In this document: positions 1-64,000 of the stretch, piece after piece
Layout of the letters: each line of letters opens with the position of its first letter
How positions within the stretch are numbered: position 1 is the stretch's first letter
Assembly (NCBI RefSeq): GCF_031624635.1
Contig: NZ_JAMQOQ010000002.1
Span: 248,001 to 312,000 of the forward strand
Origin: Halogeometricum sp. S3BR5-2
GTDB taxonomy: Archaea; Halobacteriota; Halobacteria; Halobacteriales; Haloferacaceae
Direction of reading: 5' to 3'
Length of the DNA stretch: 64,000 nt
The notes under the pieces: generated by a model
The model's database searches: none
Seen by the model: only the letters and a program-made list of their open reading frames with translations
What the model was told of the DNA's origin: nothing
Program-made: the position numbers and the translations under genes

Positions 1-1952
1 CCGCCCTCGTCGGCGTACTGCTCCTTCGTGAGGCGGAGCTTGCCGCCGGCCGCGAGGATGCGGCGCTCGCGTTCGGAGGCGTTGAGCGTCGCGGTGGCCT
101 CCCAGTCGTCGTTCACGCGGACGGTGAACTCGTCCTCGCCGGCGCTGACGGCCTCGGCGACGTCGGTGACGACTTCGACGTCGTCGCCCTGCTCTATCTT
201 CTCGTAGGTCTCGTCGTCGATGGCGAGCGGCAGGATGCCGAAGTTGAACAGGTTCGCCTTGTGGATGCGGGCGAACGACTGCGCCAGCACGGCCTCGATG
301 CCGAGGTACTGCGGGCACATGGCGGCGTGCTCGCGCGAGGAGCCCTGTCCGTAGTTCTCGCCGGCGACGAGGACGCCGCCGTCGGCGTCCATCGCGCGCT
401 GTGCGAACGTGTCGTCGACGCGCGAGAGCGTGAACTCCGAGAGCTTCTCGATGTTCGAGCGGAACTTGAGGATGTCCGAGGTGGCCGGGATGATGTGGTC
501 CGTGGTGATGTTGTCCTCCATCTTCAGGAGGGCCTCACCGCGGATGTCCGCCTCGAGGGGCTCGCCGATGGGCGCGTTGCCGATGTTCGGCCCCTTGATG
601 AGTTCGTCGTCGACGGCCTCGTCGGGCGAGATGAGGTCGGCCTTCGAGCCGTCGTACTTGTCGGGCAGTTCGATGCCCGGCGCTTCGAGGTCGCCGAGTT
701 CGTCGGCGAGGTCGCGCGGGTCGACGATTTCGCCCTTCAGCGCCGCGGCGGCGGCGACCTCCGGCGAGCAGAGGTAGACGTTGTCGTCCTCGATACCGGA
801 GCGACCCTCGAAGTTTCGGTTGAACGTCCGCAGCGAGACGGAGTCGGAGGCGGGGACGTGACCGATGCCGATGCAGGCGCCGCACGTCGCCTCGGAGAAG
901 TTGACCCCGGCGGCCATCATCTCGGCGGTCCAGCCCTGCCGCGCGAGAATCTCGGAGGCCTGCTTCGAACCGGGCGCGACGATCATCTCGGTCTTCTTGT
1001 TGACCTCGCGGTCCTCGAGCATCTTCGCGGCCGGGAGGATGTCCTCGTAGCCGCCGTTCGTACAGGAACCGACGATGACCTGGTCGACCGACTCGCCCGC
1101 GACTTCGCGGACGGGGACGACGTTGTCCGGCATCGACGGCTTGGCGATGAGCGGTTCGAGGTCCGAGAGGTCGATGGTAATCTCGTCGGCGTACTCGGCG
1201 TCCTCGTCGGGCGAAAGCTCGACGTACTCGTCCTCGCGGTCCTGCCGGGCGAGGTAGTCCTTCGTCTTCTCGTCCGTGCCGAAGATGGACGAGGTGGCGC
1301 CGAGTTCCGTGCCCATGTTGGTGATGGTCGTCCGCTCGGGGACGGTCAGCGAGTCCGCGCCGGGACCGGTGTACTCGAACACCTTGCCGACGCCGCCCTT
1401 CACCGAAAGCTGACGGAGCATCTCGAGGATGACGTCCTTCGCGGTGGCCCACTCGGGAAGCTCACCTTCGAGGCGGATGTTGACGACTTCGGGCATCTCG
1501 ACGTAGTAGGCGCCGCCGCCCATGGCGACGGAGATGTCGAGGCCGCCGGCGCCGATGGCGAGTTCGCCGAGGCCGCCGGGCGTCGGCGTGTGCGAGTCCG
1601 ACCCGAGGAGCGTCTTGCCGGGCGCGGCGAAGTTCTCCTTGTGGACGTTGTGACAGATGCCGTTGCCGGGGCGCGAGAAGTGCGCGCCGTACGTGCCCGC
1701 CGCCGACCGGAGGAAGCGGTGGTCGTCGGTGTTCTTGAAGTCGAACTGGTAGGTCTGGTGGTCGCAGTACTGCGCCGCCAGTTCCGTCTGGACTTCGTCG
1801 AGTTCGAGCGCCTCGAACTGGAGCCAGACCATCGTACCCGTGGTGTCCTGCGTGAGGACCTGATCGATCTCGATTCCGATCTCCTCTCCGGGTTCGAGTT
1901 CCCCTTCGACGAGGTGATCGTCGAGAATTTTCTCCGTAAGCGTCTGTCCCAT
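1..1952 (-). CDS. acnA: Aconitate hydratase (aconitase A), 3' end cut by window edge
   Basis: Interconverts citrate and isocitrate through cis-aconitate in the cytosolic TCA cycle, and supplies isocitrate to the isocitrate lyase encoded further right in this window. The reverse frame is open from the ATG at 1952 to the left edge, giving about 650 residues. Haloarchaeal aconitases are about 655 aa, so only a few C-terminal codons should be missing. Visible hallmarks are LLGSDSHTPTPGGLG, SCTNGG and CGACIGIG (which hold the 4Fe-4S cysteine ligands), NRNFEGR, and the swivel-domain GENYGQGSSREHAA. The start is set by a TATA box about 27 bp upstream, implying a leaderless mRNA. The gene stands alone and is divergent from the next gene. 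Confidence 0.96.
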   Translation of the reverse strand, partial: MGQTLTEKILDDHLVEGELEPGEEIGIEIDQVLTQDTTGTMVWLQFEALELDEVQTELAAQYCDHQTYQFDFKNTDDHRFLRSAAGTYGAHFSRPGNGICHNVHKENFAAPGKTLLGSDSHTPTPGGLGELAIGAGGLDISVAMGGGAYYVEMPEVVNIRLEGELPEWATAKDVILEMLRQLSVKGGVGKVFEYTGPGADSLTVPERTTITNMGTELGATSSIFGTDEKTKDYLARQDREDEYVELSPDEDAEYADEITIDLSDLEPLIAKPSMPDNVVPVREVAGESVDQVIVGSCTNGGYEDILPAAKMLEDREVNKKTEMIVAPGSKQASEILARQGWTAEMMAAGVNFSEATCGACIGIGHVPASDSVSLRTFNRNFEGRSGIEDDNVYLCSPEVAAAAALKGEIVDPRDLADELGDLEAPGIELPDKYDGSKADLISPDEAVDDELIKGPNIGNAPIGEPLEADIRGEALLKMEDNITTDHIIPATSDILKFRSNIEKLSEFTLSRVDDTFAQRAMDADGGVLVAGENYGQGSSREHAAMCPQYLGIEAVLAQSFARIHKANLFNFGILPLAIDDETYEKIEQGDDVEVVTDVAEAVSAGEDEFTVRVNDDWEATATLNASERERRILAAGGKLRLTKEQYADEG

Positions 1953-1975
1953 ATCGTCCTGATTTCGACTGTCTA

Positions 1976-1986
1976 CGATTATAAAT
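1976..1986 (-). promoter_or_regulatory. TATA box of acnA, leaderless transcript predicted
   Basis: On the minus strand this reads as an ATTTATAAT box centred about 27 bp before the aconitase ATG. That is the usual TATA-to-start distance in archaea, so transcription should begin at or next to the ATG. The rest of the 1953-2241 divergent gap has another AT-rich patch at about 2015-2042 and no convincing gene. Confidence 0.6.
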
Positions 1987-2241
1987 CCCGCGTGTTTGAG
2001 GTCGGAGGTATGACCCTTATACGCATATCTCAATCTTCTTTAGACACTGATGGACGTGCGCGCCGGCGTGCAATCGCGGCTCGACGCCGCGAGCGTTTCT
2101 CGCCGTCGAAATCCCCCTCGGCGCCGTCGTCGCGGCGGAGCAGTCGGGTAGCCGCCGTCCTCCGCACGGTCCCTACCGAACCGACCGACGGACGCGCCGA
2201 GGAGCGAAAGCTCTGATATCTCCGCTCGCGATTCGGCGCTC

Positions 2242-2640
2242 ATGGACGGTTCGCTCGTGGAAAAAGCGTGGGACGACATCGGCGCCCGGGTCGGCGGCGA
2301 CCTGCGGGTGGTCACCGAGTACGGGGCGACGGAACACGAGGTGCGGATGCGGGAGGACATGCGCGAACTGTACGACTCCGGCGAGAGCCAGTCCATCGTC
2401 GACGACACAATCGTCCACCAGTTGAGCGGTCGGACCGCCGAGGGGGCGTTCAAGGCGGGTCGACTGCGGGCGTTCGTCCGCGTGTTCGACGACTCGTGGG
2501 TCCTCGCGTGGACGAAGTCGCTCCCGAAGAAGACGGGATTCATCGTCTCCATCGACCGGGGCGGCGAGACGGCGACGATGGACGACCTGGAGTGGTGCAT
2601 CGACTACCTCGACGCGGAGATAGCCCCCCTGATGGGGTGA
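2242..2640 (+). CDS. Conserved haloarchaeal protein of unknown function, 132 aa
   Basis: A small acidic soluble protein with no signal peptide or membrane segment. Hydrophobic beta-type segments (LRAFVRVFDDSWVLAWTKS, TGFIVSIDRG) and a C-terminal helix ending LDAEIAPLMG suggest a compact alpha/beta fold. It resembles small single-domain families widespread in haloarchaea (DUF75xx type), but I cannot name the family with confidence. The ATG at 2242 is the first in frame and the codon use is typical of the window. It is followed 85 bp later by dUTPase in the same direction; no functional link is evident. Confidence 0.8.
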   Translation: MDGSLVEKAWDDIGARVGGDLRVVTEYGATEHEVRMREDMRELYDSGESQSIVDDTIVHQLSGRTAEGAFKAGRLRAFVRVFDDSWVLAWTKSLPKKTGFIVSIDRGGETATMDDLEWCIDYLDAEIAPLMG

Positions 2641-2725
2641 CTCGGGTGCCGGTCGCCCGCCCGTCCGGTTCTCCGTCCCGAAATCGGAACGACAGCGCTT
2701 TGCGTCTCCTCGAACGTCCCTCGGT

Positions 2726-3202
2726 ATGTTCCGCTCGGGCGCGTTCGTGGCCGACCACGTTGAACCGACGGCCGACTCGCAGGTGCAACCGAACGGCGTC
2801 GACCTGACGCTGGAGTCGGTGCTCGAACAGGTCGCGCCGGGACGACTCGGCGTCGACGGGAAGCGAATCGGTGAGCGCGAGTCCGTCTCGCTCGCGGACG
2901 GCGTCTACGCCCTCCCGCCGGGCGGGTACGTCCTCCAGTACGCCGAGACGATAACCATCCCCGAGGGTCACGTCGGCTTCCTCTACCCCCGGTCGTCGCT
3001 CATGCGCAACTCCTGCATGCTCAACACGGCTGTCTGGGATGCAGGCTACGAAGGCCGCGGCGAAGGATTGCTACAGGTCCACTACGACGTCGAACTCGAA
3101 CCCGGCGCGCGCGTCGCCCAACTGGTCCTCGCGCGCGCGAATCACGACGACGTGTACGACGGGAGCTATCAGGGCGAACGCGTCGGTTCCACCGAAAGAT
3201 AG
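2726..3202 (+). CDS. dut: dUTP diphosphatase (dUTPase, DCD/dut fold)
   Basis: Hydrolyses dUTP to dUMP and pyrophosphate, keeping uracil out of DNA and feeding thymidylate synthesis. The 158-aa protein carries the trimeric dUTPase/dCTP-deaminase signatures: YPRSSLMRNSCML (phosphate-binding motif) and WDAGYEGRGEGLL (uracil/deoxyribose pocket), then the strand GARVAQLVLAR. The length fits archaeal dUTPases. A bifunctional dCTP deaminase/dUTPase is less likely, because those usually run longer (about 190-200 aa) and have an extra C-terminal segment. Confidence 0.9.
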   Translation: MFRSGAFVADHVEPTADSQVQPNGVDLTLESVLEQVAPGRLGVDGKRIGERESVSLADGVYALPPGGYVLQYAETITIPEGHVGFLYPRSSLMRNSCMLNTAVWDAGYEGRGEGLLQVHYDVELEPGARVAQLVLARANHDDVYDGSYQGERVGSTER

Positions 3203-3255
3203 ATTCGGCTCTATCGCCTCCATACGTTCGGTCCTCGATAGGTCCGAACCGTGAT

Positions 3256-4302
3256 ATGAACTCGCCACCGCCAGAAGTGTATCCGTTGATACTCCACGAA
3301 ACGCCCAACCCGACGGTGGTGACCGACGAGTCCTTCGCCATCGTCGACGTGAATCAGGCCTGTCTGGAGTTCACCGGCTACTCCCGCGAGGAGATGCTGG
3401 GGACCCTCCCGATGTTTCTCGTGAACGACCCCGAGGTGTACGAGTCGATGACCGCCCGCCTCGCCGCCGGCGAACCGTGGGAGGGGGAGTTGGAGGCGGT
3501 CACGAAGTCGGGGGAACGCGTCTACGGTCGCGGGACGACGTTTCCGCTCGTCGACGACGGCGAACTGGTCGGCTACACGGGCATCTTCATCGACCTCTCG
3601 GAGCGCCGTCGGAGCGAGCAGACGGTCAGCGTGCTGAACCGGGTGCTCAGACACAACGTCCGGAACGACGCGAACGTCGTCGGCGGCGTGCTCTCGACGG
3701 TGCGGGACGCCGTCCCGCCCGCGGAGCGCGAACTCGTCGACCGGGCGATACGGCGCGTCGACCGACTGCTCGAACGGGCCGAGACGGCCCGCGACCTACA
3801 CGAACTCCTCGAACGCTCCTCGTCGGTGCTCGCTCCCGTGGACCTCGGAGAGACGGTGGAGACGGTCGTCGACGAAATCCGGAACGAGACCCCGATAACG
3901 CACGCGGCGTGCGACGACGAGGTCACCTTCCACCTCGACCTCCCCGACAGTCCCCTCTGGGTGCTCGCGGACGAGGCGCTTCCCCGGGCCGTCGGCGCCG
4001 TCGTGGAGAACGCCGTCGAGTACAACGACGACGAGGAGGCCACCGTGTGGGTGTCGGCGGCGGCGACGGACGCGGAGGCGACGCTGACCGTCGAGGACGA
4101 CGGACCGGGTATCGACGCCGACCGCTCGGAGTACCTGTTCGGCCGCACCGAGGAGTCCCAACTCAGACACGGACAGGGGCTCAGCCTCTTTTTCGTCGAC
4201 CGACTGCTGGCGTTCTACGGGGGGTCGGTGCGCTACCGGCCGCGCGACCCGACGGGTAGCGCGTTCGAACTTCGATTCCGGCGCGTCGACTCGTCCGACT
4301 GA
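3256..4302 (+). CDS. PAS-domain sensor histidine kinase, soluble
   Basis: A two-component-type sensor kinase with no membrane segment, so it probably senses a cytosolic signal such as redox state or a small ligand. The N-terminal PAS domain (about residues 12-125) includes the typical NPTVVTDESFAIVDVNQA and FIDLSERR ends. The dimerisation/phosphoacceptor helix contains RVLRHNVRND with His133 as the likely phosphorylated residue, the haloarchaeal form of the H-box. The ATPase domain has VVENAVEYND (N-box), DDGPGI (G1) and GQGLSLFFVDRLLAFYGG (G2). No response regulator lies beside it; haloarchaea often have orphan kinases. It follows dut by 53 bp on the same strand. Confidence 0.93.
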   Translation: MNSPPPEVYPLILHETPNPTVVTDESFAIVDVNQACLEFTGYSREEMLGTLPMFLVNDPEVYESMTARLAAGEPWEGELEAVTKSGERVYGRGTTFPLVDDGELVGYTGIFIDLSERRRSEQTVSVLNRVLRHNVRNDANVVGGVLSTVRDAVPPAERELVDRAIRRVDRLLERAETARDLHELLERSSSVLAPVDLGETVETVVDEIRNETPITHAACDDEVTFHLDLPDSPLWVLADEALPRAVGAVVENAVEYNDDEEATVWVSAAATDAEATLTVEDDGPGIDADRSEYLFGRTEESQLRHGQGLSLFFVDRLLAFYGGSVRYRPRDPTGSAFELRFRRVDSSD

Positions 4303-4408
4303 GGCGCCACTTGCCGGTTTCGGCCGTTCGCACCCGGAGACGGGCGGTCACAAAACCGCCGGGGTACCCAAAGGCACATTTACGCGCACCTCCAAGCCTC
4401 GGTAGCAG

Positions 4409-5638
4409 ATGTCTAGAAGCCCCTCGCTTCCCGAACGCCCTCGGCTCGACCTCGACCCCGAGATGTCGGACGCCGAACGGTTGTCTGCGCTCAGACAGCA
4501 CTTCGAGCGTCTCACGGAGGTCAACCGAGAACTCGACGACCGCCTCTCGGAGGCGACAGACCGTCGGGACGACCTGCAGGACGAGGTCGACCAACTGAAG
4601 CGTCGCAACGAGACGCTGAAGACCTCCTCTCTGTACATCGCGACGGTCGAAGAGGTCACCGACGACGGCGTCGTCATCAAGCAACACGGCAACAACCAGG
4701 AGGTCCTCACCGACACCTCCCCCCACCTCGAATCGCAGGTGGAGGCCGGCGACCGGGTGGCCATCAACGACTCCTTCGCCATCCAGTCCGTCCTCGACGA
4801 CGAGACGGACTCCCGCGCGCAGGCGATGGAGGTCGACGCCTCGCCCGACGTGACGTACGACGACATCGGCGGCATCGACGAGCAGGTCCGCGAGGTCCGA
4901 GAAGCCGTCGAGGACCCCCTCACGAACCCCGAGATGTTCGAGAAGGTCGGCGTCGAACCGCCGTCCGGCGTCCTCCTGCACGGTCCGCCGGGCACCGGGA
5001 AGACGATGCTGGCGAAGGCCGTCGCCAACGAGACGGACGCGACGTTCATCAAGATGGCCGGCTCCGAACTCGTCCGGAAGTTCATCGGCGAGGGTTCCCG
5101 CCTCGTCCGCGACCTCTTCGAACTCGCGGCCGACCGCGAACCCGCCGTCATCTTCATCGACGAGATAGACGCCGTCGCCTCGAAACGCACGGACTCGAAG
5201 ACGTCCGGCGACGCCGAGGTTCAGCGGACGATGATGCAACTCCTGTCCGAGATGGACGGCTTCGACGACAGGGGCGAAATCCGCATCATCGCGGCGACGA
5301 ACCGCTTCGACATGCTCGACGAGGCCATCCTCCGACCGGGCCGCTTCGACCGCCTCATCGAGGTGCCGAACCCCGGCCACGAGGGTCGCGTGAAGATTCT
5401 CGAGATTCACACCCAGAACATGAACGTCGCCGACGGCGTGGACTTCGAGGAACTCGCCGAGGAACTCGACGGCTACTCCGGCGCGGACATCGCCTCGCTG
5501 ACGACGGAGGCGGGGATGTACGCCATTCGCGACGAGCGAACCGAGGTCCGCCGCGAGGACTTCGACGACGCCCTCGAGAAACTCCGCGACGCCGAGGAAT
5601 CGACGTCGATTCCGGGCTTCACCGACTACCAGTACTGA
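4409..5638 (+). CDS. pan: Proteasome-activating nucleotidase (PAN), AAA+ ATPase
   Basis: A hexameric ATPase that unfolds proteins and feeds them to the 20S proteasome. In order: an N-terminal coiled coil (about residues 20-75), the OB domain (about 76-130), and the AAA domain with Walker A GPPGTGKT (about 192-199), Walker B VIFIDEIDA, second-region-of-homology residues in ATNRFDMLDEAILRPGRFDR, and the C-terminal helical domain. The length of 409 aa matches the family. The last residues are DYQY, so the penultimate tyrosine of the canonical HbYX proteasome-docking tail is replaced by Gln. Haloarchaea commonly encode two PANs; by remembered gene order this would be the PanB type, which I have not verified. 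Confidence 0.95.
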   Translation: MSRSPSLPERPRLDLDPEMSDAERLSALRQHFERLTEVNRELDDRLSEATDRRDDLQDEVDQLKRRNETLKTSSLYIATVEEVTDDGVVIKQHGNNQEVLTDTSPHLESQVEAGDRVAINDSFAIQSVLDDETDSRAQAMEVDASPDVTYDDIGGIDEQVREVREAVEDPLTNPEMFEKVGVEPPSGVLLHGPPGTGKTMLAKAVANETDATFIKMAGSELVRKFIGEGSRLVRDLFELAADREPAVIFIDEIDAVASKRTDSKTSGDAEVQRTMMQLLSEMDGFDDRGEIRIIAATNRFDMLDEAILRPGRFDRLIEVPNPGHEGRVKILEIHTQNMNVADGVDFEELAEELDGYSGADIASLTTEAGMYAIRDERTEVRREDFDDALEKLRDAEESTSIPGFTDYQY

Positions 5639-5759
5639 CGCCGACTCCGAGCGAGACGCCCGAGGGGCACCTCGCCGGCCGCGCCGCTTCCGCGGTCTGC
5701 GGTTCTGCACCGGCGGACGTTCCGTAACCCCTTATTCTCCGCGGCGCCGTTCTCCGACG

Positions 5760-6230
5760 ATGAGCACCATCTACGTCGTCCGCGGCGCGGGCACCGCCCC
5801 CACGAAGATGGCGTCCTACGACGCCGCCCTCGCGGCGGCCAACGTCCACAACTACAACCTCGTCCCCGTCTCCTCGGTCATCCCCGCCGGGGCGACGGTG
5901 GAAGCGGTCGACGTCGCCCCGGACCTCGGCCCGGCGGGCAACCGACTCACCGTCGTCGAGGCGCGGGCGACCACCGGCGGCGTCGGCACCGTCTCGGCGG
6001 GTCTCGGCTGGACGACCGGTCCCGGTCCGGGCCTGTTCTACGAGGCGTCCGGCGAGAACCCCGACGCGGTCCGCCGCGCAGTCAAAGAGGGTCTCGACGC
6101 GGGCCGCGGCCTCCGCGAGTGGGACTTCGAGGACGAACGCGTCTCGCTGGCGACCGCCGAGAACGACGGCGAGGGGTACACCACCGCCGTCGCCCTCGCC
6201 GCCTACGGGCGGAGCGAACCCATCCTCTGA
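5760..6230 (+). CDS. pdaD: Pyruvoyl-dependent arginine decarboxylase
   Basis: Decarboxylates arginine to agmatine, the first step of archaeal polyamine and agmatine (agmatidine tRNA modification) synthesis. Its cofactor is made by self-cleavage. The motif NLVPVSSVIP places the expected serinolysis site between Ser38 and Ser39, with Ser39 becoming the pyruvoyl group. VVRGAGTAPTKMASYDAAL at the start and GPGPGLFYEASGENP in the second half match the PvlArgDC family, and 156 aa is the normal proenzyme length. The ATG at 5760 gives an intact N-terminus. It is on the same strand as pan, 121 bp downstream, and is probably transcribed separately. Confidence 0.93.
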   Translation: MSTIYVVRGAGTAPTKMASYDAALAAANVHNYNLVPVSSVIPAGATVEAVDVAPDLGPAGNRLTVVEARATTGGVGTVSAGLGWTTGPGPGLFYEASGENPDAVRRAVKEGLDAGRGLREWDFEDERVSLATAENDGEGYTTAVALAAYGRSEPIL

Positions 6231-6316
6231 ACGCTGGCCCTTTCCGACGACGGCGGTTCTCGGTTCCTCCGACGGCTTTATCTTTCGCGTTCCCGTAGGC
6301 TCTACGACTCATCCTT

Positions 6317-6697
6317 ATGAACGGAAACAACCCCTACGCGGGCGCACCCGGTGTGGTGGACGCGGGTCGCCCCGAGGAATCGGAACTCTCGGCGTCGGAG
6401 GTACGGCACCTCCGCGAGGCCGTCGCCGGCATCGTCTCGCGCACGCAGACGTACCTCCCGGAGGGTTACGCCGTGGGCTCGGAGCTCTCGTACGGGTCGA
6501 ACGGGCCGCAGGCCACCGTCGCCGTCCACCCGCCGGTCGGTCGGCCCATCAGCGCCGGCTTCACCCCGGACGAGGAGGACCTGGAGTCGGGGCTCACCGA
6601 CGACGACCGCGACGAAGTCGCTCGCGGCCTCGCCGCCTCGGCGGCGTTCCAGGTGATGAGCGCCGTCGGCGACGACCTGACGCCGACCGCTCGGTAA
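6317..6697 (+). CDS. Conserved haloarchaeal protein (DUF5811-like), 126 aa
   Basis: A soluble acidic protein beginning MNGNNPYAGAPGVVDAG. A long helix (SELSASEVRHLREAVAGIVSR) is followed by beta segments carrying ATVAVHPPVGRPISAGFTPD and a C-terminal helix. It resembles the haloarchaeal DUF5811 family as I remember it; the function is unknown. A TATA-like CTTTATCTTTCG about 40 bp upstream supports the start. No catalytic residues or metal ligands stand out. Confidence 0.8.
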   Translation: MNGNNPYAGAPGVVDAGRPEESELSASEVRHLREAVAGIVSRTQTYLPEGYAVGSELSYGSNGPQATVAVHPPVGRPISAGFTPDEEDLESGLTDDDRDEVARGLAASAAFQVMSAVGDDLTPTAR

Positions 6698-6744
6698 GAC
6701 GTTTCTTCGGTTCCGCGCCGCACGGTTTCGACCGTTCTCCGCAC

Positions 6745-6963
6745 CTACTCCGAGAGCGGCGGGTCCGCGAACAGCGCGTACGCCAGCATCGCCGCCGAGG
6801 GAAGTCCCCCGGCGCCGACGCCGACCGCGGCGGGGACGCCGGCGGCCGCCGCGCCGACGGTCCCGAGGAGCATCGGAAGCGGTACCGTCGTTAGGAGCCA
6901 GTCGTAGCGCGATTCGAGAAGCGGTCCGACCGTCTCGCCAGTCGGGGTTTTCCTGACGCGCAT
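6745..6963 (-). CDS. Small membrane protein, 72 aa
   Basis: A short reverse-strand ORF whose product has a charged N-terminus (MRVRKTPTGETVGPLLESRYDW), then two hydrophobic stretches rich in Leu, Ala, Gly and Val separated by a short glycine-rich turn, ending ALFADPPLSE. This looks like a two-helix membrane hairpin. The ATG at 6963 is close to the end of the converging DUF5811-like gene. No known family recognised. Codon use and the hydrophobic pattern favour a real gene, but its small size leaves doubt. Confidence 0.55.
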   Translation of the reverse strand: MRVRKTPTGETVGPLLESRYDWLLTTVPLPMLLGTVGAAAAGVPAAVGVGAGGLPSAAMLAYALFADPPLSE

Positions 6964-7070
6964 CGTACTCGCCTCCGCGACTCGTTACTGGCGGATTCGT
7001 CCCAAAGGTTACTCCGAATCGGACTGTCGACACCAGAGGGTACGTCGGCTCGGAGCGTTCGCTCTCCCGT

Positions 7071-7280
7071 TCACCACGGTAACCGTCCCCGCCGAAGTCC
7101 GACGACCAGACTCGCGAAAACGGCGACCAGCACCGCCGTTCCGAAGAGGGTGAGACCGATATCGAGCGTCGAACCGGCGGGCACCAAGCGCTCCCGCGCG
7201 AGTGCGAGACCGAGGACGAGAGCGAGCGAGCCGGCGGCTTTCAGTCGTCTTCTCCGGCGCGAGCGATTCGACGAGGACAC
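7071..7280 (-). CDS. Small membrane protein, about 69 aa (GTG start inferred)
   Basis: The last part of a long reverse frame looks like a genuine small membrane protein. A basic N-terminus (SSSNRSRRRRRLKAAG) leads into two hydrophobic helices (SLALVLGLALA and LTLFGTAVLVAVFASLVVGL) and a basic tail GLRRGRLPW. The orientation follows the positive-inside rule. No ATG precedes the first helix, so I chose the GTG at 7280. The upstream part of the frame overlaps infB antisense to its codons and is a shadow. Function unknown. Confidence 0.4.
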   Translation of the reverse strand: MSSSNRSRRRRRLKAAGSLALVLGLALARERLVPAGSTLDIGLTLFGTAVLVAVFASLVVGLRRGRLPW

Positions 7281-7351
7281 GGCTAAGGAACGACGACAAT
7301 TCGCAAAAAAGCTACCGTCGACGACGCGGGTGACCGCCGAAGCGATGCCCG

Positions 7352-9172
7352 CTACTTGCCCCAGAAGGGGTCGCGCTGGCGGTGTTTGTCCAGGTAACCG
7401 GTCAGCGCTTCGAGTTCGTCGGCCGGAATCTCGTCGGAGAGTTCCTGTTCGAGTATCTTCGCGTGCTTCTCGGGGAGTTCGGTCCACAGTTCGTCGCCCT
7501 CGTCTATCTGCCGGCCGACGGTGGGACCGTCGATGGCGATGGAGACGCGGTTGCCGGCGCGGACCTCCGAGACGTCCTCGCCCTGCTCTTGGATGCCCGA
7601 GAGTTGGCCGACGCGGGTGGGCTTGCTCCCCTCCCACTTGGCGACGTTCGTGTTGTTCTTCAGCGTGCCCGACAGCACCTCGACGCCGACGACGGCGGGG
7701 CCGGACTGCCGGAAGACGTGGTCTTCGAGGATGCGGAAGCGGCACGGCCGGATGATCTTGTCCAGCACCGTCTCCTGCTGTGCGCGCTGTCGCTCGTCGA
7801 CGAAGCCCTCGTACTCCTCGATGAGCTGATATATCACGTCGTCCTCGAACAGGCGCACGTCGCTGGTGTCGAGTTCGTCCTCGGCGTTCGGCAGGACGTC
7901 GACGTTGAACCCGAGGATGACTTTGTGCTCCATCTCGCGGGCCGTCGACGCGACGGCCACGTCGCGCGGTGCGATATCGCCCACCTCGGCGCGGAGGATG
8001 GGCACCTCCGCCTCCTTCAGCGCGTTCGCCATCGCCTCCAGACTGCCGAGGGTGTCGGCCTTGACGACGACGCCCTCGTCGGCCGTGTCGACCTCTATCT
8101 CGGCCAGTTCGGAGGTGACATCGTCGATGACGTCCTCTTCGGAGCGATCGCGGACGACCCGGATGGGCGCGCCCGCCATCGCGTCGTCGAGGTCCGGCGC
8201 GGCTATCTTTATCCCGGCCGCGGCGCGCACCTCGTCGACCTTGTCGAACCGCTTCTCGGTCCGAATCTCGGCGTTCGGGCGGGGTTGCAGGAGGGCGCGC
8301 ACCTCGGTGACGATGGGGCCGTTGACGCCGCCGACGACGATGGTGTCGTCCTCCCGGACGCTCCCGTCGTACAGTACCACGTCCACCGTCGCGCCGAACC
8401 CGCGCTCCTCCTTCACTTCGAGGACCGTCCCCGCGCCGGGGCCGGAGATGTCTATCTCCATCTCCTCTTTCATGTAGCGCTGGGAGAGACCCATCAGGAC
8501 GGCGAGGAGGTCCGGGATGCCCTCGCCGGTCATCGCCGAGAGGGGGACGACGCCGACGTTCTTCTGGAAGTTCTGGACGCGCCAGTAGAGGTCCGCGGAG
8601 AACCCCTCGTCGGAGAGGTTCCCGATTATCTCGTAGAGGTTCTCGTCCAGACGCCCGCGGGCGCTGTCGGATTGGCTCTCGTAGCTCCCTTGGATGGGCG
8701 ACCCGTCCTGCGGGTTCCATCCGGGCGTCGTGTCTATCTTGTTCGCGGCGACGACGAACGGCGTGCCCGTGCGCTTGAGGATGTCGAGGGCTTCGAGCGT
8801 CTGCGGTTGGAAGCCGTCGTTCACGTCGACGACGACGATGGCGATGTCGGCGAGGGCGCCACCGCGCGACCGGAGCGTCGAGAACGAGTGGTGCCCCGGG
8901 GTGTCGATGAACAGGAGTCCGGGCAGGTCGAAGTCCTCCGGTTTCACGAGGCTCCCGGCCATCTGCGAGACGGTTTCGAGCGGGACCGCCGTGGCGCCGA
9001 TGTGCTGGGTGATGGCGCCCGCTTCGCCCTCCGAGACCGCCGAGCCGCGTATCTTGTCGAGCAGCGTCGTCTTGCCGTGGTCGACGTGCCCGAGAACGGC
9101 GACGATGGGCGTCCGGAGTGCGTTCGATTCGGTTGCGGGAGGGGCGTCAGCGTCGGCGTCGGTGTCAGACAT
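7352..9172 (-). CDS. infB: Translation initiation factor aIF-2/IF5B (infB)
   Basis: A ribosome-dependent GTPase of the IF2/eIF5B family that promotes subunit joining and initiator-tRNA placement. The G domain lies near the N-terminus: G1 GHVDHGKTT (about residues 28-36), G3 DTPGHHSF, G4 NKID. It is followed by beta-barrel domain II, domain III ([18 protein letters not shown]) and domain IV, ending RDPFWGK. At 606 aa it has the compact archaeal form without the long bacterial N-terminal extension, and it contains no intein although some archaeal infB genes do. The ATG at 9172 gives a short acidic leader before the G domain. Confidence 0.97.
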
Positions 9173-9468
9173 GAAGAGTCACTCCGAGAAGTTCGTACCG
9201 ATAGGCGGGTGGCGTCGAAGTTAAGTCCATCGTCACGTCGGGACGCGCGTGAACGCGAGACACGGGGAGTCCGCCGATTTCGGCCGAATCGCGTTCCGGC
9301 GCTTCCGTCGACGGCCGGCGGCGACCCCCGGCGACAGACCCATCGGATGCGGGTTCCGCCCGACATCGAAAGGAGGAGGGGGCGCCGGCGCTCCCCCGAC
9401 CGTGTCGTCCGACGGCCGTCGGACGGACCCCGTGGCACTTATGTAACCGTGGTCGAATATCTCCGGTC
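9173..9468. other. 296-bp divergent gap without a convincing gene
   Basis: This divergent gap should hold the infB promoter and the promoter of the PRC-barrel gene. A short GTG-started frame on the plus strand (9249-9446) is arginine- and glycine-rich with no fold-like pattern, so I do not call it. AT-rich patches suitable for TATA boxes lie at about 9219-9225 (minus) and 9438-9446 (plus, CACTTATGTAAC). Confidence 0.4.
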
Positions 9469-9714
9469 ATGGCCGACGTACTCGCCGAGAACCTCTCCGG
9501 GAAGGCCGTCATGGGGGCCGACGGGACGGAACTCGGGATGCTGTACAACATCACGATGAATCTGAAGACCGGGACGCTGCACGACCTGCTCGTCTCGCCG
9601 CACGAGGAGGTCCGCTCCGAGAAGATTCCCTTCGACCGGGACGAAGACGGGCGCTTCCGCGTTCCCGTCTCCAGCGTTCAAGCCGTAAAAGACTACATCG
9701 TCGTCCAGCGATAA
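9469..9714 (+). CDS. PRC-barrel domain protein
   Basis: An 81-aa single-domain protein with the PRC-barrel signature: an N-terminal GKAVMGADGTELGMLYNI strand pair, a KTGTLHDLLV strand, and the closing IPFDRDEDGRFRVPVSSVQAV. Stand-alone archaeal PRC-barrel proteins relate to the RimM C-terminal domain and are suspected to take part in ribosome or RNA processing. That fits the neighbours, infB upstream and the rRNA endonuclease nob1 23 bp downstream on the same strand, with which it probably forms an operon. Confidence 0.9.
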   Translation: MADVLAENLSGKAVMGADGTELGMLYNITMNLKTGTLHDLLVSPHEEVRSEKIPFDRDEDGRFRVPVSSVQAVKDYIVVQR

Positions 9715-9737
9715 GGAGCAATACAGACACAGTGCCG

Positions 9738-10196
9738 ATGCAGGTTCTCGACTCTTCCGCGTTCATCCACGAGTATCACACCGACGACCAGACGGCCTCT
9801 ATCCCCCTCGTTGCAGAGGAGTTGGAGGGAGAGGCCTCCTTCCGATTCGACGCGATGGAGGGGGCGGGGATGCACGTCCACATCCCGGCGTCGGGCACCG
9901 TCGAGAAGATTCGCCGCGCCGCCGGCGAGACGGGCGACCGGGAGACGCTCTCGGACACCGACATCCGCCTCCTCGCGGCCGCCTTCGAACTCGACGCCAC
10001 CCTCGTCACCGACGACTACGCGATGCAGAACGTCGCCGAACGGGTCAACGTGTCCGTGAACGCCATCGCGCAGGACGGTATCGAGGAGCAACGCGACTGG
10101 CGGTTCCAGTGTCAGGGCTGCGGCCGCGAGTTCGACGAGAAGAAGGAGCGCTGTCCCATCTGCGGCAGCGACCTCGCGCGAAAGAACCCCGCGTAA
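9738..10196 (+). CDS. nob1: rRNA maturation endonuclease Nob1
   Basis: A PIN-domain nuclease that cleaves the 3' end of pre-16S rRNA late in small-subunit assembly. The PIN domain starts at once (MQVLDSSAFIHEY, with the first catalytic Asp) and continues through LSDTDIRLLAAAFEL and VTDDYAMQNVA, which hold further acidic metal ligands. It is followed by a C-terminal zinc ribbon CQGCGREF...CPICGSD. I chose the ATG at 9738 because the PIN core begins there; a GTG two codons earlier (9732) has a slightly better-placed GGAG and is possible. Co-directional with the PRC-barrel gene. Confidence 0.94.
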   Translation: MQVLDSSAFIHEYHTDDQTASIPLVAEELEGEASFRFDAMEGAGMHVHIPASGTVEKIRRAAGETGDRETLSDTDIRLLAAAFELDATLVTDDYAMQNVAERVNVSVNAIAQDGIEEQRDWRFQCQGCGREFDEKKERCPICGSDLARKNPA

Positions 10197-10272
10197 GACG
10201 CGGCGCGACGCGGTGCGATTCTTCGTTTTTCACGCCGCCGAGCGGTGCGGCTCCCTCCGAGAACCTCCCCGA

Positions 10273-11022
10273 CTACCCCGAAATCAGCCCCACCGCCAGC
10301 GCGTAACTGGCGACGAACTGGACGGTGTTGTAGAGGCCGTGGGCGGCGACGGGCACGAGCAGGCTCTCGCTCTTCTCGTAAATCAGGCCGAGCACCCCCC
10401 CGAGGACGAGGACGACGACGAGCGACACCAGCGCCCCCTCGCCCGTGAAGGAGGTGAAGTGGATGGACGCGAACACCGCGCTCGACGCCGCGATGGCGAA
10501 CGGGACGCCGTACTCGCGGCGGAACAGCCCCTGCACCGCTCCGCGGAAGACGAGTTCCTCCATCGGCGCGACGAGGAGGAGGGTGACGGGGATGTAGTAG
10601 AGGAACAGAATCGGCTGGCCCTCCGCCGTCGCCGCGACGGCGCTATCGCCGGTGTCGACGCCCAACTGCGTGAGCCCGAAACTGATGAGCAGATAGAGAC
10701 CGAAGAGGACCCCGAACCCGACGGCCGCCCACTTCAGGTCGCGTCCGGTCGGGAGCCGACGATATATCAGGTCCCACTGTTCGGTCACCGTGAGGTAGCC
10801 GACGGCGGCGACGCCGAAGCCGACGAACTGGGAGGCGCTGACCAGCGCCGTTCCGAGCGCCCCGCTGGGGTCGACGCCGACGGCCCGGAGGAGGGCCGTC
10901 CCGAACGAGACGAATATCGTGGCGCAGACGAGGACGAGGAGTACGACGACGACGACGCCGCCGAACGTGCGGAGGGCCGTCCGGAGGTCCGACCGCGAGG
11001 ACGAGGAGACGTCGGATGCCAT
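10273..11022 (-). CDS. CPBP (Abi/CAAX-type) intramembrane glutamic protease, 249 aa
   Basis: A polytopic membrane protein with about six to eight hydrophobic helices. It carries the family motifs EELVFRGAVQ (paired Glu plus Arg), FASIHF (His in the second motif) and AHGLYNTVQF (third motif). These residues form the active site of Rce1-type glutamic intramembrane proteases. The substrate cannot be read from the sequence; archaeal members are generally uncharacterised. The ATG at 11022 (MASDVSSSSRSDL) puts a short cytosolic tail ahead of the first helix; longer upstream reading is probably noncoding. A second CPBP protein is encoded at 48983. Confidence 0.9.
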   Translation of the reverse strand: MASDVSSSSRSDLRTALRTFGGVVVVVLLVLVCATIFVSFGTALLRAVGVDPSGALGTALVSASQFVGFGVAAVGYLTVTEQWDLIYRRLPTGRDLKWAAVGFGVLFGLYLLISFGLTQLGVDTGDSAVAATAEGQPILFLYYIPVTLLLVAPMEELVFRGAVQGLFRREYGVPFAIAASSAVFASIHFTSFTGEGALVSLVVVLVLGGVLGLIYEKSESLLVPVAAHGLYNTVQFVASYALAVGLISG

Positions 11023-11099
11023 TTCGTTGCCCTCGATAGGCGGCGGCGGCGGATAGGGGTGCCGGTCCCGGCTCTCGTTTTTCGTTTCCGGCCCGACGG

Positions 11100-12392
11100 C
11101 TACTCGACGACGAGGCTCGTCTTCTCGGACACCGCGTCGGCCTCCTCGAAGTCGCCGCCGCCGAGCAGTCCCCGCGCGGCGCGCTTGCCCCACTCGACGG
11201 CGGGTTGGGTGAACGTCGAGACGCCGGCGAGTTCGCCGTACAGCACGCACGCGGCCTCCATCCCGTACAGCAGTTCGCCCAGTCCGCGTTCGTCCACCGC
11301 GTCTATCTCGACGCGCACGTTCGGAACGCCCGCGGCGGCGAGACTCGCCTCCGTCGCCTCGAACTCGGCATCCAAGAGTTCCCCGAGCGACGACCCGCCG
11401 AGGTAGGAGAGACCCTCTAAGTCCGTCTCCGGGATTCCGCGGTCCGCGCGCTCAGTCGGTCGAACGAGCGTCACGAGTTTGTCGCGCGGGCCGGCGCGGT
11501 AGAGTTGCAGTTGGGAGTGTTGGTCCGTCGCGCCGAGGGCGCGCGCGGGCGTCTGGCCCAGTCCGTCCTTCCCCAGGCTCTCGGCCCACAGTTGCGCGAA
11601 CCACTCGGCGAAGTACTCCAAGTCCTCGGCGTAGGGCATCATCGCGTTCGTCAGCGCGCCCCGGTTGGCCAGTGCGTACGACGCGGCGCCGTAGGCGTAG
11701 GCGGGCGACTCGAACAGCGACCCCGAGAGCCGTTCGGACTCCGCGCGGGCGCCGGCGAGGAGAGCGTCCAGGTCGTGTCCCTGAATCGCCGCCACCGCCA
11801 GTCCGACCGTCGACAGCGCGGAGAACCGACCCGGTACCCCGTCCGGAACCGGCAGCGAGGGCAGGTCGTGTTTCTCGGCCAGGTTTCTGAGATTGCCCTC
11901 CTCGCCGGTGGTCACGAACGTCCGGTCGGTCCAGTCGACGCCGGCGTCGTCCATCGCCTCCCGGACGACGAGGAAGTTCGACAGCGTCTCCGCCGTCGTG
12001 CCCGACCGCGAGACGACGTTGACCACCGTCTCCGAGAGGTCCAGCGTCGACAGCAGGCGCGTGACGCGCTCTGGGTCGACGTTGTCGAGGTAGTAGGCGT
12101 CGGGGTCCGAGGGCTCCGCCAGCGCCGAGGAGAGCGTCGCCGCGCCGAGGGCGCTCCCGCCGATGCCGACGGTGACGACGGCCTCGGGGGCGTCGAACGG
12201 TTCGACGGCCGACCGAATCGCGTCGGGGTCGGCGGTGTCGGGAAGGTTCAGCGCGGCGTAGCCGTGTTCGGCGTTCTCTCTCCCTTCCTCGATGGTTTCG
12301 TGCGCCGCCGCCACCTGTTCGTCCAACCGTTCGAGCGACGACTCCGAGACGCCGGGCGTCGTCGAGAGCGCGTTACCGAGGTCTACTCGCAT
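11100..12392 (-). CDS. pgi: Glucose-6-phosphate isomerase
   Basis: Interconverts glucose 6-phosphate and fructose 6-phosphate in gluconeogenesis and in the sugar pathways of haloarchaea. Family signatures include TVGIGGSALGAATL (sugar-phosphate binding), NVVSRSGTTAETL (phosphate-binding loop), FSALSTVGL and LGATDQHSQLQLY (with catalytic-region Gln/His). At 430 aa it is the typical archaeal PGI-superfamily length, shorter than the roughly 550-aa bacterial/eukaryotic form. I chose the ATG at 12392 (MRVDLGNAL); in-frame codons further upstream lack family similarity. The gene ends 77 bp before the CPBP gene on the same strand. Confidence 0.95.
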   Translation of the reverse strand: MRVDLGNALSTTPGVSESSLERLDEQVAAAHETIEEGRENAEHGYAALNLPDTADPDAIRSAVEPFDAPEAVVTVGIGGSALGAATLSSALAEPSDPDAYYLDNVDPERVTRLLSTLDLSETVVNVVSRSGTTAETLSNFLVVREAMDDAGVDWTDRTFVTTGEEGNLRNLAEKHDLPSLPVPDGVPGRFSALSTVGLAVAAIQGHDLDALLAGARAESERLSGSLFESPAYAYGAASYALANRGALTNAMMPYAEDLEYFAEWFAQLWAESLGKDGLGQTPARALGATDQHSQLQLYRAGPRDKLVTLVRPTERADRGIPETDLEGLSYLGGSSLGELLDAEFEATEASLAAAGVPNVRVEIDAVDERGLGELLYGMEAACVLYGELAGVSTFTQPAVEWGKRAARGLLGGGDFEEADAVSEKTSLVVE

Positions 12393-12484
12393 ACCTGAAC
12401 GCCCGACGGGGGCGGGCAAAAAGATGGGTATTGTCGGGAGTCGCTGGTCGCGTCCGTTACGGAACGGTCAGTGACGATAACACC

Positions 12485-12747
12485 ACGAAAGCCCCGACAC
12501 GCTGGACTCGGGGGGCTCGCTGTGCGCCTCGCTCGTTTCACTCACTCGGTGCTTGCTTCGCCCGCCGTCGTCCAGCGCACCGTCCCTTTCAATCCCGCCC
12601 AGTGTGGCCCGTCCGGCCGCCGTCGGGCGGGAATGAAAGGGGCCGCTCGCTCGGGGAACCCGGACGAAGCAAGCACCGCAGGAGCGAACGCAGTGAGCGA
12701 CGAGGAGCACAGCGAGTCCCGGGACCCGAGCGAGCGGGGGCTTTCGT
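12485..12747. repeat. Long near-palindromic intergenic element, about 260 bp
   Basis: Nested inverted repeats fill the gap between pgi and the next gene. The outermost arms are ACGAAAGCCCC (12485-12495) and its complement (12737-12747). Inside are GGTGCTTGCTTCG (12548-12560) against CGAAGCAAGCACC (12665-12677), and at the centre CCCTTTCAATCCCGCCC (12584-12600) against 12625-12641 with one mismatch. Blocks between them (CTCGCTGTGC and CCTCG) also pair. It could fold into one long interrupted stem in DNA or RNA. No transposase or clear target duplication is seen, so it looks like a REP/MITE-type or noncoding structured element. Confidence 0.75.
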
Positions 12748-12859
12748 AGCGTTCTCAGTCGTAGCGTCTGCGCCGGATTCGACACTCACCCGTTCACCTG
12801 AATCCCGTACAACGAACGAGACCGGTTCGCTCAAGAGTCGCCGCCCCTAACCTCCGACG

Positions 12860-13393
12860 ATGGCAACGGGTTACAACGGCGTCTTCGGGGCCTTTCCCTA
12901 CGCTTTCCGCCGCAGTCGGTCGCTCCTGTTCAAGTCGTACGTCCTGTGCAGCGCCCTCGCCGTCGCGCTCGTCTCGCTGTTCGTCGTCGCCGCCATCGTC
13001 GTCCTCCTCGGCCGGACGGCGGCGGTGCAGGGCGGGTCGCTGACGCTCTCTCGCGCCTTCTTCATCGTCGTCGGCCTCCTCGTCGTCCTCCCGGCCGTCG
13101 CCCCGACGCTGGCCGTCGCCCGCCGCTACCGACGCGACATCGAGTCGACGCCGCGGTACGAGGTGGCGCTGGCCGTCGCCGGCTACCTCTTCTTGTTCTC
13201 CCTCTACTTGGGCGTCGTCGCCTCGATGCCCGAGACGTTCGTGCTGGACGGCGAGACGGTGACGCGTCCCGCGCCGTCGGGGGTGTTCGCGCCGTTCGTG
13301 GCGCTCCTCTACGCGATTCCGCAGGCGCTCTCGTGGGTCGTTCCGCTCTGCGGCGCGCTGCTGGTCGCCGCCGCGCACAAACTGTTCGGCTGA
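12860..13393 (+). CDS. Polytopic membrane protein of unknown function, 177 aa
   Basis: The product starts MATGYNGVFGAFPYAFRRSRS and has four probable transmembrane helices: residues ~25-50, 60-80, 95-118 and 140-172. The loops carry RRYRRDIESTPRYE and ETFVLDGETVTRP. No catalytic motif is visible. It looks like a small integral-membrane family shared among haloarchaea, perhaps DUF8056-like, which I cannot confirm. It has its own upstream AT-poor region next to the palindromic element, so that element could contribute to its promoter or leader. Confidence 0.75.
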   Translation: MATGYNGVFGAFPYAFRRSRSLLFKSYVLCSALAVALVSLFVVAAIVVLLGRTAAVQGGSLTLSRAFFIVVGLLVVLPAVAPTLAVARRYRRDIESTPRYEVALAVAGYLFLFSLYLGVVASMPETFVLDGETVTRPAPSGVFAPFVALLYAIPQALSWVVPLCGALLVAAAHKLFG

Positions 13394-13443
13394 GTCCGGC
13401 GCGGGTCGCCGCTCTCGCTCCGCCCGCTCGTCCCATCGAATCT

Positions 13444-13469
13444 GTCTCGTCGCTCGCGAGCGGCGAGAC
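13444..13469. repeat. Strong 12-bp-arm hairpin, possible terminator or operator
   Basis: GTCTCGTCGCTC and GAGCGGCGAGAC are complementary at 11 of 12 positions across a two-base loop. It lies 51 bp after the membrane-protein stop and about 145 bp before the next gene. There is no T-tract straight after it, so a bacterial-style terminator is not certain. Confidence 0.5.
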
Positions 13470-13561
13470 CCGGAGCGGGGTGCGGACTCGGGTTCGGCGA
13501 CTCCCCGACTCGATGCGGCGGGAGAACTTCCGAACATCGGCCCTTTATCGGACGATAGTCT

Positions 13562-13607
13562 CATTTTTATTAGCTAGAGGTCCATACATAGGTGGTTTCT
13601 TAAGAAA
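13562..13607 (+). promoter_or_regulatory. Promoter with 12-bp palindromic operator (TTTCTTAAGAAA)
   Basis: An AT-rich CATTTTTATTAG stretch (13562-13573) can serve as the TATA box, placing the start of transcription near 13593. A perfect palindrome TTTCTTAAGAAA lies at 13596-13607, just after that point and 5 bp before the ATG at 13613. A repressor dimer there would block initiation or clearance. Confidence 0.5.
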
Positions 13608-13612
13608 TAGTT

Positions 13613-15592
13613 ATGTCCACCTTTGTCATCGAAGGGTCTATGCCATGTAGTCACGCGGCGGGCGGTGGCGGCGACGAGGAACGGGGCGAACGAACGGACG
13701 AGGGCGTCGCGCGTCGGGAGTTCATGAAATCGGCCCTCCTCATCGGCGGAGCGAGCGCGTTAGCGACGTCCGGTGCCGTCGTCGGGTTCTCCGGTACCGC
13801 CGGAGCCGCGCCCGCGACCGCAGCCGAGCGCGACAACAGACAGCACGCCTGGAACCGGTTTCTGACCGATTCCGATACGTCCCCGGCGGGGGTCGACTTC
13901 CACGTACTCCTGTGTCTGAACTACCGAGGCGCGGGGGAGCCGTCGCCCGCGGACCGGGCCGAGATGGAGGGTGCGCTCTCGCAACTGGAGGAGGCGTTCG
14001 AGTGGAGCGACCGCGGACTGCTCTTCACCGTCAGCTACGGGCAACCCTACTGGGACCGGTTCGACGACGCGCTTCCGAGCGGTGCCCGCCTCCTCGATAA
14101 CCGGGCGTCGACGGACGCGATGGTCAAGCGGACCCCGGGGACGTACGAGGCGTTCGAGGACCCGCAACTCGAACCGTACGACCTCTTCGTCGACCTCGCC
14201 AGCGACAACGTGACGAACATCCTCGCGGCCGAGGAAGCGCTGTGGGGCAACTGCGAGGAACTCGAGGAGGTCGAAATCGCTCATACGTTCGAGGGACTCT
14301 TCGAGAAGCCCGAAGCCTACCCCGACCGCCGAACCGGGTTCGTCGGCGTCGGCGTCGCCGGCGACGACACCGAGGCGGTCCGGGCCCACGAGGGGTTCGG
14401 CAACCCCAACGAGGACATACCCGAGGACGCACAGCTCACGATGGGTTTCCGGTCGTCCTTCGAGGACAACGCGAACCAGGAGGAGAACGTGACGCTCGTC
14501 CACGACCAGCGGTTCGACGACGGCGAGGCCCGACCGCCGGGGCAGTTCGCTCAAGGGACCGTCCAACACCTCTCCCGGTTGGAGGTGGACCTTATCACCT
14601 GGTACGGTGACAGCCTCACCTCCCGTCGGACCCGGATGTTCAGCCCGCGTCACGACCTCGAAAACACCGGCGTGACCGGGCGGAAACTCGGAGACCGAAG
14701 CGACCCCGGCGGGTATCCCATGCGGGACGACGACGCGGAGTCCGACGTGGCGCGGGAGACTATCGACGCCGCGCGCGCGGTCAAGGAGGTCATCGAATCG
14801 GGCGGCGAAGAGGGGTTGGAGGCGGCCGTCGACGAGGGAAACGTCATCGGGCACGCTCAGAAGCTCGCGCGCGCCCGTATCGACCACGGCACCCGCGTCG
14901 GCGACGGCGAGCGATGCGGTCGGTTGGAACCGTTGCTCCTCCGCCGCGACTTCAACTCCCTGGACGGGACCGGAGCGGACCTGCCGAACGCCGACGAGAT
15001 GGCCCCCGACGAGCGGTCGATACCGCCCAACTCGGCCCTGCACTTCCTCGCGCTGATGCGCTTCAACGAGGACATGGTCACGACCCGGCGGGCGATGAAC
15101 GAGATAGCGTTCAGCTCACCCGACGGTAGCGTTCGCCACGACCCGGTCCCCGAGGTCGAAGCGGAACTCGACGCGCACGGGATTCAGGAGTACATCCTCG
15201 CCACCCGGCGGGGGAACTTCCTCGTGCCGCCGATAACGCTGCGCTCCCTGCCGACGCCGCGCGCGTTGGACCTCGATATCGAGGTCAGTCCCGACCCGCT
15301 TCCGGCCGAGGGGTATCTCCCAGTCGAGCTCAGATCGACCGAAGACGTACACGTCGCCGACCTCGACGCGGGCACGCTCCGGTTCGGCCCGCGAACGGAG
15401 GTCGACCAGGGTCGAGGGGCGACCGTCGAGCGCGTGTACGGCGACTCGCACGGCGACGGCCTCGACGAGCGCATCGCGCTCTTCCGGGTCGAAGAGGCCG
15501 GCTTCGAGGACGGCGACGGCGTCGGACGGCTCTTCGGAAAGACGCGCGACGGCGTCGCCGTGACGGCCGAGGCGGCGGTGTCCGTCGAGTAG
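13613..15592 (+). CDS. Tat-exported DyP-peroxidase-like protein (DUF7405-like), 659 aa
   Basis: An extracytoplasmic protein. A twin-arginine signal lies at about residues 34-66 (VARREFMKSALLIGG, then a hydrophobic stretch). The mature part has the alpha/beta layout of dye-decolourising peroxidases: DLFVDLASDNVTNILAAE, a GF motif (GFVGVG, 242-247), IGHAQKLARAR with His414 at the expected proximal haem-ligand position, and GRLEPLLLRRDFNS. The usual distal GFxDG aspartate is replaced here by Gly, so classic peroxidase activity is doubtful. A roughly 100-aa C-terminal beta-rich extension follows. An ATG at 13640 is an alternative start. The family name is recalled, not searched. Confidence 0.75.
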   Translation: MSTFVIEGSMPCSHAAGGGGDEERGERTDEGVARREFMKSALLIGGASALATSGAVVGFSGTAGAAPATAAERDNRQHAWNRFLTDSDTSPAGVDFHVLLCLNYRGAGEPSPADRAEMEGALSQLEEAFEWSDRGLLFTVSYGQPYWDRFDDALPSGARLLDNRASTDAMVKRTPGTYEAFEDPQLEPYDLFVDLASDNVTNILAAEEALWGNCEELEEVEIAHTFEGLFEKPEAYPDRRTGFVGVGVAGDDTEAVRAHEGFGNPNEDIPEDAQLTMGFRSSFEDNANQEENVTLVHDQRFDDGEARPPGQFAQGTVQHLSRLEVDLITWYGDSLTSRRTRMFSPRHDLENTGVTGRKLGDRSDPGGYPMRDDDAESDVARETIDAARAVKEVIESGGEEGLEAAVDEGNVIGHAQKLARARIDHGTRVGDGERCGRLEPLLLRRDFNSLDGTGADLPNADEMAPDERSIPPNSALHFLALMRFNEDMVTTRRAMNEIAFSSPDGSVRHDPVPEVEAELDAHGIQEYILATRRGNFLVPPITLRSLPTPRALDLDIEVSPDPLPAEGYLPVELRSTEDVHVADLDAGTLRFGPRTEVDQGRGATVERVYGDSHGDGLDERIALFRVEEAGFEDGDGVGRLFGKTRDGVAVTAEAAVSVE

Positions 15593-15648
15593 TCCGAGGC
15601 TGAGCCTCGTCCGCGGCCCGCGGCGTTCGACGGGGCGTCCGACCCGAC

Positions 15649-16335
15649 TCACGCGGGGTCGGACTCCGAGGTCCGGCGGCGGGCGAGGTAGACCACCGCC
15701 GAGAGCAGGGCGACGGCGGCGAGGACGCCGAAGGCCACCGCCGCCCGACCGGAGGCGAACTCGTCGCCGGCGAGGGCGACGAGGACGAACGTCGGGAGGC
15801 GGCCGACGAGGACGAGGGCGAGGAAAGTTCGCAGGCGAATCCCCGTCAGACCGGCCAGCGCGCAGACGGCGTCGTCGGGGAACGTCGGCAGGAGGAAGAC
15901 GACGAAGAGGCCGACGACGCCGTGACTCTCGGCGAAGGCGTCGAAGCGGTCGAGAACGTCGTCGGCGACGACCCGTTCGACGAACGGGCGGCCGTACCGC
16001 CGCGCGAGGGCGAACACGACGGCGCTCCCGGCGAGGACGCCGAGCATGCTGTAGGCCGTCCCGGCCGCGACGCCGAACAGGTAGCCGCCGACGACGCCGA
16101 GCGCCTGTCCCGGAATCGGCGCGAAGATCACCTGGAGCGCCTGTACGAGCACGAACGCCGGGGCGGCGTACGGGCCGAGGCCGGCCACCGCCGACCGTAT
16201 CCACTCTGGGTCGAGGAGGAACGGGGCGTACGCGCGGACGGCGAGGGCGGCGGCGGCGACGACGGCGGCGAGGAGGCCGAGTCGGACGAGCGCCGCCCGG
16301 CGGGCCGCCGCGGACGCGAACAGTCGCGTCCGCAT
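15649..16335 (-). CDS. TVP38/TMEM64-type (VTT/DedA superfamily) membrane protein
   Basis: An integral-membrane protein of 228 aa with about six helices. Hallmarks of the VTT domain are ALQVIFAPIPGQALGVVGGYLFG (re-entrant loop region), an ARRYGRPFVERVV segment and LPTFPDDAVCALAGLTGI. Relatives act in lipid scrambling or flipping and membrane homeostasis. Its start is 1 bp after the stop of a CDP-alcohol phosphatidyltransferase gene, so the two are almost certainly co-transcribed, which supports a phospholipid-related role. Confidence 0.9.
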   Translation of the reverse strand: MRTRLFASAAARRAALVRLGLLAAVVAAAALAVRAYAPFLLDPEWIRSAVAGLGPYAAPAFVLVQALQVIFAPIPGQALGVVGGYLFGVAAGTAYSMLGVLAGSAVVFALARRYGRPFVERVVADDVLDRFDAFAESHGVVGLFVVFLLPTFPDDAVCALAGLTGIRLRTFLALVLVGRLPTFVLVALAGDEFASGRAAVAFGVLAAVALLSAVVYLARRRTSESDPA

Positions 16336-16336
16336 C

Positions 16337-17050
16337 TCAGAGCGGGCCGAACTCCAAGGCGAGACAGAGGCCGACGGCGACGGCGCCGCCGACCGCGACC
16401 TGCAGGTGGGCGTCCTCCGTCTTCTGCGCCCGGTACTCCGAGGTCATGAGCGGACAGACGGCGACAATCGTGAGGCCGGCGAGCCAGCCGTTCCAGACGG
16501 GGACGAACTGGAGGAGGAAGTAGTTCGCGAGGACGACAAGGTGGGTGTGAACCACCGTCGTCCCGCGGTAGTAGCTCGTTCCCGCTTTCTCCTCCCCCTC
16601 TCCGTCGCCGACGAACCCCTCGTCGTTGTGCCGGACGAGGCGGAGGCCGCCGAACATGAGGACGACGAAGCCGACGACGGCGCTGGCCACCCAGTTCGGC
16701 CGCATCGCCACGTGGTAGAGCAGGGCGGCGGAGACGAGATAGGTGAAGACGTCGATGAAGGAGTCGACCCGCCGTCCGAACGCCGACGGCGACCCGTACT
16801 CGCGGGCGTAGTAGCCGTCGAGTTTGTCGAAGACGAACCCGACGAGGACGGCGAGGATACCCCAGTTCGGTTCCCCCTGTACGAACAGCACCGCGCCGAC
16901 CCACGCCCAGAACAGGGCCGCGAGGCTCAGCCAGTCGGCGACGCTCAGGTGCCGAATCATGTTCTCCCCCGTCGAGGACTCGACGACCCGCCGCGCCCGC
17001 GCGTCGAGTCGCTCCGCCCACCCGCGCGCCGACCGTCCTTCGTTCGACAT
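16337..17050 (-). CDS. CDP-alcohol phosphatidyltransferase family protein
   Basis: A membrane enzyme that would transfer a CDP-activated lipid to an alcohol such as glycerol phosphate, serine or inositol phosphate in archaeal phospholipid synthesis. The catalytic CDP-AP motif is present: DKLDGYYAREYG...FGRRVDSFIDV, i.e. DGxxAR then G and two Asp in correct order. About six helices, 237 aa. The substrate cannot be fixed from sequence. I chose the ATG at 17050; an in-frame GTG at 17062 adds four residues. An AT-rich TTAAATTTATA box at about 17085-17095 is a fitting promoter for this gene and the VTT gene behind it. Confidence 0.9.
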   Translation of the reverse strand: MSNEGRSARGWAERLDARARRVVESSTGENMIRHLSVADWLSLAALFWAWVGAVLFVQGEPNWGILAVLVGFVFDKLDGYYAREYGSPSAFGRRVDSFIDVFTYLVSAALLYHVAMRPNWVASAVVGFVVLMFGGLRLVRHNDEGFVGDGEGEEKAGTSYYRGTTVVHTHLVVLANYFLLQFVPVWNGWLAGLTIVAVCPLMTSEYRAQKTEDAHLQVAVGGAVAVGLCLALEFGPL

Positions 17051-17117
17051 GGCTCTACTCACTCCACCCGACCGCAGGAGTATAAATTTAACCTGAGAAT
17101 ATATACTAAAAAGAAAT

Positions 17118-17726
17118 CTATATATCTACTCCTGGCTCCCGAGCGCTCCGTTCCGGTTCCAAGGGGTCTATCGACCGGCGAGAGAGGCAGAAGAGGCGGT
17201 AGTAGACGTGTTCGTGGCGCGGTTCGAAGCCGTTCGCCTCGAACGTCCACCGCGATGGGGCGTTGTCGAGGGCGACGAGGGCGTGGACGGCCGCCGCGTC
17301 GCGTTCCCGCGCCCAGTCGCGCGCCCGCGACACCAGCGCGGTGGCGATACCGCGGTTCCGACGGTCGGGTCGGACGAACACCCGCCGGACGTACGCGCCG
17401 TCGAACCGGAGCGTCTCTTCGAGGGGGTGGACGCGGTGGGCCGCGTCGACGCTGACGAACAGGTAGCCCGCTATCTCCCCGCCGTCCAGCGCGCAGAGCA
17501 CCCGCTCTTCGGGCAGAAGTTCGGCGAAGGCGTCGTACTCCTCGCCCGCCTCCTCCGGGCGTCGGACCTCGAACCGCACGCCGTCGACGTCGCCGTCGGC
17601 GCCTCTCCCGTCCGTCGGGTCGGCGACGTACTGGTACATCCGCGTCCCCGTGATACCGGCGCGCTTCGACGTCTCGTACAGTCGCCGCGCCGGTCCGGTC
17701 CGCGTCAGTCGCCACAGCGGAGGCAT
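17118..17726 (-). CDS. GNAT-family N-acetyltransferase
   Basis: Transfers an acetyl group from acetyl-CoA to an unknown amine or N-terminal substrate. The acetyl-CoA pyrophosphate-binding motif A is clear in VRPDRRNRGIATALVSRARDWA, preceded by the strand AYVRRVFV, and motif B resembles LVALDNAPSRWTFEANGFEP. The first ~45 residues (PLWRLTRTGPARRLYETSK) form an unusual basic extension before the GNAT core. At 202 aa it is a standard single-domain GNAT. AT-rich DNA after the stop separates it from the phosphatidyltransferase downstream. Confidence 0.9.
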   Translation of the reverse strand: MPPLWRLTRTGPARRLYETSKRAGITGTRMYQYVADPTDGRGADGDVDGVRFEVRRPEEAGEEYDAFAELLPEERVLCALDGGEIAGYLFVSVDAAHRVHPLEETLRFDGAYVRRVFVRPDRRNRGIATALVSRARDWARERDAAAVHALVALDNAPSRWTFEANGFEPRHEHVYYRLFCLSRRSIDPLEPERSAREPGVDI

Positions 17727-17826
17727 ACCGGAGGCGTCCGCGGCGACGGCGATAACTCCTCTGGAGAGACGCGCCGCCGGGGCCGTGACGAAACCCCGAA
17801 GTGGTCGCCGCGCCTACTCGGAGGGG

Positions 17827-18363
17827 ATGACCGAGGACGACGGAGTCGGCGGAGACGAACCGTTCGGCGACGCGGGGCGGACCGACAGCGGCGGCGACGA
17901 GCGAGTCGAGGGGACGTTCCTCGTGACCGCCGCCGACGAGGATTCCGCGGTGCTGAAGAACGTCGACACCGGGCAGGTGCACACGCTGTCGTCGAACCCC
18001 GGCGTCGAACGCCACGACGCCGTCACGGGCGTCGTCGCCCCCGACCCGCCGATGAACGTCTCCTACCAACTCGTCGACATCGAGTCGCGGTGGGGGCTCA
18101 CCATCGAACTGTCCGGCGAGTCGCCGACGGCGGACTCCCGCGACGTCGCCGCGTCGCAACCGACGGGCGAACTCACCCGGAAGGAGCGCGCGGGGACGGG
18201 GGAGATTCACGTCATCACCGTACCCGAAGAGGAGACCGACCAGGCGGCCGCCGACGTGGCCGACGACGCGGAGAACACGCTGTCGCGGGCGGCCCGCCTC
18301 GGCGTGAACCGCGTCGAGATTCGGACCGCCCCCGGCGTCGTCGTCGTCCGGTACATGCCCTGA
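17827..18363 (+). CDS. Conserved haloarchaeal protein (DUF5812-like), 178 aa
   Basis: A soluble acidic protein. After a disordered acidic N-terminus (MTEDDGVGGDEPFGDAG), a small beta domain begins at VEGTFLVTAADEDSAVLKNV and continues through VHTLSSNPGVERHDAVTGVV. A C-terminal alpha/beta part (GEIHVITVPEEETDQAAAD; GVNRVEIRTAPGVVVVRYMP) resembles the end of a stand-alone domain. It matches my memory of DUF5812 proteins of haloarchaea; the role is unknown. I chose the ATG at 17827 because the upstream in-frame sequence overlaps the divergent GNAT gene and is basic. Confidence 0.8.
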   Translation: MTEDDGVGGDEPFGDAGRTDSGGDERVEGTFLVTAADEDSAVLKNVDTGQVHTLSSNPGVERHDAVTGVVAPDPPMNVSYQLVDIESRWGLTIELSGESPTADSRDVAASQPTGELTRKERAGTGEIHVITVPEEETDQAAADVADDAENTLSRAARLGVNRVEIRTAPGVVVVRYMP

Positions 18364-18466
18364 CCCCGTCCCCGGCGCGGGCGTCGCGCGGACGCGGCTT
18401 CGCCGTCCCACCGATTCGGCGCCGCCGGACGGTGGTCTGTTATACCGTCCGCCCGAACCCCCTCTC

Positions 18467-18742
18467 ATGGACCGAGTGCGAGCGTTGGTGATCCAGTACA
18501 CGTGCGTCGGCGCCCTCTACCTCCTCGCCGGCGCGTGGACGATGGGCACCCGAGGGTTCTCCCTCGGCGGGGCGCTGTCCGCGTTCGGCGGACTGCTGCT
18601 CGTGGCGTCCGGCGCCTGGAACCTGCGCCACGGGGACGGGAAGTACGGCCTCCGGAGCCTCGCGGAGCGGGACTGGTTCTTCTGGCCGCAGACGGTCGCA
18701 ATCGTCCTCCTCGCCGTCGGCGCCGTCTTCCGCTTTCTCTGA
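18467..18742 (+). CDS. Small three-helix membrane protein, paralogue of the next gene
   Basis: 91 aa with three hydrophobic helices (~residues 8-28, 33-50, 71-90) and the polar loop RHGDGKYGLRSLAERDWFFWPQ. The pattern MDR-R..V, GxSLxGxxxAFGxxxLV and (A)xxDxWFW is shared with the gene 48 bp downstream, so the two probably arose by tandem duplication and are co-transcribed. Function unknown. Start at the ATG just downstream of a GTTATACC box. Confidence 0.7.
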   Translation: MDRVRALVIQYTCVGALYLLAGAWTMGTRGFSLGGALSAFGGLLLVASGAWNLRHGDGKYGLRSLAERDWFFWPQTVAIVLLAVGAVFRFL

Positions 18743-18789
18743 GTCCTCGGCCGCCCAAGAGCTATCGTCGTCCGGCGACGAGGCCCCGT

Positions 18790-19080
18790 ATGGACAGAGA
18801 ACGCGTCGTGGTCGTCTGCATGGGACTGTACGCGCTGGCGCTCGTCGTCGACAGCGTCGTCGAGTTCCTCACCGAAGGCGTCACCCTGTTCGGCGTCGTG
18901 TTCGCGGCGTTCGGCCTGTTCGTGCTGGTGACGCTCGCTCGGAGCGCCTCTCGGGGAACGACGGACGACGGAATTCAACGAATCGCCGACAGCGACCTGT
19001 GGTTCTGGTCGCTCGTCGTCCTGTTCGTCCTCGGCATCGCGGGCATCGTCCTCGACCTGACGAACGGCGCTCTCGCCTGA
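18790..19080 (+). CDS. Small three-helix membrane protein, paralogue of the previous gene
   Basis: 96 aa beginning MDRERVVVVCMGLYALALVV, with hydrophobic helices at about residues 6-24, 33-52 and 74-92 and the loop RIADSDLWFWS matching the neighbour's AERDWFFWP. The ATG at 18790 is favoured over the longer upstream frame because it aligns with the paralogue's MDR start. Function unknown; a membrane pair (homo- or hetero-oligomer) is a reasonable guess. Confidence 0.7.
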   Translation: MDRERVVVVCMGLYALALVVDSVVEFLTEGVTLFGVVFAAFGLFVLVTLARSASRGTTDDGIQRIADSDLWFWSLVVLFVLGIAGIVLDLTNGALA

Positions 19081-19086
19081 GACCGA

Positions 19087-19494
19087 CTACGACCCCTCCC
19101 CGCGCTCCTCGCGTTTTCCCCGTTCCTTCCCGCTCGTCGGCGTCGGCCCGTCGGCGCTCTGGACCCGCCACCCGCCTTCCACCTCGCCGGGTTCGCTCTC
19201 GCGCGTCGCGTACTCGACTTCGGTGTCGGGGCCCATCCGCTCGGCGCCGTCGACGGACTCGATGCGGAGGGGGACGTCTAGTGAGTTGCCGCAACAGCCC
19301 ACGTCGACGAACTCCTCCCACGTCTCGCCCGGCGTCAGGTCCTCCAGCACTCGCCGGAGGTAGAGGCGGAAGCGGTCTGTCTCCAGTTGGTCGCGCGCCC
19401 ACGCGCTGAGGTCGTCCGGATAGGAGATGACGACCCGCCGGGCCTCGCCGTGCTCTTTCGGTGCCGCCGTCGCGTTCGCGCTGCCGTCGTCCAT
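19087..19494 (-). CDS. Conserved haloarchaeal protein of unknown function, 135 aa
   Basis: A soluble protein. The N-terminal segment ARRVVISYPDDLSAWARDQLE is followed by RFRLYLRRVLEDLTPGETWEEFVDVGCCGNSLDVPLRIESVD, where an adjacent Cys pair in GCCGNSLDVPL stands out as a possible metal or redox site. The tail is charged and disordered (GKERGKREERGEGS). The ATG at 19494 is the first sensible start; the frame runs open far upstream, opposite secF, but that part is a shadow. Family not identified with confidence. Confidence 0.7.
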   Translation of the reverse strand: MDDGSANATAAPKEHGEARRVVISYPDDLSAWARDQLETDRFRLYLRRVLEDLTPGETWEEFVDVGCCGNSLDVPLRIESVDGAERMGPDTEVEYATRESEPGEVEGGWRVQSADGPTPTSGKERGKREERGEGS

Positions 19495-19611
19495 GCGCCT
19501 CGGTACGCCCTCCGAGTCAAAACGTCTCACGGTCGCACGGACCGCGTACCGGCCGTCGACGAGTGGGGGCGTATAAGAAGGCTTATTCGGGGACCGTGAC
19601 GAACGCCACGC

Positions 19612-20508
19612 ATGGTCGACTTCACGGTACCGGAGGTAGATTACACCCGGTACACGAATCGCCAACTCGCCGCGGTCCCCCTGGCGGTGTCGGCGGTCGC
19701 GCTCCTCGTCATCGGCGGGTGGTACGTCATGACGGGCGTTCCCGTCAACCAGGGTATCGCCTTCACCGGCGGGACGGAGATTCAGGTCGTCGTCGACGGC
19801 TCCGGCGACGCGCAGGAACAGATTCAAGAGGCGTTCGACGCCGAACCCGCCTCCGTCCAGTCCGTCCCGGCCGAGAGCGGACTGTACATCGTGACGTTCC
19901 AGTCGGACTCGGCGTCGGGGCCGGACGCCGGCACGGACGCGAACACGCTGTCCCAGCAGGCCGAGCAAGCGGGCTTCGAGGTCCGCTCCGTCTCCTCGGT
20001 GTCGGCCAGTTTCGGCGGTGACACGCAACTGCTCGCCCTCGGCGGCGTCGCCGTCGCCTTCCTCGGCATGAGCGTTCTCGTCTTCGCCATGTTCCGCACG
20101 TTCGTCCCCTCCATCGCCGTCGTCATCTCGGCGTTCTCCGACATCGTCATCCCCGTCGCTCTGATGAATCTCCTCGGCATCCAACTCTCCCTGGGGACGG
20201 TCGCCGCCCTCCTGATGCTCATCGGGTACTCGGTGGACTCGGACATCCTCCTGAACAACCACATCCTCCGGCGCTCCGGAGACTTCTACGAGTCGACGTA
20301 CCGCGCGATGCGGACCGGGGTGACGATGACGCTCACCTCCATCGCCGCGATGATCGTCATGACCGTCACGGCGACGCTGTTCGGCATCCAACTGCTCGCG
20401 GCCATCGGGACCGTCCTCGTGTTCGGTCTCGCCGCCGACCTGATGAACACCTACATGCTCAACCTCAGCCTGCTTCGCTGGTACAAGTTCGAGGGGGTGC
20501 GTCGGTGA
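19612..20508 (+). CDS. secF: Protein-export membrane protein SecF
   Basis: Partner of SecD in the RND-like complex that assists the Sec translocon. One N-terminal helix (PLAVSAVALLVIGGWYVM), a periplasm-like outer domain with GIAFTGGTEIQVVVDG, and five C-terminal helices including FVPSIAVVISAFSDIVIPVALMN and MLIGYSVDSDILLNNHIL, the region corresponding to the essential D519-like and related motifs. Length of 298 aa is normal. Its stop overlaps the start of secD, so translation is coupled; archaea usually have secF before secD, the reverse of bacteria. A TATA-like GTATAAGAAGG lies ~40 bp upstream. Confidence 0.95.
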   Translation: MVDFTVPEVDYTRYTNRQLAAVPLAVSAVALLVIGGWYVMTGVPVNQGIAFTGGTEIQVVVDGSGDAQEQIQEAFDAEPASVQSVPAESGLYIVTFQSDSASGPDAGTDANTLSQQAEQAGFEVRSVSSVSASFGGDTQLLALGGVAVAFLGMSVLVFAMFRTFVPSIAVVISAFSDIVIPVALMNLLGIQLSLGTVAALLMLIGYSVDSDILLNNHILRRSGDFYESTYRAMRTGVTMTLTSIAAMIVMTVTATLFGIQLLAAIGTVLVFGLAADLMNTYMLNLSLLRWYKFEGVRR

Positions 20509-22079
20509 TGGCGGGCCTCCGGGACAACTGGCGGGTCGCCCTCCTCGTCGTCTTCCTCCTCGTCTCCACGTTCGCGCTGTTCTCGCCGACGATCGGCGGG
20601 GACTCCGGGTCGGGCGCCGTCGGCAACGCCACCGACACCGGACCGACGAACCTCCAGTTCGGCCTCGAACTCTCCGGCGGGACGCGCATCCGCGCGCCCC
20701 TCGTCGGCGTGACCGCCGAGGGGGTCCAGTTCGGCGGCGACCAACCGCGGGTGGTCGAACAGACCGTCGCCTCCAACCTCGAAGACGCCACGGTGACCGA
20801 CGTCATCGCCCGCCAGTCGGCCAACACCACGACGGTCGAAGTCACGGCCGAGAACGTCACGCAAGAGGAGTTCCGGAACGCCCTCCAGTCGTCGGGCTAC
20901 GGCTTCGAGACGGTCCGCGACGGCGTCACCGCGGCGACGCGCGAGGAGGTCGTCCGCATCCTCACCGACAAGATCAACCAGGCCGGCCTCTCCGGGGGGT
21001 CGGTCCAGCAGGTGACGACCGCGACGGGCCAGCACTTCATCCGCGTCGAGGTGCCGAACCGCGACACGAGCGAGGTCCGCCAACTCGTCTCCGAACGCGG
21101 GACCGTCGTCGTCCAGGCGTACTACCCCGTCGAGGAGAACGGGTCGACGACCTACCGCTCGGAGGTCGTCCTCCAGCAGAACGACTTCCAGACCATCGGC
21201 TCCGTGCAGGAGCAGGGCTCGAGTCCCTCCGTGCCGGTCACCATCAAATCCTCCGTGGCCCCCGAACTCCAGCAGTCGCTGGTCAGAACGGGAATCGCAC
21301 AACCCGGCGGCACCTCCTGCACGTACGACCAGAACCCCAACAGCACGCAACCGTGCCTCCTCCTCGTCGTCGACGGCGACGTCGTCAACGCGTTCGGGAT
21401 GGACGGGGGTCTCGCGGGCAGCATGCAGAGCGGCGAGTGGGCGAACAGCCCGGAGTTCGTCCTGACCGCCCGCAACACCTCCGAGGCCCAGCAGGTCGCC
21501 ATCAACCTCCGCGCCGGCGCGCTCCCGGCGCAACTCGACCTCTCGGGTCAGGACGGCGGCACCACCTCCTACGTCTCGCCGAGTCAGGGTGAGAGCTTCA
21601 AGTTCGACTCGCTCATCACCGGCATCGTCGCGGTGCTGGCGGTCAGCGGCGTCGTCTTCGTCCGCTACAGCGACGTGAAGGTGGCCGCGCCGATGATCGT
21701 CACCGCGCTCTCCGAGGTGGTCATCCTCCTCGGGGCCGCGGCGGCCATCGGCTACCCCCTCGACCTCTCGGTCATCGCCGGCTTCATCGCCGTCATCGGG
21801 ACGGGGGTGGACGACCTCATCATCATCGCCGACGAGGTGATGGCCGAGGGCGAAGTGTCCTCGCGCCGCATCTTCCAGTCGCGCTTCCGCAAGGCGTTCT
21901 GGGTCATCGGCGCCGCCGCGGCGACGACCATCGTGGCGATGTCGCCGCTGGCGGTGCTGTCGCTCGGCGACCTGCAGGGCTTCGCCATCTTCACCATCCT
22001 CGGCGTCCTCGTCGGCGTCCTCGTCACCCGCCCGGCCTACGGGGACATCCTCCGGTCGCTGACGACTATCGACCGCTGA
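20505..22079 (+). CDS. secD: Protein-export membrane protein SecD
   Basis: The larger SecDF subunit, 524 aa. One N-terminal helix (VALLVVFLLVSTFALF), a long extracytoplasmic domain including LQFGLELSGGTRIRAPL and ILTDKINQAGLSGGSVQQV (P1-type region), then a membrane block with FDSLITGIVAVLAVSGVVFVRY, LDLSVIAGFIAVIGTGVDDLIIIADEV and the last helices. Start: GTG at 20505 followed by ATG at 20508, both overlapping the secF stop in a TGATG arrangement. Archaeal SecDF lacks an identifiable YajC; how it is energised is unresolved. Confidence 0.95.
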   Translation: MMAGLRDNWRVALLVVFLLVSTFALFSPTIGGDSGSGAVGNATDTGPTNLQFGLELSGGTRIRAPLVGVTAEGVQFGGDQPRVVEQTVASNLEDATVTDVIARQSANTTTVEVTAENVTQEEFRNALQSSGYGFETVRDGVTAATREEVVRILTDKINQAGLSGGSVQQVTTATGQHFIRVEVPNRDTSEVRQLVSERGTVVVQAYYPVEENGSTTYRSEVVLQQNDFQTIGSVQEQGSSPSVPVTIKSSVAPELQQSLVRTGIAQPGGTSCTYDQNPNSTQPCLLLVVDGDVVNAFGMDGGLAGSMQSGEWANSPEFVLTARNTSEAQQVAINLRAGALPAQLDLSGQDGGTTSYVSPSQGESFKFDSLITGIVAVLAVSGVVFVRYSDVKVAAPMIVTALSEVVILLGAAAAIGYPLDLSVIAGFIAVIGTGVDDLIIIADEVMAEGEVSSRRIFQSRFRKAFWVIGAAAATTIVAMSPLAVLSLGDLQGFAIFTILGVLVGVLVTRPAYGDILRSLTTIDR

Positions 22080-22291
22080 GGTCGCGGTTCCTGTCACGGA
22101 GCGTTACTCTCCGCCGTTCGCGGCGGTTTCGACGACCCCGACACCGTCCGTCTATTTTCGCGCCGACGCCGCCCTAATCCTGTAGGCTGCCATTTAACTG
22201 CACGGGCGCACGTACTGTAAACTGTACAGCGACACGGACCGTAGTTGCCCGCTCGCGCGGGAGACGACGTAGACAACGGGACACGTACACT

Positions 22292-22498
22292 ATGTCAACC
22301 GATGCCCCCCTGACGGACGATGCAGATGCCCCGCACGCAGCAACCGCCTCGGAGACGTTGGTCTCCACCGTCGTCGAGTACGACGACGAGTCCGACGAAT
22401 GTACGATCTACCCCCTCCACGCCGACGACGAGGAACGCGTCACGACGTGGGTCTCCGCCAAGCGGGAGTCGTACGTCTCGCTGGACGAGATGCGCTGA
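22292..22498 (+). CDS. Small acidic haloarchaeal protein (DUF7511-like), 68 aa
   Basis: A short protein with an acidic, disordered start (MSTDAPLTDDADAPHA) and a conserved-looking body: VVEYDDESDECTIYPLHADD, VTTWVSAKRESYVSLDEMR. The final part reads like a small beta sheet with a helix. It recalls the haloarchaeal DUF7511 family from memory; function unknown. A TTTAAC box at about 22193 would give a leader of about 65 nt. Confidence 0.75.
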   Translation: MSTDAPLTDDADAPHAATASETLVSTVVEYDDESDECTIYPLHADDEERVTTWVSAKRESYVSLDEMR

Positions 22499-22541
22499 GC
22501 GGTCCTGCTCTTCCTCCCCTCCTCGACCCGTTCTCTCGCGA

Positions 22542-23216
22542 TCAAAAGTCGGCCAGCGACGACTGCGCCGCCGCCGCCAACACGTCGTCGCACGTCGACC
22601 ACGAGGCGCGCGCGCAGTCCGGTAACTCGCCCGTCTCGCCGACGTACGTCCTGAGGAACTCCCTCGTCGTCGGGTCGCTCGGATAACCGCTCCCGACGGG
22701 GCCGTACGCCGCGAACGCCTCGCCGACGGCCGCCATCCGGGCGTCTCGCTCCACCTTCGCGACGACGCTCGCCGCGCCGACGTGCGGGTACGTCTCGTCC
22801 GCGCGGTGTTCGGCGGTGACGGAGACGGCGACGCCCGCCTCCTCGACGCCCGTCCGGACGCGCCGCCCGAACCGCGACTCGTCCACGTCGCCCGCGTCCG
22901 TCACCACCTCGTCGCCCCCGCGCGCGACGGCGGCGAGGGCCTCGACGTGCGCGGCGACGGTCAGCGCGTTCATGTCGGTGTCCGGCCGGTCGATTCGCTC
23001 GGGTTCGACGAACGCGACGCCTATCTCGACCCCCTCCCGGTCCCGGAGCGTCGCGGCTATCTCCTCGCGCCGGCGCGCCGCGAGGCGCTTGGAGTCGTCG
23101 ATACCGCCCGGCAGGGCGTCGGCGTCGGCGCGCACCGCCGCGGCGACCATCGGCCCGAGCACCGGTCCCTTCCCCGCCTCGTCGCTGCCGACGAGGGCGG
23201 GCGACCCGTCTGTCAT
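22542..23216 (-). CDS. rnhB: Ribonuclease HII
   Basis: Cleaves the RNA strand of RNA-DNA hybrids and single ribonucleotides in DNA. The catalytic Asp-Glu pair is in GSDEAGKGPVLGPMVAA near the N-terminus; further type-2 signatures are DSKRLAARRREEI, DAGDVDESRF (third acidic residue region) and SVVAKVERDARM. 224 aa is typical for archaeal RNase HII. The start at 23216 is one of the first codons before the conserved Gly-Ser-Asp-Glu. Confidence 0.95.
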   Translation of the reverse strand: MTDGSPALVGSDEAGKGPVLGPMVAAAVRADADALPGGIDDSKRLAARRREEIAATLRDREGVEIGVAFVEPERIDRPDTDMNALTVAAHVEALAAVARGGDEVVTDAGDVDESRFGRRVRTGVEEAGVAVSVTAEHRADETYPHVGAASVVAKVERDARMAAVGEAFAAYGPVGSGYPSDPTTREFLRTYVGETGELPDCARASWSTCDDVLAAAAQSSLADF

Positions 23217-23284
23217 ACCTCTCTCGGCGGACAGCGGCGACTAAGCGGTTGCGGTCGTCGTCGGCCGAAAAAATCGACGGGCGC

Positions 23285-23416
23285 TCAGTCGTCCGCCAAC
23301 GGCGGCCCGGCACGCCCCGGCGACTCCTCCGGGTCGTCGGCCTCCTCGAACTCCGCGCGCAGGCGCTTCTCGACGAGCGCTTCCCACTCCGGATTCGACT
23401 CGTAGTGGTGACACAT
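23285..23416 (-). CDS. Small protein MCHHYE-type, 43 aa
   Basis: A short reverse ORF from the ATG at 23416 to a TGA at 23285. The product begins MCHHYESNPEWEALVEKRL, with a Cys-His-His cluster, followed by an acidic helix (RAEFEEADDPEE) and the tail SPGRAGPPLADD. I remember similar tiny proteins in many haloarchaea but have no family name. Codon use is GC-rich at third positions, consistent with coding. It lies on the same strand between pus10 and rnhB. Confidence 0.6.
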   Translation of the reverse strand: MCHHYESNPEWEALVEKRLRAEFEEADDPEESPGRAGPPLADD

Positions 23417-23500
23417 GGTATCTGCTCTCACTCGTAGGCGCGGTCGGAGACTGGTAAATCCTCGGTCCGTCGGTCTACTGATGGGTTACGGACGGACCGC

Positions 23501-24793
23501 CTACCGCGGGTCGTCGCGGAAGAACGACTCGTTCTCGAACTCCTCGTCGGTGCCGTAGACGCCCGTCACGTCCAGCGCCGTCACCTCCGCGTCGACGCCG
23601 AGGAGGCCCGCCAGACTCGGTTCCGTGCGCCCCTCGTCGCCGGAGACGAGTTCCTTGATGTAGAGGCCGCCGGCGCCGTGCACCTCGACGGTGGCGTGCC
23701 GTTCGTCCTGCCAGTCGCCCGTCGCCTCGAACACCTCGCGGGTCCGGGTGAGCGCCGCCCGGCGGTGGTCGACGCGGTTCGGCGTGTACTGTTCGATGGT
23801 CGCCCCGTCGAGTTCGGCGAGGGCGTCCGTGAGTTCGTCCTCGGAGACGTCGTCGCCGAACTCGACTTCGGCGCGGTAGCGCTTCGAGGCGTTCAGTTCC
23901 TTCACGCGTTCGACCATGTCGTAGGCGGCGAGGCGGAGGCCCTCGACTTCGACTTTCCCCTCCGCGAAGGCGTTGATGTCGCCCTCCAGACGCTCCACGT
24001 CCACGTCGCGGCGGCGCGGTTCCATGATTTCGACGACGAACGGGCGGCCCGTCCCGACCATCAGGGCGTCGACGTCCTCCCGGCCGGCGCCGTGGAACTT
24101 CGCGTCGGTGCCGTCCATCACGTCCATCACGACGGGAGCGGTCAGACCTTCGACGCTCTCTTGGTACATGTAGCCCGTCCCGTCGCACTTGTCGCAGGGC
24201 TGTTTCCCGAGGTAGCCCGTTCCGTGACACTTGTTACACGGCCACTCGGTCTGCGGGATGTCGCGTTCGAGTTTGCGGTAGCGGCCGTAGACGAACGTGG
24301 AGTTTATCTCGACTTCCACCGCGTCGGCGTCGATGTCGAGGAGGAACTGCACGTCCGGGCGGCCGAACTCCACCTCCGTCTCCGTGAGTCGGCCGAACCG
24401 CTTGCCCACCTCGCGGTTGAACTCCGATTTGAAGAGTTCGCCCGCGTCCTCGGCGAGTCCGGCCCCCTCGCGGAGGAGTACTTCGTTCTCCTCGACCAGC
24501 GGCGGGGGGCGCGTCCCGACCTGATAGGTGTCGAACTCGACGCCCTCGACGGCGTCGGCGCAGCGTTCGGCCCACTCGTCGAACCGGGCGCACGCCCCCT
24601 CGCACACCCAGCAGTCCTCCCGCGGTACGTCCTCGGGTTCCTCGTCGTCTTCGAGGGCGGCGGCGACCCGGAGGCTCCGGCCCCGTTCGGCGTTCGTCAG
24701 CCCGAAACTCCGGTCGGCGAAGACGCGTCCCAGACACGGGTCGCAGACGGGACTCTGCGCGGCCACCTCGCGCGCGTCCTCCAAGATGCTCAT
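23501..24793 (-). CDS. pus10: tRNA pseudouridine synthase Pus10 (psi54/psi55)
   Basis: Makes pseudouridine at positions 54 and 55 in the T-arm of archaeal tRNAs. The N-terminal part has a zinc site (CDPCLGRVF and CWVCEGAC) and a THUMP-like region; the C-terminal catalytic domain has GREDVDALMVGTGRPFVVEI, holding the catalytic Asp. 430 aa. An insertion near residues 190-215 has two CxxCxGxG motifs (CNKCHGTGY and CDKCDGTGY), a DnaJ-like zinc knuckle. TrmY, which methylates the product at position 54, is encoded at 40875. It lies 39 bp downstream of the DUF4112 gene. Confidence 0.95.
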   Translation of the reverse strand: MSILEDAREVAAQSPVCDPCLGRVFADRSFGLTNAERGRSLRVAAALEDDEEPEDVPREDCWVCEGACARFDEWAERCADAVEGVEFDTYQVGTRPPPLVEENEVLLREGAGLAEDAGELFKSEFNREVGKRFGRLTETEVEFGRPDVQFLLDIDADAVEVEINSTFVYGRYRKLERDIPQTEWPCNKCHGTGYLGKQPCDKCDGTGYMYQESVEGLTAPVVMDVMDGTDAKFHGAGREDVDALMVGTGRPFVVEIMEPRRRDVDVERLEGDINAFAEGKVEVEGLRLAAYDMVERVKELNASKRYRAEVEFGDDVSEDELTDALAELDGATIEQYTPNRVDHRRAALTRTREVFEATGDWQDERHATVEVHGAGGLYIKELVSGDEGRTEPSLAGLLGVDAEVTALDVTGVYGTDEEFENESFFRDDPR

Positions 24794-24832
24794 ACCGGGT
24801 GATGACGTGGACCGCGTTTCTGTCTTCCCCTT

Positions 24833-25363
24833 TCAGACGACCTGAGAGAGGAGCCACCACGAGGTGAGAGCGACGCCCGCGCCGAGGGCGACGACGAGGC
24901 AGAACAGGAGGAGGCCCGCGACGGCGAGCACCCGCCCGTCGCGTTCGGCCCCCGATGGGTCGGCGCGCCGCGCCTCGAACAGGCGGACGTTCCGCCGGTT
25001 CGCCTTCCACGCCGCGTCGAACGCGTCGCCGACGAGCGGAATCGACCCGAAGACGGCGTCGACGACGAGGTTTCCCACCATCCGAGCCACCGTCTCCCGC
25101 GGCGCGCCGAGTGCGGCGGCCTCCGCGACGATGTACGCCGAGACGGCCGCCGCCGGCAGGTCGCCCGCGACGGGGAGTAGTCCCAGTATCGGGTCCAGAC
25201 CGATTCGCCAGTCCGTCCCCGGAACCGGTATCGCGCTGTCCATGTAGTAACTCACGCGCCGGAGGCGCGCGAGGGCCTCGGCTTCGGGGTCCGCGGCGTC
25301 CGCCACCGGTCCGCTTACGACGAACGGGGCGGCGTCGGCGTTCGCGGCGTCTGAGGAACTCAC
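24833..25363 (-). CDS. DUF4112 domain membrane-associated protein
   Basis: 176 aa. The conserved domain shows as YYMDSAIPVPGTDWRIGLDPILGLLPVAGDLPAAAVSAYIV and ARMVGNLVVDAVFGSIPLVGDAFDAAWKANRRN, both typical of DUF4112. A C-terminal transmembrane helix (VAGLLLFCLVVALGAGVALTSWWLL) follows. Function unknown. It starts a probable operon with pus10. Confidence 0.85.
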   Translation of the reverse strand: MSSSDAANADAAPFVVSGPVADAADPEAEALARLRRVSYYMDSAIPVPGTDWRIGLDPILGLLPVAGDLPAAAVSAYIVAEAAALGAPRETVARMVGNLVVDAVFGSIPLVGDAFDAAWKANRRNVRLFEARRADPSGAERDGRVLAVAGLLLFCLVVALGAGVALTSWWLLSQVV

Positions 25364-25444
25364 GGGAGAGAGTGGCGACGGAGGAACTTGAGCGTTCGCT
25401 GGGGAGTCGGAAACGAAGGGAGGGCCGAAGCGGGGGGTCGAACC

Positions 25445-25762
25445 CTATTCGAGTTCCACCTCCCGCACGTCCTTGACGCCGAAACCCGATTCGAGGGCCG
25501 CGGCGACGGCCGCCGCGTCGGCCGGACCGCTGACGCGCAGGGCGGCGTCGACCTGCACGCGTAAGTCGTTCAGCGCGGGTCGTAAACCGCTCACGTCGGC
25601 GCGGTCCACGCCGACGACGCAGTCGACGGCGGCGAGGCGGGCGCGGACGCCCTCCTCCAAGTCGCCGTCCGCGTTCCGCGTGACGAGGACCGTCAGCGAC
25701 GCGCGGACGACGTGTTCGTTTTCTGCTTGCTGTGCCTCCGGACTGGCAGGACTGATTGCCAT
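25445..25762 (-). CDS. Conserved haloarchaeal protein, 105 aa
   Basis: The frame runs MAISPASPEAQQAENEHVVRASLTVLV and then alternates beta strands and helices: EEGVRARLAAVDCVVGVDRADVSG, LRVQVDAALRVSGPADAAAVAAALES, and GFGVKDVREVELE. This looks like a small ferredoxin-like fold. The ATG at 25762 was chosen; the upstream extension to 25885 is arginine-rich and unlikely. It lies 81 bp before DUF4112 on the same strand. No named family. Confidence 0.7.
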   Translation of the reverse strand: MAISPASPEAQQAENEHVVRASLTVLVTRNADGDLEEGVRARLAAVDCVVGVDRADVSGLRPALNDLRVQVDAALRVSGPADAAAVAAALESGFGVKDVREVELE

Positions 25763-25990
25763 AGGCTCCCGGCGCGGGTCGAACGCGCCTCCCGCCTCGT
25801 CCGCCGTGACGAGGCGTCGAGTGCCGACACGGGAGCGGTCCGGTCGGTCGCGCCGCGTCGGATTCGCGGACGCGACGGTGGGCACTCGGAGCGTGGTCGG
25901 CCGCGCGAGAAAGGGACGGGCCGGCGTCGTCTCGGGTGAGTCACACGGAGACGAAGCCGGTTTCCCGGACCCCGCCCGCGCGGCGCGACT
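25763..25990. other. Intergenic DNA without a recognisable gene
   Basis: Frames here are arginine- and proline-rich shadows. It separates the possible small gene at 25991-26155 from the 105-aa protein gene. I see no tRNA, hairpin or repeat worth calling. Confidence 0.3.
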
Positions 25991-26155
25991 TCACGCGCCG
26001 AGCGCGGACCGGACGCAGAGGAGGGGATTCTCGGAACCGTCGCCGGAGAACCCCGCGTCGATTCCGATGCTCCACTTACCCTCGTCGCCGACTGCGGCGG
26101 CCGCACCTGCGGCTACCATCGAAGTCGGACGACGAGTGGCGGTGTGACGGAGCAT
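25991..26155 (-). CDS. Possible 54-aa protein, unrecognised
   Basis: An uncalled short reverse ORF from the ATG at 26155 to a TGA at 25991. It has a GAGG-type ribosome-binding site about 6 bp before the ATG and an AACATTAAGT promoter-like box about 55 bp upstream. The product starts MLRHTATRRPTSM and contains a hydrophobic VAAGAAAAVG stretch followed by EGKWSIGIDAGFSGDGS and NPLLCVRSALGA. Third positions are fairly GC-rich but less than neighbouring genes. An internal ATG at 26119 would give 42 aa. Evidence is moderate; it may be noise. Confidence 0.35.
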   Translation of the reverse strand: MLRHTATRRPTSMVAAGAAAAVGDEGKWSIGIDAGFSGDGSENPLLCVRSALGA

Positions 26156-26247
26156 CGGTTCCTCTGCCCGCGGGTCGCGGGACTCGATTCGGCAGACGGG
26201 GTAGTTCTACTTAATGTTTTTTCAGGTGTGCTACGAGCTACCGCGGC

Positions 26248-27201
26248 TCAGAGCACCCCGGCGGCCTCCGCGCGGGCGACGAGTCGCCGCGCCATCTTGT
26301 TCGTCGCCTCGTCGACCATCTCCCCGTCGACGGAGACGGCGCCCTTCCCCTGCGCCGTCGCCTCGGCGTAGGCCTCGACGATGCGTTGGGCGCGTTCGGC
26401 CTCCTCGCGGTCGGGCGCGAACGTCTCGTTGGCGATTTCGATCTGGCTCGGGTGGACGGCCCACTTGCCGTCACAGCCGAGGAGGCTCGCGTTCCGACAG
26501 GATTCTCTGAATCCTTCCGGGTCCTCGATTTCGGCGTACGGCCCGTCGATGACCTGCAATCCCTCGGCCTTCGCGGCGTGGGCGATGCGGGCCAGTTGGT
26601 AGTGCCAGTAGTGGCCGGGGTAGTCGCCGCCGGACCCGATGGTCAGGCCCGCCGCGCCGACGCTGGCGGTGTAGTCGCCCGGTCCGAACACGAGCGATTC
26701 CGTGCGGTCCGAGGCGCGGGCTATCTCCGCGACGTTCGTCATGCCCGACGCGGACTCGATCTGACACTGGAGCCCGATGTCGCCCTCGGGCAGGCCCTCG
26801 TTGACCTCCACCTGCGTGAGCAGGTTGTCGACCGTCTGCACCGTCGAGGCGTCGTGGCACATCGGCACCATGATGGTGTCGACCGACCCGCCGGCCGCGC
26901 CGACGACCTCGATGACGTCGTCGTACCACCACTCGGTGTCGACGCCGTTCATCCGGAAGCAGGCCCGCGTCTCCGACCAGTCGCCGTCCTGTAAACCCTC
27001 TATGACCGTCTCGCGGGCGTCCACCTTCTCGCCGGGGGCGACGGCGTCTTCGAGGTCCAAGAACGCCTCGTCGGCGCCCGACTGCGGCGCCTTCTGCACC
27101 ATCGTCTCGTCGCTGCCGGGCGTCGCCAGTTGGCTCCGCCGCATCGTCGGCTGGATGTCGGTACTCCGCTCGTCCGTCGTCCGCGTCGATTGCTCGCTCA
27201 T
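26248..27201 (-). CDS. HpcH/HpaI aldolase / citrate-lyase-beta-like enzyme, likely malyl-CoA lyase type
   Basis: 317 aa, of the CitE/malyl-CoA lyase superfamily: RRSQLATPGSDETMVQKAP, FLDLEDAVAPGEK, QIESASGM (metal-binding Glu), FGPGDYTASVG (Asp ligand) and CDGKWAVHPSQIEIAN. Relatives cleave or form malyl-CoA or beta-methylmalyl-CoA (glyoxylate plus acyl-CoA). It follows isocitrate lyase by 2 bp, so both belong to one operon and glyoxylate is the shared metabolite. Haloarchaeal malate synthase, as I remember it, is a longer (~430 aa) relative, so this could work through malyl-CoA instead. The exact substrate is inferred. Confidence 0.85.
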   Translation of the reverse strand: MSEQSTRTTDERSTDIQPTMRRSQLATPGSDETMVQKAPQSGADEAFLDLEDAVAPGEKVDARETVIEGLQDGDWSETRACFRMNGVDTEWWYDDVIEVVGAAGGSVDTIMVPMCHDASTVQTVDNLLTQVEVNEGLPEGDIGLQCQIESASGMTNVAEIARASDRTESLVFGPGDYTASVGAAGLTIGSGGDYPGHYWHYQLARIAHAAKAEGLQVIDGPYAEIEDPEGFRESCRNASLLGCDGKWAVHPSQIEIANETFAPDREEAERAQRIVEAYAEATAQGKGAVSVDGEMVDEATNKMARRLVARAEAAGVL

Positions 27202-27203
27202 CG

Positions 27204-28244
27204 TCAGTCGTCGCTCTCGATGGGGGTGCTCTCTTCCTCCGAGAAGCCCTCGGAGCTCTCGATTCGCTCGCGCGCCTCGCGGTCGAACTCCATCTCCGTC
27301 TCCTGGTAGTCGGAGACGAACGCGAGTTCGTGGTGCGATTCGGTCGGGTGCCCGAGATACCGCTCCTCCAGTTCCATCTGCCCCGTCTCGTCGTTCTCCG
27401 CGAGGTTCCGGAAGTCCTCGTAGACGCTGTGGGCGCCCGAGTGCAGGCCGAACAGCGTGATGAAGATGTACTCGTAGCCGAGGTCGCCCAGTTCCTCGAA
27501 CGTGAGCGGGTCCTCCTCTTCGGACCACGCGAACGACGAGGAGTAGTTGAACGCCAACTTCAGGTCGGGGTGGGTCTCGTGGATGGTCTCGGCGTACTCG
27601 ACGGCGTCCTCGCGCGAGGGGTCGGGCATCTCGGGCCAGACCATGTCGACGCCGGCGTCGGCGTAGATGCGCCCGCGCTCCAAGTGCTCCTCCCAGTCGC
27701 CGTTCGAGGAGCCGTAGGCGTCCGTCCGGGCGATGACGAACGTGTCCTCGGACTGCTTGGCGTCGACGGCCGCCTCGAACCGGGCGCGCGCCTTATCGCG
27801 CGAGACGATTTGCTTGCCGGCGATGTGGCCACAGCGCTTCGGCGTCGTCTGGTCCTCGATGTGAATCGCGGCGACGCCGGCCTTCTCGTACTCGCGGACG
27901 GCGCGGCGGACGTTGTGGACGCCGCCGTAGCCGGTGTCGCAGTCCGCGATGACCGGCAGGTCCGTCGCCTCGACGATTCGCTTCGCGTTCTCGACCATCT
28001 CGGTCATCGTCACCATCTCCAGGTCCGGGAAGCCGAACTGACCGAGAACGGTCGAGTAGCCGCTCATGTACGCCGCGTCGAGGCCGGCGAGTTCGGCCAG
28101 TCGGGCGTCGAGGGCGTGGTAGATGCCCGGCGCGAAGACGAAGTTCTGCTCGTCGAGCATCCGGCGGAACTCCCGGGCGGACTCGTTGTCGACGTCGCGG
28201 GTGAACACGTCGGCGCCCGTCGTGCGCTCGTAGGGATCGCTCAT
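27204..28244 (-). CDS. aceA: Isocitrate lyase
   Basis: Splits isocitrate into succinate and glyoxylate in the glyoxylate bypass, needed for growth on acetate and other C2 sources. It belongs to the ICL/PEP mutase superfamily: [18 protein letters not shown] (metal-binding Asp region), [20 protein letters not shown] (with the catalytic Cys in KRCGH) and [10 protein letters not shown]. At 346 aa it is the short haloarchaeal form, compared with ~430 aa in bacteria. A small coiled-coil gene overlaps its start by 4 bp, and the CitE-like gene follows within 2 bp. Methylisocitrate lyase activity is an alternative to consider. Confidence 0.92.
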
Positions 28245-28459
28245 CGCCGGTCCTCCCGTTCCATGCGGGTCTCCAGTCGTTCCAGTTGCGTCCGGAGGGC
28301 GGCGATGTCTCGGCGCAGACCGCCGATGTCGTCCTCGCCGGTCTTCCCGGGCGCTTCCGTCTCCGTCGACGTCGATTCCGTCCGGTCGGTCGGGTCGGCG
28401 ATGAAGGGGACCAACGGGGCGTCCATGTTCTCCTCGTTGTTCGGGTAGTTTCGGGTCAT
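28241..28459 (-). CDS. Small coiled-coil protein overlapping aceA, 72 aa
   Basis: Starts [20 protein letters not shown], passes through a Ser/Thr/Glu-rich linker, and ends with the helix [20 protein letters not shown], a heptad-like coiled coil. Its stop overlaps the aceA ATG (ATGA type), so the two are translationally coupled. An in-frame ATG at 28495 or GTG at 28597 could lengthen it, but the segment in between is low-complexity. It may bind or regulate the neighbouring enzymes; function unknown. Confidence 0.7.
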
Positions 28460-28817
28460 CGTTCCAGTCGTGCGTCGGGTCGTGGGTGTCGTCATCTGTC
28501 TCGTATCGGTGGGTCGGGGCTGCTCGTCGAGCGGTTCTGCTGACGGAACGCGGGGCGGTGGGCGCGTACTGCGCCGGGTACTGCCATCCTGTGTCACCTC
28601 GTCTGCTCCGTCTTCAGTCTCCTAAATAAACATAATGATTGATAGTGTTAATATTCTTTAGCTCGGGTTATCTCCTAATACAGATAAGAGTGAGGCTAGT
28701 GCACATTCTAGGACACTGCGGACGACCGTATCCTCGGCCGCCGCCCGTGCCAGCGTCTCTCACCCGGTTCCGCGGTCGGTGCGCTTAATCCGCGCAGTCG
28801 CCGACCTTCGGTATCCG
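28460..28817. other. 358-bp divergent control region
   Basis: Lies between the minus-strand aceA operon and the plus-strand ABC exporter genes. The only notable part is the AT-rich stretch 28618-28690, with CTAAATAAACATAATG and a TTAATATTCTTTAG run, which can hold promoters for both directions. The rest is GC-rich with short frames but no recognisable gene. Confidence 0.5.
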
Positions 28818-29771
28818 ATGTCTTCTGCGATAACGATACGCGATTTACGGAAGTCCTACGGCGACGTGCAGGCGCTCGACGGCGTCGACCTCGACGTCCC
28901 CGAGGGGTCCTTTTTCGGCCTCCTCGGTCCGAACGGCGCGGGGAAGACGACGTTCATCAACGTCCTCGTCGGCCTCGTCCGCAAGTCCGGCGGCCGCGCG
29001 GAGGTGTTCGGCTACGACGTGGAGGACGACTACCGCGAGGCGCGCGACAGCATCGGCCTCGCGCCGCAGGAGTTCAACGTCGACCGCTTCTTCCCCATCC
29101 GCGAGGTGCTCGAACACAAGGCGGGCTACCACGGCGTCTCGGAGGAAGAGGCCGCCGAACGCGCCGACGAGGTGCTCAAGCGCGTCGGCATCTACGACAA
29201 GCGCGACACGCGGTTCGACTGGCTCTCCGGCGGGATGAAGCGCCGCTTCGTCCTCGCGCGCGCCCTCATCACCGACCCGGACCTCCTCATCCTCGACGAA
29301 CCGACGGCGGGCGTCGACGTGCAACTCCGCCGCGAACTGTGGGAGACCATCACCGAACTGAACGACTCGGGGACGACCATCCTGCTGACGACCCACTACA
29401 TCGAGGAGGCCGAACGCCTCTGCGACGAGGTGGCCATCCTCGACTCCGGGCGCGTCGTGGAGGTTGCGAGCCCCGAGGACCTGATGGACCGCGGCACCGA
29501 CGACGTAATCGTCACCCTGCGGAACGCTCCCACGGCGGTCCCCGACTTCGCCGCCGAGGACGACCGCGTGGAGGCCGTCGAACTCGACGGGGCGCGCCTC
29601 GTCGTCACCGCCCGCGAGGGCGGCCTCGTCGCCCCCGAACTCGTCCGCCGCCTCGATAGCGCCGGCCACGAGATAGTCGACCTCGAAATCTCGCGCACCT
29701 CGCTCGAAGAGGTGTTCGTCGAGATGACGAGAACCGAAGAGGACCGCGCGACGGCGGAGGCGAGCAGATGA
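28818..29771 (+). CDS. ABC transporter ATP-binding protein (ABC-2 exporter type)
   Basis: A complete ABC ATPase, 317 aa: Walker A GPNGAGKTT, Q-loop GLAPQEFNVDRFF, signature DWLSGGMKRRFVLARALI, Walker B LLILDEPTAGVD, H-loop LTTHYIEEAE. A C-terminal extension of about 80 residues is characteristic of ABC-2 drug or polysaccharide export ATPases (DrrA/NodI-like). The ATG at 28818 (MSSAITIRDLRKSYGD) is preferred over an upstream frame start. Its end overlaps the permease start (ATGA), so the pair is one transporter. Substrate not determinable. Confidence 0.94.
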   Translation: MSSAITIRDLRKSYGDVQALDGVDLDVPEGSFFGLLGPNGAGKTTFINVLVGLVRKSGGRAEVFGYDVEDDYREARDSIGLAPQEFNVDRFFPIREVLEHKAGYHGVSEEEAAERADEVLKRVGIYDKRDTRFDWLSGGMKRRFVLARALITDPDLLILDEPTAGVDVQLRRELWETITELNDSGTTILLTTHYIEEAERLCDEVAILDSGRVVEVASPEDLMDRGTDDVIVTLRNAPTAVPDFAAEDDRVEAVELDGARLVVTAREGGLVAPELVRRLDSAGHEIVDLEISRTSLEEVFVEMTRTEEDRATAEASR

Positions 29772-30535
29772 ACGCCGAGCGCACGGGCTTCTACGCCCTC
29801 CTCAAGCGCGAGGTTCTCCGATTTATCCGCCGCCCGCGCAACACGTTCGTCCCGCCCTTTATCACGAACGTGCTGTACTTCTCGGTGTTCGGCGTCATCC
29901 TCGGCGAACGCATCAACGAGATAGCGGGGGTGCCGTACATCCTCTTCATTCTCCCCGGTCTCATCGTCCTCGGCGCGGTGTCGAACGCCTTCGAGAACGC
30001 CTCCTTCTCCATCTTCCACGGCCGGTGGAACCGCTACATCGAGGAGGTGCTCACCTCGCCGCTCTCCTACCGGTCGATGGTCGGCGCGTTCGTCCTCTCC
30101 TCGGCGGCCCGCGGCGTCGTCGTCGGCGCTCTCGTCGCCGTCATCGGCGCGTTCTTCACCACCGTCGGCGTCGAAAACCCCCTCTACCTCGTCGCGTTCA
30201 TGCTCGTCATCACCCTGCTGTTCGCCGGGTTCGGCGTCGTCGGCGGCCTGTGGGCCGACGACTTCGACGACCTGACGATGATGAACCAGTTCATCCTGCG
30301 ACCGCTGGTGTTCTTCGGCGGCGTCTTCTACTCGCTGGGTGAACTGCCGGCGACGGTCCAGCAGGTGTCGCTCCTGAACCCGATGATATACATGGTCAAC
30401 GGCGTCCGCTACGGCTTCCTCGGCGTCAGCGAGGTGGACCCGAACGCCTCCTTGGCCGTCCTCACCGCTCTCACCCTCGGGGTGACGGCGCTGAACGTCG
30501 TCCTGTTCAAGCGCGGCTACGGTCTGACCGACTGA
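29768..30535 (+). CDS. ABC-2 type transporter permease
   Basis: 255 aa with six hydrophobic helices and the ABC-2 membrane domain features: LKREVLRFIRRPRNTFVPPFI at the start, FVLSSAARGVVVGALVAVIGAFF, and FILRPLVFFGGVFYSLGELP before the final helices, where the family carries its conserved segment. Starts on the 4-bp overlap with the ATPase gene. Together they would form an exporter for lipids, drugs or saccharides. Confidence 0.93.
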   Translation: MNAERTGFYALLKREVLRFIRRPRNTFVPPFITNVLYFSVFGVILGERINEIAGVPYILFILPGLIVLGAVSNAFENASFSIFHGRWNRYIEEVLTSPLSYRSMVGAFVLSSAARGVVVGALVAVIGAFFTTVGVENPLYLVAFMLVITLLFAGFGVVGGLWADDFDDLTMMNQFILRPLVFFGGVFYSLGELPATVQQVSLLNPMIYMVNGVRYGFLGVSEVDPNASLAVLTALTLGVTALNVVLFKRGYGLTD

Positions 30536-30543
30536 GCCGGATC

Positions 30544-30580
30544 CGGCACTTCCGCCGCTTCCGCCGCTTCTGCCGCCTCC
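30544..30580 (+). repeat. Low-complexity CCGCTTCCG-type tandem run
   Basis: Three imperfect 9-bp units of the CCGCTTCCG kind directly after the permease gene, in noncoding DNA. Short and degenerate; it may just reflect composition. Confidence 0.3.
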
Positions 30581-30695
30581 GGCCCACTACGGCCCGCACG
30601 ATCACGAATGCGAATTCCAACGCCGCACGCGAACCGAACGCGGACGCGCCTTCCGCGGCGACAATCCTCTTTCCGCTCACGCCCGAAGCGCGCCC

Positions 30696-31493
30696 GTGGA
30701 CCTCGCTATCGACGACCGAGTCGCTATCGTCACCGGCGGGAGCAAGGGAATCGGGAAGGCCATCGCGGAGACGTTCGCCGCGGAGGGCGCCGACGTCTGC
30801 ATCTGCGCCCGCGGCGAAGACGAACTGGAAGGCGCGGCGGCCGAGATGGACGGCGACGTCCTCACCGCGCAGGTGGACGTGACCGACCCCGACGACGTGG
30901 AGGAACTGGTCGAGGAGACGGTAGAGGAGTTCGGCGGTATCGACGTGCTCGTGAACAACGCCGGCACGACCGGCAGTTTCGAGAAACTCGACGCGGTCCC
31001 CGAGGAGGAGTGGCGCACGGTCATCGACACGAACCTCTTCGGGACGATGCGGGTCACGAAGGCGGCGCTCCCCTACCTGAAAGAAGGCGACGGCGGCAGC
31101 GTCGTCAACGTCGCCTCCGACGCCGGCCTGATGCCGCACGACAAGATGCCGCAGTACAACGCCTCGAAGGCGGCGATAATCAACCTGACACAGAACCTCT
31201 CGAAGGCCTATCTGGGCGAGGGCGTCCGCGTGAACGCCGTCGCGCCGACGACGACGCGGACCCCCCTCGTGCAGGCGATGTTCGAGGAGATAGCCGACGA
31301 ACGGGACATCTCCGTCGAAGAGGCCGAACGGGCATTCTTGGAGGAGGAAAAGCCCGCCCTCCAGTTCGACCGGGTGGCCGAACCCGAGGAGGTGGCGCCC
31401 GTCGTCGCCTTCCTCGTCTCCGACCTCGCCTCCTACGTCTCCGGGTCGACCTACCGCGTGGACGGCGGCGGCGTCCCGACAATCGACGTCTGA
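30696..31493 (+). CDS. Short-chain dehydrogenase/reductase (FabG-like)
   Basis: An NAD(P)-dependent oxidoreductase, 265 aa. Cofactor loop GGSKGIGKAIAETF at the N-terminus, NNAGTTG (NNAG motif), NVASDAGLM with the catalytic Ser, and YNASKAA with the catalytic Tyr and Lys. The closing VASYVSGSTYRVDGGGVPT is a standard SDR ending. GTG start at 30696. The substrate is unknown; 3-oxoacyl reductase and sugar dehydrogenase are possibilities. No neighbour is metabolically linked. Confidence 0.92.
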   Translation: MDLAIDDRVAIVTGGSKGIGKAIAETFAAEGADVCICARGEDELEGAAAEMDGDVLTAQVDVTDPDDVEELVEETVEEFGGIDVLVNNAGTTGSFEKLDAVPEEEWRTVIDTNLFGTMRVTKAALPYLKEGDGGSVVNVASDAGLMPHDKMPQYNASKAAIINLTQNLSKAYLGEGVRVNAVAPTTTRTPLVQAMFEEIADERDISVEEAERAFLEEEKPALQFDRVAEPEEVAPVVAFLVSDLASYVSGSTYRVDGGGVPTIDV

Positions 31494-31637
31494 ACCCCGC
31501 TACGACGCGCGCGGGTCCCGCGTCGCCCCTCGCCGGGCAACCATCCGAGCGGCGGTTACTGTCGACGGAGTTAGATATTTCGCCGGCGGCGACGCTCCGG
31601 GAAACAGTCAAGTTCGCTCCGACTACAGTAGCGTGCG

Positions 31638-33005
31638 ATGACGAAGATGGGACGGCGGCGGTTCCTCGCGTCCGTCGGCGCGGGGGCGGTCGGTCTCGCC
31701 GCGGCGCCCGCCGTCGCGGCCGCCGACGCCGAGGAGGGGTTCGACCCCTCCGTCCACGGGTTCGGGTTCCGGAACTGGCGCGGGAGCGAACGGGCCTACC
31801 CCGGCCACGACCACCGCAAACTGGCCGACGAGGAGGTCAGAGAGTGCGTCCGCCTCGACTGGCGGGGACCGTTCGCCGACCTGTTCGGCACGCCCGTCGC
31901 CCGCCTGCCGGACGCCCTCGTCGGCCTCGTCGCCTCGCAGATTCGCGTCGCCGCCGCGCAGTTGTCCTCGACGGACGGCCACTGCTACGGGATGACGTTC
32001 GCCGCGCAGGAGTTCTTCGAGGACCCGAACGCGCTCCCCGATTCGGTCGAGCACGCGGCCGAACTTCGGACGCCGGAGGTGCCCGTGGCCCGCGACGAGG
32101 GCGGCACCGTCGGCACCCGCATCGACGAGTACCAGTCGACGCAGTTGCTCGACGTGCACTCGTGGCTTGGGCGACGCCGGATGCTTCGTCCGAAAGAGAT
32201 AGACCACGCCGCCGAACTCGCGGCGCTGACCGCGACGGTGGACGCCTTCGGGACGGCGGGCGTGACGCTCGTCGACACCGCCACGCGCCTCTCCCATCAG
32301 GTGCTCGTCTACGACTACGCCGAACGGGGGAACGCGACGCTGCTCGACGTGTACAACCCGAACGTCCCCGCGAGTTCCTACCGCCCGCGGTACCGCCGAC
32401 GGCTGAAGGTGATTCCGGGCGCCGACAGACCGCTCGCGAACCACGCCGAGTTCGACAGCCTCGTGTTCAACCGCTGGGACCGGGCCATCCGCGCCGACGC
32501 CGACGTGACCGCCCCGCGGCGGACCGACGACGGTGACTTCTCGCACCTGCTCGAACGCGCCGTCCGCTTCACCGTCTCCTCGCCGAACGTCGGCCTCTCC
32601 GTCGTCGCTCCCGACGGGACGGCCGTGGGGCGCAACCGCGCCGAGATGATGGACCGGAGTCGGAGCGACGTGTACGGCACGCGCTACCGCTACGACGCCC
32701 CCGCCGGCGACTACCGCGTCTCCGTCGTCGGCAAGCGGGCGGCGACGTACGAGTTGACCGCCGAGGCCGCCGGACTCGACGGGTCGCTTCTGGACGGCGC
32801 CGTGACCGCCGACATCGCCCCCGGCGAGGTGCGCGAGTACGTCGCGTCGGTTCCCGAAAGCGCCGACGAGGAGGGGAGCCTCCGCGAACGCGGGTCGATA
32901 TCGCCGGCGCGCGTCCGCCGGGCCGTCGACGTGCCCAACCTCCTCGCGGGCGCCGCCGGCGGCGCGGCCCTGTCGGCGTACGCGCTCCGTCGGCGGCGCG
33001 AGTGA
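31638..33005 (+). CDS. Tat-exported protein with papain-like Cys/His arrangement, 455 aa
   Basis: A Tat signal (MGRRRFLASVGAGAVGLAAAP) marks export. The core has DGHCYGMTFAAQEFF with Cys116, LSHQVLVYDYAERG with His220, and TLLDVYNPNVP with Asp237/Asn240. This is the order and spacing expected for a papain/transglutaminase-like cysteine hydrolase. A beta-rich second half follows (about residues 290-410), and the protein ends with a short hydrophobic helix LLAGAAGGAALSAYAL plus RRRRE, likely a membrane tail. Family not identified. The enzymatic reading is inference; I know no characterised homologue. Confidence 0.7.
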   Translation: MTKMGRRRFLASVGAGAVGLAAAPAVAAADAEEGFDPSVHGFGFRNWRGSERAYPGHDHRKLADEEVRECVRLDWRGPFADLFGTPVARLPDALVGLVASQIRVAAAQLSSTDGHCYGMTFAAQEFFEDPNALPDSVEHAAELRTPEVPVARDEGGTVGTRIDEYQSTQLLDVHSWLGRRRMLRPKEIDHAAELAALTATVDAFGTAGVTLVDTATRLSHQVLVYDYAERGNATLLDVYNPNVPASSYRPRYRRRLKVIPGADRPLANHAEFDSLVFNRWDRAIRADADVTAPRRTDDGDFSHLLERAVRFTVSSPNVGLSVVAPDGTAVGRNRAEMMDRSRSDVYGTRYRYDAPAGDYRVSVVGKRAATYELTAEAAGLDGSLLDGAVTADIAPGEVREYVASVPESADEEGSLRERGSISPARVRRAVDVPNLLAGAAGGAALSAYALRRRRE

Positions 33006-33034
33006 GCGGCCGGGGGAGACCGCTGCGACGGCGC

Positions 33035-33619
33035 TCAGCCGAGTTCGACCGTCGTCTCGGCCGTCGGCGACGACAGTCCGGTCACGTTGTCGACGACGCG
33101 CGCCGCCAGCGCGTACGCCCCGGCGTCGAGGTCCGAGACGTCGAGTTCGAGCGGACTCTCCGCGAGCGTCTGGTCCCGGTCGAGCGTGATACGGACCCGC
33201 GTCTCCGCCTCGCGGACGGCGTCGCCCCCGCGCCGCAGTTCGACCCGCACGGTGGCGTCGGCCCGACCCGTCCCGCCGCCCGCCGGGTGGACGGGGTAGT
33301 CGTAGCTCACCGCCGCGATGAGCGTCCCGCCCGCCACGCGGTCGGTCTGTTCGGTCACCACGTCGCCGGCGCGCGACCACGACTCGACGGCGCGGACGAG
33401 GTTCACCTCCGGTCCCGCGACCCGGTCCCGGAGCGCGTCGAGTTCCGCGTTCAGCGACGCTATCTCCTCGTCCCGCGCCCGCAGTTTCGCCTCCAACTCG
33501 GCGATGCGGACGCGGCGGTCGGTCACGGCATCCGATTCGACGACGGTGTACCCGAGACACCCGCTCGTCGCTCCGAGGCCGCAGAGGCCGGCGAACGCGA
33601 GGAGTTCGCGTCGGTCCAT
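33035..33619 (-). CDS. Tat lipoprotein with coiled coil, unknown function, 194 aa
   Basis: MDRRELLAFAGLCGLGATSGC carries a twin-arginine-like signal and a lipobox (TSGC), so the protein should be lipid-anchored outside the membrane. The segment RVRIAELEAKLRARDEEIAS is a coiled coil. The C-terminal domain is beta-rich and resembles an immunoglobulin-like fold: LIAAVSYDYPVHPAGGG, ATVRVELRRGGDAV, LELDVSDLDAGAYALAARV. Start at the ATG at 33619. No enzyme signature. Confidence 0.75.
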   Translation of the reverse strand: MDRRELLAFAGLCGLGATSGCLGYTVVESDAVTDRRVRIAELEAKLRARDEEIASLNAELDALRDRVAGPEVNLVRAVESWSRAGDVVTEQTDRVAGGTLIAAVSYDYPVHPAGGGTGRADATVRVELRRGGDAVREAETRVRITLDRDQTLAESPLELDVSDLDAGAYALAARVVDNVTGLSSPTAETTVELG

Positions 33620-33721
33620 GCGGACCGTCGGGGGCGGGACGGCATAACGTCTCGCGCCGGCGACCGGGCGACCGGACGACCGACGGAGGTAAACGGCGCG
33701 CACGCCTACGGAGGCCGACAG

Positions 33722-34222
33722 ATGCCGACCGACGGACGCGACGTGAGACCGCGGGACCGCCACGGGTTCGACGAGACGAAGAGCCCCGTCGCCGCCGCCC
33801 TCGGAAAGTTCGTCCCGCAAGCCTTGGTTAGAAGAGGACTCTTCGTCGCCGTGCGGACCGACCGCGAGACGTACGCGCCCGGCGATCCGGTGGAACTCAC
33901 CGTCGTCATCGAGAACCGCCTCCCCCTCCCCGTGAGCGTGACGACGCCGACGCGCCGCCTGTGGGGGTGGACCGTCGACGGCGAGTTGGAGGCCAGCGAC
34001 GAACGCGTCTACGTCTCGGAGTCGCCCTCGAAGCTCACCTTCCGCGGCGGCGAGCGGAAGGTGCTCACGCGGACGTGGGACGGCCTGTTCAAACGCGTCG
34101 GCGCCGACGGTGCGGCGACCCGGTGGGTCGAACCCGACCCCGGCACCCACGAGGTGGGTGCGTACCTCGCCCTCGAGGGGAACCGGCCCGCCGACGCGAC
34201 GACGATTCGAATCGAGCGCTGA
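33722..34222 (+). CDS. Conserved haloarchaeal protein, Ig-like fold predicted, 166 aa
   Basis: After a charged N-terminus (MPTDGRDVRPRDRHGFDETK) there is an Ig-like beta sandwich with the strand pattern VRTDRETYAPGDPVELTVVI, LPLPVSVTTPTRRLWGWTVDG, ERKVLTRTWDGLF and GTHEVGAYLALEG. The YAPGDPVELTVVIEN type of strand is common to cell-surface beta-sandwich domains, but no signal peptide is seen, so it may be cytosolic. Function unknown. Confidence 0.7.
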   Translation: MPTDGRDVRPRDRHGFDETKSPVAAALGKFVPQALVRRGLFVAVRTDRETYAPGDPVELTVVIENRLPLPVSVTTPTRRLWGWTVDGELEASDERVYVSESPSKLTFRGGERKVLTRTWDGLFKRVGADGAATRWVEPDPGTHEVGAYLALEGNRPADATTIRIER

Positions 34223-34275
34223 GGCCGCCGGCGGGGCCGAGCAGTCGACGCGGAAAATCAGTGACCGAAGACCGC

Positions 34276-35568
34276 TCAGTCGGCGTCGACGCTGCCCGCC
34301 ACGTCGTCGTTGTGGAGGTGGCAGGCGGCGTAGTGGACGCCGTCGCCGTGGACCGGTTCGACCTCGTAGGAGGGCACCTCACGGGCGCAGATGCTCTGCT
34401 CGGCGAACGCCTCCGTGAGTCGCTCCTCGGCCGCGTCCCAGTCGCCGTTCAGCACGTCGTCGACGCTCGTCTCCACGAGCGACCCCGCCTCGCCGTCGGG
34501 CGTCCCGTCCGGGAAGAACTCGTTGCGGAGCGACGCCTCGCCGTCGGCCTCGAACGTGCGGCGCTCGGTCTCGCGCATGAACGCCCGCACCCGCCGCCAC
34601 TCGGCCGCCGAGAGGTCGTACTCCTCGGGGGCGATGAGCCGCGGACAGCGCGTCCGGAACCGACATCCCGAGGGCGGGTCGATGGGCGAGGGCACGTCGC
34701 CTTCGAGGACGCCCCGCTGGCCGCCCGCCCGCGGGTCGGGCACCGGAATCGACTGGAGGAGCGCCTCGGTGTAGGGGTGTTGGGGGTTCTCGAACAGTTC
34801 CTCGGTCTCCGCCAGTTCGACCAACTGCCCGAGGTACATCACGGCCACGCGGTCGGAGATGTGCCGGATGACGCTCAGGTCGTGACTGATGAACAGGTAC
34901 GTCAGCCCGAACTCCTCTTGGAGGTCCCGCATCGTGTTCAGCACCTGCGCCTGAATCGAGGCGTCGAGCGCCGAAGTGGGTTCGTCGCAGACGATGAAGT
35001 CCGGGTTGACCGCCAGCGCGCGTGCGAGGTTGACCCGCTGGCGCTGCCCGCCGGAGAACTGGTGGGGGTAGCGGTTGTAGTGCTGGGGGTCGAGACCGAC
35101 CTTCTCCAGGAGCATCCGCGCCCGCTTCTCGCGTTCGCCCTTGTAGAGGCCGTGGGCTTTCATCGGTTCCTCGACGATGGGGCCGACTTTCATCCGCGGG
35201 TCCAGGGAGGACTGGGGGTCCTGGAAGATCATCTGGATGTTCTCGCGCATCGAGCGGAGCTCCTCGCCGCTCATCTCCGCGAGGTCGTCGCCCTTGAACC
35301 ACACCGCGCCGTCGGTCGGTTCGAGCAGGCGCAGAATCGTCCGCGCGAGGGTCGACTTCCCGCACCCCGACTCGCCGACGAGACCCAGCGTCTCGCCCTT
35401 CGCGATGTCGAAGGAGACGTCGTCGACCGCTTTGACCTCCTCGTCGTTGAACAGGCTGGCGACGAGGCCGCTGCCCTGACTGAAGTACTTGGTGAGTCCC
35501 TCGACGCGGAGGAGCGTCTCGCCGAAGTCGATGTCGTCGTCGCTCCCCGTGACCATCCCGCGACTCAC
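34276..35568 (-). CDS. dppF: Dipeptide/oligopeptide ABC transporter ATP-binding protein (DppF/OppF type)
   Basis: The second ATPase of the importer, 430 aa. Walker [10 protein letters not shown], signature [16 protein letters not shown], Walker [14 protein letters not shown]-loop [10 protein letters not shown]. The C-terminal oligopeptide ATPase region has a cysteine-bearing segment ([11 protein letters not shown]), typical of Dpp/OppF proteins where it may bind an Fe-S cluster. Beyond this there is a roughly 120-residue extension not usual in bacterial homologues. Its start overlaps the stop of the partner ATPase gene by 4 bp. Last gene of the operon. Confidence 0.94.
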
Positions 35569-36680
35569 TGTCCGTCACCCCGCGCTTCCACGAGACCGCC
35601 GCTGAACGCGCCGGTCGCCTCCGTTTCGAGGGGTTCGGCGTCGTCGTAGCCGACGTTCTCGTACTTCACGCAGGAGACCATGTGCGTCGCCTCGTCGGCG
35701 TCGCTCACGTCTTGATACTCGGGGTGGACCTCCCTGCAGACGGTCCGGGCGTCGGGACAGCGGGTGTGGAACCGACAGCCCGACGGCGGGTTGATGGCCT
35801 CGGGCATGACGCCCGTTATCGGGTTCAGTTCGTCGACCGACTGGTCGGGCCGCGGGATGGAGTCCAACAGCGCCTCCGTGTACGGATGGCGCGTCTTGTG
35901 GAACAGGTCGTCCACGTCGGCCTGCTCGATTATCTCGCCGAGGTACATCACGTTCACGCGGTCGCATATCTCCGCGACGACGCCGAGGTCGTGGGTGACC
36001 CAGACGAACGAGGTGTTGTACTTCTGCTGGAGTTCCTCGACGAGGTCCAGAATCTGCCCCTCGACGGTCACGTCGAGCGCCGTCGTCGGTTCGTCGGCGA
36101 TGATGAGGTCGGGTTCGCACGCCAGCGCCATCGCGATGATGACGCGCTGGCGCATCCCGCCGGAGAACTGGTGGGGGTAGCTGTCGTAGCGCTTCTCGGG
36201 TTCGGGGATACCCACCTCCCGGAGCATGTCGACGGCGATGCGCTTGGCCTCCTTCCCGCTCACGTCGCGGTTTATCTCGATGAACTCGCGGAGCTGCGAG
36301 CCGACCTTGAACACGGGGTTCAGCGCCTCCATCGGGTCCTGGAAGATGATGGCTATCTCCTTGCCGCGGATCTGCTTGCGCATCTCCTCGTTCGACAGCA
36401 TCTCCGGGGAGCGCCGGAGTTCGCCGTCCGGTCCCTCCTCGAAGTCGACGAGTTTCTTGCCTTTGTACGTCACCGTGCCGCCGACGATTTCGCCGGGGTC
36501 TTCGACGAGCCGCATGATCGAACTCGTCGCCACGGACTTGCCCGCGCCGGACTCGCCCACGAGGCCGACGAGTTCCCCTTCGTTCACCTCGAAGGAGATG
36601 CCGTCGACCGCGCGGACGGTCCCCTCCTCGGTGAAGAACTGCGTCTTCAGATTTTCGACTTTGAGTATCGGTTCGCTCAT
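35565..36680 (-). CDS. dppD: Dipeptide/oligopeptide ABC transporter ATP-binding protein (DppD/OppD type)
   Basis: 371 aa. Walker [11 protein letters not shown], signature [16 protein letters not shown], Walker [14 protein letters not shown]-loop WVTHDLGVV. The family C-terminal segment [21 protein letters not shown] has several Cys as in DppD. It ends inside the next ATPase gene by the 4-bp overlap and starts directly after permease dppC (stop and start are adjacent). The energising subunit of the importer. Confidence 0.94.
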
Positions 36681-37703
36681 TCAGTTGTTTATCCGGGGGT
36701 CGAGTGCGTCGCGCAGGCCGTCACCGATGAGGTTGAAGCCGACGACGGTGATCAGGATAGCGATGCCGGGCCAGATGCTGAACCACGCGTTCGGCAGCAT
36801 GTACTGCCGGGAGTTCGAGAGCATCTGTCCCCACGACGGCGTCGGCGGCTGCGCGCCGTAGCCGAGGAACGACAGACCGGCGATGATGAGGATGTTGACG
36901 CCGATCTGGAGCGTCGCCTGCACGAGGACGGGCGCGAAGCTGTTCGGGACGACGTGCCGCAGGATGATGTTCCGGTCGCGCACCCCGGCGGCGCGCGCCG
37001 CCTCGATGAAGTCCTCCTCGCGCACCGAGAGCACGCGCGAGCGGATGAGGCGGGCGAACGTCGGGATGGTCGCGATGCCGATGCCGATCATCGCGTACGA
37101 GAGTCGCCGTCCGAACGCGGTCATGAACGCGATGACGAGGATGAGGAACGGAATGGCGTACAGCGTCTCGGAGCCGCGCATGAGGGCGTCGTCGATCCAA
37201 CCGCCGTAGTAGCCGGCGACGGCGCCGACGAGCGTCCCGAGCACCAGCGCGATACCCGTCGAGACGATGCCGACGGTGATGGCGATGCGCGTGCCGTAGA
37301 ACAGGCGGACGAGGATGTCGCGCCCGCGGTGGTCGGTGCCGAGCGGGTGCGCCCACGTGCCGGGCGTCTCGGGGTATACCTGGTTCGTCAGGTACACCGG
37401 GGGACGGAGTATCTGCGCGTTGCTCGGGTCGTTCGCCGGGTTGATCCAGAACGTCTCCGCCAGCACGTACTGGTGGACGCCCATGTTGGCGAACGCCTCG
37501 AAGCCGCCGAGGAAGTCGAAGAGAACGCCGTCGACGAACCCGATGAATGCGACGACGCTCATGACGACGATGATTCCGAGTCCGACGAGCGCCGTCGGGT
37601 CGCGCCTCACCTGCGAGAGCGTGTACCGCAGACCGACCCGCGCTTCGGGCTGTTCGGGGCCGCTCTCGTCCGCGTCGAGGTTCGTTCCGGTTTGTGTCGC
37701 CAT
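36681..37703 (-). CDS. dppC: Dipeptide/oligopeptide ABC transporter permease (DppC type)
   Basis: 340 aa membrane subunit. An N-terminal hydrophobic helix (VGLGIIVVMSVVAFIGFV) precedes a large extracytoplasmic loop and the family segment HPLGTDHRGRDILVRLFYG. The EAA-like loop lies at EEDFIEAARAAGVRDRNIILRHVVP, contacting the ATPases. Ends at TVVGFNLIGDGLRDALDPRI, a common DppC ending. Confidence 0.95.
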   Translation of the reverse strand: MATQTGTNLDADESGPEQPEARVGLRYTLSQVRRDPTALVGLGIIVVMSVVAFIGFVDGVLFDFLGGFEAFANMGVHQYVLAETFWINPANDPSNAQILRPPVYLTNQVYPETPGTWAHPLGTDHRGRDILVRLFYGTRIAITVGIVSTGIALVLGTLVGAVAGYYGGWIDDALMRGSETLYAIPFLILVIAFMTAFGRRLSYAMIGIGIATIPTFARLIRSRVLSVREEDFIEAARAAGVRDRNIILRHVVPNSFAPVLVQATLQIGVNILIIAGLSFLGYGAQPPTPSWGQMLSNSRQYMLPNAWFSIWPGIAILITVVGFNLIGDGLRDALDPRINN

Positions 37704-37706
37704 GCG

Positions 37707-38705
37707 TCACTCACCCCCGTCGAAGGAGACGCGCGGGTCGACGTACGCGTACGAGAGGTCCGTGATGATGACGCCGATGACGAACGCCAGTCCGAACACT
37801 AGCGTCGTCCCCATCACGAGCTGGAAATCCTGATTCTGGATGGCCGTGATGATGAGACGGCCCATCCCGTTGATGGAGAAGACCGTCTCCGTCAGCACCG
37901 CCCCGCCCAGCGCGCTCGTCAACTGGAGGCCGACCAGCGTGATGAGGGGCAGTTGCGCGTTCCGGAAGGCGTGTTTGCGCACGATTTTGCTCTCGCTGAC
38001 GCCGTAGGCCCGCGCGAGCTTCACGTACTCCTCGCCGAGCACCTCGAGCATCGAGGAGCGCTCGATACGGGTGAACGCCGCCATCTGGAGCGTCCCCAGC
38101 GTTATCATCGGCATGACGAGGTGCCGGAGCGATTCGATTATCACCTCTATCTGGTTGCTCGCCCCGTCCACGTTCGCGGGGCCGGTCCACGGGAGGATGA
38201 TGTTCGTCGCCGGCAGCCAGCCCAGCCAGAACGAGAAGACGATGATCAGCATCAGACCGATCCAGAACGAGGGGGTGCTGACGCCGAACAGCGCCACGAC
38301 CCGCGAGATGTGGTCCGTCGGCTGGTTGCGGCGCTTCGCCGAGACGATGCCGAGCGGAACGGCGGTCACCAGCGCGAACGTGAAGCTGGCGAGCAGGAGG
38401 TACATCGTCACCGGCAGCCGCTCCATGATCTTCTGCGTGACCGGCACCTGGTAGTAGAGGCTCGTCCCGAGGTCCAGCCGAAGTACGTCGAACAGGTAGT
38501 TGAAATACCTGACGTAGAGCGGCTGGTCGAGTCCGAACTTCGCTCGGATGGCGGCGGCCTGCTGTGCGCTCGGCGACGGGCCGAGCATGATCGATACGGG
38601 GTCGCCCGGAATCGCGTCGGTGAGGAAGAACGTGATGGTGATCACACCGACTATCACGGGGACGGATTGGAGCAGTCGACTGATGGTGTAGCGCAGGCGT
38701 CCCAT
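37707..38705 (-). CDS. dppB: Dipeptide/oligopeptide ABC transporter permease (DppB type)
   Basis: 332 aa. The first helix (LLQSVPVIVGVITITFFLTD) is followed by AIPGDPVSIMLGPSPSAQQ and RAKFGLDQPLYVRY, both standard DppB features. The EAA-like loop is LGEEYVKLARAYGVSESKIVRKHAFRNA. Adjacent to dppC with a 3-bp gap, so co-transcribed. Together with dppC it forms the translocation pore. Confidence 0.95.
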   Translation of the reverse strand: MGRLRYTISRLLQSVPVIVGVITITFFLTDAIPGDPVSIMLGPSPSAQQAAAIRAKFGLDQPLYVRYFNYLFDVLRLDLGTSLYYQVPVTQKIMERLPVTMYLLLASFTFALVTAVPLGIVSAKRRNQPTDHISRVVALFGVSTPSFWIGLMLIIVFSFWLGWLPATNIILPWTGPANVDGASNQIEVIIESLRHLVMPMITLGTLQMAAFTRIERSSMLEVLGEEYVKLARAYGVSESKIVRKHAFRNAQLPLITLVGLQLTSALGGAVLTETVFSINGMGRLIITAIQNQDFQLVMGTTLVFGLAFVIGVIITDLSYAYVDPRVSFDGGE

Positions 38706-38805
38706 CGTCAGACCACACGCGGAGTTGTGTTCATGTAGGTATCTGAACGTCGGGTAGCGGTTGGTTCGTACATAAATATGGCGTCTCGGCCTCCGTATCG
38801 GCGCT

Positions 38806-40503
38806 TTACTGTTGGTTGACGGAGACGTTGTTGTAGTCGGTCGCGAGTGTGAAGCTGCTCACCGGGTGCGCGTGCCAGTCGCTGACGTAGTCTTTCACAC
38901 CGAAGCTGTTCTTGAGGTTGTAGGCTGGCAGGTGCGCGCGGTCTTCGAGCACCGTCGTGATGCCCTCCGTGTAGAGCTGCTTCCGCGTCGCCTGGTCGTT
39001 CGTTCTCCGCGCTTCGACGAACTTCTCCGTGGCGGTCGCCGCCTGCTCGCTCGAATCGTGGTAGAACGTCCCGTCGGTGACTCCGAGGGTGTCCTCGGTC
39101 GCTCCGAACATGTAGTAGGTGAACGCGTCGGGGTCGGGCGTCCCGGACCAGCCGAGCGTGTAGACGTTGTAGTCGTCCTCGTTCCCGGTGAGATACTGTT
39201 CGAGGAACGCGCCCCAGTCGAGGCGCTGGACGCTCGCGTCCCAACCGGCCTCCTGCAGGCCGTTCGAGATGGTGATACCGATCTGTTGGCGCTTGTCGTC
39301 CGGCGGCACGATGATGCGGAACGAGTAGTCGTCCGGCACGCCGGCCTCGTCGAACAGCGCCTTCGTCTGGTCGACGTCCTTCGAGCGCGGAATCTGGCTC
39401 CACTGGTCGACCGGGAAACCCCAGTCCTCCGCGACGGCGCTCGGCAGCGGACTGTACTGGCGGACGCCCGTCGGTTCGACGTAGTTGCTGACCGCCTGGT
39501 CCATATCGAAGGCGTAGTCGATACCTTCGCGGACCAGCGGGTCCGTCGTCGGCCCCTCGTTGCAGTTGAACGCCGCGTAGAAGTAGCCGATACCGGGCAC
39601 TTCGCTGATGCTCGCGTCGGAGATGCTGTTCCGGACCGTCGTGTACTGCTGCGGCGGAATCTCCTCGATGACGTCGTTCTCGCCGTTGCGGAGCGTCGTC
39701 ACCCGCGTCGTCGCCTCCTCGACCGGAACGAACTCGATTTCCGAGAGGTTCGGCTGCGGGTCGCCCCAGTACTCCCCGTTGGCCGACAGGCGGACGAAGT
39801 TGCCCTCCTGCCACTCCTCGAAGACGAACGGACCGGACCCCACGAGCGCGTCGCCCGTGTTGAACGCGTCGGTGTCCTCCTCGCGGACGGACTGCGGGAC
39901 GACGTACCACGTCAGCGTGTTCATGAACGCCGCGAACGGGTACTGGAGGTCGAACTGCACCGTCTTCTCGTCCACCGCGGTGATGGAGTCGACCATGTTC
40001 ACCTCGGAGGCGTTCGGGGTCTGCTCGTCGACCGGCGCCTCGAAGGAGTACTTCACGTCGCTCGCCGTGACGGGGTCGCCGTTCGAGAACGTCGCGCCGT
40101 CCTGAATCGTCACCGTGTAGCGCTGCCCGCCGTTCTCGACGGTCGGTTCGCCGTCGGCGAGGAGCGGGACGACCCCGGTGCCCTCGTCGTACGTGTAGAG
40201 GCCCTCGACGACCCGGTCGACGACCTGCGAGGAGGGAACGTCGTTGAGGACGATGGGGTCGAACTCGATGGGGCTCTTGACGAGCGCCATGCGGAGGCTT
40301 CCGCCGGACCCGGAGCTTCCGCCGTCCGTGCTCTCGTCCTCCGTGGCGCTCCCGCCGCCGGTGCCGGTTCCGCTCTGGCCCTCCGTCTCGCTGTCGGAGC
40401 CGCCCGCGCAGCCGGCGAGACCCGCGATGCCTACGCCACCGAGTCCCTGGAGAACGCGACGGCGGTTCAGTTTGCTGTGAAAGGTTCTATGTTTGTCTGA
40501 CAT
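38806..40503 (-). CDS. dppA: Dipeptide/oligopeptide ABC transporter substrate-binding lipoprotein
   Basis: SBP family 5, 565 aa. N-terminal Tat-type signal (NRRRVLQGLGGVGIAGLAGC) with lipobox, so tethered outside by lipid at Cys32. A long Gly/Ser/Thr/Asp linker follows, typical of haloarchaeal lipoproteins. The binding-domain signatures are WQEGNFVRLSANGEYWGDPQP and the Tyr-rich VEPTGVRQYSPLPSA region. It lies first in the operon, with a roughly 100-bp gap before dppB. An unusual point is the Asn/Asp-heavy C-terminus. The ligand (dipeptide, oligopeptide or nickel) is not determinable. Confidence 0.95.
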   Translation of the reverse strand: MSDKHRTFHSKLNRRRVLQGLGGVGIAGLAGCAGGSDSETEGQSGTGTGGGSATEDESTDGGSSGSGGSLRMALVKSPIEFDPIVLNDVPSSQVVDRVVEGLYTYDEGTGVVPLLADGEPTVENGGQRYTVTIQDGATFSNGDPVTASDVKYSFEAPVDEQTPNASEVNMVDSITAVDEKTVQFDLQYPFAAFMNTLTWYVVPQSVREEDTDAFNTGDALVGSGPFVFEEWQEGNFVRLSANGEYWGDPQPNLSEIEFVPVEEATTRVTTLRNGENDVIEEIPPQQYTTVRNSISDASISEVPGIGYFYAAFNCNEGPTTDPLVREGIDYAFDMDQAVSNYVEPTGVRQYSPLPSAVAEDWGFPVDQWSQIPRSKDVDQTKALFDEAGVPDDYSFRIIVPPDDKRQQIGITISNGLQEAGWDASVQRLDWGAFLEQYLTGNEDDYNVYTLGWSGTPDPDAFTYYMFGATEDTLGVTDGTFYHDSSEQAATATEKFVEARRTNDQATRKQLYTEGITTVLEDRAHLPAYNLKNSFGVKDYVSDWHAHPVSSFTLATDYNNVSVNQQ

Positions 40504-40874
40504 GAGTTAGTACACCTTATGCCGATGGATACCCAGACTCACCAACTGGCCGGGTAAATACCTAACGAATGTTCTCCGGTACAGGCAAATCTTGTTCTAA
40601 CCCGGGTGAATCGCTCGGAAACGGCTTTTTTCTCAAAATACAGTTACGATTGAAAGTATGTTGGCAAACTGCCACTTGGTTCGGTGTTTTACCACTATTC
40701 CGCATTAGTATCCGGAGGAACAGCTCGTGTGTGTTCTTCGCTGACTCCCTTCTCCGCGTTCGTTCGGTTCGGTCTCTCCACATCGTTCGTTATCGTTACC
40801 GGTCGGTGGTCGAGGGTCTCTTCCACTCCGAGGCGAGAGGACAGAGCCTTAGGCGCCCGGCGGGACGACCCCGT
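40504..40874. other. 371-bp divergent control region of dppA and trmY
   Basis: On the minus strand, TATTTAC at 40554-40560 is a fitting TATA box for dppA, with a start site near 40530 and a GGTG about 10 nt before the dppA ATG. The rest, including a poly-T run at 40625-40632 and an AT-rich 40630-40720, contains no convincing gene. It may carry the trmY promoter. Confidence 0.5.
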
Positions 40875-41471
40875 ATGCGACAGTTCGTCATCATCGGTCA
40901 CGACGCCCCGACGACCGCCGAGTTCTCGCTGAACGACTTGGCGGGGGCGGCGGGACGCCTCGACGTCCTGTGCCGGTGCGTCAACTCCGCGTTCTTCCTC
41001 TCGCACGCGATTCGGGAGTCGGTCCGCGTCCACCTGGTCCTCGGCGACGAGTACACCGTCCGCTTCGACGGCGCGGAGGTGCGGCGCCTCAACCCCGACG
41101 AGCGGAGCACGGCGGCGCTGATACGCGGCGCGTTGGAGGTCCGAGAGGAGGCCATCGGCCACATGCCCGCGGAGGCCAGTCCCGGCGTGACTCTCCGCCG
41201 GATGGGGTTCGAGTCGACGCTCGACGCCGTCGCCGAAGAGGGGACCGTCGTCGAACTCCACGAGTCGGGCGACCCGGTGGTCGACGTGGAACCCCCCGAA
41301 AATCCGGTGTTCGTCCTCTCGGACCACCGCGACTTCACCGACGAGGAGGCCGCCCTCCTCGCCGACGCCGCCGACGAGCGAGTCCGCCTCGGTCCGGAGG
41401 TGCTGCACGCGGACCACGCCGTCACCGTCGTCCACAACTACCTCGACACGGCGGGTTTCACGACGTACTGA
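40875..41471 (+). CDS. trmY: tRNA (pseudouridine(54)-N1)-methyltransferase TrmY
   Basis: Methylates pseudouridine 54 of tRNA using S-adenosylmethionine to give N1-methylpseudouridine, the archaeal replacement for ribothymidine. It is a SPOUT-class (knotted) enzyme of 198 aa: [54 protein letters not shown], and the C-terminal knot [21 protein letters not shown]. Cofactor binding at [11 protein letters not shown] is characteristic. The ATG at 40875 fits the expected length. It sits 53 bp before tRNA-Pro; Pus10, which makes its substrate, is in this window too. Confidence 0.95.
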
Positions 41472-41524
41472 CGACACCGCGAATCACAACTGTTAAACGC
41501 GCCGCAGGACTCAGTTCGAGGTGC

Positions 41525-41597
41525 GGGCCGGTGGGGTAGCTTGGTATCCTTCGGCCTTCGGGTGGCCGTAACCGCAGTTCGAATCTGCGCCGGCCCA
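41525..41597 (+). tRNA. tRNA-Pro(CGG)
   Basis: A 73-nt intronless tRNA. Acceptor GGGCCGG pairs with CCGGCCC, discriminator A73; D-arm with GG in the loop; anticodon stem CGGCC/GGCCG enclosing TTCGGGT, where positions 34-36 read CGG (proline, CCG codon); T-arm CGCAG TTCGAAT CTGCG. No CCA is encoded. The D-stem has one T-T mismatch next to the loop. It lies directly after trmY on the same strand. Confidence 0.93.
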
Positions 41598-41938
41598 TTT
41601 TCACCCCACTCCGCAACACGAGGAGCGGCAGCGACGAGTGTCCGTAGTGGGGTGCGAAAAATACGCCGAGCAGATTCGAGCGGGGAAGACGGTCGCTCAC
41701 TTCGTTCGCGCTGCGTCTTCCCGAGTTCGCAATCTGCGCCGTCGCCGCGAACGCCGTGAGCGGCGGCCCGTGACGGCAGTCACGGCGGCCCACTTCTCCC
41801 GCATTCTCACCGACGAGCGGAGCGAGACGGGAAAACGCGAGCGAAGCGAGCGGCAAGCCGTCTCGGAGCGAACGGGCGAAGCCCGTGAGCGACGCGAAGC
41901 GTTCGCGAGTCGACTCTACTCCACTCCGCGCCGCCGCC
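41598..41938. repeat. Inverted-repeat-rich gap after tRNA-Pro
   Basis: This 341-bp gap holds several hairpins. TTTTCACCCCACT (41598-41610) faces AGTGGGGTGCGAAAA (41646-41660), which may act as the tRNA terminator. A 22-24-bp arm pair GCAGATTCGAGCGGGGAAGACG (41670-41691, positions given for the pair) and its complement (41714-41737) follows. CCGTGAC/GTCACGG occurs at 41768-41786. GAGCGAAGCGAGCG-type runs fill the rest. The second half repeats part of the tRNA 3' end (see findings). No gene is visible. Confidence 0.6.
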
Positions 41939-43132
41939 TCACTCGTCGCTCCGGCGGAGCTCCCGCGCCCACTCGGGCCACGTCTGACGGCTGTTCCACT
42001 CGCCGTCCTCGCCCGCGACGGCCCGCGCGTCGTCCGCGGAGTACACCCAGCCGTCCTCGTAAAACAGCCCGTTGAGGCGCCCCTTCGCCCGCTGGACGTA
42101 GCCGTACGCCGGCTTGAGCATCAACTGCCAGAAGAAGTCGCCGGCGACGTCGCCGTCGCGCACCGTCGCCGCCAGCGAGGAGTAGTTGGGGACGAGCACG
42201 TCCGGAGGTTCCTGACGGGTGCGCTGCCACTCGGTCAGCCACACCGGCGTCTCCGTCTCCCGCGATAGCCGGGACGCCTCCGCCAGCGCCGCCTCCATGT
42301 GCGCCGTCGTCGGCGGGAGGTTGTAGTGGAACTGGAAGACGTCGAGCGGCGGGTCGTCGTACTGAAGGTTGTTGGAGAGACCGACGCTGCCCATCGTGAG
42401 CGGCGCGTCCGGGTCGGCGCCGCGGGCCGCCTGCAGCATCGCCCGGCAGAACCGGACCCGGTCGTCCCACTCGCCGGGTTCGTTCATCACTTCGACGGCG
42501 AGGAGGCCGTCGTGGTCGCCGTACCGCCCGACGAACCACCGGACGAACTGGTGGGGGCCGGTCCACTCGCTCTCGTTCCGGATGACCTCGTGCGAGGGGG
42601 ACCGAATCGCGCCGTTGCGCAGGACGTCCCGGTCGTGGAGGTTCTCGGAAGTCGGCTCCTCGCCGATGCTCTCGAACAGCACCGGGAGCACCCGGATTCC
42701 CCGCTCGGCGGCCGCCGCGAACAGGTGATCGAGTTTCCGCCGGGACTCCTCGGGGCTGTCCCGCCAGTACTCGTAGCTGACGAGCGTCCGGAGGGCGTTC
42801 AGGTTGACCGACCGGGCGTACGAGAGGTCCCGAACCGTCTCCTCGGGGTCGTATTGCTCCCACGCCTGATACTGGTTGAACGTCCGAGAGGGGAAGTACA
42901 CCGCGCCGCGGACGTCGAGAAGGGGGGACGGCTCGGGTTCCGCCGTCGTCGCCGTCGGGGTGGCGGTATCCGGGGCGGGCGTCTCCGTCTCCGTCGCCGG
43001 GGGCCGCGGTCCGGCGTCGGGTCGACCGCACCCGCTCAGAGCGACGAGCGTCGAAGCCGTCCCCGCGCCGACCCGCCGGAGGAACCGCCGTCTCGACCGG
43101 GACGTGTCAGGCCCCGAACCACCGCGTCCCAT
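41939..43132 (-). CDS. GH5-like glycoside hydrolase (cellulase/mannanase fold), Tat lipoprotein
   Basis: 397 aa. The signal has SRSRRRFLRRVGAG and a lipobox ALSGC. A Thr/Pro/Glu-rich linker (about residues 40-70) leads into a TIM-barrel: RGAVYFPSRTFNQYQAWEQYD, VNLNALRTLVSYEYW, LAVEVMNEPGEWDD (with the Glu that is the expected acid/base) and VWLTEWQRTRQE (the expected nucleophile Glu). These are the two catalytic Glu positions of clan GH-A. The barrel looks short, and substrate (mannan, cellulose or other) is inferred only. The gene stands alone. Confidence 0.8.
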   Translation of the reverse strand: MGRGGSGPDTSRSRRRFLRRVGAGTASTLVALSGCGRPDAGPRPPATETETPAPDTATPTATTAEPEPSPLLDVRGAVYFPSRTFNQYQAWEQYDPEETVRDLSYARSVNLNALRTLVSYEYWRDSPEESRRKLDHLFAAAAERGIRVLPVLFESIGEEPTSENLHDRDVLRNGAIRSPSHEVIRNESEWTGPHQFVRWFVGRYGDHDGLLAVEVMNEPGEWDDRVRFCRAMLQAARGADPDAPLTMGSVGLSNNLQYDDPPLDVFQFHYNLPPTTAHMEAALAEASRLSRETETPVWLTEWQRTRQEPPDVLVPNYSSLAATVRDGDVAGDFFWQLMLKPAYGYVQRAKGRLNGLFYEDGWVYSADDARAVAGEDGEWNSRQTWPEWARELRRSDE

Positions 43133-43234
43133 AACCGTCCGCCGGTTCGGGACGGACGCCTATGAATCACGCGGGGCGAAGGTCCCCGTCGACGGACGGA
43201 CGCGCCGGCGCATCACTCCCGTCGCGCTGTCACT

Positions 43235-43289
43235 CTCGAAGGAGAGAGTTACTCTCCCGAGTTTATTTCGTACAGCATGACTAAGTACG
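43235..43289 (+). promoter_or_regulatory. Nested hairpins ahead of the ferritin-like gene
   Basis: ACTCTCGAAGGAGAGAGT and GAGAGAGTTACTCTC form alternative overlapping stems at about 43231-43256. CGTAC and GTACG arms (about 43269-43289) flank a third short hairpin. They stand just upstream of the shared promoter element at 43291. They could be operators or a terminator for the minus-strand side, but nothing decides between these. Confidence 0.35.
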
Positions 43290-43290
43290 A

Positions 43291-43325
43291 ATTTGGGTGG
43301 GAGTTCGGAAAATCCTCATTTAAGC
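43291..43325 (+). promoter_or_regulatory. Shared promoter element, copy A
   Basis: ATTTGGGTGGGAGTTCGGAA (43291-43310) followed by AATCCTCATTTAAG. It matches a second copy at 52891 at 30 of 34 positions. TTTAA is the TATA box; the ATG is 47 bp after it, so a short leader of about 20 nt is expected. The upstream GGGTG and CGGAAAATC blocks are candidates for an activator or repressor site. Confidence 0.6.
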
Positions 43326-43366
43326 GACAGGCGCAGTTGCAGGTGCGCTTCGGCGCGTGATTACTG

Positions 43367-44164
43367 ATGACGAACGAAGACAACACGGAAGGCGGAACGA
43401 ACGGGTCGCCGTTCGATTCGGGCGTAGAGTCGGTCCAAGAAGCGGTCACCTCGCGGCGCGGGTTCCTCGCGGGTTCGACCGCGGCGGGAATCGGCGCGCT
43501 GGCGTTCGGCACCTCGGGCGTGGCGGCCGACCACGAGGGCAACGGGAACGGAAAGGGCGAGGAGATGAGCGACGAGAAGTCGAGCGAGGACTCCGAGGGA
43601 GCGAGCGAGATAGCCGGCTCCGGCATCTGGGACGTCGACGTGCTGAACTACGCGCTCACCCTCGAACACCTCGAAGACGCGTTCTACCAGCAGAACCTGA
43701 AGTCGCTCGGCGGCTACTACAGCAAGGATACGATCATCTCCGCGGATATGTTCGAGCCGCTCCCCTACGGCGTCCGCGAACCCATCTACCACCAGCTAAC
43801 CCAGATCGGCGAGCACGAGGCCGCGCACGTCGAGACGCTCGAGTCGGTCATCGAGGACCTCGGCGGCACGCCCGTCGAGAAGGCCGAGTACGAGTTCGAC
43901 ACGATGGTCACCGACGACCCGACGGCGTTCCTCCAGACGGCGCAGGCGCTGGAGAACACGGGCGTCGCCGCCTACGCGGGCGCGGCACCCTACATCGGCG
44001 ACGACGACATCCTCTCGGCGGCGCTCGGCGTCCACAGCGTCGAGGCCCGTCACGCGGCGTTCATCAACTACCTGAACGGGATGAGTCCGTTCCCGAACGT
44101 GGTCGACGAGGCCCTCGGCCGGGCGGAGGTCCTGGAGGTGGCGACCCAGTTCATCGTCGACTGA
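43367..44164 (+). CDS. Ferritin-like domain protein, Tat-exported
   Basis: 265 aa. Twin-arginine signal VTSRRGFLAGSTAAGIGALAF, a charged linker rich in Glu/Lys/Ser, then a ferritin-like four-helix domain (Ferritin_2 type): LNYALTLEHLEDAFYQQNLK, YHQLTQIGEHEAAHVETLES (an ExxH pair) and LGVHSVEARHAAFINYLNG (second ExxRH), which together can form a di-metal site. Function is uncertain: relatives are exported proteins implicated in stress or desiccation. Its upstream element is shared with the DUF7282 gene at 52945. Confidence 0.88.
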   Translation: MTNEDNTEGGTNGSPFDSGVESVQEAVTSRRGFLAGSTAAGIGALAFGTSGVAADHEGNGNGKGEEMSDEKSSEDSEGASEIAGSGIWDVDVLNYALTLEHLEDAFYQQNLKSLGGYYSKDTIISADMFEPLPYGVREPIYHQLTQIGEHEAAHVETLESVIEDLGGTPVEKAEYEFDTMVTDDPTAFLQTAQALENTGVAAYAGAAPYIGDDDILSAALGVHSVEARHAAFINYLNGMSPFPNVVDEALGRAEVLEVATQFIVD

Positions 44165-44297
44165 GGCCCTCCCTTCCCGCGAACATCTCGATTCCACTTC
44201 TTTTCGGTCCCCGTCTTTCGCCGTCGGCCCCCGCCGACGCTCCGCCGACGCCGCCGTTCAGAGGCGTTATCCCCGTCGCTGCCCTCCCCCGACACGA

Positions 44298-45020
44298 ATG
44301 ACTGAGGGGATAGACTTCGACGTCGCGGACGCCGACGCCGTCGCCGAGCGACGCGACGAGGTGGTCGCCGCCGTCGAGTCCCACGCCGGCCGCATCGCGC
44401 GCGAACTCGCCCTCCTCCAGGGCGGCGACTACGGACAGCGCTCGTTCAAGACCGAACGGGGGGCGTGGACGCTCAAGTACGAGGGCGGCGCCCTCCAGTA
44501 CCTCCGCTTCGAGGGGCGGGGCGGCGTCGATACGTACGTCGTCTCGACGAAACGCCCGCCGGACCCGACGGAACTGGCGACGGCGATGCGGGACTACGAG
44601 GCGTTCGTCGAGTCGTACAACGACCACGTCGACTCCCTGTCCGGCGTCCTCGACGACGTGTCCACCGACTTCCCGGACCCCCGCGGGACGGACGCCGTCG
44701 TCGCGGAACGCGACCGGGTGGTCGGCCGGATTCGGGAGGTGTGCGACGAGATGGCCGTCCAGTTGCACCGCTACGACGGCACCGACTACGGCACCTTCGC
44801 GACCACCGTCTCGGGCACCCGCTGGGAACTGAAGCGCGACGTGGACCGGGCGTCGTACCTCCGGGTCGGCGGCGAGGGGGGTGTCTACCTCCTCTCGCAG
44901 TACGAACCGCCCGCCGCGCCGGACGTGCGCCGCCTCGTCGGCGACTTCGCGGCGTTCGTCGAGTCGTACAACGACCACGTCGACGGGTTGGAGTCCGACC
45001 TCGACGGCGTCTCGCTCTGA
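44298..45020 (+). CDS. Protein built from an internal tandem duplication, 240 aa
   Basis: A cytosolic acidic protein with two homologous halves. Half one has YGQRSFKTERGAWTLKYEGG ... DYEAFVESYNDHVDSL; half two has YGTFATTVSGTRWELKRDVD ... DFAAFVESYNDHVDGL. FVESYNDHVD is identical in both. Each half begins with a helix (AVAERRDEVVAAVESHAGRI and AVVAERDRVVGRIREVCDEM) followed by a small beta sheet. No catalytic signature visible. Unknown family. Start at ATG 44298, well spaced from the ferritin-like gene. Confidence 0.75.
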   Translation: MTEGIDFDVADADAVAERRDEVVAAVESHAGRIARELALLQGGDYGQRSFKTERGAWTLKYEGGALQYLRFEGRGGVDTYVVSTKRPPDPTELATAMRDYEAFVESYNDHVDSLSGVLDDVSTDFPDPRGTDAVVAERDRVVGRIREVCDEMAVQLHRYDGTDYGTFATTVSGTRWELKRDVDRASYLRVGGEGGVYLLSQYEPPAAPDVRRLVGDFAAFVESYNDHVDGLESDLDGVSL

Positions 45021-45041
45021 TTTTCCGCCGATTCGCCCGAG

Positions 45042-45347
45042 TCAGCCGGACGACAGAGAGACCATCGCGAACGCGAACGCCACCGTGGCGACGCCGGCGA
45101 GGAGATACAGGGACGTCGGTGCGGACTCGGTTCCGCGGGGAAACCGCTCCGGTCTGATGTGGCCGACGACACCGCTTCCGACCGCGAGGATGCCGAGAAC
45201 GATACCGCCGAACTCGGCGGTCGGCCGACCGACTGCGGGCCCCGACAGCGCGCCGAACGCGACCAGCAGCGTCCCGAGCAACACCGTGACGTAGCCGTGG
45301 AGGGTCGCCCGACGGACGGACGGCAGGGGTCCGGGCGTCTCGCTCAT
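45042..45347 (-). CDS. Small three-helix membrane protein, 101 aa
   Basis: Begins MSETPGPLPSVRRATLHGYV and has three hydrophobic helices (~residues 20-38, 44-62 and 78-98), separated by polar loops VGRPTAEFGG and RPERFPRGTESAP. No motif suggests a function. The reading frame is supported by hydrophobic periodicity and codon use. Confidence 0.65.
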   Translation of the reverse strand: MSETPGPLPSVRRATLHGYVTVLLGTLLVAFGALSGPAVGRPTAEFGGIVLGILAVGSGVVGHIRPERFPRGTESAPTSLYLLAGVATVAFAFAMVSLSSG

Positions 45348-45407
45348 CGTCCGCGGTTCGCGTCGCCCCCGCTTTCCTGTTTCGCCGTTTCGTCGTCGCG
45401 CCGGCCC

Positions 45408-46394
45408 TCACGCGAGCAGGTACGCGAGCAGGTACGCCCCCGCGGCCACGGTCAGCGTCGCCAGTCCGGTCGCGAGGCCGCGCACCGCGCGGTCGGCCCG
45501 CGACCCGGTCCCCCACTCGGCGGCCGTCGCGCCGACGACGACGGCGAGGGGGACGACGGTGAACCCGAGGACGTGCGCGTCCACCATCGTCGGCCGCGGG
45601 AGCAGGAACGCCGCGGGCGCGTAGCCGACGCCGAGGACGGCCCATCCCGCGAACGCGTCGCGCAGGCGGCGGTCGGTCAGGCGGAGGAAGACGAGAAAGC
45701 CCGCCCACACCGTCGCCGCCTCGACGAAGAGAACGCCGAGGAGGTTCAGCGTCTGGTCGGACGCGAACGTCACCCGACCGGTCAGCGGCGAGGCGGCGAA
45801 CGGCGAGAGCAACGGCGGCGGCGCGGCCATGAAGACGTCGCCGAAGGGGTGCGAGAGGAAGCCGACGCCCGCGGCGGCGGCGAGGACGGCCACCGGCGCG
45901 ACGGTGCGCCGGGCGACGGCGAGACCGGCGAGGCCGGCGGTGGCGAGGTAGACGACGGCGACGACGGCCGAGGCATCGCCGGCGACTCGGGCCACCGCCG
46001 GGACGACGAGCGAGGAGACGAGGAGAGCGCCGACGGCGAGAGCGACGGCGGCCGTCGCGGGGACGGCGCCGGCGTCGGCCCGCGCGTCGCGGACGCGGCC
46101 GGTCGCGGCGGCGGCCGCGAAGCAACACGCCGCGGCGGCGCCGACGGGCAGGGGGTGCGTGACGACCCGGTGGACGCCGTTGGCGACGACCCAGAACGCC
46201 TCCCAGGAGAGGGGCGCCCCGCGCCCGACGGCGAGCAGGTACGTCGCGAACCCGTAGGCGACGTCGAGGTCGGGGAGAAGCGCGCAGAGGGCGGCGACGA
46301 ACCCCGCGGCGAGGGCGGTGCGCGCGTCGCTCCCGACGAATCGAGCGCCGGCGCCGGCGAGGGCGAACGCGAGGAACTCGTGGCCGACGAACAT
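45408..46394 (-). CDS. YdjM-like metal-dependent membrane hydrolase (DUF457 type)
   Basis: 328 aa, with about eight hydrophobic helices. The opening MFVGHEFLAFALAGAGA with its His, and the region ALLPDLDVAYG plus ANGVHRVVTHPLPVGAA (HRxxTH motif), match the YdjM/LexA-binding membrane hydrolase family, where His and Asp bind metal. A third HPFGD motif follows (SHPFGDVFM). Substrate unknown. A 21-codon ORF ends immediately before its ATG (see findings). Confidence 0.82.
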   Translation of the reverse strand: MFVGHEFLAFALAGAGARFVGSDARTALAAGFVAALCALLPDLDVAYGFATYLLAVGRGAPLSWEAFWVVANGVHRVVTHPLPVGAAAACCFAAAAATGRVRDARADAGAVPATAAVALAVGALLVSSLVVPAVARVAGDASAVVAVVYLATAGLAGLAVARRTVAPVAVLAAAAGVGFLSHPFGDVFMAAPPPLLSPFAASPLTGRVTFASDQTLNLLGVLFVEAATVWAGFLVFLRLTDRRLRDAFAGWAVLGVGYAPAAFLLPRPTMVDAHVLGFTVVPLAVVVGATAAEWGTGSRADRAVRGLATGLATLTVAAGAYLLAYLLA

Positions 46395-46559
46395 CTACGC
46401 GCTCGCTCGCGGCGTCGGCGCGGACGGTTCGGCGGCGGACGCGCGGGCGAGTCGAGACATATCGGTTGTCGTGAGAGAACCGCCGAACGGGCTATAATCT
46501 TTTCTCCTGTGCGGCCGCCGCCCCCGGAACCTACGTCGCTCGGGGCCGTCCGTCCCCGT

Positions 46560-46955
46560 ATGGACGTCACCGAGATAGACCACGCGAACCTCCACATCCC
46601 GGCCGACGGCGTCGAGGCCGCGGTCGAGTTCTACCGCGACCGACTGGGACTGGCGATAGAGAACCGCGAGTTGTACGAGTCGGGCGACAAGCCCTTCTTC
46701 TCCGTGCGCCTCGCGCCCGGCGCCGTCCTTCACCTCCAACCCGACGAGTCGTTCGAGGCGTCGGCGGGGGACGGGTTCGACCACCTCGCCCTCCGCGTCG
46801 ACGCCGGCATCGAGGAGCTGAAATCCCAACTGGACGAGGCGGGCGTCGACGTCGACCGCGAACTGGAACCGCTCGGCGCGACGGGTGTCGCCCCCGCTGT
46901 CTACGTCACCGACCCGTTCGGCTACACGCTCGAACTGAAAGCGGCGCGCGACTGA
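46560..46955 (+). CDS. VOC (glyoxalase/bleomycin-resistance) superfamily protein
   Basis: 131 aa with the two beta-alpha-beta-beta-beta modules of the VOC fold: IDHANLHIPADGVEAAVEFYRDRLGL and DHLALRVDAGIEELKSQLDEAG, then VYVTDPFGYTLELK. Likely metal ligands are His8/His~ in the first strand, Glu/His in DHLALRVD, and Glu in GYTLELK. The substrate could be a methylglyoxal adduct or other small molecule; glyoxalase I activity is only one choice. Start at ATG 46560. Confidence 0.85.
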   Translation: MDVTEIDHANLHIPADGVEAAVEFYRDRLGLAIENRELYESGDKPFFSVRLAPGAVLHLQPDESFEASAGDGFDHLALRVDAGIEELKSQLDEAGVDVDRELEPLGATGVAPAVYVTDPFGYTLELKAARD

Positions 46956-47022
46956 CCGCCCCTCGGAGGCGGCCGACGGACCGAACGCTTTTCGTCGCCG
47001 TGGGTCCAGTCACCGGTAACCG

Positions 47023-48291
47023 ATGACCGGACTACGCCCGGACACGTCGCGGCGGACCGGGACGGCGCTCGTCGTCCTCGGCGTCGCGCTCCTCGTCTCC
47101 TCGCTCGTCGTCAGCGCCGCCCTCGCACCGAACGTCGGCGGCGCCGGCGACGGGACAGGCGACGGCACCCGACAGACGCTCGTGGGGTCGCAAGGCGGCG
47201 GCCCCGGCCTCCACGAACGGGGGTCGGTGTACCTCCTCGACGGCCGCGAGATGCAGTGGCGGGCCGCGGAGACTGACAGCTACTTCGACGTGACGATGCT
47301 CGACAACGGCAGCGTCATGGCGGGGTTCATGGACTCCGGCTACGAGGAGTGCGGCCCGTACGACTCGCCGTGCACGCACACCGGGTTCCGCATCCTCGAC
47401 CCGACCGATAGCGGGGCCGACATCGTCTACGAGTACTCCTTCCCCGTGCGGACGCGGGGGAACAGCGAGGTGCACGACGTCGAGCGACTCGACTCCGGCG
47501 AGTACCTCGTGACCGACATGGAGTACGAGCGCGTGTTCACCGTGCGGAACGGCGAGGTGACCTGGCAGTGGAACGCGAGTTCGATGTACGACGCGCCGGA
47601 CGACCCGACGCGGACCGACTGGCTCCACATCAACGACGTGGACGTCATCGGCGAGGACCGCTATCTCGTCTCGGTGCGGAACGCCCACCAACTCGTCATC
47701 ATCGAACGCGGCGAGGGGGTCGTGGAGGTCATCAACGAGGACGAGAACGGGGACGGCATGGGCGACCCGCAACTGCTCCGCCAGCAGCACAACCCGCAGT
47801 GGCTGGGTAACGGCTCGGTTCTCGTCGCCGACAGCCACAACGACCGCGTCGTCGAACTCCACCGCAACGAGTCGACGGGCGCGTGGGAGCCGGCGTGGAG
47901 CCTCTACGAGGCCGAGGGCGTCGAGTTCAGTTGGCCCCGCGACGCCGACCGCTTGGAGAACGGGAACACGCTCATCACCGACTCGCTGAACCAGCGCATC
48001 GTCGAGGTGAACGAGTCCGGCGAGACGGTGTGGAGCTACGGGACGCCGGAGGTGCCCTACGAGGCCGAACGGCTCCCCGAGGGCGAGACGGTCGGCGGCC
48101 AGCGGTACGCCTTCGACCGCGCGGCGAGCGACGGCGGGAGCGGGGATATCCCCGTTCTCTCGCTGCTCCTCGTGGTGTTCCAGACCGGACTGCAGACGCC
48201 CTTCTGGTTCACCGAACTCCACGTCGCCATCACGCTCGTCTCCGTCGTGCTGGCGTTGGCGGGCGCCGTGCTAATCGTCAGGGACCGATAG
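47023..48291 (+). CDS. Arylsulfotransferase-like beta-propeller protein, membrane-anchored
   Basis: 422 aa. N-terminal helix (TALVVLGVALLVSSLVVSAAL) and C-terminal helix (HVAITLVSVVLALAGAVLIV) bracket an extracytoplasmic propeller of about six repeats: DSYFDVTMLDNGSVMAGF, DVERLDSGEYLVTDMEYERV, INDVDVIGEDRYLVSVRNAHQ, QQHNPQWLGNGSVLVADSHND and DADRLENGNTLITDSLNQRI. The repeat pattern and His residues (H-DV-R, QQHN) match the arylsulfotransferase (ASST) family, where His residues carry sulfate in catalysis. Whether it transfers sulfate is unknown. Confidence 0.85.
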   Translation: MTGLRPDTSRRTGTALVVLGVALLVSSLVVSAALAPNVGGAGDGTGDGTRQTLVGSQGGGPGLHERGSVYLLDGREMQWRAAETDSYFDVTMLDNGSVMAGFMDSGYEECGPYDSPCTHTGFRILDPTDSGADIVYEYSFPVRTRGNSEVHDVERLDSGEYLVTDMEYERVFTVRNGEVTWQWNASSMYDAPDDPTRTDWLHINDVDVIGEDRYLVSVRNAHQLVIIERGEGVVEVINEDENGDGMGDPQLLRQQHNPQWLGNGSVLVADSHNDRVVELHRNESTGAWEPAWSLYEAEGVEFSWPRDADRLENGNTLITDSLNQRIVEVNESGETVWSYGTPEVPYEAERLPEGETVGGQRYAFDRAASDGGSGDIPVLSLLLVVFQTGLQTPFWFTELHVAITLVSVVLALAGAVLIVRDR

Positions 48292-48350
48292 TCGGGATTC
48301 CCGAGACCGGCGTCCCGCGGCTTTTTGCGGCGCCCGGTCGGAGACGGCGT

Positions 48351-48920
48351 ATGGAACGCGACGCGGACGCCGACGAGGACCTGACGTGGGAGACGACCGA
48401 CACCGAAATCGACTACTCCTGCCCCGGGTTCGACGTCCGGCGGGACGAGGTGACGCTCCCCGACGGCACCGAGACGGACTTTCACTACGTGGACGAACCC
48501 GCGGCGGCCGTGATTCTCCCCTTCACCCCCGACGGCGACGTGGTGCTCGTCGAGGAGTGGCGCCAGGCGGTCGGTCGGGTGAACCGCGGCCTGCCCGCGG
48601 GGTCGCTCGAACCCGACGACGACGACGTCGGGGCCGCCGCGCGGCGCGAACTCGAAGAGGAGACGGGTTACGAGGCCGGGTCGATGGAGTATCTCGGCGC
48701 CGTCGAACCCTCCAACGGCCTCCTGAACAGCGTCCACCACCACTTCGTCGCGCGCGAGTGCGAACCGACGGGCGAACGGAATCTCGACTTCAACGAGAGC
48801 ATCCGGGTCGCCGTCGAGGCGTACGACGACCTGCTGGCGGCGGCGCTGGACGGCGACCTGCGCGACGGCCGCACGCTCGCCGGCGTCCTCAGATACGAAC
48901 TCGCCGAGCGCTGGCGCTGA
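48351..48920 (+). CDS. Nudix hydrolase (ADP-ribose pyrophosphatase-like)
   Basis: 189 aa. Domain features: VILPFTPDGDVVLVEEWRQ, then a Nudix box with GSLEPDDDDVGAAARRELEEETG. The box is one residue longer than the canonical GX5EX7REUXEEXGU between Gly and the first acidic residue, with Asp in place of the first Glu; the catalytic RELxEExG part is intact. This resembles ADP-ribose or NDP-sugar Nudix enzymes (length ~190, N-terminal beta domain). ADP-ribose is a reasonable but unproven substrate. Confidence 0.88.
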   Translation: MERDADADEDLTWETTDTEIDYSCPGFDVRRDEVTLPDGTETDFHYVDEPAAAVILPFTPDGDVVLVEEWRQAVGRVNRGLPAGSLEPDDDDVGAAARRELEEETGYEAGSMEYLGAVEPSNGLLNSVHHHFVARECEPTGERNLDFNESIRVAVEAYDDLLAAALDGDLRDGRTLAGVLRYELAERWR

Positions 48921-48982
48921 CCGAGTCGTGAGACCGTCACCGGAGCACGAATCGTTTTGCCCGCGGAAACCCAACGTCCGCT

Positions 48983-49801
48983 GTGTCCACTGACCCACGA
49001 ACGTCCTCGTCCGGGTCCTCCGTCTCGCCGGACTCGGACGCACGCTCGCTCCGCGCCCGCGTCCGGGCGCTCCTCGTCGCCGTCCTCTTGGCCGGTCTCG
49101 GCATCGCCGTCGGTTCGATACTCGTGCTCGCGGCCGGCCTCGCCTTGACCCTCGCCGGCGTCCCGATAACCCCCGTCCTGAGCATCGTCATCTCGTTGGC
49201 GCTGGCGACGGGCGTCGGGTTCGGCGGCGTCGCCCTCCTCTATCTGTGGTACCGCGACTTCGACATCTCCTACGTCGGCGTCCGCGTGCCGTCGCTCCGC
49301 GAGGTCGCCTACGTGGTCGGCGGCTACTTCCTCGCCTTGGGACTGGCGTTCTCCGCGGCGGTCGTCATCTCCTCGGTCGGCGCCGAGGGCGGGACGAACA
49401 ACGCCGCGCAGATCGGTATGGAGAACCCCGAGGTGCTGCTGTTGCTCATCCCGGCGTCGTTCCTGCTCATCGGCCCCGGCGAGGAACTGCTCTACCGCGG
49501 CGTCGTCCAGAACCGCATCCGCGAGCGGTTCCCGGCGGTCGTGGCGATTCCGGTCGCGAGCCTCATCTTCGCGTCCATCCACTACTTCTCGCTGTCGGGC
49601 GCCCCCTCCGCGCGCCTCATCAGCATCGCGGTGCTCGTCCTCCCGACGCTCGTCTTCGGCGCCGTCTACGAACTCTCGGACAACATCGTCGTCCCCGCCC
49701 TGACCCACGGCGCGTACAACGCGACGCTGTTCTCGGGGCTCTACCTCTTCGTGCGCTTCGGCGGGGAGATGCAACAGCAGGCGGCGTTGCTGTTCGGCTG
49801 A
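48983..49801 (+). CDS. CPBP (Abi/CAAX-type) intramembrane glutamic protease, 272 aa
   Basis: A polytopic membrane protein with about seven or eight helices. Motifs: EELLYRGVVQNRI (paired Glu), FASIHYFS (His) and LTHGAYNATLF (third motif), the same active-site set as the CPBP protein at 10273. The GTG at 48983 is the best start; the N-terminus is Ser/Asp-rich and charged before the first helix. It follows the Nudix gene by 62 bp and ends shortly before the converging gene at 49823. Substrate unknown. Confidence 0.88.
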   Translation: MSTDPRTSSSGSSVSPDSDARSLRARVRALLVAVLLAGLGIAVGSILVLAAGLALTLAGVPITPVLSIVISLALATGVGFGGVALLYLWYRDFDISYVGVRVPSLREVAYVVGGYFLALGLAFSAAVVISSVGAEGGTNNAAQIGMENPEVLLLLIPASFLLIGPGEELLYRGVVQNRIRERFPAVVAIPVASLIFASIHYFSLSGAPSARLISIAVLVLPTLVFGAVYELSDNIVVPALTHGAYNATLFSGLYLFVRFGGEMQQQAALLFG

Positions 49802-49822
49802 GCGCCGGGTCTTTCGCCGACC

Positions 49823-50383
49823 TCACTCCACCCGCAGACCCGCCCGCCCGAGCACCCGCCTCGCCTCCCTGAACCGCTCCTCGCCGTCGGTCGCGTACAG
49901 CGACGGGAGCGCCAGATACCGCCTTCGCGTCGCGCCGTCGGCGTCGTACACCACGAGCAGGCGGGGTTGTGTGAGCCCTTTCATCCCGCGATTGGTCTCC
50001 ACGACGCGCACGTCCGCTAACGGAATGCGACTCGCGGCGGTGTATCCCCGAACGACGCGGCGATAGATACCGAAGAGAGCGATGAGCGCGATGGCACCGA
50101 ACGCGGCGAGCGCCGGCCAGCCGAACGGGTCGCGGAGCAGACGCGCGAGCGACCACAGTCCGTACGGCACGACGAACGTCACCGACAGGAAAGCGACTTT
50201 CCCGAACCACCCCGCCGACCAGTAGTCCTCGTAGAGGTTCCGGTAGTAGCCCCAGTACGAGGACTCGACGTGGAGGTAGGTGTCGTCGACGAGACAGCGG
50301 CCGTCCTTGATTCGAAACGACTCGACTCGCGGCCACTCGGTCTCGGCCGACTGCGGACGCGCGCCTGCGGCGTCGGAGGGCAC
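49823..50383 (-). CDS. Two-helix membrane protein with PH-like C-terminus, about 186 aa
   Basis: The frame gives a soluble N-terminal segment with VESFRIKDGRCLVDDTYLHV and SYWGYYRNLYEDYW, two hydrophobic helices (VAFLSVTFVVPYGLW and PALAAFGAIALIALFGIY), and a C-terminal beta domain IPLADVRVVETNRGM...QPRLLVVYDADGAT, resembling a bacterial PH-type domain. I chose the GTG at 50383; the frame continues upstream but without a convincing start and opposite tgtA. The N-terminal boundary is uncertain. Function unknown. Confidence 0.6.
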   Translation of the reverse strand: MPSDAAGARPQSAETEWPRVESFRIKDGRCLVDDTYLHVESSYWGYYRNLYEDYWSAGWFGKVAFLSVTFVVPYGLWSLARLLRDPFGWPALAAFGAIALIALFGIYRRVVRGYTAASRIPLADVRVVETNRGMKGLTQPRLLVVYDADGATRRRYLALPSLYATDGEERFREARRVLGRAGLRVE

Positions 50384-50512
50384 GACGCGGAGTTGTTCTT
50401 TCTGTGACTTGAACGTTCGTTCGGGAGGACGGCCCGCCGAACGCGACCCTTCGCCCGGCGGTGACGGCCGGCCGAACGCAACCCTTAGCAACGCCGGCGG
50501 GAAAGCCCGACC

Positions 50513-52030
50513 ATGCGCGACCACTTCGAGATACGCGACGGGGACGCCGCCGGCCGAATCGGCGAACTCGACGTCCCCCGCGCGGGCGTGACGGTCGAGA
50601 CGCCGGCCCTGATGCCGGTCGTCAACCCCAACATCGTCACGGTGTCGCCCGCGCGCCTCGAGAGCGAGTTCGGGGCGCAGATTCTCATCACGAACTCCTA
50701 CATCATCCACAAGAACGACGACCTGCGCGAGGAGGCCCTCGAAACCGGCCTCCACGAGATGCTCGGCTTCGACGGCGCAATCGTCACCGACTCGGGGTCG
50801 TTCCAACTCGCCGAGTACGGCGAGATTTCCGTGACGACCCGCGAGATTCTGGAGTTCCAGTACGACATCGGGACCGATATCGGCACGCCCGTCGACATCC
50901 CGACGCCGCCGGACGTCTCCCGGGAGCAAGCCGAAGAGGAACTCGCGGTCACCGAGGAGGCCCTGCGCGACGCCGAGGCGGTGGATACGGGCGAGATGCT
51001 GGTCAACGCGCCCGTGCAGGGGTCGACGTACCCCGACCTGCGCGAGGAGGCGGGCCGGACGGCGTACGCGACGGAGTTGGACGTGTTCCCCGTCGGCGCC
51101 GTCGTCCCCCTGATGAACGCCTACCGCTACGACGACATGGTCGACGCGGTGGCGGGCGCAAAGCGCGGACTCGGCCGCGACGCGCCCGTCCACCTGTTCG
51201 GCGCGGGCCACCCGATGATGTTCGCCCTCGCCGTGGCGATGGGCTGCGACCTGTTCGACTCGGCCGCCTACGCCCTCTACGCCCGCGACGGTCGCTACCT
51301 CACCGTCCGCGGCACCGAACACCTCGAGGACCTCGACTACCTGCCCTGTTCGTGCCCCATCTGCGCCGAGCACTCGCCGAACGACCTGCGCGCGGCCGAG
51401 GGGGAGGAGCAGGAGCGACTCCTCGCCGAACACAACCTCCACGTCTCCTTCGAGGAACTCCGGCGCGTGAAGCAGGCCATCCGGTCGGGGAACCTGCTCG
51501 AACTGGTCGAAGAGCGCGCCCGGTCGCACCCGGCGATGCTCGACGGCTACCGCGCCCTCCTCGACCACGCCGACCAACTCGAACGCGAGGACCCCGTCTC
51601 GAAGGGGTCGTTCTTCTACCTCTCCGGAGAGAGCGCCCGCCGCCCGGAGGTGCGCCGCCACCGCGACAGACTCGACCGGTTGGACGTCTCGGGAACGGTG
51701 CTGCTCACGCAGGGCGGGGCGCCGACGGGCGACCGCTTCGACGCGGCGTGGCGCGTCCTCCCGCCGTTCGGCCCGTTCCCGCGCGCCCTCTCGGAGACGT
51801 ACCCGCTCACCGCGCAGGTGCCCGAGCGGACCGACCGCGCCGCCCGCGAGGCGGCCGCGGAGGGCGTCGCGCGACTGGCCGAGGCGAACCCCGAAACCGA
51901 GTTCGTCCTCGCCCACGACGGGTGGCCCGAGACGGCCCTCGCCCGCGTTCCCGACGGCGTCGAACTGGAACCGCTCGACGGGGTGTCTCCCGACGGCGCA
52001 TCCCCCGACGACGCCGACGAGACGGTCTGA
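50513..52030 (+). CDS. tgtA: Archaeosine tRNA-guanine transglycosylase (TgtA)
   Basis: Exchanges guanine 15 in the D-loop of archaeal tRNA for preQ0, the first step of archaeosine formation. 505 aa. Catalytic signature VTDSGSFQL with the nucleophile Asp (about residue 93), [17 protein letters not shown] (base binding), [17 protein letters not shown] and the zinc site [11 protein letters not shown]. The C-terminal region has the domains that position the D-arm in archaeal TgtA, though I do not see an obvious PUA. ArcS, which completes archaeosine, is encoded at 55895. Confidence 0.95.
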
Positions 52031-52108
52031 GGCCCTCTTTGCGCCGGATTCTCACCCTCTCCGACATCTTCGGTGGGCTTAGGTGGTGTGCGCGAGTTAT
52101 GAGGGACA

Positions 52109-52384
52109 ATGGAGGCCGTCTTGTGGTACGTGCTGACGGGGACGCGCGGCGGAGCGAACCGCGCGCGCATCCTCCGGACGCTCGACGAACGGCCTCGCAA
52201 CGCGAACCAACTCGCCGAGGAGTTGGACCTCGATTACAAGACGGTCAGACACCACCTCGACGTGCTGATGGACAACGACGTCGTCCAACGGAGCGGAGAC
52301 GACTACGGGGCCGTCTACCTGCCCTCCCCGCGGGCGCAGTCGAACTGGGAGACGATAGAGGAGATTCTGGAGGGGATGGAGTGA
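52109..52384 (+). CDS. Small winged-helix DNA-binding protein (ArsR-like), 91 aa
   Basis: A single wHTH domain: RGGANRARILRTLDERPRNA, NQLAEELDLDYKTVRHHLDV (recognition helix) and LMDNDVVQRSGDDYGAVYLPS (wing). The C-terminal tail RAQSNWETIEEILEGME may dimerise. It is separated by only 54 bp from a small membrane protein gene and is a plausible regulator for it or for DUF7282. The ATG at 52109 gives a standard start for this family. Confidence 0.85.
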   Translation: MEAVLWYVLTGTRGGANRARILRTLDERPRNANQLAEELDLDYKTVRHHLDVLMDNDVVQRSGDDYGAVYLPSPRAQSNWETIEEILEGME

Positions 52385-52438
52385 ACATGGTCAGATTTGG
52401 GAAAGTGTATTTAAACGGCAACCGGCTAGGGAGAACGA

Positions 52439-52744
52439 ATGAGCATCTGGGTTGACGTCGCGCGCGCCGCCTCAGCAGTCAACATCCTGTTACTGCTGGC
52501 GCTCGCGTACGTCTGGGGCCGCAACTACCTCCAGTTCCGATCGAAGCACCCGCTGGGTCTGCTCATCTTCGCCTCGTTCCTCATCGCGCAGAACGCCCTG
52601 GCGCTGTACATGTACCTCGTCGACCCGACGCTCTCGGGGTGGTTCAGCACCGCCGTCCCCGTCATCGTCTGGCGACTGATGATGCTCCTGCACGTCTTCG
52701 AGACGGCCGGCCTCGTCTTCCTCGCGTGGATTACGTTCGACTGA
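52439..52744 (+). CDS. Small three-helix membrane protein, 101 aa
   Basis: Starts MSIWVDVARAASAVNILLLL; three hydrophobic helices (~residues 14-30, 40-60, 74-98) with the loop WGRNYLQFRSKHPLGL. No family named. An upstream box GATTTGGGAAAGTGTATTTAAA gives a promoter-like TATTTAAA 30-odd bp before the ATG. The gene sits between the wHTH gene and the DUF7282 gene. Confidence 0.75.
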   Translation: MSIWVDVARAASAVNILLLLALAYVWGRNYLQFRSKHPLGLLIFASFLIAQNALALYMYLVDPTLSGWFSTAVPVIVWRLMMLLHVFETAGLVFLAWITFD

Positions 52745-52890
52745 CGCGCCGACTCCGCTCCGCCAGCCCCCTCCGTTTTCCCCGTCCGCTCTTCCTTTCC
52801 GCCGGATGCCGCGTTTCTCTCGACGACTCTCGGCCGCGGAGACGCTTCGTCGGTCCTTCTGACACCGGAAAACGGTCGGAAGGGGGAGGG

Positions 52891-52925
52891 ATTTGGGTGA
52901 GAGTCCGGAAAATCTTCTTTTAAAT
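52891..52925 (+). promoter_or_regulatory. Shared promoter element, copy B
   Basis: ATTTGGGTGAGAGTCCGGAA (52891-52910) and AATCTTCTTTTAAATAT follow. It differs from copy A (43291) at only four positions over the first 34. TTTAAA is the TATA box, about 25 bp before the ATG at 52945, so transcription should start at or near that ATG (leaderless). Confidence 0.65.
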
Positions 52926-52944
52926 ATCGTCCGCCGGTTGGGGT

Positions 52945-54996
52945 ATGCAACGCGCATTAGCAGTGTTCGCGGCGCTGGTCGTTCTCGTCGGGGGCGTCCC
53001 GGCGGGCGCGGCGGCACAGCAGTCGTCCGACGCGACAGTATCGTTCGCCGCCCAACCGTCCGGCGGGTCCACCGTCGTCGTCGAGAGCGTGACGCTCTCG
53101 GAGGGCGGGTTCGTGACGATTCACGACGCGAGCGTCACCGAGGGCAACGTCCTCGGGAGCGTCGTCGGCACCTCCGCGTACCTCGACGCGGGGACGCACG
53201 AGAACGTCACCGTCCACCTCGACGAACCCCTGACCGAGTCGGGCGCGTTCGTCGCCATGCCGCACCTCGACACCGACGGCGACCGCGTCTACGACTTCGT
53301 CGCCGACAACGGCGAGACCGACGGGCCGTACACCGCCGACGGTGAACCCGTCGTCTCGCAGGCGAACGTCACCGTCGCCGCGACGGTGTCGATGAGCGAC
53401 CAACCCACCGACGGCGCCTCCGTCGTCGTGGACCGCGTGGAACTCTCGGAGGGCGGGTTCGTGACGGTTCACGACGCGAGCGTCACGGAGGGTGCCGTCT
53501 TCGAGAGCATCCGCGGCACCTCCGAGTATCTCGCCCCCGGCGTCCACGAGAACGTCCGCGTTTCGCTCGACGCGCCCGTCGAGGAGGACGCCACCCTCGT
53601 CCCGATGGCGCACGTGGACTCGGACGGTGACATGGAGTACACCTTCCCCGAGAGCGAGGGGGAGACCGACGGCCCGTACACGGTCGACGGTGAGGCCGTC
53701 GTCGACACCGCCGAGGTGACGCCCTCGGAGACGGCGAACGTGACGTTCGCCGCGCAGTCGACCGGCGGGCAGTCCGTCGTCGTCGACAGCGCGTTCCTGC
53801 CCGAGGGCGGGTTCGTGACGGTTCACGACGCCTCCGTTACCGAGGGCGCCGTCTTCGAGAGCATCCGCGGCACCTCCGAGTACCTCGCACCCGGTCTGCA
53901 CCGGGACGTTCGCGTCTCCCTGGACGCGCCGCTGAACGAGTCCGCGACGCTGGTTCCGATGGCGCACGTGGATTCGGACGGCAACGAGGAGTACACCTTC
54001 CCCGAGAGCCAAGGCGAGGCGGACGGCCCGTACACGGCCGACGGTGAACCCGTCGTCGCGCAGGCCGACGTGACCGTCTCCGCCGACGTCCACATGATGC
54101 CGCAGGCCTCCGACGGGCACAGCGTCGTCGTCGACCGCGTGGAACTCTCGGAGGGCGGATTCGTCACCGTCCACGACGCGTCGCTGTTCGCCGGCGAAGT
54201 CGAGGGTAGCATCCTCGGTACCTCGGAGTACCTCGAACCCGGCGTCCACGAGAACGTCACCGTGACGTTCGACGAACCGATTCGCGCCTCGCAGACGCTC
54301 GTCCCGATGGCGCACATGGACACCGACGGCGACGAGGAGTACACCTTCCCCGAGGCGGACGGCCCGTACACGGCCGACGGTGAGGCCGTCGTCGACACCG
54401 CGCGCGTCTCGGTGAACGCCGTCGTCACCGTCTCGAACCAGACGACCGACGGCGATGCGGTCACGGTAGACTCCGTGACGCTGGCGAACGGCGGATTCGT
54501 GACGGTCCACGACGCCTCGGTGACGGAGGGCGCCGTCTTCGACAGCGTCCGCGGCACCTCCGCGTACCTCGCGCCCGGCACGCACGAGAACGTCACCGTC
54601 GAACTCTCCGCGCCCTTAGAGGAGACGACGACCATCGTCCCGATGGCGCACGTGGACACGAACGGAAACGAGGCGTACGACTTCGTCACCAGCGAGGGCG
54701 AGGCCGACGGGCCGTACGTCGCCCGCGGCGGTCCGGTCGTCGCCACGGCGGAGGCGTCCCTCTCCGGCGAGATGTCGGGCACCGGAACGGAGATGGGTTC
54801 GGGTACCGAGATGGAGATGACTCAGACGGAGATGGCCACGGACACCTCCGAGATGACCGATACCGAGATGACCTCGGAGACGGAGACGAACGGCGGCGAG
54901 GCGACGGGCACCGACGGAAGCACGCCCGGATTCGGCGTCGCCGTCGCCGTCGTCGCCCTCCTCGCGGCGGCCCTCCTCGCGGTCCGGCGCGACTGA
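52945..54996 (+). CDS. Surface protein with five DUF7282-type repeats and PGF-CTERM
   Basis: 683 aa. A Sec-type signal (MQRALAVFAALVVLVGGVPA ending AAAQQ) is followed by five tandem repeats of about 110-120 residues, each with EGGFVTVHDASVTEGAVF, GTSEYLAPGxHENVxV and LVPMAHVDSDG, the pattern I recall for DUF7282. N-glycosylation sequons sit in the HENVT motif of some repeats. A Met/Thr/Glu-rich linker and then STPGFGVAVAVVALLAAALLAVRRD mark a PGF-CTERM, removed by archaeosortase A during lipid anchoring. A surface role is likely; its biochemical function is unknown. Confidence 0.9.
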   Translation: MQRALAVFAALVVLVGGVPAGAAAQQSSDATVSFAAQPSGGSTVVVESVTLSEGGFVTIHDASVTEGNVLGSVVGTSAYLDAGTHENVTVHLDEPLTESGAFVAMPHLDTDGDRVYDFVADNGETDGPYTADGEPVVSQANVTVAATVSMSDQPTDGASVVVDRVELSEGGFVTVHDASVTEGAVFESIRGTSEYLAPGVHENVRVSLDAPVEEDATLVPMAHVDSDGDMEYTFPESEGETDGPYTVDGEAVVDTAEVTPSETANVTFAAQSTGGQSVVVDSAFLPEGGFVTVHDASVTEGAVFESIRGTSEYLAPGLHRDVRVSLDAPLNESATLVPMAHVDSDGNEEYTFPESQGEADGPYTADGEPVVAQADVTVSADVHMMPQASDGHSVVVDRVELSEGGFVTVHDASLFAGEVEGSILGTSEYLEPGVHENVTVTFDEPIRASQTLVPMAHMDTDGDEEYTFPEADGPYTADGEAVVDTARVSVNAVVTVSNQTTDGDAVTVDSVTLANGGFVTVHDASVTEGAVFDSVRGTSAYLAPGTHENVTVELSAPLEETTTIVPMAHVDTNGNEAYDFVTSEGEADGPYVARGGPVVATAEASLSGEMSGTGTEMGSGTEMEMTQTEMATDTSEMTDTEMTSETETNGGEATGTDGSTPGFGVAVAVVALLAAALLAVRRD

Positions 54997-55103
54997 GCGA
55001 GACGCGGGACTCCGACTTCCGATTTTTTGACTATCACCCGCCGAGCGGCGACGCCGCTCGCGACCGCGTTCCCCGCGCCGCGGGTTCGGTCCCGGTTTCG
55101 CTG

Positions 55104-55604
55104 TCAGTCCGGCCCGCGCGGTCGACTCGGCGTCGGCGCGTCCGCCTCGGCTGTCACGTCCCGCATCCGGTCGGTGAAGTCCCACGAGTGCAGGCGCTCG
55201 GGCGAGATTCGAATCCGAACCTCTTCTCTCCCCTCGTCCAACAGGAACGCGCCGAGTTCGTTGTCGGTACCGCCGAGATATCGCTCCAGCAGACTCCGGA
55301 GCAGCGTCTTCCCCTCGTCGGGTTCGACGGTCGCCGTCCCGCGCCCCCGGACGCCGCGGTAGGGCGGGTCGTTCGTCGACACCTCGAAGGCCACCTCGTC
55401 GTTCGCCCGGAGGTATCGCACCACGTCGGCGTCCGCGCCCGTCGCACAGCACAGTTCGGGTTCGTCGCCGCCGACCCACTGGTACCACAGCGAGAGCATC
55501 CAGAGGCCGCCGTCGGGCGTCCGGCACGCCAGCCGAATCGGAACGGTCGCGGACCCGAGAAACGTCGTCGTCTCGTCGACCGACCAGGGACCGGTACGTC
55601 TCAT
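55104..55604 (-). CDS. Pyridoxamine 5'-phosphate oxidase-like (split-barrel) protein
   Basis: 166 aa. The flavin split-barrel fold is suggested by LGSATVPIRLACRTPDGGLWMLSLWYQWV, EPELCCATGADADVVRYLRAND, VAFEVSTNDPPYRGVRGRGTATV and RISPERLHSWDF. Proteins of this type bind FMN, F420 or haem. Which is used here is not clear, and a true PNPOx activity is unlikely. Start at the ATG at 55604 (MRRTGPWSVDET). It stands alone. Confidence 0.82.
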   Translation of the reverse strand: MRRTGPWSVDETTTFLGSATVPIRLACRTPDGGLWMLSLWYQWVGGDEPELCCATGADADVVRYLRANDEVAFEVSTNDPPYRGVRGRGTATVEPDEGKTLLRSLLERYLGGTDNELGAFLLDEGREEVRIRISPERLHSWDFTDRMRDVTAEADAPTPSRPRGPD

Positions 55605-55894
55605 GGGGAGCGGTTGGTCCGGAACTCGCAAAAGAGAGGGGGTCGGCGCGGCGCCTCGACACGCCCGGTCGTGACGCTCGGACGCGTCCCCGAACGTCCG
55701 TTCGTGGCGAGCGATGGGGTAATGGGGTAGTCTGTACACGCGCGTGCGGGTAACAAATGCTAGTCCGGCGCACGGTAGCACCCGACGGACATCGGACACC
55801 CGAGACCGGAGACGTGCCGCGTCGAGACGAGGGCGGCCGCGGGTCCCGTTCGGAGAAGGGAAGATAGTTCACCCTCCGTTGCCGAACGCGAGGT
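55605..55894. other. 290-bp divergent gap with no recognisable gene
   Basis: Lies between the PNPOx-type gene (minus) and arcS (plus). Contains GTACACGCGCGTGCGG and short repeats but no tRNA, hairpin or ORF I trust. Presumed to carry the two promoters. Confidence 0.35.
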
Positions 55895-57652
55895 ATGACC
55901 GACTACTTCGAGATTCACGGGCGCGACGGGGCCGCCCGACTCGGCGAACTCCGCCTCGCGGAGTCCGTGACGACGCCCGCCCTCGCCGACGAGGTGACCG
56001 CGGACGCGGGCAGTCTCTGGACCGCCGAGCGAACGCTCCCCGAGGGCTCCGAGGACGTGCTCACGGTGCTGCCGCATCGCTCGTTCCCCGCCGGCACCGA
56101 CGAACGAGTGCAGGAGTCGTTCGCCGTCGACCCGCCGGACGTCGAGTACCCGAGCGCGTCGGTCGTCTCCTCGGAGACGGCCGCCGACGCCGGTGCGGAC
56201 GCCTACATCCTCTCGGACGCGGGCGGGTTCGTCGGCCACGCCGCGGCGTTCCGCGAGGCGATTATCGGGGCCAAGGCGGCGCTCCCGGCCGACACGGCGC
56301 TGTACCTCTCGGGCGTCGCCACCCCGCGCAACGTCTCGACGCTCGCCTACGCCGGCGTCGACCTCGTGGACGCCAAACTCGCCCGCGTGAAGGGCCGACA
56401 GGGGATGTACCTCACCACCGAGAGCGAGTACTTCCTCGAGGACTTGGAGGAACTGCCCTGCACCTGCGAGGCGTGCCGTGTCCCCCGCGAGGAGTTCACC
56501 CGCGAGGACTGCGCCGCGCACAACGTGAACGTCCTGCGCGCCGAACTCGCGACGGTCCGCCGACGGATTCGGGACGGCCGCCTGCGCGACTACATCGAGG
56601 GGCAGGCCCGCCACGACCAGTGGCTCACGGCCGCCTTCCGCGAGTTCGACCAGCAGTACGGCTACCTCGAAGAGCGGACGCCCGTGGTCCGCAACTCCGA
56701 GATATCGGCCGCCTCCTCCGATACGATTCGCCGCGTCGAGATTCAGCGCTTCGCCGAGCGAGTGACGACGCGGTACCGGAACCGCTTCGACAACCCCCTC
56801 GTCCTCGTCCCCTGTTCGGCCACCAAACCGTACAGCGAGTCCCAGAGCCACTCGCAGTTCCACGACGCCGTCCAGTTCCGCGCGCATATGGCCTCCATGA
56901 CCTCGCCCATCGGCGTCGTTCCCTCCGAGTTGGAACTCACCTACCCCGCCCAGCACTACGACTCGGTGGTGACGGGCCGGTGGTCCGAGGACGAGAAGGG
57001 ATTCGTCGCCACCGTCCTTCGACGGTATCTCGAACGCAACGACTACCCGCGCGTTATCGCGCACGTCCCCGGCGACGGCTACCGCGACATCTGCGAACGC
57101 GTCGACGAACGCGTCGATGTGCCGTTCGAGTACACCGTCGAGGACCACCCGACGACGACGGACTCCTTGGCGAACCTCATGTCCACCTTACAGGGCGAAC
57201 TGAAGTACTCGAAGCGCGAGCGAGAGCACAACACCGTGAGCGCCATCGCCGACTTCCAGTTCGGCGACGGGGCGGGCGACGACCTGTTCGCCGACGCGGA
57301 CATCGAGATGAACAGCCGCTACCCCAAACTGCAGGTCTGGAACGAGGCGGGCGAGCAGTTGGCGACGATGGTGCCGCAGTACGGCGTCCTCTCCTTCACC
57401 CTCGAAGGCGCCCGCGTCTGGAGCGAGTCGGACGCGCCGACCAAGCGCGTCGAAATCGACAACTTCGCGCCGCACGGCAGCGTCCTCGCGCCGGGCGTCG
57501 TGGACGCGGACGACGACATCCGCGTCGGCGACGAAGTGGTCGTCGAGGGACCGAAGGCGTTCGCCGTCGGCCGCGCGGAGATGTTCGGCGCCGAGATGGC
57601 CGAGAGTTCTCGGGGAGTGGCCGTCGAGGTGCGGCACGTCGAGGAGAAGTAG
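55895..57652 (+). CDS. arcS: Archaeosine synthase ArcS
   Basis: Completes archaeosine at tRNA position 15: converts preQ0-modified tRNA toward archaeosine, with lysine as nitrogen donor in the pathway as known. 585 aa. The N-terminal TgtA-like module carries GADAYILSDAGGFVGHAAAF and a Cys cluster CTCEACRVP (zinc site). The core signature PCSATKPYSESQSH (PCx3KPYSxSxxH) follows, then the C-terminal PUA domain with GSVLAPGVVDADDDIRVGDE and FAVGRAEMFG. The partner RaSEA subunit is not in this window. Expected near tgtA, which lies 3.9 kb upstream. Confidence 0.96.
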   Translation: MTDYFEIHGRDGAARLGELRLAESVTTPALADEVTADAGSLWTAERTLPEGSEDVLTVLPHRSFPAGTDERVQESFAVDPPDVEYPSASVVSSETAADAGADAYILSDAGGFVGHAAAFREAIIGAKAALPADTALYLSGVATPRNVSTLAYAGVDLVDAKLARVKGRQGMYLTTESEYFLEDLEELPCTCEACRVPREEFTREDCAAHNVNVLRAELATVRRRIRDGRLRDYIEGQARHDQWLTAAFREFDQQYGYLEERTPVVRNSEISAASSDTIRRVEIQRFAERVTTRYRNRFDNPLVLVPCSATKPYSESQSHSQFHDAVQFRAHMASMTSPIGVVPSELELTYPAQHYDSVVTGRWSEDEKGFVATVLRRYLERNDYPRVIAHVPGDGYRDICERVDERVDVPFEYTVEDHPTTTDSLANLMSTLQGELKYSKREREHNTVSAIADFQFGDGAGDDLFADADIEMNSRYPKLQVWNEAGEQLATMVPQYGVLSFTLEGARVWSESDAPTKRVEIDNFAPHGSVLAPGVVDADDDIRVGDEVVVEGPKAFAVGRAEMFGAEMAESSRGVAVEVRHVEEK

Positions 57653-57684
57653 CGGTTCGCGGGTGCGCCCGACTCGGATGTGAC

Positions 57685-57726
57685 CACTCTCGCACGAGTG
57701 TGTGAGTGTGTGAATAACACGCTTAT
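57685..57726 (+). promoter_or_regulatory. Promoter and possible operator of the PhiH1-like gene
   Basis: CACTC and GAGTG arms around TCGCAC (57685-57700) form a small inverted repeat, followed by GTGTGAGTGTGTG direct repeats. A CTTATATG box reaches into the ATG at 57727. This looks like an autoregulated promoter. Confidence 0.4.
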
Positions 57727-58062
57727 ATGTCTATACGGGTATATCCGGACGTGAAGCTGTCCCTCCCGACCGATTTCGACATCTTAGAGGCCCTCTCGGA
57801 CGGCCGCCGGAACAGCGCGGCGAACCTCGCGTACATCATCGGCCGGGACCGCTCGTGCATCAACACGCGACTCCCGGTACTGGCGGACTACCGCCTCCTC
57901 GCGCGGGTCGGGCCGGCCCCTCGGTCGGGACTCTACGAGATAACCGAGAGGGGACGGGCCGCACTCGACCACCGCGAAGACTACCGACGCTCCGAGGCGG
58001 ACTTCGAGGACCTCTTGACCGCCGAACTGAGTCCGTCGGACGACGAGGTTCCGAGCGGGTAG
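57727..58062 (+). CDS. PhiH1-repressor-like winged-helix protein, 111 aa
   Basis: A small transcription regulator. The DNA-binding part runs LPTDFDILEALSDGRRNSAANLA, YIIGRDRSCINTRLPVLADYR (recognition helix) and ARVGPAPRSGLYEITERGRAAL (wing). It is similar to the haloarchaeal PhiH1 repressor and MarR-type families. C-terminal acidic tail. Its location directly before the 1288-aa surface protein raises the possibility that it regulates that gene; the operator-like repeats just before its own ATG suggest autoregulation. Confidence 0.85.
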   Translation: MSIRVYPDVKLSLPTDFDILEALSDGRRNSAANLAYIIGRDRSCINTRLPVLADYRLLARVGPAPRSGLYEITERGRAALDHREDYRRSEADFEDLLTAELSPSDDEVPSG

Positions 58063-58380
58063 CACGGGTCGACTTCCGAATTCGACCGTGTCGGGACGCA
58101 GTATCCCTTTTTAACCAGTTCCGCGAACGACTTCTGTTAGCGTTCGTAGTCGGGTCGAACTCACAGCCGTTCTTCCGTCTCGCAACCGCTCCGGCGGGCG
58201 ATTAATCTCTCCCGCGGTTGGGTTAGTGGTGTCAATCTACTGGTATTGAAATTGCAGCATCAGTTTATCTACTCATTAGGATATACTATTGGTATGTGCG
58301 ACCGGCGCCGCTGATCTACTGGTCCCGTCGGTCACTGACGACCGTACAAGGGGGGATATGAGGATGGCCGGCGGGAGCGC
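58063..58380. other. 318-bp leader of the large surface protein gene
   Basis: Contains three copies of ATCTACT (58235, 58267 and 58314), the first and last extended to ATCTACTGGT. A GGATATACTATT box at ~58278-58290 is a candidate TATA, giving a long leader like that of S-layer glycoprotein genes. No ORF of note. A poly-T patch (58109-58113) follows the PhiH1-like gene. Confidence 0.45.
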
Positions 58381-61300
58381 ATGCAGATATATACCATGTT
58401 TAAGCAGAGATTAGACCAAAACCAAGTCCGCGCCGTGACGCTCGCGGCACTCGTGATGCTTTCCGTCATCGGGGGGTCGGTGGCATTCGCGGGGAGTGCG
58501 GCGGCGGCGTCAGAACTCAACGTTTCTCCAGAACTCGCCCAGCCGGGCGAATCCGTCTCGTTGAGCGTAAGTACTGCAACTAACGACGTTATCTTCGGAG
58601 TTGACTCCGACAACAGCGGCACAATCGAAAACGACGAGATCGTCGGAACCTCTGATGGGGAATTCGATCCAACGGGCGCTATCTCGTTTACTCCCGATTC
58701 GCTCCCTGAAATCTTCGCTAGCACGGATGCAAGCTTCACCATCGCAGTAATCGAGGAAGACGGAAATACCAACAATGGAAACGCTGACATCTCGTCGTTC
58801 CTTGTTTCAGAATCTGACAAAACCGGCACGCTCGATGTCGACGGCGTCGGGCCATCCATTATCGAAACGTCTGTCACCTCGACGGACGCGAACGAGGACG
58901 GTATCTACGTCAAGGACGAAACCGTCCAGGTCACGGTGACCTACGACGAGGCAGTTACCGTCGATACCACCGACGGCACGCCGACGCTCGAAATCGCTCC
59001 GGGCACCGAAGCGTCCTACGTCAGTACCGACTCGAACAAAGTCGTCTTCGAGTACACCGTTCAGGAGGGAGATGAGACTGAACTGACGCTCGGCGAGATC
59101 AAACTCAACGGCGGCGCGATAATAGACGCCGCAAACAACAACGCAGACACGACGACCGACGCGCAGGGCATCGACGTGTCTGTCGACGCCGTCGCCCCAT
59201 CCATCGACGGTGCTTCCGTCGTCTCGACGGACGAAGACGGCGTCTACGTCGCTGGCGAGACCATCGAGGTCACGGTGACCTACGACGAGGCAGTTACCGT
59301 CGATACCACCGACGGTACGCCGACACTCGACCTCGGAGACGTCTCGGGCGACGCGAACTACGCCAGTGGGTCCGGTTCCACCCAACTCGTGTTCAGCTAC
59401 GATGTGAGCGACGGAGACGAGGGTAAGCTGACGCTCGGCGACATCTCGGGCGGCACACTACAGGACGCCGCGGGTAACGATGCGGACACGACGGCCAGCG
59501 CGCAGAGCATCGATGCCTCTGTCGACGCAGTCGACCCGATTAGCCCGAGTTCGATCACGGTCCAGACGAAGACACCAATAAACTCGGCCAACAAATCGGT
59601 CGTCGACATCAATGTGAACTTCGACTCCGTGCCCGAGTCGGGTACGGTGACGCTCAGAGTCACCGATGAAGACACCGGTGAAGTGACCGACACCGTCGAT
59701 ACCGATGGTAGCGAGTCGGTTTCGTTCACCGTCGACCTCCACAGCCTCTACGACGGCCAACTCACGGCTGCGGCGAAACTCACCGACGACGCCGGTAACG
59801 AGAACTCGTCCGGTTTCACGGCAGAGCAGACTTTCGACAAGGACACCACCGCTCCATCTGTGAGTGTTGAGTCTCCTTCCGAGAACGATGTCGTCCAGTC
59901 TCAAGACGCGATTTCGGGGACGGCCTCCGCCAGCGACATTGAGGCGGTTGAACTGAGAATCGCTAATGGAAGCAAAACGTGGAACGGTGGTGAATTCACG
60001 AGTACGGGTACGGTCGTCGGTGCGACGACGTACGACGCTCAGAGCGGCGTGTGGACCTACGACAGCAGCAGTATCGGCAGTGAAGGCAGCTACACTATCA
60101 CTGCGATAGCAATCGACACCTCTGGGAACTCCCAGAGCAGTTCCGATGTGACGTACACCATCGACAACTCCATCGACACGGCGTCCATCGAATCGCTGAA
60201 CGAGACGGTCGTCGCCGCCGGTGACACGATCGAGGTAACCTACAACGCGAACGACGTGAACTACGATTCCGCTCGTCTCATCGTTGAGAACTCGACCGAA
60301 CAGTTCGGCTCGTACGACGCGAGCAACGGCACGACGGTGACGCAGGGTGTCTTCGCCCCGAACACGGCCGGTGAGTACACGGTCCGACTCGAAGTCAATG
60401 ACACCGCCGAGAACAGCAACAACGAGTCCACGAAGAGCTTCACCGTCGACACGGCGGCGCCGAACGTATCGGGCGTGACGCTCGAAGCCGAGGACGGCGA
60501 CTCGGTGGTCACTGTCGGCGACACCGTCACCGTCACCACGAACGTCTCCGGTCAGACGGACGTCGCGTCCGTCGACGTCGACGTGACGCAGTTCAACAAC
60601 AGTGCGGTCACCATGACCGAAACCGACGAACCGGGCGTCTACAGCGCGACCTTCACGGTCGACGAATCGGCGATCGAAGGCGAACAGAACGTCTCGGTGA
60701 CGGTCACCGACAACGTCGGCAACAAGGACGTGTTCGATTCGAACTCGCTCACCGTCGACACGAACGCGCCTTCGTTCGACTTCCTCGAGGCTCACCAGAC
60801 CGATGGATTCGTCAACGTCACGTTCCACGTGAACGAGACGCTCGACACGAACTCCATCGAAGTCAGCATCCGAGACGGTTTGAACCAGGAACTCGGGACG
60901 GTCACCTCGTGGACCGAATCCGACAGCACGGACCACCTCTACGAGGGTTCCTACGAGATCGGTAACGAGGAGACGCCCTACAGCGCGAACCTCACCGCGG
61001 CGTCCGACGTCGCCGGTAACGCCGTCTCGGACCCGCTCCTGAACGACACGATTCCCGTCACCAGCGGGGTCGACATCTCCGCGTCCGGTAACGTGACCAC
61101 GGTCAAAGTCACAGCCGACGAGGAACTGAAGAGCTTCGACATCGGTCTCCAGAGCGAGCAGAACCTCGCCGAGTCCGCGAAGGACGACGAGATCGCGGCC
61201 GGCGTCCGGCTCAATCAGTCGCAGTTCGACTCCAGCGCGGAGAAAGTACAGTCCGCCTACACGTACACGTACACGTACACCTACACCGTCCCGCGTGACG

Positions 61301-62247
61301 GCAAGTTCAACGCGACGCTCTCGAACGTGACGGCCGTCGGTGGGTCCGAACCGCACGGCGGAGTGGTCGCCGACACCGACTCCGTGGTCGTCGACACGAA
61401 GGCGCCCAGCGTCGTTGACGCCGAAATCGTCGACGCTAACGGCACGCGAACCAACGTCTCGATTCAGTTCGACGAACCCGTCTCCGTCAGTTCCCCGGGG
61501 ATCAAACTCGCTGGTGAGAGTATGACGAATCTCGATAACGACGACTCCCGGCAGGACGAAGGCGTCGTGTACGTCTACCTTCCGGGCATCGTTGCGACCG
61601 GTGATGCCCCGTCGCTCTCGGTGACCGGCGGCGTCTTCGAACGCTACGACCACACCGAGAACACGAAGAACGTCGTGACCACCGCCCCCGGCGGCGACCT
61701 CGTCGACCCCCACTCCTGGACCACGCTCGACACGCACGAGTACGACCTGAAGAAGGGCGTCAACTTCGTCTCCGTCCCGGCCGAGTTCGGCTCGCTCGAC
61801 ATCGCGAGCTCCGAATTCGCCGACATGACGATCATGACGTACGACGACGGCGAGTGGCTCACCTACAACCCCGAGAAGCCCGGCGACGAGCAGGACTTCG
61901 CGGAACTCGAGGGCGGCCAGGGCTACATCGTCACGACCGACGCCGACGCGACGGTCGACGTGACGGTCCGGAACGAGAAGCCCGGCACGACCGCCGAAGA
62001 CGCCACGCCGAGCGCGCAGCACCTCGAAGAGGGCTGGAACCTGATCGGCCACTGGCAGGAGGGCTCGCAGTCGCAGATTCAGGCCCTCGGTACGATCGGT
62101 CAGAGCGAATCGACCAACGTCTGGGAGCAGAACGTCGCCGGTTCCTACGGCTACGACGTCGCGAGCGACTTCGCTCCCGGCCACGCGTACTGGGTCTTCG
62201 TCGAGGACGACGAGGTCTACACGGCCTCCGAGTACGCCCAGAACTGA
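58381..62247 (+). CDS. Large surface glycoprotein (S-layer type), 1288 aa, no C-terminal sorting signal
   Basis: A signal peptide (about residues 6-40, ending AFAGSAAAASE) shows Sec export. The body consists of beta-sandwich repeats: two homologous units around VTVTYDEAVTVDTTDGTPTL, later Ig-like units with many NxS/T sequons, and a final domain LKKGVNFVSVPAEFGSL ... LEEGWNLIGHWQEGSQSQ, typical of haloarchaeal surface glycoproteins. Strikingly, it ends DEVYTASEYAQN with no Thr-rich stalk or PGF-CTERM; those features are in the next gene. ATG at 58381 or 58396. The N-terminal third is lower in GC than the rest. Function: cell envelope, likely S-layer or adhesin. Confidence 0.9.
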   Translation: MQIYTMFKQRLDQNQVRAVTLAALVMLSVIGGSVAFAGSAAAASELNVSPELAQPGESVSLSVSTATNDVIFGVDSDNSGTIENDEIVGTSDGEFDPTGAISFTPDSLPEIFASTDASFTIAVIEEDGNTNNGNADISSFLVSESDKTGTLDVDGVGPSIIETSVTSTDANEDGIYVKDETVQVTVTYDEAVTVDTTDGTPTLEIAPGTEASYVSTDSNKVVFEYTVQEGDETELTLGEIKLNGGAIIDAANNNADTTTDAQGIDVSVDAVAPSIDGASVVSTDEDGVYVAGETIEVTVTYDEAVTVDTTDGTPTLDLGDVSGDANYASGSGSTQLVFSYDVSDGDEGKLTLGDISGGTLQDAAGNDADTTASAQSIDASVDAVDPISPSSITVQTKTPINSANKSVVDINVNFDSVPESGTVTLRVTDEDTGEVTDTVDTDGSESVSFTVDLHSLYDGQLTAAAKLTDDAGNENSSGFTAEQTFDKDTTAPSVSVESPSENDVVQSQDAISGTASASDIEAVELRIANGSKTWNGGEFTSTGTVVGATTYDAQSGVWTYDSSSIGSEGSYTITAIAIDTSGNSQSSSDVTYTIDNSIDTASIESLNETVVAAGDTIEVTYNANDVNYDSARLIVENSTEQFGSYDASNGTTVTQGVFAPNTAGEYTVRLEVNDTAENSNNESTKSFTVDTAAPNVSGVTLEAEDGDSVVTVGDTVTVTTNVSGQTDVASVDVDVTQFNNSAVTMTETDEPGVYSATFTVDESAIEGEQNVSVTVTDNVGNKDVFDSNSLTVDTNAPSFDFLEAHQTDGFVNVTFHVNETLDTNSIEVSIRDGLNQELGTVTSWTESDSTDHLYEGSYEIGNEETPYSANLTAASDVAGNAVSDPLLNDTIPVTSGVDISASGNVTTVKVTADEELKSFDIGLQSEQNLAESAKDDEIAAGVRLNQSQFDSSAEKVQSAYTYTYTYTYTVPRDGKFNATLSNVTAVGGSEPHGGVVADTDSVVVDTKAPSVVDAEIVDANGTRTNVSIQFDEPVSVSSPGIKLAGESMTNLDNDDSRQDEGVVYVYLPGIVATGDAPSLSVTGGVFERYDHTENTKNVVTTAPGGDLVDPHSWTTLDTHEYDLKKGVNFVSVPAEFGSLDIASSEFADMTIMTYDDGEWLTYNPEKPGDEQDFAELEGGQGYIVTTDADATVDVTVRNEKPGTTAEDATPSAQHLEEGWNLIGHWQEGSQSQIQALGTIGQSESTNVWEQNVAGSYGYDVASDFAPGHAYWVFVEDDEVYTASEYAQN
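58928..59315 (+). repeat. 49-bp perfect direct repeat inside the surface protein gene
   Basis: 58928-58976 and 59267-59315 are identical over 49 bp, spaced by 339 bp (113 codons), encoding VTVTYDEAVTVDTTDG in both units. Confidence 0.85.
61258..61287 (+). repeat. In-frame TACAC(G/C) hexanucleotide microsatellite
   Basis: Five hexanucleotide units (three TACACG, two TACACC) encode alternating Tyr-Thr in the surface glycoprotein. Could change length by slippage without changing frame. Confidence 0.85.
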
Positions 62248-62287
62248 ACAGCCCGCTTCCCACCCATATTTCACATAATCCATTACA

Positions 62288-62992
62288 ATGACACAAATCA
62301 CGCGACAGACGAACGGCCTCCGGTACCTCACACTCGCCATCGTAGCGCTCTTGGTGGTCGCTCCGGCGACCGCTGCCGCCGTCCCGAGCCCCCCGCACGA
62401 GGTGTTCGGTACGGTCACCGATCAGGACGGCGACCCCGTCGAAGGCGCGAGCGTCACGGTGACCGACGCTGACGGGAACAGCCACGCCGCGACGACCAAC
62501 GCCGACGGCTACTACGAGATCAAGTTCCCCGCCGACGAGGGCGACGCCGGGGAGACGCTCACCGTCGAGGTGAGCGGCGAGTCAGAGACCACGTCCTTCG
62601 CGAGCGGGAGTTCCGAACGGCTGGACGTCGAAGTGACCATCTCGTCCGACGACGGGCGAGACGAGAACGGCGACGACGACGACGACAGATACTCGTCCGG
62701 CGGTTCCTCGTCCGGCGACAGTTCGTCGGCCGGCGATTCCTCCGATACGGCCGGAGAATCCGGCGATGGGACGGAGACGCCCGTCGACTCGGTGACGACC
62801 ACCGAAGAGCCGTCGAGTCCCGAGCCGACGACCTCCGAATCGACGACCGAGCAATCCACCACCGAACGGCAGACGACTGAGCAGCCCGTCACCGAAGAGC
62901 GAACGACTTCGACGGGCATCCCCGGATTCGGCCTCGTCGTCGCGGTGCTGGCGCTCGTCGCCGTCGCGTTCGTCGCCGCCCGACGCGAGTAA
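62288..62992 (+). CDS. Surface protein with carboxypeptidase-regulatory-like domain and PGF-CTERM, 234 aa
   Basis: Begins with a Sec signal (LTLAIVALLVVAPATAAAVP). One CarboxypepD_reg/Cna-B-like domain follows (VFGTVTDQDGDPVEGASVTV, ATTNADGYYEIKFPADE). An acidic patch and a ~100-residue Ser/Thr/Glu-rich, likely O-glycosylated stalk (GGSSSGDSSSAGDSSDTAGE; TTEEPSSPEPTTSESTTEQS) run to PGFGLVVAVLALVAVAFVAARRE, a PGF-CTERM. It starts 40 bp after the large surface protein and looks like the anchor module of that protein as a separate gene. Role inferred. Confidence 0.9.
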   Translation: MTQITRQTNGLRYLTLAIVALLVVAPATAAAVPSPPHEVFGTVTDQDGDPVEGASVTVTDADGNSHAATTNADGYYEIKFPADEGDAGETLTVEVSGESETTSFASGSSERLDVEVTISSDDGRDENGDDDDDRYSSGGSSSGDSSSAGDSSDTAGESGDGTETPVDSVTTTEEPSSPEPTTSESTTEQSTTERQTTEQPVTEERTTSTGIPGFGLVVAVLALVAVAFVAARRE

Positions 62993-63089
62993 CGCGACGA
63001 CTCACCTCTCGGTTTCTCGTTTTTCGCACGACGAGCGGAACGCTCGGAGTCCGGCCGTCGAACCGGTCTCTCTCTCTTCGCGCTCTACT

Positions 63090-64000
63090 TCACGCCGTCC
63101 GCCGTTCGAGCACCGTCCCCGCCTCGCCGACGACGACGGCCGTCGACCCGTCGCACGCGACGCCCGACAGCGACTCGACGGCGGGCGGCGACGCTCGTTC
63201 CCACCCGGCGCCGAACCGCTCGTACACGGCGTCCTCCCCGGCGGCGACGCCGCTCGTTCCCGAGACGGCCACCGCCAGTATCGGGTCCTCCGAGAGCCGT
63301 TCCGGCGTCCACCGCGACCCGTCGTACCGGTGGAGCGCGCCGTCGTCGTCGCTGAGGAGGGGGACGTCGCCGCCGGCGGTCACGTCCGTGAGGGTGCCGT
63401 TCGCACCCTCGAAGTCGAGCGACTCGAACGTCCGGCCGGCGTCGTCCGTCCGGAACACGCCGTCGTTGCTGTCGCAGACGTACCCTTCCTCGCCGCGGAG
63501 TTCGACGCCGACGATACTGGACCCGCTGCCCGGCTTGGTCGACGACTCCCACGCCACGTCGCCGTCGCGGTAGCGGCCGCGGCGGACCTGCCCGGACCCG
63601 TCCGCGAGGAGGACCGTCTCGGTTCCGCCGGCCTCGGCGGCGGCGACGGCCGCGACGTCGTTCGTGTCGTCGTCGGGGGCGGAGAAGTCGACGTGCCGGC
63701 CGGATTCGGGGTCGATTCGTCCGACTGCGCCGCTCTCGCCGGCGACCCAGACGCCGCCGCCCGCGACGGCGTCGACGCCGGTGAGGTCGTTCGACGCCGC
63801 GCCGGGGCCGTCTTCGAGGACGACTTCCCACTCGGGCCCGTCTCGACTCCCGCCGCCCGCCTCGCGGACGACGACGCCATCCTCGCCGGCGGCGTACGCC
63901 CCCGTTCCGGTCACGACGGCGTCGAACAGGTCTCCGTCCGTCGGCGCGTCGGCGACGACCCACTCGGGTTCCGGAGATGCCTCCTCGTCGTCACCCGACT
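63090..64000 (-). CDS. Beta-propeller protein, 5' end cut by window edge
   Basis: The reverse frame is open from the right edge to a stop at 63090; the start lies beyond 64000. The visible ~303 residues are repeats of about 45: AYAAGEDGVVVREAGG, VWVAGESGAVGRIDPESG, VLLADGSGQVRRGRYRDG, YVCDSNDGVFRTDDAGRTFE, VPLLSDDDGALHRYDGS and STAVVVGEAGTVLERRTA. This resembles Ycf48/BNR-type or sialidase-like propellers of exported proteins. The acidic start visible at the edge (DDEEASPEPEW) resembles a lipoprotein linker, so a signal probably lies beyond. Function unknown. Confidence 0.7.
   Translation of the reverse strand, partial: SGDDEEASPEPEWVVADAPTDGDLFDAVVTGTGAYAAGEDGVVVREAGGGSRDGPEWEVVLEDGPGAASNDLTGVDAVAGGGVWVAGESGAVGRIDPESGRHVDFSAPDDDTNDVAAVAAAEAGGTETVLLADGSGQVRRGRYRDGDVAWESSTKPGSGSSIVGVELRGEEGYVCDSNDGVFRTDDAGRTFESLDFEGANGTLTDVTAGGDVPLLSDDDGALHRYDGSRWTPERLSEDPILAVAVSGTSGVAAGEDAVYERFGAGWERASPPAVESLSGVACDGSTAVVVGEAGTVLERRTA

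Follow-up and report, generated by a model that had tools for sequence, protein, structure and literature searches.

Papain and the C39 enzymes work by a common scheme of a cysteine, a histidine and an orienting residue, and in both a glutamine forms the oxyanion hole; in papain the three residues follow in the order Cys-His-Asn, the asparagine being Asn175. PMC10380794 describes papain-family (C1A) enzymes as widespread in Archaea, and the strings 'halobacteria' and 'haloarch' do not occur in it. According to PMC6085418, many haloarchaea make subtilisin-like extracellular proteases, the halolysins. In PMC4343526, the sole mention of 'cysteine protease' refers to sortases, and 'papain' and 'C39' are absent. 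Among the titles and abstract openings returned by searches of open-licence literature, none names the family described below, and its GHCYGM motif occurs in none of the open-licence papers searched. Because the papain family has already been described as widespread in Archaea, the new part of this work is the family represented in the window, that is, the 64,000-nucleotide stretch of Halogeometricum sp. S3BR5-2 DNA that was analysed, together with its architecture. If our reading is correct, a Tat-exported cysteine enzyme at the surface would differ in kind from the subtilisin-like proteases that haloarchaea release, and it would provide testable residues for proteins so far annotated as hypothetical, among them lectin-repeat proteins and large surface proteins of archaea.

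Architecture of the gene product

The gene is a plus-strand open reading frame with an ATG start, and the motifs that an earlier note had read in its product are found where that note placed them: GHCYGM at residue 114 (with Cys116), SHQVLVYDY at 219 (His220), LLDVYNPN at 235 (Asp237), and RRRRE at 451. The features of the gene are listed in Table 1.

Table 1. Features of the gene for the papain-like protein and of its product; positions are those of the window
Feature	Position	Strand	Basis
Whole gene, predicted Tat-type exported papain-like protein, 455 aa	31638..33005	+	Motifs, homologues, alignment
Tat-like signal region, residues 1-30	31638..31727	+	RR conserved in A1/A2; pLDDT <50 at 1-31
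Papain-like (C39-like) domain, about residues 31-290	31728..32507	+	Model, structure alignment, profile-profile comparison
FxPxxxGFGFxN motif, residues 35-46, with Asn46 at its end	31740..31775	+	Alignments A1 and broad set
Cys116, opening helix 116-128; proposed nucleophile	31983..31985	+	Model, conservation
His220, proposed general base, on strand 218-230	32295..32297	+	Model, conservation, profile-profile comparison
Asp237, third residue of the earlier note; conserved in 2/43 only	32346..32348	+	A1 alignment
Asn240, proposed third residue, just past strand 233-239	32355..32357	+	Model, conservation, profile-profile comparison
Beta-sandwich toward the C terminus (residues ~300-412), alignable with DUF4425 and further beta-sandwich structures	32535..32873	+	Model, structure alignment
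Weakly hydrophobic tail (432-450) then RRRRE, probable membrane anchor	32931..33002	+	Hydropathy

The N terminus, MTKMGRRRFLASVGAGAVGLAAAPAVAAA, is Tat-like, with a twin arginine followed by a hydrophobic stretch (GRRRFLASVGAGAVGLAAAPAVAAA) and a hydropathy maximum of 1.78 at residue 9. All 21 rows of alignment A2, in which start codons were picked by a rule favoring RR, keep the twin arginine. The Tat signal claimed earlier is supported as a Tat-like one. The A2 set comprises 21 loci minus L071, whose open frame is cut short, with a later start given to L066; the RR count is quoted on 21 rows. At the other end, where a short membrane tail with RRRRE had been proposed, the arginine cluster is present, while the best 19-residue Kyte-Doolittle mean is 1.24 (residues 432-450). 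As the tail is only mildly hydrophobic, a C-terminal membrane anchor is plausible rather than certain. In a subgroup of 13 rows (L031-L040 and L042-L044), the products as cut are 266 to 309 residues long and have neither the sandwich nor the tail.

Conserved residues and a corrected candidate triad

Alignment A1 holds 43 haloarchaeal rows, drawn from 46 loci of the 49 matching genomes after removal of L041, L045, and L046, which have long open frames; three weak partial matches (G375, G383, and G057) lie outside the 46 loci. Cys116, His220, Tyr239, Pro241, and Asn242 are invariant in all 43 rows, in agreement with the first two members of the Cys116/His220/Asp237 order put forward in the earlier note. 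The third member had to be abandoned. Asp occurs at position 237 in only two rows, the window protein and its 89% identical orthologue from Halogeometricum pallidum, and Asp237 was on this ground rejected as the catalytic residue, whereas position 240 is Asp in 37 rows and Asn in six, and it is Asn240, not Asp237, that falls on the Asp of Peptidase_C39_2 domains. Since Cys116, His220, and position 240 are conserved and position 237 is not, we corrected the triad to Cys116-His220-Asn240. The idea that Asn240 compensates for Asp237 was also rejected, because the other four rows with Asn240 (L020, L021, L024, and L028) lack Asp at 237. Cys116 is the sole cysteine in 21 of the 43 rows and is therefore not kept for a disulphide. 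Against the H. pallidum copy, dN is 0.060 and dS 0.178, which points to purifying selection; these values, the spread of matches over 49 genomes, and the invariance of Cys116 and His220 show that the motifs are not a product of chance.

When 18 distant rows are included, giving a broad set of 61, every row has the Cys and the His, and position 240 is Asp in 54, Asn in six, and Glu in one; as these rows were cut out by a pattern requiring the Cys motif, the A1 count is the fair one. In a relative that this pattern missed (L090), viewed separately, the Cys, His, and Asp line up. The distant relative L088, which has CYPM and a Glu at the third position, may be a decayed copy. In front of the cysteine, Asn46 is invariant throughout the 43 rows of A1, and the broad set keeps it in 56 of 61 rows. 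Of the five rows lacking it, four (L083-L086) have, as judged by eye, an FxN lying several residues farther upstream, and the fifth has a gap. We propose that Asn46 may be an oxyanion or structural residue.

A probable papain-like fold

An AlphaFold model of the window protein, built with 20 relatives, has a mean pLDDT of 77.6, with values below 50 at residues 1-31, 49-52, 288-298, and 430-455; a model of the domain alone from a five-sequence alignment (pLDDT 48.8) was left unused. Cys116 opens a helix in the model, His220 sits within a strand, and Asn240 comes right after another, so that the predicted chain runs from a Cys-bearing helix to a sheet carrying His and Asn/Asp, as in the papain-like folds of clan CA type. 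Foldseek returned no match for the model in the PDB at E <= 0.001. When Foldseek's best 1000 chains were realigned with VIA-align, 37 reached Z >= 5 and none reached Z >= 8, and a Z below 8 may reflect a mere common arrangement. The best row for residues ~31-290 was 9jdd (Z 7.8, rmsd 4.4, 147 aligned residues), the domain of a T6SS effector, for which the title of the entry gives no fold. It was followed by the phytochelatin synthase Alr0975 (6tho; Z 6.8, rmsd 4.9, 151 aligned), IdeS (1y08; Z 6.8, rmsd 4.7, 173 aligned), a papain-like toxin (9l5u; Z 6.6, rmsd 3.7, 121 aligned), cathepsin K (5tdi; Z 6.6, rmsd 4.5, 140 aligned), CtaG variants (Z 6.3 and 5.7), and cathepsins S and L and cruzain (Z ~6). 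Overall, the rows over this stretch are largely papain-like enzymes from several families.

The likeness to papain and the cathepsins (C1A), IdeS, and Alr0975 is thus structural, with Z up to 6.8, and the window protein shares the Cys-His-Asn order of papain, whereas sequence identity to these enzymes in the aligned rows is only ~9-15%. The papain-like fold that the earlier note had supposed agrees with both the model and the VIA-align rows, although Foldseek alone was not significant. We accept it because several separate papain-like families recur among the rows, because the residues are placed as expected, and because the sequence profiles agree. A papain-like fold with Cys116, His220, and position 240 as the active-site residues is highly probable. 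The C-terminal stretch 300-412 aligned to 4qey (Z 6.3), 3u6g (Z 6.0), and 2lrg (Z 5.6); its resemblance to DUF4425 and similar beta-sandwiches is at the level of fold only, with 9-12% identity. Searches of PDB sequences gave no match with either the window protein (phmmer) or a profile of the seven-row alignment A3. The A1 profile matched 10 PDB sequences at E 0.21-1.1, among them LINE-1 endonuclease, ribosomal L13, and a phospholipase, which we take as chance.

Relation to Peptidase_C39_2

Searched against Pfam up to E 10, the window protein gave no match, and NCBIfam, PHROGs, and PADLOC gave no match above cut-off bearing on the domain. In a profile-profile comparison with 27 Peptidase_C39_2 (PF13529) domains, from which L094, L114, and L119 had been dropped because the cut-out missed the domain, the profile of the broad set reached a probability of 86.5 (P 4.6e-6 for one comparison). 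The trimmed profile scored 41.8; 100 column shuffles reached at most 17.5, and reversing the profile gave 12.4. In global mode, the broad profile gave a probability of 48.8%, and the profile of the haloarchaeal rows alone gave 1.1%. In the hhalign alignment, His220 falls on the C39_2 His and Asn240 on the C39_2 Asp; the Cys is out of register by four positions, with the Met of GHCYGM on the Met of the C39 helix.

Both the window protein and C39_2 place the His on a strand and an Asp/Asn past the next strand. However, the C39_2 set has CGPA or CSPT where the window protein has GHCYGM, and Asp where it has Asn240. In addition, the window family, unlike C39_2, carries FxPxxxGFxFxN some tens of residues before the Cys. 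Among 10 distant relatives scanned, L082 alone scores above the Pfam cut-off for Peptidase_C39_2 (29.7 bits versus 24), over a stretch that overlaps its match to the model of the window family; none of nine further proteins does so. PF13529, whose gathering cut-off the window protein does not reach, has no match anywhere in the window's genome and is rare among the Halobacteria sampled (1 of 59). Given the His/Asp profile match and L082 on the one hand, and the missing Pfam match and the Cys out of register on the other, we call the protein C39-like and not a member of PF13529. It is probably a member of a C39-like papain-type family missing from Pfam and NCBIfam.

Proposed mechanism

Given the fold class, the conservation, and the exported-type N terminus, all of which the computation demonstrates, our preferred reading, to which we give a probability of about 0.6, is that the protein belongs to an uncatalogued family and is a C39-like cysteine hydrolase, exported by Tat and anchored to the membrane on the outside of the cell; it is catalysis, hydrolysis, anchoring, and an external substrate that we infer. 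The protein would fold in the cytosol and then be exported by Tat, and its C-terminal tail would hold it at the outer face of the membrane, with the beta-sandwich serving as a possible spacer or binding module. Cys116, activated by His220, would attack a substrate outside the cell at an amide or acyl bond, while Asn240, replaced by Asp in most relatives, would orient His220. The earlier proposal of an extracellular cysteine hydrolase or acyltransferase is therefore supported as a predicted class by the fold, the invariant Cys and His, and the Tat-like signal. Within that class, we favor the hydrolysis of a peptide or amide outside the cell over transfer, and rate the chance that the protein acts on such a substrate as a peptidase or amidase at somewhat better than even.

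Neighboring gamma-glutamyltranspeptidase genes and a possible acyltransferase

The neighbors of the gene in the window are an SDR gene (30696-31493) on one side and, on the other, a lipoprotein-like gene on the minus strand. A gamma-glutamyltranspeptidase (GGT) gene stands ~46-239 bp upstream, on the same strand, in six of the eight closest genomes, though not in the window or in H. pallidum; GGT genes were located at L052:6101-7762 (PF01019), L053:6244-7896, and L122-L126, and in a seventh relative (L128) GGT lies ~3 kb from the gene. The SDR gene holds the place of GGT in the window, and the GGT of the window's genome is on another contig (C4). Haloarchaea use gamma-glutamylcysteine as a thiol. 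The adjacency would fit a papain-fold acyltransferase or transpeptidase of the transglutaminase, phytochelatin synthase, or BtrH kind, which joins rather than cuts, acting for example on surface proteins or gamma-glutamyl thiols, and the presence of Alr0975 among the best structural rows speaks for the same reading. However, the Alr0975 row ties with those of IdeS and the cathepsins, and GGT, which shows no signal peptide by eye, belongs to a larger block of synteny that also holds ABC and Dpp genes and is not found beside the gene in more distant loci. We regard the adjacency as synteny, a lead at most, and an acyltransferase as unlikely.

Distribution and wider family

Matches at E <= 1e-3 were found in 49 of 391 Halobacteria genomes, spread over 19 of 86 genera; 44 of the 49 have E <1e-20 and five are weak or partial. 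The window's genome carries one copy, its closest named relative is that of H. pallidum (89% identity), and the gene is of Halogeometricum type. Six plasmid records also match (four from Halobaculum and one each from Halorientalis and Natronorubrum), each annotated as a hypothetical protein, and the Halorientalis copy is preceded by a region that matches a beta-propeller model below threshold (DUF5122, 24 bits versus 27). Its presence in 49 of 391 genomes and on plasmids marks the gene as a patchy accessory gene.

When 392 genomes from the phylum were searched with A3, 17 had a match (E 1.5e-14 to 8.4e-4), 12 of them outside the window's class and all within the same phylum. Three of the relatives (L078-L080) are standalone proteins of 270-285 residues with, by eye, a Sec-like N terminus and a C-terminal hydrophobic segment, while L081, L082, L087, and L089 are long frames, cut by the ends of the loci, with CARDB, PKD, or NHL matches. 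In two genomes of the window's taxonomic family (L045 and L046), the domain ends a frame of 1036-1039 residues with an H-type lectin match, and a Haloferax larsenii plasmid encodes a domain 94% identical to that of L046. No signal peptide was seen by eye in the two lectin-match frames.

The domain is also present on two proteobacterial plasmid records. In Paraburkholderia caribensis, it sits between tandem repeats that we take, by eye, to be a lectin-like propeller; Pfam gives PapC_C and TIG_SUH only, with no single stretch passing. A Microvirga plasmid carries a further copy. In an ORF of a soil-bacterium plasmid (L047:1426-4821), for which PLSDB lists no gene, the domain is flanked by near-identical tandem repeats, and the N terminus of the frame may resemble aegerolysin. 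Three scans of viral contigs gave no confirmed relative, nor did phages yield a match with either of two distant domains as the query.

We tentatively suggest, as something a little short of an even bet, that these proteins form a distinct papain-fold family (FxPxxxGFxFxN...GxCxGM...HxVLxYxY...Y(D/N)PN) found in haloarchaea, where it is Tat-exported, in other classes of the phylum, where members are secreted and some are very large and multidomain, and in a few proteobacteria. Its members would form the active portion of surface proteins in which lectin-like or propeller modules are present as well, with the Asn of FxN in place of the oxyanion-hole Gln.

The same architectures could be read as those of a toxin-type or processing protease of a conflict system, with the lectin-fused and repeat-fused relatives as effectors. 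PMC3482391 describes papain-like domains as common in conflict systems, T6SS and CDI toxin domains are among the structural rows, and relatives occur on plasmids, at the C terminus of H-type-lectin proteins, and between the Paraburkholderia repeats. However, PADLOC gave no match and PHROGs no meaningful one, the haloarchaeal form is an exported-type protein with one catalytic-type domain, and, in the clusters compared, distant clades share no neighbor other than the gene itself and generic ABC ATPases, all of which makes this reading quite improbable. Least probable is a binding module at the surface, built on a papain fold that is no longer catalytic, for which one may cite L088, with its Glu at the third position and CYPM for CYGM, and the fact that no activity is known, since a binder would not need the Cys and His that are kept in 43 of 43 rows, with no other Cys in 21 of them.

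Other features of the locus

No bacterial promoter or terminator pattern was found at the locus; being bacterial, such patterns are uninformative for archaea. A small conserved ORF at 33725-34222 on the plus strand lies between the gene and the Dpp genes in several relatives. It has no Pfam match in the window and a sub-threshold DUF11 match in Halogeometricum limi, and a reading of it as a BsuPI-like proteinase inhibitor was dropped for want of a Pfam match. Convergent with the gene, 33038-33622 on the minus strand encodes a small protein that has a lipobox-like TSGC, matches coiled-coil models below threshold, and is 79% identical in H. limi.

Follow-up and report, generated by a model that had tools for sequence, protein, structure and literature searches.

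Two adjacent genes of Halogeometricum sp. S3BR5-2, located in the 64,000-nucleotide stretch of DNA analysed here (the window), encode a large secreted surface protein devoid of an anchor (BIG) and a small protein with a membrane anchor (SMALL). The same split recurs in relatives, the anchoring of the two proteins is complementary, they occur together in the genomes and one natural fusion of the two exists. The best explanation, which we consider probable, is that BIG is held non-covalently by SMALL. The features of the locus are as follows:

58381..62247, + strand: BIG, 1288-aa secreted surface protein with Ig-like repeats and without a C-terminal membrane segment (ORF)
58423..58509, + strand: BIG signal peptide region, residues 15-43 (TIGR04207)
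61336..62244, + strand: BIG C-terminal module, putative docking module (alignment A1, AlphaFold)
62245..62247, + strand: BIG stop codon, TGA (sequence)
62248..62287, + strand: BIG-SMALL intergenic gap, 40 bp, equal to the median of the 34 pairs (range -8 to +136 bp)
62288..62992, + strand: SMALL, 234-aa membrane-anchored partner with its own signal peptide (ORF, Pfam, NCBIfam)
62378..62662, + strand: SMALL mature N-terminal beta-sandwich, CarboxypepD_reg type (PF13620, invariant columns, AlphaFold)
62663..62905, + strand: SMALL stalk, acidic then Ser/Thr-rich (sequence)
62906..62986, + strand: SMALL PGF-CTERM sorting signal, residues 207-233 (TIGR04126)

Domain Organisation of BIG and SMALL

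Both open reading frames were found at the coordinates and on the strand given in the initial annotation, with the 40 bp gap between them. The signal peptide of BIG matched TIGR04207 (halo_sig_pep) with 25.6 bits, against a cut-off of 24.6, and a Big_13 match was detected by Pfam within the protein. PGF-CTERM was absent according to the NCBIfam profiles and the C-terminal hydropathy is 0.4, so that the signal peptide and the missing anchor had been read correctly. The C-terminal module is composed of an Ig-like part and a part containing GVNFVSVP, GGQGY, GWNLIGHWQ and GxAYWVF, and its alignment (A1, 16 sequences) has 18 invariant columns. The claim that BIG ends in the usual domain of haloarchaeal surface glycoproteins did not survive: the module matched no family in Pfam or NCBIfam, it is present in a single copy in the source genome and none of the four csg-like proteins encoded there carries it. 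The AlphaFold model of the module (pLDDT 76) was poorer than that of the SMALL domain, and Foldseek, tried for a clue to its fold, returned generic Ig matches with TM ~0.2, which were uninformative. An unusual density of N-glycosylation in BIG was also considered and discarded, as the 22 sequons compare with 16 +/- 3.6 in shuffles, with no enrichment.

As for base composition, GC is 0.58-0.60 in the first two thirds of BIG (58381-60960), 0.65 in the last third and 0.68 in the whole window; the low value is suggestive of recent transfer and was not accepted as proof of it. In 20 of 26 BIG relatives GC3 was lower in the N-terminal half of the ectodomain than in the half adjacent to the module, which suggests that the outer domains of BIG-type proteins have been exchanged. 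A TACACG hexanucleotide repeat (61258-61275) codes for part of a Tyr-Thr run of BIG, and gain or loss of a unit would change the length of the protein, leaving the frame intact.

SMALL has the parts originally assigned to it, namely its own signal, a small beta domain, a Ser/Thr stalk and PGF-CTERM. The domain matched PF13620 with 44.6 bits (gathering cut-off 32.3) and the tripartite PGF-CTERM matched TIGR04126 with 35.1 bits (cut-off 24.5). AlphaFold predicted a seven-strand sandwich (pLDDT 89), opened by a conserved PxPPH...G.V.D motif recognised from the invariant columns. Archaeosortase A (ArtA) is encoded in the source genome (TIGR04125, 350 bits, G000:C1), where its gene adjoins that of a 587-aa csg-like PGF-CTERM protein (G000:C1:826123-828905). 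A PGF-like motif was present in about 20 SMALL proteins of the 34 pairs described below and the rest had a different C-terminal helix; on this count, PGF-CTERM is one among several anchors used by SMALL proteins. Upstream of BIG, at 3.4 kb, lies a further PGF-CTERM protein (52945-54996, 683 aa) with five DUF7282 domains.

Conservation of the Two-Gene Split

The family (171 genomes) was searched with the last ~300 residues of BIG, giving 16 hits, window included; the profile of the module (A1) was then run against 392 genomes of the order, and the loci were read. The strong BIG-type set consists of 37 genes in 34 haloarchaeal genomes, window included. In 34/37 the next gene is a SMALL homologue on the same strand, at -8 to +136 bp, which answers the question, raised with the first reading of the locus, of whether relatives have one gene or two. 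The three BIG genes without an intact SMALL next to them are at contig ends (2) or followed by a broken SMALL (1). No BIG (0/37) has a C-terminal membrane segment, as opposed to 33/34 SMALL proteins, the remaining one being truncated at the end of its contig. In 27/37 genes at most 25 residues separate the module from the stop, and the remaining 10 continue past an internal module with more sequence, still without an anchor.

The pair was found in Haloferax larsenii, H. mucosum and H. elongans, and in species of Halorubrum, Halobellus, Haloarcula, Natrinema and Halobacterium, and one-to-one pairing spans five haloarchaeal families. One of the 37 genes (L112, in G257) is a 260-aa piece made of the module only, whose ectodomain seems to have been lost or broken. 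At another locus (L106, in G206) there are two tandem BIG genes, and the SMALL between them appears frameshifted. In-frame stops flagged in three genomes (G295, G272, G280) were recognised as an artefact of matches extending beyond the real stop.

Association between BIG and SMALL

Among the 392 haloarchaeal genomes, strong hits to both the BIG module and the SMALL domain were observed in 28, to one alone in 1 each and to neither in 362 (Fisher p = 1.7e-40, with related genomes treated as independent). One genome, G460, contains SMALL and lacks BIG. The module and the SMALL domain had correlated pairwise distances (Mantel r = 0.62, p = 1e-4, n = 34), a value that includes shared phylogeny.

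The most direct evidence in support of a link between the two proteins is a natural fusion, a single case of 966 aa (L147:3685-6585) in G325, a genome that carries the two-gene form as well. Residues 34-655 of the fusion are similar to the BIG ectodomain of the two-gene locus of G325 (37% over 658 columns, 1.5e-97), and residues 773-857 to the SMALL domain (36%, 2.9e-13), after which come a Thr-rich stalk and a membrane helix. The fusion lacks the GWNLIG module, the signal peptide of SMALL and the greater part of the PxPPH motif, as expected if module and motif both serve docking, which would be needless once the chains are joined. A fused gene with the same junction, which would have indicated a sequencing error, was sought among the relatives; since this sole fusion has neither the C-terminal module nor the junction, it does not point to such an error. 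A second fusion candidate, in G458, turned out to be an unrelated CarboxypepD_reg protein.

The idea of tethering advanced in the initial annotation thus draws strength from adjacency, complementary anchoring, co-occurrence, correlated distances and one fusion, and loses the standard final domain attributed to BIG. We propose that BIG and SMALL would be the halves of a single unit at the cell surface. BIG would be exported through its own signal peptide, without membrane attachment, and SMALL, secreted separately, would be retained in the membrane through its PGF-CTERM, probably after processing and lipid-anchoring by ArtA; many relatives have another C-terminal helix instead. The Ser/Thr-rich stalk would raise the N-terminal beta-sandwich of SMALL off the membrane, and we infer that this sandwich may bind BIG non-covalently, the putative binding face of BIG most likely being the conserved C-terminal GWNLIG/AYWVF module. 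In this way, the ectodomain would be free to diverge, and the docking pair would stay conserved. To a broader proposal we give about an even chance, namely that a new and ancient docking pair, formed by the GWNLIG/YWV module and the PxPPH beta-sandwich, serves across Halobacteriota to hang exchangeable giant surface proteins on membrane-anchored partners, as a two-component surface layer whose origin is independent of SlaA/SlaB.

Comparison with Known Systems

The closest analogue of the pair is SlaA/SlaB of Sulfolobales, made of a large soluble beta-rich outer protein and a small anchor (PMC10903991, PMC12175726). The combination of a large soluble and a small membrane-anchored protein is present at 34/37 BIG loci, as adjacent genes. 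Like SMALL, SlaB has an N-terminal beta-sandwich and a C-terminal membrane segment, and in both systems the outer protein is variable and the anchor more conserved. However, SlaB contains three beta-sandwich domains and a trimeric coiled coil, whereas SMALL has one domain, a Ser/Thr stalk and PGF-CTERM; judged from its sequence, the C-terminal part is a low-complexity Ser/Thr/Asp stalk and not a coiled-coil trimer. Moreover, SlaA/SlaB form an S-layer lattice, whereas BIG/SMALL are known here from their genes. By comparison of the predicted SMALL fold, a common one, with the PDB, SlaB of Sulfolobus acidocaldarius ranked third (8qox_B; E 1.5e-4, TM 0.61, 22% identity); in the 8qox assembly SlaB is AlphaFold-modelled (PMC10903991). 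The sequence profile of SMALL gave an insignificant E = 2 against SlaB, and no match to SlaA was found. Because the fold is widespread and the profile match insignificant, the likeness of SMALL to SlaB is one of analogy or very remote kinship, not of membership. According to a review, the split between assembly and anchor proteins is described for Sulfolobus, and most S-layers rely on one protein (PMC12175726).

The csg or HVO_2072-type S-layer glycoprotein (TIGR04216, NF041335) shares the type of signal peptide with BIG. In haloarchaeal S-layer proteins of this kind, such as csg of Haloferax, stalk and PGF-CTERM belong to a single gene, whereas here that part sits on SMALL. BIG was below the cut-off of both NF041335 and TIGR04216, TIGR04207 being its sole NCBIfam match, and homology of its ectodomain to csg past the signal peptide was not retained, since the similarity of BIG ectodomains is weak there (best 1e-5).

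Four csg-like PGF-CTERM proteins (814-843 aa), each the product of a single gene, are encoded in the source genome, and the three Haloferax carriers of the pair retain an S-layer glycoprotein that passes the NF041335 cut-off. As ordinary one-gene S-layer-like proteins are thus encoded in the same genome, an S-layer role of the pair is unproven, and the pair could make up a further coat, a fibre or a giant adhesin. In our judgement the arguments are evenly balanced on whether what a real pair holds on the cell is a large adhesin or matrix fibre and not a lattice-forming S-layer. The co-existing S-layer proteins, the patchy occurrence (16/171 genomes of the family, 1/5 in the genus), the resemblance of the internal Ig repeats of BIG to 2yn3, a solved bacterial protein (E 1.3e-6), and the weak similarity to csg are in favour of it; the signal peptide of BIG, on the other hand, is of the surface-glycoprotein type.

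The proposed logic also recalls cohesin-dockerin display, in which exchangeable modules dock non-covalently on an anchored partner; the likeness is limited to this logic, as the domains are unrelated and the partner of BIG is usually the next gene. The CarboxypepD_reg and CnaB-like surface beta-sandwiches share the fold and the PF13620 match with SMALL, which differs from them by its PxPPH start, its membrane anchor and its GWNLIG-module partner.

Independent Function or Disrupted Gene

The genes might be co-transcribed and their products act apart, BIG being released to the medium or matrix and SMALL being an unrelated small surface protein. Genes of surface proteins may be neighbours without interaction, as the PGF-CTERM gene upstream of BIG illustrates, and some module proteins have no adjacent SMALL. 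Nevertheless, the one-to-one pairs in five haloarchaeal families and in methanogens, the absence of a self-anchored BIG and the natural fusion make this explanation improbable.

Regarding the integrity of the genes, the reading frame of SMALL is +1 with respect to that of BIG; read-through of the stop would therefore not join the two, and translation past the TGA gave 74 unrelated residues. The SMALL genes read in relatives have their own start and signal peptide. Thus, a frameshift, sequencing error or recent stop splitting one anchored gene in the source strain only, against which the initial annotation had cautioned and which the single-gene csg-like S-layer proteins of Haloferax could bring to mind, is practically excluded by the differing frames, the independent signal of SMALL and a split conserved in relatives, with the stop at the homologous place in 27/37 genes.

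Novelty and Occurrence beyond the Core Set

A full-text literature search, covering few subscription journals, found no description of the BIG/SMALL pair, which may have been mentioned elsewhere. A two-part pair had at first been called unusual, a word to be qualified, since the pair is recurrent and not peculiar to the source genome. Its presence in haloarchaea and methanogens suggests that surface proteins are also attached in a manner as yet undescribed. In the phylum, the solved surface-layer proteins, those of Haloferax volcanii and Methanospirillum hungatei, are single proteins with their own anchor; in M. hungatei it is a single PGF-CTERM protein (PMC11641113). If the variable outer protein does have a dedicated anchor, encoded separately and conserved as such, haloarchaea and methanogens would have a modular way to change their surface, which would bear on virus entry, mating, biofilms and syntrophy, and a role would be suggested for many proteins now recognisable by PGF-CTERM alone. 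The pair is open to testing in culturable Haloferax species.

A divergent haloarchaeal class (e.g., L122-L129, L131-L133, L139, L148-L151, L156) combines a large protein without a C-terminal anchor and a SMALL of 220-620 aa, many of which begin with PPxPPAAYYG. In a phylum-wide search the BIG-SMALL gene order was also found in loci of other families, as at L224, where a BIG of 1276 aa (module 5e-34) is followed, after 20 bp, by a SMALL of 452 aa (7e-13). McrA was over the cut-off in 13/17 genomes with such loci from other families, so most of these carriers are methanogens or close kin. Pairing in methanogens is looser: module proteins at L231, L232, L237 and L238 have no adjacent SMALL, and a profile search found none elsewhere in G538 and G579, two of the four genomes concerned, and a partial match in G662. 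Finally, at L230 (L230:2555-4522 and downstream) the SMALL-like protein that follows BIG ends, by eye, in a dockerin-like repeat and not in a membrane helix, hinting at a cohesin-mediated attachment.
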